From: a virus
Virus record (IMG/VR): IMGVR_UViG_3300028364_000127
Span: 1-26,469 of that record
Strand: one strand, 5' to 3'
Length of the DNA stretch: 26,469 nt
Part shown: in pieces, positions 1 to 26,469 of the stretch
Numbering within the stretch: the stretch's first letter is position 1
Layout: every line of letters begins with the position of its first letter
Notes under the pieces: generated by a model
What the model was told of the DNA's origin: nothing
Databases searched by the model: none
Seen by the model: only the letters and a program-made list of their open reading frames with translations
Made by a program: the position numbers and the translations under genes

Positions 1-1
1 C

Positions 2-163
2 TACGGGCGGTTGCAGGCGGGGGCGGATTGGGACGATGCCGCGCGCGCGGCAGGCGCACCGGCAGGCAAAACCAATCTGGCGCTGATGGGTATCATGGCC
101 AAGGCGCTCTGGCTCAACGAGCGCGATAGGCGGCGGACACCTAGCCAACCGGGGGCGGCATGA
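2..163 (+). CDS. C-terminal fragment of an unidentified phage protein
   Basis: An open frame enters from the left edge and reads 53 codons to a TGA at 161-163. The visible part is Ala/Arg-rich and ends in a basic, proline-containing tail (residues such as NERDRRRTPSQ). It runs without a gap into the lysis cassette, so it is probably the last gene of a tail or virion block, but I do not recognise the sequence. The stop overlaps the ATG of a possible 24-residue ORF (ATGA). The start lies outside the window. Confidence 0.6.
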   Translation, partial: YGRLQAGADWDDAARAAGAPAGKTNLALMGIMAKALWLNERDRRRTPSQPGAA

Positions 164-234
164 CTGGCATGAAGCGTGAATTGGCCGACCTGATGGGTGG
201 GTTTTTGAACAGCCAACACCCCGATCATTACTGA
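160..234 (+). CDS. possible 24-residue small protein
   Basis: An ATGA overlap with the preceding stop begins a 24-codon frame ending at TGA 232-234, just before the Shine-Dalgarno of the next gene. The product starts MTGMKRELADLMGGFLNS and looks like a short amphipathic helix. Tight packing between two genes is the main support. No strong Shine-Dalgarno is visible (only a G-rich stretch at 151-158). It could equally be untranslated spacer. Confidence 0.3.
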   Translation: MTGMKRELADLMGGFLNSQHPDHY

Positions 235-245
235 CAGGAGATACC

Positions 246-557
246 ATGGCCACGCACATACTCGAACGCGCTGAACACTTCGTGACCGCCTTCTGGGCTG
301 CCATAGGTGCGGGCGTCGCCGGTGCTGTGCTATGGTTCGTCCGCACCGTCATAACCAACCAGAAGGTTGTCGCCGCGCTGCAGGCAGAAGTCGCGGCCCG
401 CGATGAGCGGCGAAGGGTGGAGCGCGAAGCGGATCACGCATTGCGAAACGTAGAGCGGGGGGCTGATCAGGCCTTGCTTCAACAGATTGCCGAGCGCGTC
501 ACACGTATCGAGGGACACGTGATGGCGCTTCACACGACGGAGAGAAATGATGCCTAA
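246..557 (+). CDS. small membrane protein with coiled coil, lysis cassette
   Basis: This 103-residue protein has one hydrophobic segment at about residues 15-36, followed by a strongly charged, heptad-like helical region (about 38-95, rich in E, R, A and Q). That one-TM plus coiled-coil layout is seen in inner-membrane spanins (Rz-like) and in small phage holin-associated proteins. It sits directly before the endolysin and overlaps its start by 11 bases, which supports a role in lysis. A good Shine-Dalgarno (CAGGAG, 235-240) precedes the ATG. No outer-membrane spanin partner with a lipobox was found nearby, so the spanin assignment is an inference and it may simply be a lysis accessory protein. 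Confidence 0.75.
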   Translation: MATHILERAEHFVTAFWAAIGAGVAGAVLWFVRTVITNQKVVAALQAEVAARDERRRVEREADHALRNVERGADQALLQQIAERVTRIEGHVMALHTTERNDA

Positions 558-1254
558 AACCGTAAGCGATAAAGGTCAGTTCATGATCGCGGTAGACGAG
601 GGCATCGTCCCTGCAGCCTACTACGACGTGGTCGGGGTGCGAACCGTATACATTGGGCACACCGCCGCAGCAGGCGCGCCAAGCCCCCTGTCGATCAGTC
701 TGACAATGCCGCTTGACAGCGAGCTCGACGCCGTCCTGAAGGAGGCGTGGTCGGTGTTCTCGAAAGACCTGCTGGTCTACACGGCTGCTGTCGTGGCCAA
801 GATGGGGCCGGACCTGAAGCAGCACGAGCTGGACGGGTGGGTCGGCTTCCACTTCAACACCGGCGGCATATACCGGACGAGCGCGGTCGCCAAGTGGCGC
901 AGCGGCGACAAGGCGGGGGCGGTCAGGGTTCTCAAGCAGTGGAACAAGGGAACCATCAACGGCCAGAAGAGGGTGCTGCAGGCGCTCGTGGCCCGTCGCG
1001 ACGACGAGGCGGCCCTGATCCTCGGCGGTGTGTACCCCAACAAGCCGCTGGCTGTGTGGGGCACCAACGGCAGAGGTAAGGTGCAATGGGGTGCGCCGCT
1101 GCGTACGTACACGTTCGCCAAGTGGGCAGCGTTCCTCGGCAAGTCGCGCGGCAGTGCTGCAGCCGACGGCGCAGCTGTGGCGGTAGGCGGTGGTGCCATC
1201 GCCGTCGCCATGTGGTGGGATAAGATCGAAGCATTCTTCCGGGGGTTGTTCTGA
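547..1254 (+). CDS. endolysin, GH24 (T4-lysozyme type) with C-terminal membrane segment
   Basis: Predicted N-acetylmuramidase that cleaves the glycan strands of peptidoglycan at the end of infection. The N-terminal region shows the GH24 catalytic spacing E-x8-D-x5-T at E18, D27 and T33, followed by the IGHT stretch. A conserved middle block (WVGFHFNTGG, about residues 97-106) is also typical of phage lysozymes. At 235 residues it is longer than lambda-type lysozymes of about 150-165. The extra C-terminal part (about 200-235) is a Gly/Ala-rich hydrophobic segment ending in WWDKIEAFF, a likely membrane anchor. It has no N-terminal signal-anchor, so export is expected to depend on a holin. The start is one of two adjacent ATGs (547 or 550), with GGAGAG at 539-544. 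Confidence 0.9.
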   Translation: MMPKTVSDKGQFMIAVDEGIVPAAYYDVVGVRTVYIGHTAAAGAPSPLSISLTMPLDSELDAVLKEAWSVFSKDLLVYTAAVVAKMGPDLKQHELDGWVGFHFNTGGIYRTSAVAKWRSGDKAGAVRVLKQWNKGTINGQKRVLQALVARRDDEAALILGGVYPNKPLAVWGTNGRGKVQWGAPLRTYTFAKWAAFLGKSRGSAAADGAAVAVGGGAIAVAMWWDKIEAFFRGLF

Positions 1255-1478
1255 TGGATGGCAAGCTGTTCTATAAATCAAAAACCGTGTGGGCGGCCAT
1301 GGCCACCGTGGTGCTGTCGGTTGTCGGCATCGTGGTCGAGGCGTGGACGCTGCTGGGACCTTCAGACCAGACGGTCTTGCGGGACCTGTTCGGCCCCGAG
1401 GCGTTCGGCTTGCTGGGCATCGTGATGCTCGTGCTGCGCGTCTGGACGTCAAGCGCGTTGCGGGTGCACCAGCCATGA
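1254..1478 (+). CDS. holin-like small membrane protein (two TM segments)
   Basis: This 74-residue protein has two hydrophobic segments at about residues 12-31 and 48-66, a positively charged N-terminus (MDGKLFYKSK) and a short polar linker. Its start overlaps the endolysin stop (TGATGG), and its own stop overlaps the next ATG (ATGA), so it is translationally coupled on both sides. Size, topology and position fit a class II holin or holin-associated protein. The family cannot be fixed by eye. Confidence 0.75.
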   Translation: MDGKLFYKSKTVWAAMATVVLSVVGIVVEAWTLLGPSDQTVLRDLFGPEAFGLLGIVMLVLRVWTSSALRVHQP

Positions 1479-1855
1479 TCAGGATGCTGTTGTCGTGGCT
1501 GACAGGGGGCGGCGTCGCTGGCCTCGCCGATCAGTTCCGCAAGACGTACGAGCTGAAGCTGGCTGCGGACAACAACGAGCAGCGTATGGCTGCCGACATC
1601 GAGCTGCGGCGGATCGAGGCGATCATGCACACCGCATCACTGGCCAACGCCAACCTGTTCAGCGCGACGTCGTTGGGCCGATACCTGATCGTGCTGCCTT
1701 TCGGAATGTGGTGGACTGCGACCTTCATCGACAGCACCTTCAGTATGCCTTGGAACACGCTGGCCCTGCCGCCCGCGATCCAAGAGCTGGCGTGGTGGCT
1801 CGTCCCGGTGATCGTAGCCGGTGACGTAGGGCGGTCGTTCATCGCCCGCCGCTGA
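1475..1855 (+). CDS. holin-like protein resembling the 3TM/GTA-type holin family
   Basis: The protein is 126 residues. The frame extends further upstream, but the ATG at 1475 overlaps the previous stop as ATGA and removes a 185-base overlap, so I use it. It has a short N-terminal hydrophobic stretch, a polar helical block rich in D, N, E and R (about 22-55), then two hydrophobic segments (about 66-85 and 102-120) with tryptophans (WW pairs) and a basic C-terminus. The helix plus late membrane segments resembles the 3TM holin family of alphaproteobacterial phages and gene transfer agents. A third membrane protein in the lysis cassette is plausible as holin or antiholin. Confidence 0.7.
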   Translation: MIRMLLSWLTGGGVAGLADQFRKTYELKLAADNNEQRMAADIELRRIEAIMHTASLANANLFSATSLGRYLIVLPFGMWWTATFIDSTFSMPWNTLALPPAIQELAWWLVPVIVAGDVGRSFIARR

Positions 1856-1859
1856 AGAG

Positions 1860-1901
1860 TTGCGTCGTAGCCGAGACCATGCTACGGATGTCTGGTACTA
1901 G
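1860..1901 (+). promoter_or_regulatory. sigma70-like promoter candidate(s) before the exported protein gene
   Basis: TTGCGT (1860-1865) is followed after 17 bases by TACGGA (1883-1888). Just downstream is TGG-TACTAG (1893-1901), which resembles an extended -10. The first element matches a second site in the window (11350-11379, minus strand) in sharing TTGCGTCGTA, then 13 bases, then TACG. This is the only intergenic gap in the rightward 1-3498 block, so a promoter here is reasonable. Confidence 0.45.
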
Positions 1902-1924
1902 ACAATTAACCGAGGAGAGAAGTC

Positions 1925-2332
1925 ATGATACGTGAAGTTATTAAGGCAGCTGCGGTGGCGCTTGCGATACTGGCGGCTGCCATAGTGGGGGTCCTCGTTG
2001 GCGGCCTCATATTCGGGGCTGTGTCCGCGCAGGAAGCGGACGACCGTTGCTCCGTCATCACGCTTGACGAGGGAGAGGCGTACCTCAGCTGCGTTCACGA
2101 AGAGCCTATCTGTCTGAACGCGGATGACGTGGGTCGAGACTGGTTCTTGCTGGCGTCTATGGTAGATGGGGAGGTCCTGAAAAGCAACGGCGTTGTGGCG
2201 TTCTTCGGGGCCATAGAAGGCGGCTTTACGCCGCGCGGGAACTTTGCGGTCGTAGCAATGTGGGTATATCACGAAGCCAACAATGTCGTCTGCGAATTGG
2301 CCGTGGCCGGGTATATAGGTGAGCCCGCTTGA
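1925..2332 (+). CDS. signal-peptide or N-anchored hypothetical protein
   Basis: This 135-residue protein begins with a basic residue pair and a long hydrophobic segment (about residues 7-34) ending in GAVSAQEADD, which looks like a Sec signal peptide with a possible cleavage after VSA, or an uncleaved anchor. The remainder (about 36-135) is acidic and contains four cysteines (C42, C56, C62 and C122) that could form disulfides in the periplasm. A strong Shine-Dalgarno (GAGGAGAG, 1912-1919) precedes the ATG. Its place at the end of the lysis region suggests an envelope role such as superinfection exclusion or lysis timing, but no family is recognised. Confidence 0.7.
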   Translation: MIREVIKAAAVALAILAAAIVGVLVGGLIFGAVSAQEADDRCSVITLDEGEAYLSCVHEEPICLNADDVGRDWFLLASMVDGEVLKSNGVVAFFGAIEGGFTPRGNFAVVAMWVYHEANNVVCELAVAGYIGEPA

Positions 2333-3498
2333 CCTCCGGTAGCCCCCTGACAAACAGGGAGAAGGCTGCTCGCTACGTGACGGCGTGGGAAGCGAACGGC
2401 CACAACTTCTCCGCCGTCGCGCGGCTTCTCGGGGTGTCTGAGAGCACCGTGAGAAAGTCTGTCCGGCAGGAGTTGAAACGCCGCCAGACCGAAGAGGACC
2501 TAGACCCCGGCATCCGCGATGGGATGCTGGCCTTGGGGTTCACCAAGCCGCCGCACTCAGGCTGGGTCAAGAGTGCCCCCGGCGAGGACGGTCGGAGCTA
2601 CAGCTTCTACGCCTTGAACGGTGCTGACGACAGCGAGAAGGTCGACCTGATCGAGGAGATGGCCGAGACGTTCTCGTCGATCCCCGCAGTGTCGATACCG
2701 CGCGCGCCCGCATCTGAGGCGGGCACCCACGACCCCAACATGCTGGGGTTCATACCGCTCAACGATCTGCACGGGGGCCTCTACGCGTGGGGTGCCGAGA
2801 CAGGGTATGGCGACTGGGACCTGAACCTCGCTGTGTCGCGGTTGCAGCAGTGGATCGGAAACCTCGTGGACCGCATGCCTGCATGCGCCAAGGTGGTGCT
2901 GTTCTTCAACGGTGACACGCTGCACCGGAACGGCAACGATCCCTTCACCCCCGGCCACAAGAACGTGCTGGATGGCGACAGCCGTCAGTTCAAGGTGGTG
3001 GACTTCGTCGCTGCGGCCATCATCGCGGGCGCAGACATGGCCGCCGCCAAGCACCTTGAGGTCGAGCTGGTAATCAAGCCCGGCAACCACGATCTCGACA
3101 GCTACCTCGCCCTCGTGCAGGCAGCGAAGTGGCGGTACCGCGACTGCCCACAAGTCACCGTTGACCTGTCGCCCAGCGAGTATTGGGTAATGGCGTGGGG
3201 CTCGGTTCTTCTGTTCGGCCACCACGGCGATAAACGAAAGCCCGGCGACGTGCTCACAAAGCTGGTGTCGGATCACCGTGATCTCTACGGCAACGCCAAG
3301 CACGTGACGCTGTGGGTCGCGCACCTGCACGATCAGATGATCATGACGCACCAGCTCGGCCATATCGAGCGCGCGTCGTGCCTCACGTCCCCCGACAAGT
3401 ACGGCGCGGCTTGGGGCGACAACGCGCAGGCTCAGGCGGTTGTCTACCACCGCGAGCTCGGTGAACGAGAACGGTTCACAGTGCGCCCGACACCATAA
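2329..3498 (+). CDS. calcineurin-like phosphoesterase with N-terminal HTH
   Basis: A metallophosphoesterase of 389 residues. The di-metal motifs are visible in order: D146-x-H148, GD at 195-196, GNHD at 252-255, GHHG at 297-300 and H331-x-H333. This set defines the calcineurin/Mre11 superfamily, which hydrolyses phosphomono- or diesters. Residues about 8-50 form a helix-turn-helix-like region (FSAVARLLGVSESTVRKSV) like those of small terminases and homeodomain-like proteins, so the enzyme may act on DNA. The start is TTG at 2329 with AGGTGAG at 2317-2323, overlapping the previous stop. Substrate is unknown; nuclease, nucleotidase and protein phosphatase are all possible. It ends at the bidirectional terminator. 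Confidence 0.85.
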   Translation: MTSGSPLTNREKAARYVTAWEANGHNFSAVARLLGVSESTVRKSVRQELKRRQTEEDLDPGIRDGMLALGFTKPPHSGWVKSAPGEDGRSYSFYALNGADDSEKVDLIEEMAETFSSIPAVSIPRAPASEAGTHDPNMLGFIPLNDLHGGLYAWGAETGYGDWDLNLAVSRLQQWIGNLVDRMPACAKVVLFFNGDTLHRNGNDPFTPGHKNVLDGDSRQFKVVDFVAAAIIAGADMAAAKHLEVELVIKPGNHDLDSYLALVQAAKWRYRDCPQVTVDLSPSEYWVMAWGSVLLFGHHGDKRKPGDVLTKLVSDHRDLYGNAKHVTLWVAHLHDQMIMTHQLGHIERASCLTSPDKYGAAWGDNAQAQAVVYHRELGERERFTVRPTP

Positions 3499-3500
3499 AG

Positions 3501-3527
3501 AAAAGGCCCCCAGATCGGGGGCCTTTT
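3501..3527. terminator. bidirectional rho-independent terminator
   Basis: A perfect 11-bp stem (3501-3511 with 3517-3527) closes a 5-base loop (AGATC). The arms begin with AAAA and end with TTTT, so a U-run follows the GC-rich stem on both strands. It lies between two convergent genes, the phosphoesterase ending at 3498 (+) and the dNTP hydrolase ending at 3550 (-), and would stop transcription from both sides. Confidence 0.93.
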
Positions 3528-3549
3528 GCTTTCGTACTGCGGGTGCGTG

Positions 3550-4104
3550 TCAGTCTAGTGGTCCCTTTGACATCTTTGCGCCGTACCATGGGTGGTGATG
3601 CGTATCCTTGTACGCTGTCGTGGCCGCTTCCATGGCCGCTTCCATGGTCACTTCCGCAGGCGGCGCGCATCGCCCGCGAACGCGATCATGTACCGGTGCG
3701 CCGCCAAGTTCAGCCCAAGGGGCATCTTCCGCAGGTGGCGCGTTCATGTGTTCGAAGGCGTATTGCACCGCTGACAAGGCCCGCTCGTTGCGCTCCCGGT
3801 CATCGACGATGGTGCCACGCAGGCTCGTCCCGATCAGCATCATGATGCAGCACCCGGCGTGCCAGAGGTGCGGCATACCGCTCTCGACGTCGAGCTCCTC
3901 GCCGCAGTTCCACGCCGCCATGTGCCGGTCCATGGCCGCCACGACGCGCGAGGCCTTCATACCCTTTGCCCAGTTCCAGTCCTCATACTTCGCCGCGCCA
4001 TAGGTGAACACGGCGGCGATGGCCATGGCCGCGTCCGGCGGCAGCAGGTCCATCCGTATCTTCCCGGCGTCGTTCTTCCGTCCGACTGTCTCTTGCGTGA
4101 TCAT
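3550..4104 (-). CDS. dATP/dGTP diphosphohydrolase-like protein (MazZ-like, PF18909 type)
   Basis: An all-alpha NTP pyrophosphohydrolase-type protein of 184 residues. The N-terminal half carries the family signature: GRKNDAGKIRMDLLPPDA (about 8-25), TYGAAKYEDWNWAKGM (34-49), and a helix with GEELDVESGMPHLWHA (68-83) that supplies acidic metal ligands. Characterised members in phages with 2-aminoadenine DNA convert dGTP to dGMP to feed PurZ, but the family also occurs in phages without purZ. The C-terminal 70 residues are low-complexity, with a short repeat (MEAAMEAA) encoded by a 12-base repeat. It is translationally coupled (ATGA) to the upstream HD hydrolase and is the last gene of the leftward block. 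Confidence 0.85.
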   Translation of the reverse strand: MITQETVGRKNDAGKIRMDLLPPDAAMAIAAVFTYGAAKYEDWNWAKGMKASRVVAAMDRHMAAWNCGEELDVESGMPHLWHAGCCIMMLIGTSLRGTIVDDRERNERALSAVQYAFEHMNAPPAEDAPWAELGGAPVHDRVRGRCAPPAEVTMEAAMEAATTAYKDTHHHPWYGAKMSKGPLD

Positions 4105-4709
4105 GCTCTGTGCTCCATTTTCCTGAGGGTGTGGAGTATGGAAGTCGCAACCTCAAACTGGCTCCAGTCTCCTATGGACGTCGCCATGCCAACGTCGTCG
4201 GGGTGCGGGTCTGGCAGCGAGCCCCACCGTCCCAGAACAGCGGGGAAGAACGCGTGGACCTCGGCGCTCAAGGCGGCGTTGTCCACTTCCTTGACGGCGT
4301 TCTTGAGCGTCGGCCAATACTTGGGGCTGAACCGCGCGCGGATCACAGCGTCGAGCCGGTTCTCAAGTCGGTCGATAGCGCCGTCAACATTCAGCAGCAT
4401 CTTCAGCGGGCGTGCGATGTCGCCCGTGTACGCCTCATGCGCGTCATGCAGCGTGACAGCGTCAACCACGTCGTCGAATGTCTGAGACCCCACCTTATGC
4501 GACAACATGCGAACGGCTATGTTTCGGCACAGCAGTGCATGCTGTCCGACCGTGAACGGGGTGGCGCTGTGGCCCGAGTAGCGCACCACGCGGGACAGCG
4601 CCAAGGCGATGTCTTCCGCATGTATCTGGCTGACCAGCGGGTTCAGCAGGTCCACCTCCGCGTTGGCGGTGGATACGATGGGGCGGGGTTTGTGGATGTC
4701 GTTCAACAT
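4101..4709 (-). CDS. HD-domain nucleotide phosphohydrolase (YfbR/DatZ-like)
   Basis: A 202-residue HD-superfamily enzyme. Metal ligands are H57 (in FTVGQHALL), H88-D89 (in TLHDAHEAYTGDI) and D143 (in EVDNAAL). The block around residues 30-57 (IHAEDIALALSRVVRYSGH) is the hallmark of the YfbR-like branch. Members are 5'-deoxynucleotidases, and the phage branch includes DatZ, a dATP triphosphohydrolase that removes dATP in Z-genome phages. It lies between DNA polymerase A and the MazZ-like gene, so trimming of the dNTP pool is the likely role. Whether it is dATP-specific cannot be told from the motifs alone. Confidence 0.85.
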   Translation of the reverse strand: MLNDIHKPRPIVSTANAEVDLLNPLVSQIHAEDIALALSRVVRYSGHSATPFTVGQHALLCRNIAVRMLSHKVGSQTFDDVVDAVTLHDAHEAYTGDIARPLKMLLNVDGAIDRLENRLDAVIRARFSPKYWPTLKNAVKEVDNAALSAEVHAFFPAVLGRWGSLPDPHPDDVGMATSIGDWSQFEVATSILHTLRKMEHRA

Positions 4710-4710
4710 G

Positions 4711-5028
4711 TCACTTCATCCCCATGCTGCGCTTGGCTTTGATGATGGCAGCGTCGCTGACCAGCTCGACCCGGTTCGATCCGACGAGCTGCCCGATCTC
4801 GATGCCCGCGCCGATGGCGAGGGTCATGGGCTGCGCGTCGCCGTTGATCTTGACGAGGCCGCCGTACTTGGCGCGGTTCGCATCAACCTCGGCGAAGAGC
4901 GAGTGGGCGACGTCTTGGCTCATCAGGACGAAGTCGGGGTAGAACCCGTGCTCCATCATGTAGCCGTTGACCGCAGATCGCAGCGCCTCGACGGTTGTAA
5001 CCGGTTTCATAATCAGTGGGTTTGTCAT
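4711..5028 (-). CDS. hypothetical protein between polymerase and HD hydrolase
   Basis: This protein has 105 residues. The frame opens at a TTG at 5049, but the ATG at 5028 is preceded by a strong GAGGAGAG Shine-Dalgarno, so I start there. It is a soluble, mixed alpha/beta sequence with a Gly-rich hydrophobic stretch (TLAIGAGIEIGQLVGSN, about 72-88) and a basic C-terminus (KAKRSMGMK). I recognise no family. Its position directly after the polymerase, with one base before the HD gene, indicates co-transcription with nucleotide and replication genes. Confidence 0.75.
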   Translation of the reverse strand: MTNPLIMKPVTTVEALRSAVNGYMMEHGFYPDFVLMSQDVAHSLFAEVDANRAKYGGLVKINGDAQPMTLAIGAGIEIGQLVGSNRVELVSDAAIIKAKRSMGMK

Positions 5029-5045
5029 AAGTCTCTCTCCTCGTT

Positions 5046-7220
5046 TCAATCTTCAACTGCTTTGCTGTACCATTCGTTAGTACTAACGTCAACACCGAGC
5101 GGGAACCCGTCCAGCCAATCCAGCTGGCGCATCATGACCTCCGCCAGTTTCTCCTTGGCCTCGTTCACGAAGCGGGTGTCGGTCATGACGACCACCTCGT
5201 CGTGGGTGTGCAGGTGGACCGGCATGAAGTCGAACCCCGGCATCTCCAGCGTCGTGGTGGCCGCCCGTAGGATTGAGGCGCAGGTCGCCTGCGTCGCGTT
5301 CTCCACGAGCAGGCCCGCCCACACATACTTCACCCCGTCCGAGCCGTCGAAGGACAGCTTTGTCTGCGTCGAGATCAGCACCGTGGGCTCAAACGGATCG
5401 TACTCTTTGACCGTCCGTTCGCGGACGTTGCGATAGAACAGGGGGCGGCTGTCTGGCAGGTAGCACACCACCCAGACGTCGTTACCCATCTCGATCCCCT
5501 GATAGGCCAGCCGTCCGGCGGTGAACTGCGTGTCGCCGGGGTTCTGATACGCTTGCTTGAACGCCTCCATGACCTGCTTCCAGAACACCACGGCCCAGTT
5601 GTTAGACGCGCGCCACCGGTCCACGATGTCCTTGGCCTCGTCGTCTCCGAACACCATGCCGTAGTTGGCAGCCATCGACTGCAGCGCGCCCGCGCCCCCG
5701 TTGAAGCCCAGCGCCAGCTCCGATATCTTGCCTTTCTGGCGCAGGTCCTTACCCCACTTCTCGCCCTTCAGCTTCATGATCTCGTAGGGGTCGAGGTGGT
5801 ACATGCCTGCCGCCGCGTGGATGTAGACGTCGGGCTCGGTCTTGGGGTTGGCGTCGATCTTCCTGAACAGGTCGAGCCGATGCTCCGCCATCGCGAGCCA
5901 CGGCAGACCGCGCGCTTCGATGTTGGACCAGTCGCCCCAGACAAACGTCTTCCCCGGCTCCGCCACAATCGTGGGTCGGATCAGTTTGGCCAGCGCCCGG
6001 CCTGCGTTACCCCACCGCTCCTCGAACTCGTACATGCTGCAGCCGTCCTGCAGCATGGCGCAGGCTTCCTCCTCGGCGTTGATGTCGCCGATGGTGCCGC
6101 GTGTCATGTTGTGGACCTGCACGCCTCTGGATGACGCGCGCCCGGTCTGGGTCGCGCCGTTGAAGATGTACTGGTTCGGCACGCGGCCTCGGGCATCGGC
6201 CATGGCCAGCATCTTGCCGAACTTGGCCGGTGCTGCCGACGCGCCGAACTCGCGAAGCTCCAAGAACTGCAGCGCGTCGAACTCTTCATCGCTCAGGCCA
6301 TGCGTCTCGTTGGCTGCGTCGAGGGCGGCCACCATCCTCGTGATGATGGGGCGGTCCATCTTGAACTTGTACTCGTCCACGCCAGTCTCAGGGTGCAGCC
6401 GGTGGGCATCTACCATGATGCTGGACACCGCAGGCAGAGACTGCAGCCGGGGCCACACCCACTCTCGCTGGCGGGCGTACTGGTGCACGCTGGTGACGAC
6501 ACCTTCGGTGATGATGGCCAGACGCTCACCTGTCTGTTCCTTCAGGGTCTCTGCGAGCGCCGCGCCACCAGCGGCCATGGCCAAGTCGACCGGGATGCCT
6601 CTGTCGTTTACCTTCTCGCTGGCCCAGAACTCTTCCCAGATCGAGAACGGGACCGGCATGGTGGAGCTGGCGAACGCCTGCATCTGCAGCACATCGACGT
6701 CGGCGTACGTGCAGAAGTCTCTCCAGTTTTCAGGCTCGCTGATCGGCGTCGCGCCATCAGGCACGCAGAACATGCGGATCAGCTTTTTGCCACCAGCGAC
6801 CTTGCCGTCGTAGCCGCAGGCCTTGGCCGCGCGATCCAGCGACATCGGCATGTTGTTGTAGGCAGCCTGCGCCATCATGTCGATCCAGCCATCGACGCCT
6901 GCGTCAAAGAAGCGGTCGAGGACCAGCCGGTCGAACGCGCTGTTCCACGCCGCGAAGTAGGCCTCCCACGACAGCAGTTCGGCTGGTAGATCGCTGCGCT
7001 TCGGAGGCTTGGTGATGTCCTTGCTCTCCCATCGCTTGACCTCACCCGTCAGACCTACCGCCCATGTGATGATGATGGGCCACGCGGTGGCCGCGTAGCG
7101 CGCTGTGGACGTCTGCGTGACGTCGGCCCACCGAGGGTCTTCCAGCCCCGGTGGTGACCGCGTCTCGCAGTCTACGAACATCACGTCGTCCCAGTCGATG
7201 TAGTCTGTGAGATCGTGCAT
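5046..7220 (-). CDS. DNA polymerase I-type (family A) with 3'-5' exonuclease
   Basis: The replicative DNA polymerase, 724 residues. The N-terminal proofreading domain keeps all motifs: Exo I D17-C-E19, Exo II N93-x3-D97, Exo III Y172-x3-D176. The polymerase domain has TGRASSRG (359-366), motif A D430-WSNIE (E435), motif B R494-x3-K498 leading to LGFNGG, and motif C with H673-D674-E675. No 5' nuclease domain is present, as usual for phage enzymes. A clear Shine-Dalgarno (AGGAGAG) precedes the ATG. Placement beside MazZ-like and DatZ-like genes parallels dpoZ of 2-aminoadenine phages, but base preference cannot be judged from motifs. Confidence 0.96.
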   Translation of the reverse strand: MHDLTDYIDWDDVMFVDCETRSPPGLEDPRWADVTQTSTARYAATAWPIIITWAVGLTGEVKRWESKDITKPPKRSDLPAELLSWEAYFAAWNSAFDRLVLDRFFDAGVDGWIDMMAQAAYNNMPMSLDRAAKACGYDGKVAGGKKLIRMFCVPDGATPISEPENWRDFCTYADVDVLQMQAFASSTMPVPFSIWEEFWASEKVNDRGIPVDLAMAAGGAALAETLKEQTGERLAIITEGVVTSVHQYARQREWVWPRLQSLPAVSSIMVDAHRLHPETGVDEYKFKMDRPIITRMVAALDAANETHGLSDEEFDALQFLELREFGASAAPAKFGKMLAMADARGRVPNQYIFNGATQTGRASSRGVQVHNMTRGTIGDINAEEEACAMLQDGCSMYEFEERWGNAGRALAKLIRPTIVAEPGKTFVWGDWSNIEARGLPWLAMAEHRLDLFRKIDANPKTEPDVYIHAAAGMYHLDPYEIMKLKGEKWGKDLRQKGKISELALGFNGGAGALQSMAANYGMVFGDDEAKDIVDRWRASNNWAVVFWKQVMEAFKQAYQNPGDTQFTAGRLAYQGIEMGNDVWVVCYLPDSRPLFYRNVRERTVKEYDPFEPTVLISTQTKLSFDGSDGVKYVWAGLLVENATQATCASILRAATTTLEMPGFDFMPVHLHTHDEVVVMTDTRFVNEAKEKLAEVMMRQLDWLDGFPLGVDVSTNEWYSKAVED

Positions 7221-7242
7221 TGGTTTCTCTCCTGCGGGGGTA

Positions 7243-7704
7243 TCAGTACTGGTTTTCGTCGTAGTAATCGAAGCGGGTGTACTCCATCGGTGCCGCAGGA
7301 TCGACGACGATCACCGACGCCTCGATGCCCCCCTGCTGCACGCCCGTTTCAACAGCGCGGATTGTGACGCGGCCACGCGTAACTATACTCGACCAGAGCT
7401 TCGTCATCGCGTCAGCTTCCGCCGTCTCAAGCAGCGCGAACACGCGGCCCTCGCGCAGCGCAGCGTCGTTGGTCAGGGACAGCTCTTGCTTTGCGCAGAC
7501 GTTGTGCATGACCTCGCGCTCGAACAGCTCCTGCAACAGGCGGCCAGTCGACACACCCCACAAGCTCTTGTCTTCGGGCGGAAGCGGGGGGATCAGATCG
7601 TCGCGGGTGTATCTGGCATGGGGTTCGCCGAAGCTGTGCTCGTCGCTCAGGCGAAGCGCGCCGGTCGCGCTGCTTTCTATGCCAATGTTCTTCGGGAAGT
7701 CCAT
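7243..7704 (-). CDS. hypothetical protein upstream of DNA polymerase
   Basis: A soluble protein of 153 residues. An in-frame ATG exists at 7722, but the one at 7704 is preceded by GAGGAGAAACGAC, so the start MDFPKNIG is preferred. The middle (about 55-100) is helical and charged, and the C-terminal part (about 108-140) has alternating beta-like hydrophobics (VTIRAVETG, ASVIVVDP). I recognise no domain. It lies 22 bases before the polymerase in the same direction, between the SSB-candidate gene and polA, so a replication accessory role is likely but unproven. Confidence 0.7.
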   Translation of the reverse strand: MDFPKNIGIESSATGALRLSDEHSFGEPHARYTRDDLIPPLPPEDKSLWGVSTGRLLQELFEREVMHNVCAKQELSLTNDAALREGRVFALLETAEADAMTKLWSSIVTRGRVTIRAVETGVQQGGIEASVIVVDPAAPMEYTRFDYYDENQY

Positions 7705-7736
7705 GTCGTTTCTCCTCATCATGGCTGTGAAAGGGT

Positions 7737-7766
7737 GCCGAGCGCAGCGGTGAGGCTGCGCCCGGC
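7737..7766 (-). other. strong intergenic hairpin in the replication operon
   Basis: A 12-bp stem with one G-U pair (7737-7748 with 7755-7766) and a 6-base loop lies in the 69-base gap after the acidic-tail gene. The downstream T-run on the minus strand is weak (CCCTTTCA), so it is a poor terminator. It may partly attenuate or stabilise mRNA upstream of the polymerase genes. Confidence 0.6.
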
Positions 7767-7773
7767 GTTGGTA

Positions 7774-8610
7774 TCAGCGGCGGACGCGGCGACGGCGAAC
7801 CGGCGCTTCGTCCTCGGCCTCCTCCTCAGCTTCTTCCTCAGCTTCTTCCTCAGCTTCTTCCTCAGCTTCTTCCTCGGCCTCGTCCTCGTCCTCTTCAGGC
7901 TCCGGCTCCGGCGCAGGCGCTGGCTTCGGCTTGGCCATCCGCTTGGCAGCGGCTTTCGGCGCGGGCTCCGGTGCGACCTCGGGCTCCTCTTCAGCCCCCT
8001 CGCGGTCGCCGTCGATGTTGGCCCAGTCGACGATGGTCAGGACCGGCTCGTGCACTTCGCCGTAGGTTTTGTTATCGTACGATGACGTCTCCAGCCGGAC
8101 GACCGGCATCAGGAACTCTTCCTCGCCGAGCGACATGCGCGACAAGATTTCGTCCACCATCATGCCCATCGCCTTCAGGCCGCCGTAGGATCGCGCGGTC
8201 CAGATGAACTCGCGCTGGTCGTTATTGACGAAACGACCCTCGATCTGCTGAACCGTCGTCCATTCCCAATCACCCATGTCAGGCAGGTCATCAGGATCGA
8301 CACCGCCGGAGGTGGCCAGCTCCATCTCTTCACCGAGCAGCTCGTTCGACTGCGATTTGCCTTCGGCCTTCCGCGCTTTCAGCTGCGCCTTCGTGTAGTC
8401 GGTCCAGCATTCGTAGCCAGTCCGCAGCGAGCTGGTGTTGAAGATGACGACCTCGTCGGCCACATCCACCTTCTCCTTGCCCAGACCCCAGTCGCCTTTG
8501 GTGAAGCGCAGATACGCTTTGCCGCCGACGGACGGTGCCTGTTTCCGGGCGTGCTTCAGGCCAGAGGCCAGCGCGCCGAGGTTCGCCTTCTTTGTAATTT
8601 CAGTTCCCAT
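7774..8610 (-). CDS. candidate single-stranded DNA-binding protein with acidic tail
   Basis: This 278-residue protein occupies the SSB position between a DUF2800 nuclease and the polymerase. Residues about 1-200 are a mixed fold (AYLRFTKGDW near 32-41, SGGVDPDDLPDMGDWEW around 105-121). A proline/lysine linker follows (about 208-236), then a long acidic tail made of (EEEA)-type repeats, and finally a short basic tip, RRRRVRR. Acidic C-terminal tails are typical of phage and bacterial SSBs, but they normally end acidic or hydrophobic, so the basic tip is odd. The family is not recognised and the function is inferred from tail and neighbours. The Shine-Dalgarno is weak (AGTGAGAAC). Confidence 0.65.
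   Translation of the reverse strand: MGTEITKKANLGALASGLKHARKQAPSVGGKAYLRFTKGDWGLGKEKVDVADEVVIFNTSSLRTGYECWTDYTKAQLKARKAEGKSQSNELLGEEMELATSGGVDPDDLPDMGDWEWTTVQQIEGRFVNNDQREFIWTARSYGGLKAMGMMVDEILSRMSLGEEEFLMPVVRLETSSYDNKTYGEVHEPVLTIVDWANIDGDREGAEEEPEVAPEPAPKAAAKRMAKPKPAPAPEPEPEEDEDEAEEEAEEEAEEEAEEEAEEEAEDEAPVRRRRVRR
7827..7874 (-). repeat. four perfect 12-bp tandem repeats encoding an acidic tail
   Basis: On the + strand the unit CAGCTTCTTCCT occurs four times in a row, with degenerate copies on both sides. On the coding strand each unit encodes four residues (E-E-E-A in register). The perfect copies suggest recent expansion by slippage, so copy number may vary among relatives. Confidence 0.9.
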
Positions 8611-8619
8611 TTTCAGTTC

Positions 8620-9858
8620 TCACTTTTCCAGATGTCTGGCCAGCGCTGCCCCGAGCGCCGCCGCTTTTGCTGCCGGTGCGAGCGCGGACGCTCGGGGGTC
8701 ACCGTCTCTCGTCAAGGTCGTGCCGGACGAAGGCTTGGCTGCTGCCGCCCCCTCCCACAGTTCCTTGCCGATCTTCTTCAACAGCTTCTCCGCCTGCGGC
8801 GCAGAGACTGTCGATCTCGGGGCGAACTCATCAGATGTGAGCCCTCGGTTGCGCAGCTTCTTGCGCACCTCTTCGTCGTCCATGGTCCACTCGCGGCCAG
8901 ACGAACGCTTGGCCACAGTCTTCCAACCTTCGATGGTCTTGCCACTGTCGATCATCTCGTGGGTCAGGCTGCGGATGTGCGAGGACCAAGCCTCGGCCAT
9001 CTCCGCCAGCTCCATCGCGTCGCTCATGAACGCGTCGAGATCAGGACCCTTGGCTTGCTTGATGTCGTTCATCATGCTGCCGAGATGCGCCGCCGCACCG
9101 TAGTGCAGCTCGCACACGGCCTTGCAGTCTTGGAAGGCGCACCAAGGCCCCTTGGCGATGAACGCGTCAGGGGCCTCGGCATCCTTGACCGCCTGCTGCA
9201 GCTCTTCGATGAACTGAAGAACCCGCATCATGTCGGTCTCCCATATGCTGGGCTCCAGATCGTTGACCTTGGGCTGCCCGATACACAGGACGACGCGGTC
9301 GCAACCGGCGAAGAACTTGGGGTACTTGGCGAACATGGTGGCGAAGTAGAACAGCATCTGGCTGTTCTCTTCAGCGTTGACAGGGTTCCTGCCGAACTTC
9401 CAGTCCCATATACCGCCGATCTTACCGCAGCGGAACACCACGTCGGTCGTGCCAAACGCGCCGGGGATGCCGGGGAACGCGCCGCGCTCTTCGATCATGA
9501 ACGTGGCAGGCTCGCCGCTCTGGTCCCTCTCCAGCCCGACGAGGAAGTCGTCGAACATGTCCAGCGCCGGAGCGCCGTTGTCATCCCAGATCGACTGCGT
9601 GATCGTCAGGCTCCACGGTCCCTCGACACCTTTGGCGGGCTGGTCGTGCGTGAACGGCAGCATCTCCTCCGGTTCCTTGGCGTGGTCCAGCACCTGCGCG
9701 ATCATCTCGTGCAGCGCGGTGCCCTCGCGAGCGTAGGACGAACCCTTGCTCTTCGGCGCACGCTTGATGCGCGACACCGATCCGGGGCAGTTCAGGACGC
9801 GGGAGGCCGACGAGCCGCCCACGAGGTCGCTGTGTTCCAGCGGGACTTCGATAGCCAT
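8620..9858 (-). CDS. DUF2800-family PD-(D/E)XK nuclease (Cas4/RecB-like)
   Basis: A 412-residue nuclease of the RecB/Cas4-like fold. The N-terminal signature SASRVLNCPGSV (17-28) and EGTALHE (45-51) are followed by GTTD (D139), the catalytic D152-W-K154 (GIWDWKFG) and the Q167 helix, in the order expected for PD-(D/E)XK exonucleases. The C-terminal part contains TLTRDGDPRAS, a second conserved stretch of DUF2800. Such proteins accompany polymerase A, an SSB-like protein, VRR-NUC and SNF2 helicase in many phages, probably processing DNA ends for recombination-dependent replication. Shine-Dalgarno AGAGGAG before the ATG is clear. It has its own promoter candidate just upstream. Confidence 0.9.
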   Translation of the reverse strand: MAIEVPLEHSDLVGGSSASRVLNCPGSVSRIKRAPKSKGSSYAREGTALHEMIAQVLDHAKEPEEMLPFTHDQPAKGVEGPWSLTITQSIWDDNGAPALDMFDDFLVGLERDQSGEPATFMIEERGAFPGIPGAFGTTDVVFRCGKIGGIWDWKFGRNPVNAEENSQMLFYFATMFAKYPKFFAGCDRVVLCIGQPKVNDLEPSIWETDMMRVLQFIEELQQAVKDAEAPDAFIAKGPWCAFQDCKAVCELHYGAAAHLGSMMNDIKQAKGPDLDAFMSDAMELAEMAEAWSSHIRSLTHEMIDSGKTIEGWKTVAKRSSGREWTMDDEEVRKKLRNRGLTSDEFAPRSTVSAPQAEKLLKKIGKELWEGAAAAKPSSGTTLTRDGDPRASALAPAAKAAALGAALARHLEK

Positions 9859-9880
9859 GGTGTGTTCTCCTCTGTTTGGT

Positions 9881-9910
9881 ACTATAGACCGCGACCCTGC
9901 GGGTACGCAA
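9881..9910 (-). promoter_or_regulatory. sigma70-like promoter before DUF2800 gene
   Basis: On the minus strand, TTGCGT (9905-9910) is followed by an 18-base spacer and TATAGT (9881-9886). This is a good -10 and a moderate -35. It is followed by the Shine-Dalgarno and start of the nuclease gene (start at 9858). The same TTGCGT -35 occurs at other promoter candidates in the window. Confidence 0.6.
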
Positions 9911-9930
9911 GGCCGCGCGGCGTTATTGTC

Positions 9931-10119
9931 TCATCCTCCGTGTTGGCGGCCACCGCCGCTGTGTGCGCCGGGGCGCAGCGGGGCTGGCCGGGCGTTGAAC
10001 TCTGCGGTGCGCAGCCACGCCAGCTCTTCGCGCTGCTGTGGCGTGTGCCTGTCCCTGTTGTCCAGCTGATGGAGCCGTCGGAGCAGGATCGCGTGGTCAA
10101 GTTCGGCTTTCGTTTTCAT
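9931..10119 (-). CDS. small basic hypothetical protein
   Basis: This 62-residue protein starts at an ATG with AGGAAAATGAC upstream. It is helical and highly charged at first (MKTKAELDHAILLRRLHQLDNRDRHTPQQR style) and has a Gly/His-rich end. The frame is compact and placed one base after the previous gene, which supports it. Two overlapping frames here lack ribosome binding sites. No family is recognised. Confidence 0.6.
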   Translation of the reverse strand: MKTKAELDHAILLRRLHQLDNRDRHTPQQREELAWLRTAEFNARPAPLRPGAHSGGGRQHGG

Positions 10120-10120
10120 G

Positions 10121-10348
10121 TCATTTTCCTAGCTTCGTTACGCCGTGCAGGTGCGGGTAGATACCCCGCGAGTGCCGGAACGGTTTGGTCTTCACGGTCT
10201 TGTGGAACTTGATCTGGCACCCGTGAACAGCGACAGACAGGCGCGGTGCGGCGCACTCGTAGTAGCAGTGCAGGACAGTCTCATCGTTGGACGCGGGGTC
10301 CTTGCGGGGCCACCCTGCGATATGGATACGGTACCGCATGTCATTCAT
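10121..10348 (-). CDS. small hypothetical protein
   Basis: A 75-residue protein that is basic and rich in His and Cys (HCYYECAAPRLSVAVHGCQIKFHK in the middle, split by beta-like hydrophobics). The ATG at 10348 overlaps the previous stop. A second ATG at 10339 has a GGATGA at a better spacing and could be the true start (72 residues). No recognised domain. Confidence 0.65.
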   Translation of the reverse strand: MNDMRYRIHIAGWPRKDPASNDETVLHCYYECAAPRLSVAVHGCQIKFHKTVKTKPFRHSRGIYPHLHGVTKLGK

Positions 10349-10694
10349 CCAGATCGAGGTTGCGGATCAGCTGCCGACGTACGGCAACCAGCTTGTCGTG
10401 GGGCATACGCACTGCCGCTAGATCGCCCCCATGGAGGACGTGGAACGGCTGGATCATGACCCAGCCCCCGACGTATGGCTGCTGCGTCCAGTGCGTCTCG
10501 ACGACACCGACGTAGTCGTTCTGGCTGGTGCATGGTGCCAGCGCCACTGAACATGCCTCGTCGTCCAGCCACAGGACCAGCCACGGGCGTCGCTTGGTCA
10601 ACCCGGCGAGGTGCGTGTAGATGACGCTGCCCGGCTCGGCGGGCCCCTCGCGGAACGTCGCGTTGTGGCGTCTCGGGTACGGCAGCCGTCTCAT
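10341..10694 (-). CDS. possible PemK/MazF-fold protein
   Basis: The protein has 117 residues. The longer open frame upstream lies over the protease gene and is discarded; the ATG at 10694 overlaps the protease stop as ATGA. The order of features resembles the PemK/MazF endoribonuclease fold: a basic N-terminus, GSVIYTHL (about 22-29), RRPWLVLW (35-42), VALAPCTSQ (about 49-57), a loop, then GGWVMIQPFHVL and a C-terminal helix ending LVAVRRQLIRNL. RP-x-LVL and P-x-TS are typical MazF landmarks. No antitoxin-like partner is adjacent. It may be a host-targeting RNase or only share the fold. Confidence 0.6.
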   Translation of the reverse strand: MRRLPYPRRHNATFREGPAEPGSVIYTHLAGLTKRRPWLVLWLDDEACSVALAPCTSQNDYVGVVETHWTQQPYVGGWVMIQPFHVLHGGDLAAVRMPHDKLVAVRRQLIRNLDLDE

Positions 10695-11311
10695 GACTGC
10701 GCCACCATTGTCTGCTCGCAGCTGCCGCAGACCATGTGGCCGCCTGCCTTGAACCACGCGTTGAACTGGCAGTCGGGGCAGGTGTGCTTCACCTTGGACT
10801 TGTCCTGCTTCTTCTCGCCTGCACCCGCAGGAGGAGAGAACCACGACATGTCGAGATCGTCGCGGTCCAGCAGCTTGGCGCAGGCCACGGCGAACGGTCC
10901 ACCATCGACGATCATGTGTGTGACCTTGCGGCCCGTACGCTTGCCGCCCTCAGCGCCGGTGCTGGTGGGTGTCAGGCCCAGCTCGTCCATCTTCGCGGCC
11001 CAGAGCTTGCCGTGGCCGCTCTTTGGCACCTCGTTATTCTCGAAGTCCCAGTGGTGCGCCATCTCGTGGACCAGCGTGGACAGGACGACGGTCGGTGTCC
11101 GGCCCATCGTCTCGGGGTTCATGGCGATCTCGGCCAGCCTGCCCTCCTCGCCGTCAGTCTTGGCCCACTTGTCGGACCAGAAGTATCCATGCGCGTTCTT
11201 CTTGCGATGGACCAACAGCATCACCGGTGGCAGCTTGCTGCCGAACAGCTCGTCATTGAAAAAGTCGAAGGCGGTGTGAAGCGCGGCGTACATGGCGCGG
11301 GAGGGTGTCAC
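10691..11311 (-). CDS. SprT-like zinc metalloprotease
   Basis: A protein of 206 residues from a GTG start at 11311, chosen because AAAGGA lies at proper distance. The open frame continues upstream over the promoter region, without a ribosome binding site. The zinc site is H82-E83-x2-H86 (LVHEMAHHWD) with H100 in GHGKLWAAKM as third ligand, the pattern of SprT/Spartan proteases. The C-terminal zinc ribbon uses C178-x2-C181 and C195-x2-C198. Spartan-type enzymes degrade DNA-bound proteins and DNA-protein crosslinks. In a phage, removal of host proteins from DNA is conceivable. It begins a small operon that runs toward the nuclease and polymerase genes. Confidence 0.9.
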   Translation of the reverse strand: MTPSRAMYAALHTAFDFFNDELFGSKLPPVMLLVHRKKNAHGYFWSDKWAKTDGEEGRLAEIAMNPETMGRTPTVVLSTLVHEMAHHWDFENNEVPKSGHGKLWAAKMDELGLTPTSTGAEGGKRTGRKVTHMIVDGGPFAVACAKLLDRDDLDMSWFSPPAGAGEKKQDKSKVKHTCPDCQFNAWFKAGGHMVCGSCEQTMVAQS

Positions 11312-11350
11312 GGGAAAAATCCTTTCGAGGATGTAAAGTTCAGTGGTAGC

Positions 11351-11379
11351 ATCGTACGATGTTAAACCGTACGACGCAA
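11351..11379 (-). promoter_or_regulatory. sigma70-like promoter with palindromic -10 region before SprT-like gene
   Basis: On the minus strand TTGCGT (11374-11379) is followed by 17 bases and TACGAT (11351-11356). The -10 lies in a perfect 12-base palindrome, CATCGTACGATG (11350-11361), and a second CGTACG core sits in the spacer (11368-11373). Palindromic repeats over a promoter suggest an operator. It would drive the protease gene starting at 11311. Confidence 0.6.
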
Positions 11380-11388
11380 GGGGTTTGT

Positions 11389-11574
11389 TCAACGACCCAC
11401 GTGATAAAAGATGCCTATCGCGTGTGGGGTGTACAGAAGAAGCCACCAATCTGACCCCATTTCAATGGCCAGACCTGCTGGCCCCAAGAAGACAGCGACG
11501 GCGGCTGCGACAGCAAGGAACAGGATCGTCACGACGCCCGCGCCTTTCAGTATCTGGACGATGGCGGCTTTCAT
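11389..11574 (-). CDS. small membrane protein
   Basis: This 61-residue protein starts at the ATG at 11574 with GGAGGA upstream; the frame upstream of it overlaps the previous gene and is ignored. There is a basic N-terminus (MKAAIVQILKG), one strong hydrophobic segment at about residues 10-34, and a second weaker aromatic one (WWLLLYTPHAIGIFYH, about 41-56). ATGA coupling links it to the upstream gene. Function is unknown; a single small membrane protein among early genes could affect the host envelope. Confidence 0.75.
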   Translation of the reverse strand: MKAAIVQILKGAGVVTILFLAVAAAVAVFLGPAGLAIEMGSDWWLLLYTPHAIGIFYHVGR

Positions 11575-11951
11575 GTGCGTTCCTCCGCCTGCCAAGCGCT
11601 CAGGACACGGTGCAACCGCGCCTTCGCCGTGGTGGCGTCGCCGCGCTTCAGGCAGTCGTAGGCCCACTTCACCTCGTGGCGCTGGTCGATGGCGACGACG
11701 CCATCGGGTTCGGGGGCCAGAGCGGCGGGTGCATCGACCCCCGGCTCGTCGACCTTGACGTCGAACGCCTCGTAGACGGTGGCCAGTGAGGATTCAAGCT
11801 CGTCGAGCATGACGTTGACTTCTAGCGGCGTCCACGCATAGCTGGACTTGTTCGACAGATTGGCCAACAGGTCGATGGCCTTAATGGCCTTCGGCAGGCG
11901 GCCCTCCAGAATGCGCTGGAACGCGTCTCGCTTCTCTTCATGTGTCGGCAT
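11571..11951 (-). CDS. hypothetical helical protein
   Basis: This 126-residue protein starts at the ATG at 11951 with GAGGAGAGAACCG immediately upstream; a TTG five codons earlier lacks support. Its sequence is mostly helical and charged, with an N-terminal segment THEEKRDAFQRILEGRLPKAIKAI and a proline-rich linker near residues 75-84. The C-terminal helix ends in AWQAEERT. No domain is recognised. Confidence 0.7.
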   Translation of the reverse strand: MPTHEEKRDAFQRILEGRLPKAIKAIDLLANLSNKSSYAWTPLEVNVMLDELESSLATVYEAFDVKVDEPGVDAPAALAPEPDGVVAIDQRHEVKWAYDCLKRGDATTAKARLHRVLSAWQAEERT

Positions 11952-11962
11952 CGGTTCTCTCC

Positions 11963-12268
11963 TCAATGGCGCGCTGGGCGCAGGTCAAGTTGGGCAGCGT
12001 ACTGGGCCATGCGCCCGCTGCGGTAAGTCTCAAGGAACGAGCTGGGCTCGATCTCGGCGAGGGCGCAGACCTGCTCGAAGTCAGGTCCGCCCCGGAAGAA
12101 CGAGACGGCGTCCATGTGCGCCTTGGCCAGCAGACCCTGCTGCTGATATGGGACGTCGTCCAAGTCGATCAGCACATCCCGCACCGCCTGAAGGACCACC
12201 GCCCTCCACATGACCGTGACGCCTTTGTGCTGCTGGCGGCTCGACCGCACGCCTAATCCGTGTGCCAT
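11963..12268 (-). CDS. hypothetical protein
   Basis: The protein has 101 residues. The ATG at 12268 overlaps the preceding TAA (TAATG), so the longer upstream frame is rejected. It contains a central helical region with VMWRAVVLQAVRDVLIDL and an acidic segment, then FFRGGPDFEQVCALAEIEPSSFL, which resembles the small phage protein pattern in which a short helix-turn follows a Gly-Pro turn. No confident family. It is one of a chain of overlapping small early genes. Confidence 0.65.
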   Translation of the reverse strand: MAHGLGVRSSRQQHKGVTVMWRAVVLQAVRDVLIDLDDVPYQQQGLLAKAHMDAVSFFRGGPDFEQVCALAEIEPSSFLETYRSGRMAQYAAQLDLRPARH

Positions 12269-12600
12269 TATGTAAGGTGCTCCCTGATCCAGTCTTTCAG
12301 TTCTTCGATCGTTTCGGCCTGCTCGAACTGCCACGACTTCAAGTTCTCTTCCTTCTCTTTGGTGGCACGCATCGCGCAGCTTTGGCACAGCCCGTGTGAG
12401 AGTGAAACGACGGACCCATCCGATTGCTTCCGCCCCTGCGCCTTGTCGCCACATCCCGTGGCGCAGTCAGGGAGCAAGGCGCGGTTCTTCGCAGCTTCGC
12501 GGCGCTTGGCCAAGTAGGCCTCGCCGTGCTCGCGGCAGTACTGCTTGTGCCAAGGTCCGGCTACGGCTGCCTTGCCGCATCTGAGTTTACATTGTGCCAT
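12268..12600 (-). CDS. Cys/His-rich small protein (putative double zinc finger)
   Basis: In this 110-residue protein, cysteines fall into two clusters: C4, C8, C22 with H25, and C46, C50, C72 and C75, the last pair as CQSC. This fits two small zinc-binding knuckles. The C-terminal 30 residues are an acidic helix (KEKEENLKSWQFEQAETIEELK). The ATG at 12600 overlaps the previous stop (ATGA). DNA, RNA or protein binding is possible; no specific family is recognised. Confidence 0.7.
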   Translation of the reverse strand: MAQCKLRCGKAAVAGPWHKQYCREHGEAYLAKRREAAKNRALLPDCATGCGDKAQGRKQSDGSVVSLSHGLCQSCAMRATKEKEENLKSWQFEQAETIEELKDWIREHLT

Positions 12601-12944
12601 CACTCACCCCCTTCCGGTGCGAAGTCTTCGGCGCGGCCAACGACGCACCACGTGGCGTAGTCGTTGCCTTGAACCAGCCAGCCGGTGCGGTTGCCCTCGG
12701 CGTCGTAGTCTATCCACGACAGCGGGATCGTGTCGCTGTACCGGAGCAGGATCGTGGCCTTGCTCCAGTAGACTATCTGATCACCCTCCTCGTCGCGCGC
12801 GTAGACCCGGCTCTTGATCTCGTTGATCCGCATGATGCAGCCGTGGTTTTTGATCAGGTCGCCCTCACGCAGAAGGCTGGTGATGACCCCGACGCCGAAG
12901 CGGTCGGCGAGGTGCGCGTAAGGGGATGGGGCGATGGTGTTCAT
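12600..12944 (-). CDS. hypothetical protein with MNTIAP N-terminus
   Basis: A 114-residue protein with beta-rich, charged middle (DLIKNHGCIMRINEIKSRVYARDEEG, spaced as strands) and two WxxYD-type aromatic patches. Shine-Dalgarno AAAGGACT precedes the ATG. The first codons and the bases before them match the next upstream gene over 18 bases, so the two genes share their initiation region or a duplicated start. The rest of the proteins differ. No domain recognised. Confidence 0.7.
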   Translation of the reverse strand: MNTIAPSPYAHLADRFGVGVITSLLREGDLIKNHGCIMRINEIKSRVYARDEEGDQIVYWSKATILLRYSDTIPLSWIDYDAEGNRTGWLVQGNDYATWCVVGRAEDFAPEGGE

Positions 12945-13255
12945 GCGTTCAGTCCTTTGTTAAAGTCGGCCAGCACCTCTTGTGCGATGTCGGGGCCGAG
13001 TGCATCAAGCGCGTCGGGCTCGATCACAAGCCTGATCTGCGTGGCGTCGAGGCCCATGCGCAGCAGCGCCGTGGCGGTCTGGACGCGTCCTCCAAGCTCG
13101 TACACTTCGCCGGGTACGTGGCACACGTACACACCCATACTGTAGGCGTGTAAGCCGTTACGAAACACGTGCGCGTGTACCGCAACATACTCATCGTGGT
13201 TCGGGAGGCGGGCTATGACGATCTTGGCGAGCGGGGCGGGGGCGATGGTGTTCAT
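12941..13255 (-). CDS. hypothetical protein with MNTIAP N-terminus
   Basis: This 104-residue protein has the same MNTIAP start as its downstream neighbour. The middle contains beta-like stretches (VAVHAHVF, YSMGVYVCHVPGEVYEL) and the C-terminal part is an acidic amphipathic region (IEPDALDALGPDIAQEVLADF). GAAAGGCTC precedes the ATG and could act as the ribosome binding site, although AGGACC is closer. No family recognised. Confidence 0.7.
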   Translation of the reverse strand: MNTIAPAPLAKIVIARLPNHDEYVAVHAHVFRNGLHAYSMGVYVCHVPGEVYELGGRVQTATALLRMGLDATQIRLVIEPDALDALGPDIAQEVLADFNKGLNA

Positions 13256-13316
13256 GGTCCTGAGCCTTTCAAAGAGGTGGGGTGGTCCCCGACGCGAGGC
13301 CGGGGGGTGGTTTGGT

Positions 13317-13637
13317 TCAAACGTCGATCAGCTTGGCGGCGTCGCTGTAGTTGCCATTCACGTGGACGCGGTAGGACTTGCCGCTGAGCGTTACGATGTC
13401 GCCGTGGCGCACTGGCTCTTCGGTTGCAAGTCGCGCTCGGGTCGCCCGGTCTTCGTCGCTGTAGACGTCCTGTATCATCGAAGGGCTCTTGTTGATGAAA
13501 GGCTGGCAGTCCTCGTAGCCTCTGCCGTCGTGGGCGTAGCAGGTCAGGTTGCAGAGGTCGCCATGGCGGTCCTTGATCTCCAGATTGAACAGGCTGGCTT
13601 GGTGGAAGGTGTCTTCGTGGTGGATGAGGTTGATCAT
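13317..13637 (-). CDS. hypothetical protein
   Basis: This 106-residue protein is rich in His and Asp at the N-terminus (MINLIHHEDTFHQ) and ends in a beta-like domain (GDIVTLSGKSYRVHVNGNYSD). It is the first gene after the terminator at 13665-13689 and is probably driven by the promoter overlapping that terminator. GAAAGGCTC before the ATG is shared with the gene starting at 13255. No domain recognised. Confidence 0.7.
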   Translation of the reverse strand: MINLIHHEDTFHQASLFNLEIKDRHGDLCNLTCYAHDGRGYEDCQPFINKSPSMIQDVYSDEDRATRARLATEEPVRHGDIVTLSGKSYRVHVNGNYSDAAKLIDV

Positions 13638-13656
13638 GGAAAGAGCCTTTCGGGCA

Positions 13657-13689
13657 AAGAAAAAGGGCGCGACCTTATTGGCCGCACCC
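13657..13689 (-). terminator. rho-independent terminator on minus strand
   Basis: A 10-bp stem with two G-U pairs (arm 13680-13689 and arm 13665-13674 on the minus strand) closes an AATAA loop and is followed by TTTTTCTTT (13664-13656). It stops leftward transcripts from the 14620-13716 genes. Confidence 0.85.
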
Positions 13690-13691
13690 CA

Positions 13692-13719
13692 CTAGTACCA
13701 GAACTGTCGAGAGGGTCAA
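13692..13719 (-). promoter_or_regulatory. sigma70-like promoter overlapping a terminator
   Basis: On the minus strand TTGACC (13714-13719) is followed by 16 bases and TACTAG (13692-13697), preceded by TGG as in an extended -10. The -35 overlaps the stop codon of the RHH-like gene. The expected start site falls in the first arm of the terminator stem at 13680-13689. Confidence 0.6.
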
Positions 13720-13904
13720 GTACTTTCTTTTGCTTCCTTGACCAGCTGCGTCAGCTCCGGCTGCAGGACCTCGATGATGACGCCCTCGACCAGCGCCGAC
13801 ATGGTCTGGCCCGACGCCGAAGACAGCTCGGCCAGAATGCGGCGTGCGGTCTCAGTCAGCATGAACTTCGACTGGACCTTGACGCTCCCCGGCACGATGC
13901 TCAT
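13716..13904 (-). CDS. small ribbon-helix-helix-like regulator
   Basis: This 62-residue protein has the length and pattern of a ribbon-helix-helix DNA-binding protein: a short basic beta-like strand (SVKVQSKFMLT, about 7-17), helix A (ETARRILAELSSASG) and helix B (TMSALVEGVIIEVLQPELTQLV). The SG-x-T-x-S turn between helices fits RHH proteins. ATGA coupling with the upstream gene. A role as transcriptional regulator of the early block is a reasonable inference. Confidence 0.65.
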   Translation of the reverse strand: MSIVPGSVKVQSKFMLTETARRILAELSSASGQTMSALVEGVIIEVLQPELTQLVKEAKEST

Positions 13905-14620
13905 GCTGGCTCCGGGTTCGCGCCATCGGTGAGACCCATCTCGTCAGGCCCCGGCGACAGATCGACGTTCGTCTCCGGCTCCACGCCATCGAACGGACGC
14001 AGGCCGAACTTCTCCGCGACGATGCGGACCAGCGCCACCTGCCGTTTCAGCATGACCAACGCCTGCCCCTTCTGCGGGCAGTTGACCAAGTTGTCGGTGA
14101 TGTAGGCTTCCATGTGGGCCGCCTCGGCCTCGTAGTTGTCGAGGAAGTCTTCGAGGGTGTCGACCTTCTGCTGATCGGCGAAGCCAACGACCAGATGTTC
14201 AAGCGCAGCGATGGTCGCGTCTTCGATGTCGTCGTCGTTCTCATCGAACAGGGCATCCAGCGAGGCCTTGTGGCTCGCGACGACGGCGCTGTTGCTGGCC
14301 GCCACGCTGGCCGCCACGCTGGCAGCTGAGATTTTAGCAATCACTTCGGACATTGTTTGCATGTCGCGCTGCGCCTGCTCGGCGTCGCGGTCGTCACGGG
14401 GTTGTTCATCGAACAGAGCAGCCAGCGCGGTCTCTTGGCTCGCGTCGGTCTCCTCAGAGGTCGCGACGGCAGTGAGCCTGTTGAGCTTCGCCATATGCTC
14501 GGCCTGCGCGGCCTCTACGCTGGGTGCACCTGTTTCGACCATCGCGGAACGTATGGCCTGCATCTTTTGCTCGTCGGTGGGGGTACCCTCGACGAGGGGT
14601 GGGGGTTCTTTATTTTCCAT
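13901..14620 (-). CDS. acidic, Ala-rich hypothetical protein with internal repeats
   Basis: The protein has 239 residues. The ATG at 14620 has AGGAGACGACCCC upstream; the longer frame runs over the promoter. It is acidic and helical, with a proline-rich N-terminus. Two related segments, LAALFDEQPRDD and LDALFDENDDD, lie on either side of an Ala/Ser/Val helix (AASVAASVAAS) encoded by a 12-base repeat. The C-terminal part (CPQKGQALVMLKRQVALVRIVAEKF) resembles a short helix pair. First gene of the leftward block. No known family. Confidence 0.75.
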   Translation of the reverse strand: MENKEPPPLVEGTPTDEQKMQAIRSAMVETGAPSVEAAQAEHMAKLNRLTAVATSEETDASQETALAALFDEQPRDDRDAEQAQRDMQTMSEVIAKISAASVAASVAASNSAVVASHKASLDALFDENDDDIEDATIAALEHLVVGFADQQKVDTLEDFLDNYEAEAAHMEAYITDNLVNCPQKGQALVMLKRQVALVRIVAEKFGLRPFDGVEPETNVDLSPGPDEMGLTDGANPEPA

Positions 14621-14661
14621 GGGGTCGTCTCCTGTGTGTGGGTCAGCTCTCTTGTGCCGCC

Positions 14662-14690
14662 GTAGTACCACCTCATAGCCGCCCTTGCAA
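14662..14690 (-). promoter_or_regulatory. divergent-region promoter for leftward genes
   Basis: TTGCAA (14685-14690) is followed by a 17-base spacer and TACTAC (14662-14667) with TGG before it on the minus strand. TTGCAA is self-complementary, and its + strand reading may also serve the rightward VRR-NUC unit, though no convincing -10 is seen there. The intergenic region is about 100 bases (14621-14720). Confidence 0.6.
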
Positions 14691-14720
14691 GTGCGACCGG
14701 CAAAATGTTAGAGGTCGAGA

Positions 14721-15011
14721 ATGAGAGAGAGCAGCGTCGAGGAACGTCTGAGGAAGGGTGTCGTGGCACGGGGGTGGCGCTGCGTGAAGCTGTCGCCCGC
14801 CGGGGTCGTCGGCATACCTGACAGGATGGTCCTCGCGCGTGGCGGGATCGTAGACCTGATCGAGCTGAAGAAACCATCGGGCGGCGTTCTCTCCAGAAAA
14901 CAGAAATTGTGGGGCCGGTGGCTGGTAGCCAATGGCCACGCGTATTGGGTGTTGTGGACACCGGGGGACGTCGATGGATACCTTGCAAGTCTGGATGATC
15001 GAACACGCTGA
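14721..15011 (+). CDS. VRR-NUC domain nuclease
   Basis: This 96-residue protein consists almost wholly of the VRR-NUC fold. Landmarks are GIPDR (G31 to R35, D34), the E48-x-K50 pair in LIELKK and Q61 of the LSRKQKLWG helix, equal to the PD-(D/E)XK catalytic set. Stand-alone phage VRR-NUC enzymes act as structure-specific (Holliday junction or flap) nucleases, typically beside an SNF2-type helicase as here. GAGG at 14710-14714 precedes the ATG. Leads the rightward replication unit. Confidence 0.93.
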   Translation: MRESSVEERLRKGVVARGWRCVKLSPAGVVGIPDRMVLARGGIVDLIELKKPSGGVLSRKQKLWGRWLVANGHAYWVLWTPGDVDGYLASLDDRTR

Positions 15012-15303
15012 CACCGGCGAGTGGCTGGGCCAGTTCAAGAATGGCGACGGGCGGCTGGAGTTCGGAGCCCGATCTCCGGTGTTCTGGCGAGAGATGCGCT
15101 ACGTCAAGAAGGCGTGGCTGCACCACTGCGTGGCGGCGGGTTGGATCAGGCGCGGCATCACGATGCCGGGTGCAGGCGTGGTGTACCATCGTACGGAGAC
15201 GTTTCTCCACTGCCCCCGCGTACGGTTCAAGGACTTTACATTGACGGGTGGGATCGGTATGGTACCAGCAACGCCGTCTGATTTAGGGATTACCTTGACA
15301 TGA
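14974..15303 (+). CDS. hypothetical protein coupled to SNF2 helicase
   Basis: A 109-residue protein from the ATG at 14974 (GGGGGA upstream); it overlaps the end of the VRR-NUC gene by 38 bases. A further in-frame ATG at 14932 has no ribosome binding site, and 14995 is an alternative. The N-terminal part (VWMIEHADTGEWLGQFKNGDG) looks like a small beta sheet, and the middle contains aromatic and basic residues. Its TGA overlaps the helicase ATG (ATGA). No family recognised. Confidence 0.65.
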   Translation: MDTLQVWMIEHADTGEWLGQFKNGDGRLEFGARSPVFWREMRYVKKAWLHHCVAAGWIRRGITMPGAGVVYHRTETFLHCPRVRFKDFTLTGGIGMVPATPSDLGITLT

Positions 15304-16730
15304 GACCCAACAGCATACTGCGGCCCTCGCAAAGGGCACTGATGACGCAGATGGCCTACTTCCCCGACGGGATCGCGGTCATGGGCATGGGCGGTGGCAA
15401 GACCGCCGCCACGCTCTTCTCCATCGACGACTGCCTTGAGGAGGGCGACTACGATCACGCTTTCATCTTCGCGCCGCCCAACACTCTGCGCAACGCGTGG
15501 GCGCTGGAGCCAACCCGCTGGGAGGGTCTGTCAGACCTGAGCGTCGAGATACTGGACGGCTCGCCCGCCCAGCGTGAGGCGATACTGGCGCGCGCCGATG
15601 CTGACGTCTATGTGATGTCATCCGACATCAGCACGTGGCTTGTGAACCTGATGCAGAAGTGGAACAGGCGGAAGACGCCGATGTTCGATCTCAGCAGGGT
15701 GCACATCGTGATCGACGAGATCAGCAAGATGTCCAGCCCGCAGTCCAAGCGCGGCAACAAGATGCTGTGGCTGACCCGGCGCGCCGCCGGGACATGGGGG
15801 CTGACCGGCACGCCGCGACCCAACCGATACGAGGACCTGTTCCTGCCGATCAAGCTGGTCGGTGGCGAGAGCGTCTGGGGCCACAGCGGTTTCGACGACT
15901 GGCGGCGCGAGCTGTTCCGGCCCACCGATTACACGGCGCGGAACTGGGAGATACACGACTTCGCCGTCCCCATCGTCGAGAAGATCGCCAAGACGTTCAT
16001 GTTCTACGCGCCGCCCGACGACCTGCAGGTGCCAGAGGTGGTGACCACCGACGTGCCGGTCTACATGAACAGCGATCAGATTGCACACTACGAGATGATG
16101 CAGGAGACGCTGGTGGCCGAGGGCGTGATACCTGATCTCTATGGTGACGAGCTCAACGAGTGGCTGATCGAAGCCGGGAGCGCGGGTGTGGCCAGCGGCA
16201 AGCTGGTCCAGATCGTGCAGGGTTTCATATACGACACGGTGGGCAAAACCGTGGTGCATGTGTCGACCGCCAAGCTGGCGGCGCTGTACAAGCTGGACGA
16301 TGACCTGATGGGCTCGCCTGCGCTGCTGATGTACGGCCTGCTGGAAGAGAAGCGCCAGCTGGAGGGAATGTGCGTCGACAAAGGCTACCGGTATGCTGTC
16401 ATGGGCGACGGCGTCACAGCTGCGGCGAAGGATGCCGCCGTGCGCGACTGGATCAACGGCGATCTGGACCGCATCATCGCGCACCCGGCCAGCATGGGCC
16501 ACGGCACCGACGGCCTGCAGCATGGTGGCCACCACATCGTGTGGTATCATCCGACATGGTCCAGCGAGCAATACTTCCAGACCATCGCCCGGCTGGCGCG
16601 ACCCGGCCAGAAGCACGTGGTCCAGAACTACCGGCTGCTGGCGCAGGAGACGCTGGACCTCGTGAAGGTGCAGAGGGTGGCGCGGAAACGTGAGGAAGAG
16701 CTCGCGTTCATCGAGCGCATGGCAGACTAG
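15300..16730 (+). CDS. SNF2/DEAD-like superfamily 2 helicase
   Basis: A 476-residue superfamily 2 ATPase. Walker A is GMGGGKT (29-35), Walker B is D139-E140-IS, motif III region is GLTGTP (167-172) and the C-terminal lobe carries the QTIARLARPGQ arginine motif. The absence of other domains and the pairing with VRR-NUC is the standard phage arrangement, in which the protein likely unwinds or remodels recombination or replication intermediates. Both RecA-like lobes are complete. The ATG overlaps the previous stop. Confidence 0.93.
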   Translation: MRPNSILRPSQRALMTQMAYFPDGIAVMGMGGGKTAATLFSIDDCLEEGDYDHAFIFAPPNTLRNAWALEPTRWEGLSDLSVEILDGSPAQREAILARADADVYVMSSDISTWLVNLMQKWNRRKTPMFDLSRVHIVIDEISKMSSPQSKRGNKMLWLTRRAAGTWGLTGTPRPNRYEDLFLPIKLVGGESVWGHSGFDDWRRELFRPTDYTARNWEIHDFAVPIVEKIAKTFMFYAPPDDLQVPEVVTTDVPVYMNSDQIAHYEMMQETLVAEGVIPDLYGDELNEWLIEAGSAGVASGKLVQIVQGFIYDTVGKTVVHVSTAKLAALYKLDDDLMGSPALLMYGLLEEKRQLEGMCVDKGYRYAVMGDGVTAAAKDAAVRDWINGDLDRIIAHPASMGHGTDGLQHGGHHIVWYHPTWSSEQYFQTIARLARPGQKHVVQNYRLLAQETLDLVKVQRVARKREEELAFIERMAD

Positions 16731-16736
16731 GAGAGG

Positions 16737-16800
16737 TGCAGCCGGTGAGCGGTGTTACGGGAGGAGGAGAGCAACTCCCCATCGCTTCCAACCGGCTGCA
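16737..16800 (+). other. long nearly continuous hairpin upstream of primase-helicase (structured RNA candidate)
   Basis: Three stacked stems fold the 64-base stretch into one hairpin: a perfect 10-bp outer stem (16737-16746 with 16791-16800), an 8-bp middle stem with G-U pairs (16747-16754 with 16780-16787), and a 5-bp inner stem (16759-16763 with 16775-16779). Only a TTAC bulge on one side and CCA on the other interrupt it. The 11-base loop (16764-16774) is GAGGAGAGCAA, which contains a perfect Shine-Dalgarno-like core. No T-run follows, so it is not a standard terminator. Confidence 0.75.
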
Positions 16801-16819
16801 TCTACAACGTACATCACGT

Positions 16820-16834
16820 GGCGGGATGCCCGCC
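16820..16834 (+). other. small GC hairpin directly before the primase-helicase ribosome binding site
   Basis: A perfect 6-bp stem (GGCGGG with CCCGCC) with a 3-base loop ends immediately before AGAGGAG. Together with the large hairpin upstream it makes the leader heavily structured. It might limit ribosome access or insulate the ribosome binding site from the upstream hairpin. Confidence 0.55.
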
Positions 16835-16847
16835 AGAGGAGAATATG

Positions 16848-19295
16848 ATGACCGCCGTTAAAACTTTCAAGGTCCGTGAAGCGCACGACCAGCAGACCGC
16901 GATCCGGCTGCAGCTGCTGAAGAACGGATGGCGGCCCCTGCCGACTGCTGAGAAGGTGGCCTTCCAGAAGGGTTGGCCTGTCATGGACATCGACGAGGCC
17001 GCGATCAGGGACTGGCCACTGTTCAAGGCCGGGGGCGGTCGGTCGATACCTGCGGTGACGACCGCGATCCAGCTGCAGGGCACCATGCTGGCCATCGACG
17101 TGGACGTGAGCGATGGTAGCGTGGCAGGGGATATGCTGGCAATACTAGAAGACTGCTGCCCCGCCTTGGCGAGCGCGCCGATACGGGACAGCGGTGGCTC
17201 GAAGTTCATGCTGCTCTGCCGGACAGAGACGCCGTATGCGTTCTGGAAGACGCCGAAGTGGATCGACGAGAAGGGCGCGGACCACATGGTTGAGGTCTAC
17301 GGCGGCGCTGCCACGCGCTACTTCTCCTGCTACGGCCCCCACACCATCGGCGGCGTCAAGAAAGGCGCGTACGAGATCATCAAGGAATACCAGTGGGACG
17401 ACGGTGCTGGCAACCCGATGACCATGACACCCGCCGATCTGCCCCTGATCACGGAAGCGCAGATGTACGAGGCCATGCGCCTGATGTCCGACAGGCTCGC
17501 GGAGCAGGGCTGGACCAAGGATGAGCACAGCTATGCTGGCGAGGGCACCGCGTCCACCGTCTACGACCTGACCGATGACATGACGTTCCAGATGTCGCAC
17601 GGCGAGCTGCTGTCCTACCACGAGGCGATGGCGGCTGCCGCGTCCGGTGACAACCGCTGCTCGGCCACGTTTCTGGGGGAGCACACCGACACCATGACGC
17701 GGTGCAGGCTCACCTTGGTGGGCGACGCTGAGAACCCCGGTTTGATGGCCTTCGACCACAAGACGTGGACCACGCACTTCCCTCTGGCGTGGAAGCCGAA
17801 GCCGGTGAAGGAACAGGCGCAGGCCAGCGCCAAGGCGCTGGGCGCAGCGCTGAAGGCGCGTGGCGTGATAGAACCCCTTGTTGGCGCTGAAGACTGGGCG
17901 CAGGACCTGCTCGACAGCCTGATGGACGAGTATGTCCACGTCGCCCGCACCGACATGTTCCACCCCCGGTCGGAGCCCTTCACCAAGATCAAGAAGACAG
18001 CGGTGTTGAACGGCAACAACCAACGCTTCACCTACCAGAAGGAAAAGGACGACGGCACGTTCGCGGAGGCCTCGACGACCATCGGCAAGGCGTTCATGAT
18101 GGCCGACTATGACAAGGCGTCACGTGTGGGTTACGATCCACGGCAGGGCATGTTCTACGGGCGCGACAAGCCGGGGATGACGGGCGAGTTCCTGAACGCG
18201 TTCGACGGTCTGCCGGAGCTGGATGACGCCGACCCGCGCATGGTCGAGCTGATGCGTGATCACTTCCTGCCGCACCTGATCCCCGATCCTGCGGAGCTGC
18301 AGTTCTTCCTCGACTGGCTGACAGTCAAGTACCGCAACCCAGAGAAGCGTCACTGCGCGATCCTGATGCTGGCGGACAACGTCAGCGGCACCGGGCGCGG
18401 CACGCTGTTCTCGGCGCTGTTGGCCCTGTTCGGCAAGCACGCCAGCAAGCAGGAGGAGAGCAGCATCGTCAGCCGGTTCAATGGCTATCTGGCGTCGAAC
18501 GTGCTGGTGCTGATGGATGAGGTGGGCTCAGGCGATTATGGCGACCGCGACACCACCTATCACCACCTCAAGAACCTCGTCGATCCTGTGCAGAATGTGG
18601 TCAAGCTCGAAGAAAAGTTTCAGGACAGCTACTCCTGCGAAACCTTCGCCTCGTTCGTCTTCGCCACCAACCGCAGCAACGGCATCCAGCTGCGCGCGGA
18701 GGATCGTCGCTTCGCGGTGCTCACCAACGGCACGCAGCTGGACATGGTCAGGGCCGCTTGGTCCAACGAGCTGATGGACAGGGTGCGCAAGGATGGCCAC
18801 AGCGGCACAGCGGCGGCCCTGAGGCACATCATCGGCGAGCACGTGGTGCAGGCCTCCGAGAAACTGCTGACGACGCCGCCACACTTCGCTGGCCGGGCGC
18901 ACATGATCCGCTCGTCGGCCAGTGTCGCCGACGAGGCCATCGACGAGATCGGCGAGAGTATCAGGAGCGGGCAGGACGGCTTCTACGTGTGGCGTGTGAA
19001 GGACTTCAAGGCCAAGGTTGTCGAGCAGATGGATGCTGGCAGCAACACGTCGGCGGCGGCCCGGCGCGCGATCCAAGAGCTCACCGGCGCACGTGCCGAA
19101 GCGGCGGGTCTGTGGTATCTGCGGAAGCAGAAGGTCGGGGTTAAAATGGTCGATGGTGAGGCCAGAGAACTGATGCAAACTGACGTCGTGACGAACGCGC
19201 CGGGGACATTTTTGGACACCTCGTGGGAGCTGCGCGCCAAGGCTATAAAAAGTACTAGCGGTGGCAAACGGTTGCAGATCGTGGCTAGTACCTGA
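16848..19295 (+). CDS. primase-helicase (PrimPol-like N-terminus plus VirE/DUF5906-type ATPase)
   Basis: This 815-residue protein likely primes and unwinds DNA for replication. The N-terminal region resembles prim-pol domains, with the acid pair D84-V-D86 (LAIDVDV), SGGSKFMLL (115-123) and EVYGGAATRYF. The central ATPase has Walker B D557-E558 (VLMDEVG) and the FATNRSN...RAEDRRF sensor region of phage D5/VirE-like helicases. The P-loop reads SGTGRGTL (513-520), with Arg in place of the usual Lys at 517. Shine-Dalgarno AGAGGAG favours ATG 16848 (16845 is adjacent). Earlier GTG at 16752 lies in the structured leader. Confidence 0.88.
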   Translation: MTAVKTFKVREAHDQQTAIRLQLLKNGWRPLPTAEKVAFQKGWPVMDIDEAAIRDWPLFKAGGGRSIPAVTTAIQLQGTMLAIDVDVSDGSVAGDMLAILEDCCPALASAPIRDSGGSKFMLLCRTETPYAFWKTPKWIDEKGADHMVEVYGGAATRYFSCYGPHTIGGVKKGAYEIIKEYQWDDGAGNPMTMTPADLPLITEAQMYEAMRLMSDRLAEQGWTKDEHSYAGEGTASTVYDLTDDMTFQMSHGELLSYHEAMAAAASGDNRCSATFLGEHTDTMTRCRLTLVGDAENPGLMAFDHKTWTTHFPLAWKPKPVKEQAQASAKALGAALKARGVIEPLVGAEDWAQDLLDSLMDEYVHVARTDMFHPRSEPFTKIKKTAVLNGNNQRFTYQKEKDDGTFAEASTTIGKAFMMADYDKASRVGYDPRQGMFYGRDKPGMTGEFLNAFDGLPELDDADPRMVELMRDHFLPHLIPDPAELQFFLDWLTVKYRNPEKRHCAILMLADNVSGTGRGTLFSALLALFGKHASKQEESSIVSRFNGYLASNVLVLMDEVGSGDYGDRDTTYHHLKNLVDPVQNVVKLEEKFQDSYSCETFASFVFATNRSNGIQLRAEDRRFAVLTNGTQLDMVRAAWSNELMDRVRKDGHSGTAAALRHIIGEHVVQASEKLLTTPPHFAGRAHMIRSSASVADEAIDEIGESIRSGQDGFYVWRVKDFKAKVVEQMDAGSNTSAAARRAIQELTGARAEAAGLWYLRKQKVGVKMVDGEARELMQTDVVTNAPGTFLDTSWELRAKAIKSTSGGKRLQIVAST

Positions 19296-19306
19296 AAAAC
19301 AGCCAG

Positions 19307-19339
19307 CCGGGGAGTTTTTGAGAAACTGCGATACCCCGG
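19307..19339. other. hairpin A in AT-rich region
   Basis: CCGGGG (19307-19312) pairs with CCCCGG (19334-19339). Inside it AGTTT (19313-19317) pairs with AAACT (19323-19327) around a TTGAG loop, with GCGATA bulged. It begins 12 bases after the primase-helicase stop. No T-run follows on the + strand, so it is a weak terminator at best. Confidence 0.6.
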
Positions 19340-19460
19340 TAAAAAACGAGGAAAACCGTTCACTATCAACTACTAAGGTCTTATAGCTACAGGGGACTTA
19401 TATATTCAAACCCATATGTGAAAGAGTAATAGAGAGATAGTATAAGGGGTTATAAGTAGG

Positions 19461-19466
19461 TATAAT
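19461..19466 (+). promoter_or_regulatory. TATAAT -10-like element, weak promoter candidate
   Basis: A perfect TATAAT lies about 86 bases before the ATG at 19552. The hexamer 17 bases upstream (TAGTAT) does not resemble TTGACA, so the -35 is poor. Given the high AT content a match of this quality could be chance. Confidence 0.3.
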
Positions 19467-19476
19467 GTTTATATAA

Positions 19477-19500
19477 GGGGGTTGAGAATTAAAAACCCCC
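19477..19500. other. hairpin B in AT-rich region
   Basis: GGGGGTT (19477-19483) pairs with AACCCCC (19494-19500) across a 10-base AT-rich loop. It is followed by GGTAAAA, as is hairpin A. It may act as a terminator or a protein-binding structure. Confidence 0.6.
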
Positions 19501-19551
19501 GGTAAAACACCGCGACGACTGCTACGAATTTTCAACGGTTGGAGAGACGAG

Positions 19552-19752
19552 ATGAGACGATATTTACCCAGCTGGTACGCGCTGATGAAGACCATCGCGC
19601 TACACTTCGCTGTCGACGATGGGCGCGATGATCAAACGGTTGCCCATGTCATCCTGCCAGACCTCAATGAGTTCACACAGGTACCGGTATCTGAAGACAA
19701 ATCGTGGCGCAAGTTCTGCGGCCACCCAACCAACCCGAGGAGACGCAAATGA
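19552..19752 (+). CDS. small hypothetical protein before terminase
   Basis: This 66-residue protein has Shine-Dalgarno GGAGAGACGAG before ATG 19552. Its sequence contains aromatic and acidic residues (WYALMKTIALHFAVDDGRDD) and ends in a basic tail (PTNPRRRK). Its stop overlaps the next ATG (ATGA). It is the first gene of the rightward packaging block. No recognised family. Confidence 0.7.
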   Translation: MRRYLPSWYALMKTIALHFAVDDGRDDQTVAHVILPDLNEFTQVPVSEDKSWRKFCGHPTNPRRRK

Positions 19753-20063
19753 CACCGACACAAAAAGAACTGGCTGAGCTTATGAGCGCAGCGCCAGAAC
19801 ACATATGGGCTTGGGTGTGGAACACCCCGGCGATTAAGGCGCACGGAACTAATTGCTGGACTGATTATGAACCTGTTTTTAAGGTTTGGGTTCTAAAGGG
19901 TTTGCCAAGTAAAAAACACTGGTTTGGCGCTCCCAAGGTATACACCCAAACCGCGACCCAGTACGTCCGAAACGACGTGCATTATGCCGTGGTGGCCGAA
20001 CGTGACGCGCTGGCAATACGCATCTCCGCACTTGAAAGCACCCCGACCGATGAGGTAGTTTGA
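19749..20063 (+). CDS. hypothetical protein before terminase small subunit
   Basis: A 104-residue protein starting at the ATG at 19749 with GAGGAGACGCAA upstream; a longer frame from 19704 lies over the previous gene. It is rich in Trp (WAWVWNTPAIK, FKVWVLKG), followed by a region with Tyr/Thr and a C-terminal helix (AERDALAIRISALEST). No domain is recognised. Four bases separate it from the small terminase gene. Confidence 0.7.
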   Translation: MTPTQKELAELMSAAPEHIWAWVWNTPAIKAHGTNCWTDYEPVFKVWVLKGLPSKKHWFGAPKVYTQTATQYVRNDVHYAVVAERDALAIRISALESTPTDEVV

Positions 20064-20067
20064 CGAC

Positions 20068-20601
20068 ATGAAGCCCAAAAACCCAAAACCGAAGACGCGT
20101 ACGAGGCGGGACCAACCCCGTGTCGTCAAGCCCAAGCTGCGCGTGAAGACTGGCGCGCCAGAGCTGAAGCTCACGCCTCTGGTCATCGCCATGCTGGACC
20201 AAACCCCGAACCCCAAGACTGTGACGCAGATGTGCGAGACGCTGAACATATCGCGGGACAAGTTCTACCGATGGGGGAAGGAGAGTGAAGCGTTTGCTGA
20301 AGCTGTACTTCGTGTGCGCGCGACGGCAGATGATGCCGTCGAGAACGCATTCTACAACCGAGCCCTTGGATACGACCGTACGATGAGCGAGGATCGCCTC
20401 GACAAGGACGGCGGGGTGGTCTCCCTGTCGAAGGACATCCACGTCCCTGCCGACACCCGCGCCGGTGAGTTCTGGCTGCGCAACCGCGACCCCTCCAAGT
20501 GGCAAAACAAGCAGGTGATCGAGATCGCAGGCGACCACGTGGAGCGGGTTGAGAAGGCCATCGCCGCGCTGGGCCTGACAGGCAAACTGGATGACGCCTG
20601 A
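20068..20601 (+). CDS. terS: terminase small subunit
   Basis: A 177-residue protein with a basic N-terminal tail (about 1-30) and a helix-turn-helix DNA-binding region (about 48-75, TVTQMCETLNISRDKFYRWGKE). A central helical part leads to the conserved block FWLRNRDPSKW (about residues 135-145), typical of small terminases of tailed phages, and a C-terminal oligomerisation-type helix. It recognises the packaging site and delivers DNA to the large subunit. GAGGTAG lies before the ATG. The large subunit begins 11 bases before its stop. Confidence 0.88.
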   Translation: MKPKNPKPKTRTRRDQPRVVKPKLRVKTGAPELKLTPLVIAMLDQTPNPKTVTQMCETLNISRDKFYRWGKESEAFAEAVLRVRATADDAVENAFYNRALGYDRTMSEDRLDKDGGVVSLSKDIHVPADTRAGEFWLRNRDPSKWQNKQVIEIAGDHVERVEKAIAALGLTGKLDDA

Positions 20602-22075
20602 TCGTTTCGGGAAAGCTCGCAGCCTGATCGCAGCCGAGTGCCGGTACGATCCGCTGATGTTCGCAGAGGTGGCGTGGCCTTGGGGCGAGGGGCACCTCAA
20701 GGACCGCGACATCCGGGCGTGGCAGAGCGAGGTGCTGGACGAGATCGCCAAGCACCTGAAGGACCCGGCCACGCGCCACAGCGTCATGCGCATCGCGGTG
20801 GCGTCAGGCCACGGGATCGGCAAGTCCGCCCTCACCGGCATGCTGACATCTTGGGCGCTGTCGTGCTGGCGCGATCCACGGATCGTCATCACGGCCAACA
20901 CCGAGACACAGCTGCTCACCAAGACCTCACCTGAGGTCGGCAGCTGGATCAGGTCCTCGCTGTTCGGCGACCTGTTCCAGATCGACGCCATGTCGATCCG
21001 CTACAAGGCGCGGCCTGAGCAGCACCGCGCGGACCTGATCACCAACAGCGAGAGCAACCCAGAGGCGTTTGCAGGACTGCACGCGGAGGGCCGCTTGGTG
21101 CTCGTGATCGTCGACGAGGCCAGCGCGCTGCCGGAGAACATCTACGAGACGATCCTTGGCGCGCTGACCGACGAGAATACCGTGCTGATCTTTGTCTTGA
21201 TGGGGAACCCGACCAGCGCTTACGGCGCGTTCAGGGAGGCGTTCAGGAAGAACCGCAAGTTCTGGACGACGTGGAACATCGACAGCCGCGACGTCGAGGG
21301 CACGTCGAAGGAGTTCCTGAACCAGATTATCGAAGAGTTCGGCGAGCACAGCGATCAGGCCAAGGTCAGGGTCAAGGGCATCTTCCCCGCCGCGTCGCAG
21401 AAGCAGTTCATCCCGACCCCGTACATCGACGCATCGTACGGTCGACATCTGCGCAAGGAGCAGTACGAGTTCGCGCCGAAGATACTGAGCTGCGACCCTG
21501 CATGGGAGGGCGACGACCTGCTCGTCATCGGCATGCGGCAGGGGCTCAAGTTCGACATCCTTGAGGTGCTGGAGAAGAACGACAACGACGTCTTCATTGC
21601 TGCCAAGCTGGCCAACTACGAGGACAGTCTGGAGTGCGACGCGGTGTTCGTCGACGCGGGCTACGGCACCGGCATCGCCAGCGCAGGCAAGACCATGGGC
21701 CGCAGCTGGACGCTGGTCTGGTTCGGATCAGCGCCAGAGACGCCCGGCTATCGCAACAAGCGCGCCGAGATGTACGGCAAAGCTAAGCAGTGGCTGATGG
21801 ACGGCGGCGCGATCCCACGCATCCAGCGACTGTACGATGATCTCGTTTCGGTTGAGACCAAGCCGGACAACGGAGGCATCATCCAGCTGATATCGAAGCA
21901 GGAGATGAAGAAGAAAAAGCTGCCTTCGACCGACTATGCCGACGCGTTGGCGTTGACCTTCGCCTATGAGGTATCATCCAAGGCAACGATATTGAAAGCC
22001 GAGACGGTCAGCAGGCAATCCTCCCGCCGGAGGGACAGCCGCGCCGACGAAGTGTTCGACCCATACGAGGACTGA
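20591..22075 (+). CDS. terL: terminase large subunit
   Basis: The packaging motor ATPase-nuclease, 494 residues. Walker A is SGHGIGKS (72-79), Walker B with catalytic D175-E176 (LVIVDEASALP), a coupling-type stretch FVLMGNPTS (201-209), and nuclease acids D302 (CDPAWEGDD), D355 (VFVDAGYGTG) and D448/D451 (TDYADALALTFA). The order and spacing are those of complete terminases. ATG 20591 overlaps the small subunit gene. The C-terminus is charged (SSRRRDSRADEVFDPYED), a common portal-docking feature. Confidence 0.95.
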   Translation: MTPDRFGKARSLIAAECRYDPLMFAEVAWPWGEGHLKDRDIRAWQSEVLDEIAKHLKDPATRHSVMRIAVASGHGIGKSALTGMLTSWALSCWRDPRIVITANTETQLLTKTSPEVGSWIRSSLFGDLFQIDAMSIRYKARPEQHRADLITNSESNPEAFAGLHAEGRLVLVIVDEASALPENIYETILGALTDENTVLIFVLMGNPTSAYGAFREAFRKNRKFWTTWNIDSRDVEGTSKEFLNQIIEEFGEHSDQAKVRVKGIFPAASQKQFIPTPYIDASYGRHLRKEQYEFAPKILSCDPAWEGDDLLVIGMRQGLKFDILEVLEKNDNDVFIAAKLANYEDSLECDAVFVDAGYGTGIASAGKTMGRSWTLVWFGSAPETPGYRNKRAEMYGKAKQWLMDGGAIPRIQRLYDDLVSVETKPDNGGIIQLISKQEMKKKKLPSTDYADALALTFAYEVSSKATILKAETVSRQSSRRRDSRADEVFDPYED

Positions 22076-22081
22076 GAGCCA

Positions 22082-22303
22082 ATGTGCAAAGCACCCAGCA
22101 TGCCGTCACCGCCGCCGCCGCCGCCGCCGCTGCCACCGCCGCGCGCGCTGTCCCGCACGCCTAGCCGCGTCCGTCCGACGCAGAACCCCACTGTGGGCGC
22201 GCAGTCGACGCGGTCAACTGTCGTGAACCCGAGCGGTATCCCCATGGCGATGAGGGCGCAGGGCGTGTCACTGGGCGGCACCGGCACCGTCTTGGGAGGC
22301 TGA
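22082..22303 (+). CDS. small proline-rich protein between terminase and portal
   Basis: A 73-residue protein with an eight-proline run near residues 10-17 and a Ser/Thr/Arg/Gly-rich remainder. Small proteins starting MC-x-PS/KMPxPPxPP are common between the large terminase and portal genes of podoviruses and siphoviruses; their role is unknown. GAGAGCC precedes the ATG. The GCC-rich CCGCCGCCG run (22107-22130) encodes the proline tract. Confidence 0.75.
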   Translation: MCKAPSMPSPPPPPPPLPPPRALSRTPSRVRPTQNPTVGAQSTRSTVVNPSGIPMAMRAQGVSLGGTGTVLGG

Positions 22304-22306
22304 TCC

Positions 22307-24046
22307 TTGTACAACGATCCAACCAAGCGCATGAAGCGCATTGCCAAGAGCTTGAAGGACCAGCGCACTGACTGGGAGCCGCACTTCGAGGTGCTGGAGC
22401 GGCACTTCATGCCACGCCGTGGCAACTTCTCGGCTGACCCCGTCAACAAGGCGAGAACAGACCGAGGCAAGGAGCTGAACCAGACGTTGATCGACGGCAC
22501 GCCGATGCGCGCCCTGCGCATCCTGAAGAGCGGGCTGCAGGCAGGCATCACCAGCCCGGCGCGCCCGTGGTTCAGGCTGCAGCCCCTCGATCCGGGCAAG
22601 CGTAAGAACAAGAACGTCACCGAGTATCTGGCCAAGGCCGAGTACGAGATGCGCCGCCTCGCCGAGCGCACCGGCATATACAACATGCTGCACACCGGCT
22701 ACGGCGATCTTGGCGTGTACGGCAGCGAGTGCGGCCTGATCGAGGACAAAGGCCCAACCGACCTGCGCCCTGTTCAGCTCGTGCCGGGCAGCTACTGGCT
22801 GGGCTCCACGCAGGAGCAGACCATCGACACGATATACCGAGAGTTCGGCCTGACGGTCAACCAGATCGTCGGCAAGTTCGTGTTCAGGGGCAACCCCAGC
22901 AGCACGCCCGACTGGTCCAAGGTTCCAGACACGATCAAGAGGGCCTTCGACAACGGCGACGTTGGCGACACGAAGAAGGTCCAGCAGCTGATCATGCCGC
23001 GCACCGAGCGTGATCCTCGCAAGCAGGACGGCCAGAACAAGAAGATCGCCAGCGAATACTACATGGCCGAGGAGGATGGCTCGGGAGACAGCGGCAACCA
23101 CATCCAGATGGGCGATCTCGGATACGACACCAACCCCATCTCAGCCAGCCGCTGGGATGTCGTCGGGTATGAGACCTATGGCCGGTCGCCAGCGATGGAG
23201 ACGCTGCCGGACGTGCGTGAGCTGTTCGCCAAGCGCCGCGATTACATGGAGATGCTGCGCCGCCTGAACCGCCCACCGATGAACGCGCACAGCGATCTCC
23301 GCAACAGCGCGTTCTCGCTCATGCCGGGCCGCGTCAACTTCATGCAGGACCCAAGCAAGGGGCTGGTCCCAGCGTACCAAGTCAGCCCGCAGCTTGGCCC
23401 AATCGTACAGGACATCGAGAGCTCGAAGGACGCGATTTGGTCCGGCATGTACGCTGACCTGTTCATGATGATCAGCCAGCTCGACCGCCGTCAGATCACG
23501 GCCACCGAGATCGGTGAGCGCCGCGAAGAGAAGCTGATCGCCCTTGGCCCCGTGCTGGAGCGGCTGCACTTCGAGAAGCTGAAGCCTCTCGTCGAGCGGC
23601 TGTTCGACCGCGTGCAGACCAGCGGCGTGCTGGGTGCACCGCCGATTGAGCTGGTGGATGAAGAGATCGAGATCGACTTCATCTCGATGCTGGCGCAGGC
23701 GCAGAAGGCCGTGGCCACCGGTGCCATGGAACGCTTCGCGGGCTTCGTTGGCAACATGGCAGCAGTCAAGCCGCAGGTGCTGGACAAGTTCGATGAGGAC
23801 AAAGCGGTCGATGAGTACGCTGACATGCTGGGCGTGCCGCCGAGCGTCGTACGTGCACAGGAAGAGGTCGACGGCATTCGAGCCGCGCGGCAGCAGGCCG
23901 AAGCGCAGGCAGCTCAGATGGAGATGGCGACCCAGATGGCAGGCGCAGCCAACCAAGGCGCACAGGCCGCTAAGGTTCTGAGCGAGGCTGACAGCCCGCG
24001 TGGCAGCGCGCCGGGCGACGTACTTGCGAAGGCGGGTCTGGCATGA
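22307..24046 (+). CDS. portal / head-tail connector protein (PF12236-type)
   Basis: A 579-residue podovirus portal of the Head-tail_con family. The N-terminal core (RMKRIAKSLKDQRTDWEPHFEVLERHF) and AGITSPARPWFRL block (about 86-98) are typical. The central part (RRDYMEMLRRLNRPPM) and the later ITATEIGERREEKL (about residues 398-411) are also characteristic, and the C-terminal 100 residues are helical and Ala/Gln-rich. The start is TTG at 22307 with GGGAGG at 22294-22299 at good distance; ATG at 22331 is an alternative. The dodecameric portal is the docking site for terminase and tail. Confidence 0.92.
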   Translation: MYNDPTKRMKRIAKSLKDQRTDWEPHFEVLERHFMPRRGNFSADPVNKARTDRGKELNQTLIDGTPMRALRILKSGLQAGITSPARPWFRLQPLDPGKRKNKNVTEYLAKAEYEMRRLAERTGIYNMLHTGYGDLGVYGSECGLIEDKGPTDLRPVQLVPGSYWLGSTQEQTIDTIYREFGLTVNQIVGKFVFRGNPSSTPDWSKVPDTIKRAFDNGDVGDTKKVQQLIMPRTERDPRKQDGQNKKIASEYYMAEEDGSGDSGNHIQMGDLGYDTNPISASRWDVVGYETYGRSPAMETLPDVRELFAKRRDYMEMLRRLNRPPMNAHSDLRNSAFSLMPGRVNFMQDPSKGLVPAYQVSPQLGPIVQDIESSKDAIWSGMYADLFMMISQLDRRQITATEIGERREEKLIALGPVLERLHFEKLKPLVERLFDRVQTSGVLGAPPIELVDEEIEIDFISMLAQAQKAVATGAMERFAGFVGNMAAVKPQVLDKFDEDKAVDEYADMLGVPPSVVRAQEEVDGIRAARQQAEAQAAQMEMATQMAGAANQGAQAAKVLSEADSPRGSAPGDVLAKAGLA

Positions 24047-24261
24047 CGGATAACGTGCGCCCGTTCACGCTTGTCAACAGCGGCAAGGCGGAACCGCAGC
24101 GGAGTGGCACGCTCTACTGCACCGGCTGTGGCAGCCGCGCGTTTCGTCTCACAGTCGACGCAGACGACGCACCTTTGAGCATTGAGTGCCACAACTGCGA
24201 AGACGTCATGAACATCAGATGGGCACACGAAAAAGACCCTGACGTTGACCAAGGCACCTGA
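24043..24261 (+). CDS. small zinc-ribbon-like protein
   Basis: This 72-residue protein has two Cys pairs, C26-x2-C29 (CTGCGS) and C50-x2-C53 (CHNC), spaced as in a zinc ribbon with a beta-hairpin between. The flanking tails are polar and acidic. The ATG overlaps the portal stop (ATGA). Found between portal and the Bbp19-like gene, so it is expressed with head genes; function unknown. Confidence 0.7.
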   Translation: MTDNVRPFTLVNSGKAEPQRSGTLYCTGCGSRAFRLTVDADDAPLSIECHNCEDVMNIRWAHEKDPDVDQGT

Positions 24262-24267
24262 GGTACA

Positions 24268-24576
24268 GTGATCACCATGAACGACCAGACCGCCTCTTCA
24301 CGCCGCGAACGGCAGATGCAGAACGAGCAGCTGAACCAGCTGCGCGAGGCACTGCAGCACCCGCCGACGCGTGTCGTGATCCGGTGGCTACTGCACGACT
24401 GCGGCATCTACGACGTAGGCGTGCACGAGGAGCGCAGGGCCGTTGGCCTTGGCTTGATCCGCGCGATTGGCGAAGTCGATCCGTACGAGTACGTGCGGCT
24501 GATGAAAGAGGGCGCAGACGACTTAGTCGCACGCCGGAGCAAGACACAGAAATTGGAGAGAACCGATGACTACTGA
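24268..24576 (+). CDS. Bbp19-like phage protein
   Basis: A 102-residue protein like Bordetella phage Bbp19. The conserved core RWLLHDCGIYD...ERRAVGLGLIRAIGEVDPYEYVRLMKEG (about 39-82) matches that family's pattern of a helix, CG-x-Y/F, and a second helix with a G-L-x-L. A GTG at 24268 has AGG at a suitable distance; the ATG at 24277 would be a 13-base spacing. It overlaps the scaffold-like gene by 11 bases. Its position between portal and scaffold matches BPP-1. Confidence 0.8.
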   Translation: MITMNDQTASSRRERQMQNEQLNQLREALQHPPTRVVIRWLLHDCGIYDVGVHEERRAVGLGLIRAIGEVDPYEYVRLMKEGADDLVARRSKTQKLERTDDY

Positions 24577-25288
24577 GAGCACAACGGATACCGGTGGCGA
24601 CACCGGGACAGATGATCAGGTGACTGGCATCGCAAACGCCGACGACCAAGGTGACGCCCCTTCCGCCGACACGGCCCCGAAGGGTGTTGCTCTTGACGGA
24701 GGGACCGCTGATGGCGAGGACAACTCCAGCAAAGAGGAGGTCGATGGTGAAGCAAAAGAAGAAGCAGACAAAACCGACAAAGCCGAAGAAGTACTAGACG
24801 ATACTGTCCCCGAAGAGTACGCGTTTACGCTGCCCGAGGGGATGGAGGCCGACGAGGAACTGACCACTGCGATGTCACCCCTGTTCAAGGACTTGGGGCT
24901 GACGCAGGCGCAGGCTGACAAGATGGTCACAGCGTACGCGGAGACCATCGCAGCAAAAACCGAAGCTCAGGCTTCGGCGGTCACCAAGGTTCTGACAGGC
25001 TGGGTAACGGCAGGCAAGGATGACGCCGAGATCGGGAAAGGCAACTGGGACGCGAGCGTCGCGTCGGCCAACTCCGTGATCAAGAAGTTCGGTACCCCCG
25101 AGCTTGTCTCCGACGTCATGATCGGCAACGGGATGGGCAACCACCCCGAGATGATCCGCCTGCTGGCCCGTATCGGAGCGGCTGTCGCAGACGACACGCT
25201 TCACACCGGCGAAGAAATCGACGGCGCTGCCATCCCCATGGAGCAGTCATGGTACGGCGCGACCACACCAACAACCAAACAACGCTGA
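24566..25288 (+). CDS. capsid assembly scaffolding-like protein
   Basis: A 240-residue protein with a very acidic, Thr/Asp-rich N-terminal half (about 1-80), a central helical block (EADEELTTAMSPLFKDLGLTQAQADKM, around 97-124), and a C-terminal region with a mixed helical pattern (GNGMGNHPEMIRLLARIGAAVADD). Acidic helical proteins directly upstream of the major capsid gene are typical scaffolding proteins of podoviruses. Shine-Dalgarno GGAGAG precedes the ATG. No protease motif is seen. Confidence 0.85.
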   Translation: MTTESTTDTGGDTGTDDQVTGIANADDQGDAPSADTAPKGVALDGGTADGEDNSSKEEVDGEAKEEADKTDKAEEVLDDTVPEEYAFTLPEGMEADEELTTAMSPLFKDLGLTQAQADKMVTAYAETIAAKTEAQASAVTKVLTGWVTAGKDDAEIGKGNWDASVASANSVIKKFGTPELVSDVMIGNGMGNHPEMIRLLARIGAAVADDTLHTGEEIDGAAIPMEQSWYGATTPTTKQR

Positions 25289-25299
25289 GGTAAACTTCC

Positions 25300-26295
25300 A
25301 TGGCAACTATTGGAAACAGCTACCTGTCGCTCGCCGATCTCCGCAAGCAGCAGGACAAGAACGACCAGATCGCCGACATCATCGAGATCATGGCGAAGAA
25401 GAACGACATGATGGCCGATGCACCGACCATCGAGTGCAACGAGGGCAACACGCACCTCAACACCATGCGTACAGGTCTGCCGCAGGGCACGTGGCGCAAG
25501 CTGTATCAGGGCGTCCAGCCGACCAAAGGCACGACCACGCAGGTCCGCGACGCCACCGGTTATCTGGAAGACTGGTCCGAGGTCGACGCCAAGCTGGTCG
25601 AGAAGGCGAGCAACCCCGCCAAGTTCCGCGCGAACGAGGCCAAGGCGCACATCATGGGCATCGCCCACCAGCTCGGCGAGACGATGGTCTACGGCGACAC
25701 CGCGACCGATCCCGAGCGGTTCACCGGCCTGTCGCCGCGCTTCAACTCTCTGAGTGCTGACAACGGCAACCAGATCATCGACGCGGGGGGTACGGGGTCA
25801 GACAACACCTCGATATTTTTCGTAACGTGGGGCGAGCAGACGTGCCACATGCTGTATCCTGAGGGGTCCCCTCTGGGCATCACCCGCAAGGATTTGGGTG
25901 TGTCCACGAAGGAGCTGGCCGACGGCTCGCTCTATGAGGTCTTCCGTGAGAAGTTCTGCGTCGACATCGGCATGAGCGTTCGCGACTGGCGTGCCGTCGC
26001 AGCTGTGCGGAACATCGACATGTCGAACCTGACCCCTGACGCAGCCACCGGCGCGGACCTCGTGGACCTGATGATCGACGCGTACTACCAGCTGGACAAC
26101 GCCAACATGGCCGACGGTTCGTGCGTCATCTACACCAGCCGCACCATTGCCAAGACCCTGCACAAGCAGGCGATGAACAAGGCGAACGTCCAGCTCACGC
26201 TTGAGCAGTACGATGGCAAGCCGGTCACCATGTTCCTCGGCCACCCGATCCGTCGGATGGACGCGATCCTCGAAACTGAAGCGCGGATCACCTGA
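25300..26295 (+). CDS. major capsid protein (BPP-1/Bbp17-like)
   Basis: A 331-residue capsid subunit of the non-permuted HK97-like fold seen in Bordetella phage BPP-1 and relatives. Typical stretches are MATIGNSYLSLADLRKQ at the N-terminus, TGLPQGTWRKLYQGVQPTK (58-76), AHQLGETMVYGD (122-133) and HPIRRMDAIL near the C-terminus. GAGGTAAAC lies before the ATG. The next gene begins 88 bases later after a hairpin. Assignment from motif memory and gene order. Confidence 0.9.
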   Translation: MATIGNSYLSLADLRKQQDKNDQIADIIEIMAKKNDMMADAPTIECNEGNTHLNTMRTGLPQGTWRKLYQGVQPTKGTTTQVRDATGYLEDWSEVDAKLVEKASNPAKFRANEAKAHIMGIAHQLGETMVYGDTATDPERFTGLSPRFNSLSADNGNQIIDAGGTGSDNTSIFFVTWGEQTCHMLYPEGSPLGITRKDLGVSTKELADGSLYEVFREKFCVDIGMSVRDWRAVAAVRNIDMSNLTPDAATGADLVDLMIDAYYQLDNANMADGSCVIYTSRTIAKTLHKQAMNKANVQLTLEQYDGKPVTMFLGHPIRRMDAILETEARIT

Positions 26296-26301
26296 TCTGG
26301 C

Positions 26302-26328
26302 GGCGGGGGCAAACAACCTACCCCCGCC
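26302..26328. other. GC hairpin after major capsid gene
   Basis: A perfect 8-bp stem, GGCGGGGG with CCCCCGCC, and an 11-base loop lie 6 bases after the capsid stop. There is no T-run, so it may cause partial attenuation or stabilise the capsid mRNA, a common arrangement for highly expressed capsid genes. TTGACA at 26343-26348 has no good -10. Confidence 0.6.
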
Positions 26329-26383
26329 CCATCGCAGATGATTTGACATCGCAACATCAACCGTTAGCACAGAGGTGCACACC

Positions 26384-26469
26384 ATGATCTTCGACAGTAC
26401 CAACCTGTTCAGCGACGACCAAGCGATCACCGCTTCGGCTGTTTCGACGAACGTAATTGACTTCGGGGC
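26384..26469 (+). CDS. partial gene, Bbp16-like cement/decoration protein
   Basis: Only 28 complete codons are visible, starting at an ATG with GAGGTG upstream. They read MIFDSTNLFSDDQAITASAV and onward, the typical N-terminus of Bbp16-like proteins that sit next to the capsid gene in BPP-1-type phages. These form cement or decoration trimers on the capsid shell. The rest lies beyond the window. Confidence 0.75.
   Translation, partial: MIFDSTNLFSDDQAITASAVSTNVIDFG

Follow-up and report, generated by a model that had tools for sequence, protein, structure and literature searches.

In the phage studied here, a long hairpin of three stacked stems lies in the gap that separates the helicase gene from the primase gene. 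By its predicted fold it is a real, strong RNA structure, of a general kind already known and apparently specific to its lineage. The sequence analysed, referred to below as the window, comes from an uncultivated tailed phage; the virus record is 26,469 bases long, with a mean GC content of 62%. By analogy with phage T7, we tentatively put forward as the leading explanation that the hairpin is an intercistronic mRNA element acting in cis, most likely one for RNase III-type processing or for stability.

Structure, position and stability of the hairpin

The features of the region are as follows.

15300-16730, + strand: SNF2-type DNA helicase gene (Pfam SNF2-rel_dom, phrog_62), with its stop codon TAG at 16728-16730
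16734-16803, + strand: whole hairpin, 70 nt, the span used for folding energy and for z among tiled windows
16734-16746/16791-16803, + strand: basal stem, 13 bp
16747-16754/16780-16787, + strand: middle stem, 8 bp
16755-16758, + strand: bulge TTAC, 4 nt, on the 5' side of the hairpin
16759-16763/16775-16779, + strand: upper stem, 5 bp
16764-16774, + strand: apical loop GAGGAGAGCAA, 11 nt, with GAGGAGA at 16764-16770
16788-16790, + strand: bulge CCA, 3 nt, on the 3' side of the hairpin
16820-16834, + strand: small second hairpin GGCGGG-ATG-CCCGCC, directly 5' of the primase Shine-Dalgarno (SD) sequence
16836-16842, + strand: primase SD GAGGAGA, mostly unpaired in the predicted fold
16845-19295, + strand: DNA primase gene with a DUF5906 domain (phrog_1156), starting at ATG 16845 or 16848

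The initial annotation had described stems of 10, 8 and 5 bp over 64 bases, with two small bulges and an 11-base loop. That description proved exact, and the structure extends further, to 16734-16803, with AGG/TCT (including one G-U) lengthening the basal stem from 10 to 13 bp and bringing the total to 26 stem pairs (13+8+5). The 6-bp GC hairpin said to end just before the primase ribosome-binding site is present as well, with AGAGGAG right after it. The two genes, both on the + strand, are separated by 114 bases; the hairpin begins 3 nt past the helicase stop and ends about 33 nt short of the primase SD, or about 42 nt upstream of the primase start, and terminase, portal, protease and capsid genes lie downstream of the primase. 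An N-terminal extension of the primase from an in-frame GTG at 16752 was rejected, as it has neither an SD at the proper distance nor a homologous N-terminus.

The hairpin folds at -43.1 kcal/mol, whereas dinucleotide shuffles give -23.6 +/- 3.4 (z -5.70), and 0 of 200 shuffles reached its stability. This z is the minimum among 3300 tiled 70-nt windows of the + strand, and by raw energy the hairpin ranks second among all 64-nt windows; the span named in the initial annotation, 16737-16834, gave -51.0 (z -5.00). In a 401-base context the basal pairs have probabilities of 0.93-1.00, and a competing pairing, in which 16896-16915 would take up the 5' arm, was rejected, the local hairpin prevailing with P 0.999. 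Perfect 10-bp inverted arms are expected by chance at 2.7 seeds per shuffled genome; what is remarkable is the stacking of three stems, not the 10-bp arms alone. No Rfam family matched in the window at the gathering threshold.

The structure is also strongly biased toward one strand. The RNA of the - strand reaches -31 kcal/mol (z -3.0), because three G-U pairs of the sense RNA turn into A-C oppositions there. This asymmetry speaks for the hairpin acting in the sense transcript rather than as a cruciform, and with it for an RNA function over a DNA function.

Coding features do not explain the hairpin, as had been proposed from the outset. The sole open reading frame (ORF) spanning it runs across the gap from GTG 16745 to TAA 16861 (38 codons), with GGAGAGG upstream. 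Its codon score, -0.59 bits per codon, falls below the -0.14 that marks the first percentile of 36-codon stretches from real genes of the phage. Its GC3 is 0.46, compared with 0.70-0.86 in the phage's genes, and it was rejected as a gene on these two measures.

Relatives and searches for further copies

Six records carry a related primase and a readable leader, with primase identities of 38-39% (L005), 40% (L113), 41% (L115, which lies in an alphaproteobacterial MAG), about 28% (L009) and 27% (L002 and L003). A further record, L004, has an identical terminase and portal and stops short of the leader, and was left out of the leader comparison. A homologous hairpin at the primase leader was found in 0 of the 6 relatives. 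In L005 and L113, small overlapping genes are packed up to the primase start, with no hairpin at that place, and in L115, L009, L002 and L003 there is just a short GC-rich hairpin before the primase gene, terminator-like in some. Local alignments of the leader with the corresponding regions of the six did not exceed those with shuffles, and no fold in those regions came near the window hairpin in z.

The initial annotation had named the absence of the structure from homologous phages with the same gene pair as evidence against it, and such absence is what we find at about 40% protein identity. It rules out a conserved primase-leader motif, and it is still compatible with a lineage-specific element.

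The hairpin occurs once in its own record. Searches of viral contigs, phages, plasmids and, from the class of L115, 385 genomes gave short or chance matches only. Viral contigs, phages, plasmids and about 580 genomes belonging to the class or kin of L115 yielded no homologous hairpin. Nor does the hairpin behave, in its own record and in the phages, plasmids and 385 genomes covered, as a dispersed repeat of the REP/REPIN-like palindrome kind. A stem-pattern search of viral contigs returned 100 stretches, which were judged to be chance or coding palindromes and none of which had the hairpin's interior.

Some of the structures met in these records deserve mention in their own right. In L005, a 12-bp inverted repeat at 729-815 closes a branched fold with loops GGAGGAA and CGGAGATAA in a small ORF between helicase and primase; it was dropped as an analogue, since its z is only -3.2, it lies inside an ORF, and its sequence does not resemble the window hairpin. 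Among the stretches from viral contigs, one coding family (L013, L017, L018 and others) has 9-bp inverted arms, GCAGCCGGT/ACCGGCTGC, that always span 68 bases, which looks like conserved protein sequence rather than RNA. Finally, L002 and L003 are recorded as phages of the cyanobacteria Microcystis and Nostoc, and their primase and helicase genes, like those in the alphaproteobacterial MAG (L115), are related to those of the GC-rich window phage; the true hosts of L002 and L003 may be worth checking.

Perhaps the hairpin has no function, and arose by chance, or was recently acquired, as an inverted sequence within a gap that tolerates it. Consistent with this, it is unique to the window phage among the sequences searched, its relatives manage without it, and chance alone yields 10-bp inverted arms. 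We nevertheless regard absence of function as unlikely, given a z of -5.7 that no other tiled + strand window matches, three stacked stems, a stem kept intact in a dense phage genome, and an asymmetry that favours RNA pairing.

A possible DNA element or origin of replication

Primase or initiator genes often flank origins, and the hairpin adjoins the primase gene and folds as single-stranded DNA too (z -4.3). It could accordingly be imagined as a DNA element, whether a replication origin, a cruciform or a primase-helicase binding site, but we give this very little weight. Its pairing includes G-U and the other strand is much weaker; moreover, the region is GC-rich (0.61) with no iterons nearby, which makes an origin at the hairpin unlikely.

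An AT-rich non-coding island is, in addition, conserved right behind the primase gene in the window (19296-19552) and in L005 (3411-3557), L113 (4319-4560) and L115 (8455-8620). Its minimum 150-base GC is 0.35-0.39 in genomes of about 0.59-0.65 (0.35 in the window), and it contains short inverted repeats and A/T runs, with CCCCGGTAAAA repeats in the window. The island is a better candidate than the hairpin for a replication origin or promoter region. The earlier suggestion of a DNA cruciform near an origin thus has against it both the strand asymmetry and this island, which lies beyond the other end of the primase gene.

Possible control at the level of transcription

That the hairpin is not a standard terminator had already been noted, and such a reading is indeed unlikely: its tail, TCTACAACG, has no T-run, and there is no terminator-like match at the site. 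Elsewhere in the window, at 3501-3527, a canonical bidirectional terminator, AAAAGGCCCCCAGATCGGGGGCCTTTT (AAAAGGCCCCC-AGATC-GGGGGCCTTTT), stands between convergent genes.

A broader role in transcription, be it as a pause, as an attenuator, as a terminator that is only partial or depends on a factor, or as an RNA of the put kind acting on RNA polymerase to modify it, strikes us as rather improbable. The short hairpins before the primase gene in four of the relatives would fit such a role, as would the likeness to put RNAs, which are about 70 nt long with two stem-loops (PMC9378689), the window leader also having two hairpins. However, the hairpin has no T-run in a phage that does possess a canonical terminator, and no terminator-like prediction falls at its site. 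Put elements, furthermore, lie near early promoters, and none was detected here; a sigma-70 scan of the + strand just upstream of the hairpin gave no promoter-like site, and phage promoters may differ from sigma-70.

The loop and possible control of translation

The loop had been described as Shine-Dalgarno-like, and the resemblance turns out to be to the phage's own ribosome-binding consensus. GAGGAGA occurs 13 times in the window, counting both strands, against 3.8 expected, and is the phage's main ribosome-binding motif: 7 of the 13 copies, including that of the primase (16836), lie 2-7 bases before the start codons of plausible genes. Four copies fall within coding frames, and the copy at 10831, on the strand opposite a gene, has an ATG 10 bases on. 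The loop copy (16764) is the sole intergenic GAGGAGA with no ATG, GTG or TTG 2-12 bases downstream, and the loop is predicted to be single-stranded save for one isolated inner pair. This start-less motif could be a ribosome landing or decoy site, or the chance outcome of a purine-rich loop.

Translational control of the primase is the main rival to the RNase III reading, and a possible explanation, if a weaker one. The loop ribosome-binding site or the stem would be bound by the 30S subunit (landing or decoy) or by a replication protein of the phage, which would act autogenously on primase translation. The abundance of GAGGAGA before start codons, the singular loop copy and the predicted accessibility of the loop all point in this direction, and the hairpin ends about as far upstream of the primase start as the operator hairpin of the T4 DNA polymerase, gp43, lies from its start codon (about 40 nt; PMC3014915). 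Yet the primase SD lies outside the hairpin and is largely unpaired in the predicted fold, whereas a gp43-type operator includes or occludes the ribosome-binding site. T4-type operators are also small (18 nt) and contiguous with that site, and the closest relatives have no hairpin before the primase gene. The more specific idea that the loop is a landing or decoy site beside the helicase stop, with 30S binding or ribosome traffic setting the translation or stability of the primase message, seems to us distinctly improbable.

Proposed processing or stabilization of the mRNA

We return to the reading that we tentatively prefer, an RNase III-type processing or stability element. One sense transcript would run through the helicase and primase genes, and the hairpin would form in that RNA. 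Host RNase III may then cut the long, twice-bulged duplex of about 26 bp, or perhaps the duplex merely blocks exonucleases. The 3' end of the helicase mRNA would thereby be separated and protected, and the primase mRNA would keep its own structured 5' end and an SD that is predicted to be open. The structure, strand bias, non-coding status and position are observed or computed, and the open SD is a feature of the predicted fold; transcription through both genes, cleavage or protection, and any effect on expression are inferred.

At an RNase III site, the sense transcript is expected to form at least about 20 bp of stacked duplex between cistrons, and the hairpin has 26 pairs in 70 nt between genes on the same strand. 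Its bulges are one-sided (4 nt and 3 nt), in contrast to the 4/5-nt internal loop of the T7 site R1.1, and many RNase III substrates have no asymmetric internal loop. T7 carries several RNase III sites; in the window record, only one such hairpin was seen. The single example, the one-sided bulges and the lack of any sign of conservation in six relatives all count against the RNase III reading. On the other side stands R1.1, the model RNase III substrate. Located between genes 1 and 1.1, it is an intercistronic hairpin of 60 nt whose internal loop is asymmetric, and RNase III from an alphaproteobacterium cleaves it (PMC6121014); one relative of the window phage, L115, lies in an alphaproteobacterial MAG. 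For E. coli, cleavage by RNase III is reported to leave adjoining cistrons with hairpins that stabilise them (PMC5371410).

For the present, the hairpin is a real but isolated structure. Its phage group is poorly sampled, and the collections searched contain only distant relatives. Should the hairpin prove functional, it would add to the cases in which structured intercistronic RNA separates the expression of neighbouring phage replication genes. The start-less ribosome-binding site in its loop permits a specific test of the loop apart from the stem.

Comparison with known systems

Phage mRNAs are known to contain large intercistronic hairpins as elements, so the initial remark that no element of this form has been described was too strong. 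We do not assign the hairpin as a family member to the RNase III sites, the T4 gp43 operators, the put RNAs or the terminators; rather, it shares features with each. Like an intrinsic terminator, it is GC-rich and sits right behind a stop codon, but it has a long bulged stem, an 11-nt loop and no T-run. With the put RNA of HK022 it shares a scale of about 70 nt, two adjacent stem-loops and a place in a phage leader; put, however, lies downstream of early promoters, whereas the window hairpin has no evident promoter and no Rfam match. The T4 gp43 operator likewise belongs to a replication gene and places a hairpin about 40 nt before its start codon, but that hairpin has 18 nt and a UAAC loop, in an operator that reaches over the ribosome-binding site, and the window hairpin is 70 nt with an SD-like loop and a separate ribosome-binding site. 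Compared with the T7 R1.1 class, to which no sequence homology is expected, the window hairpin is much more GC-rich, has one-sided bulges and is a single example; like the members of that class, it is an intercistronic hairpin of about 60-70 nt that lies 5' of the next SD on the sense mRNA, its stems stacked and its unpaired bases asymmetric.
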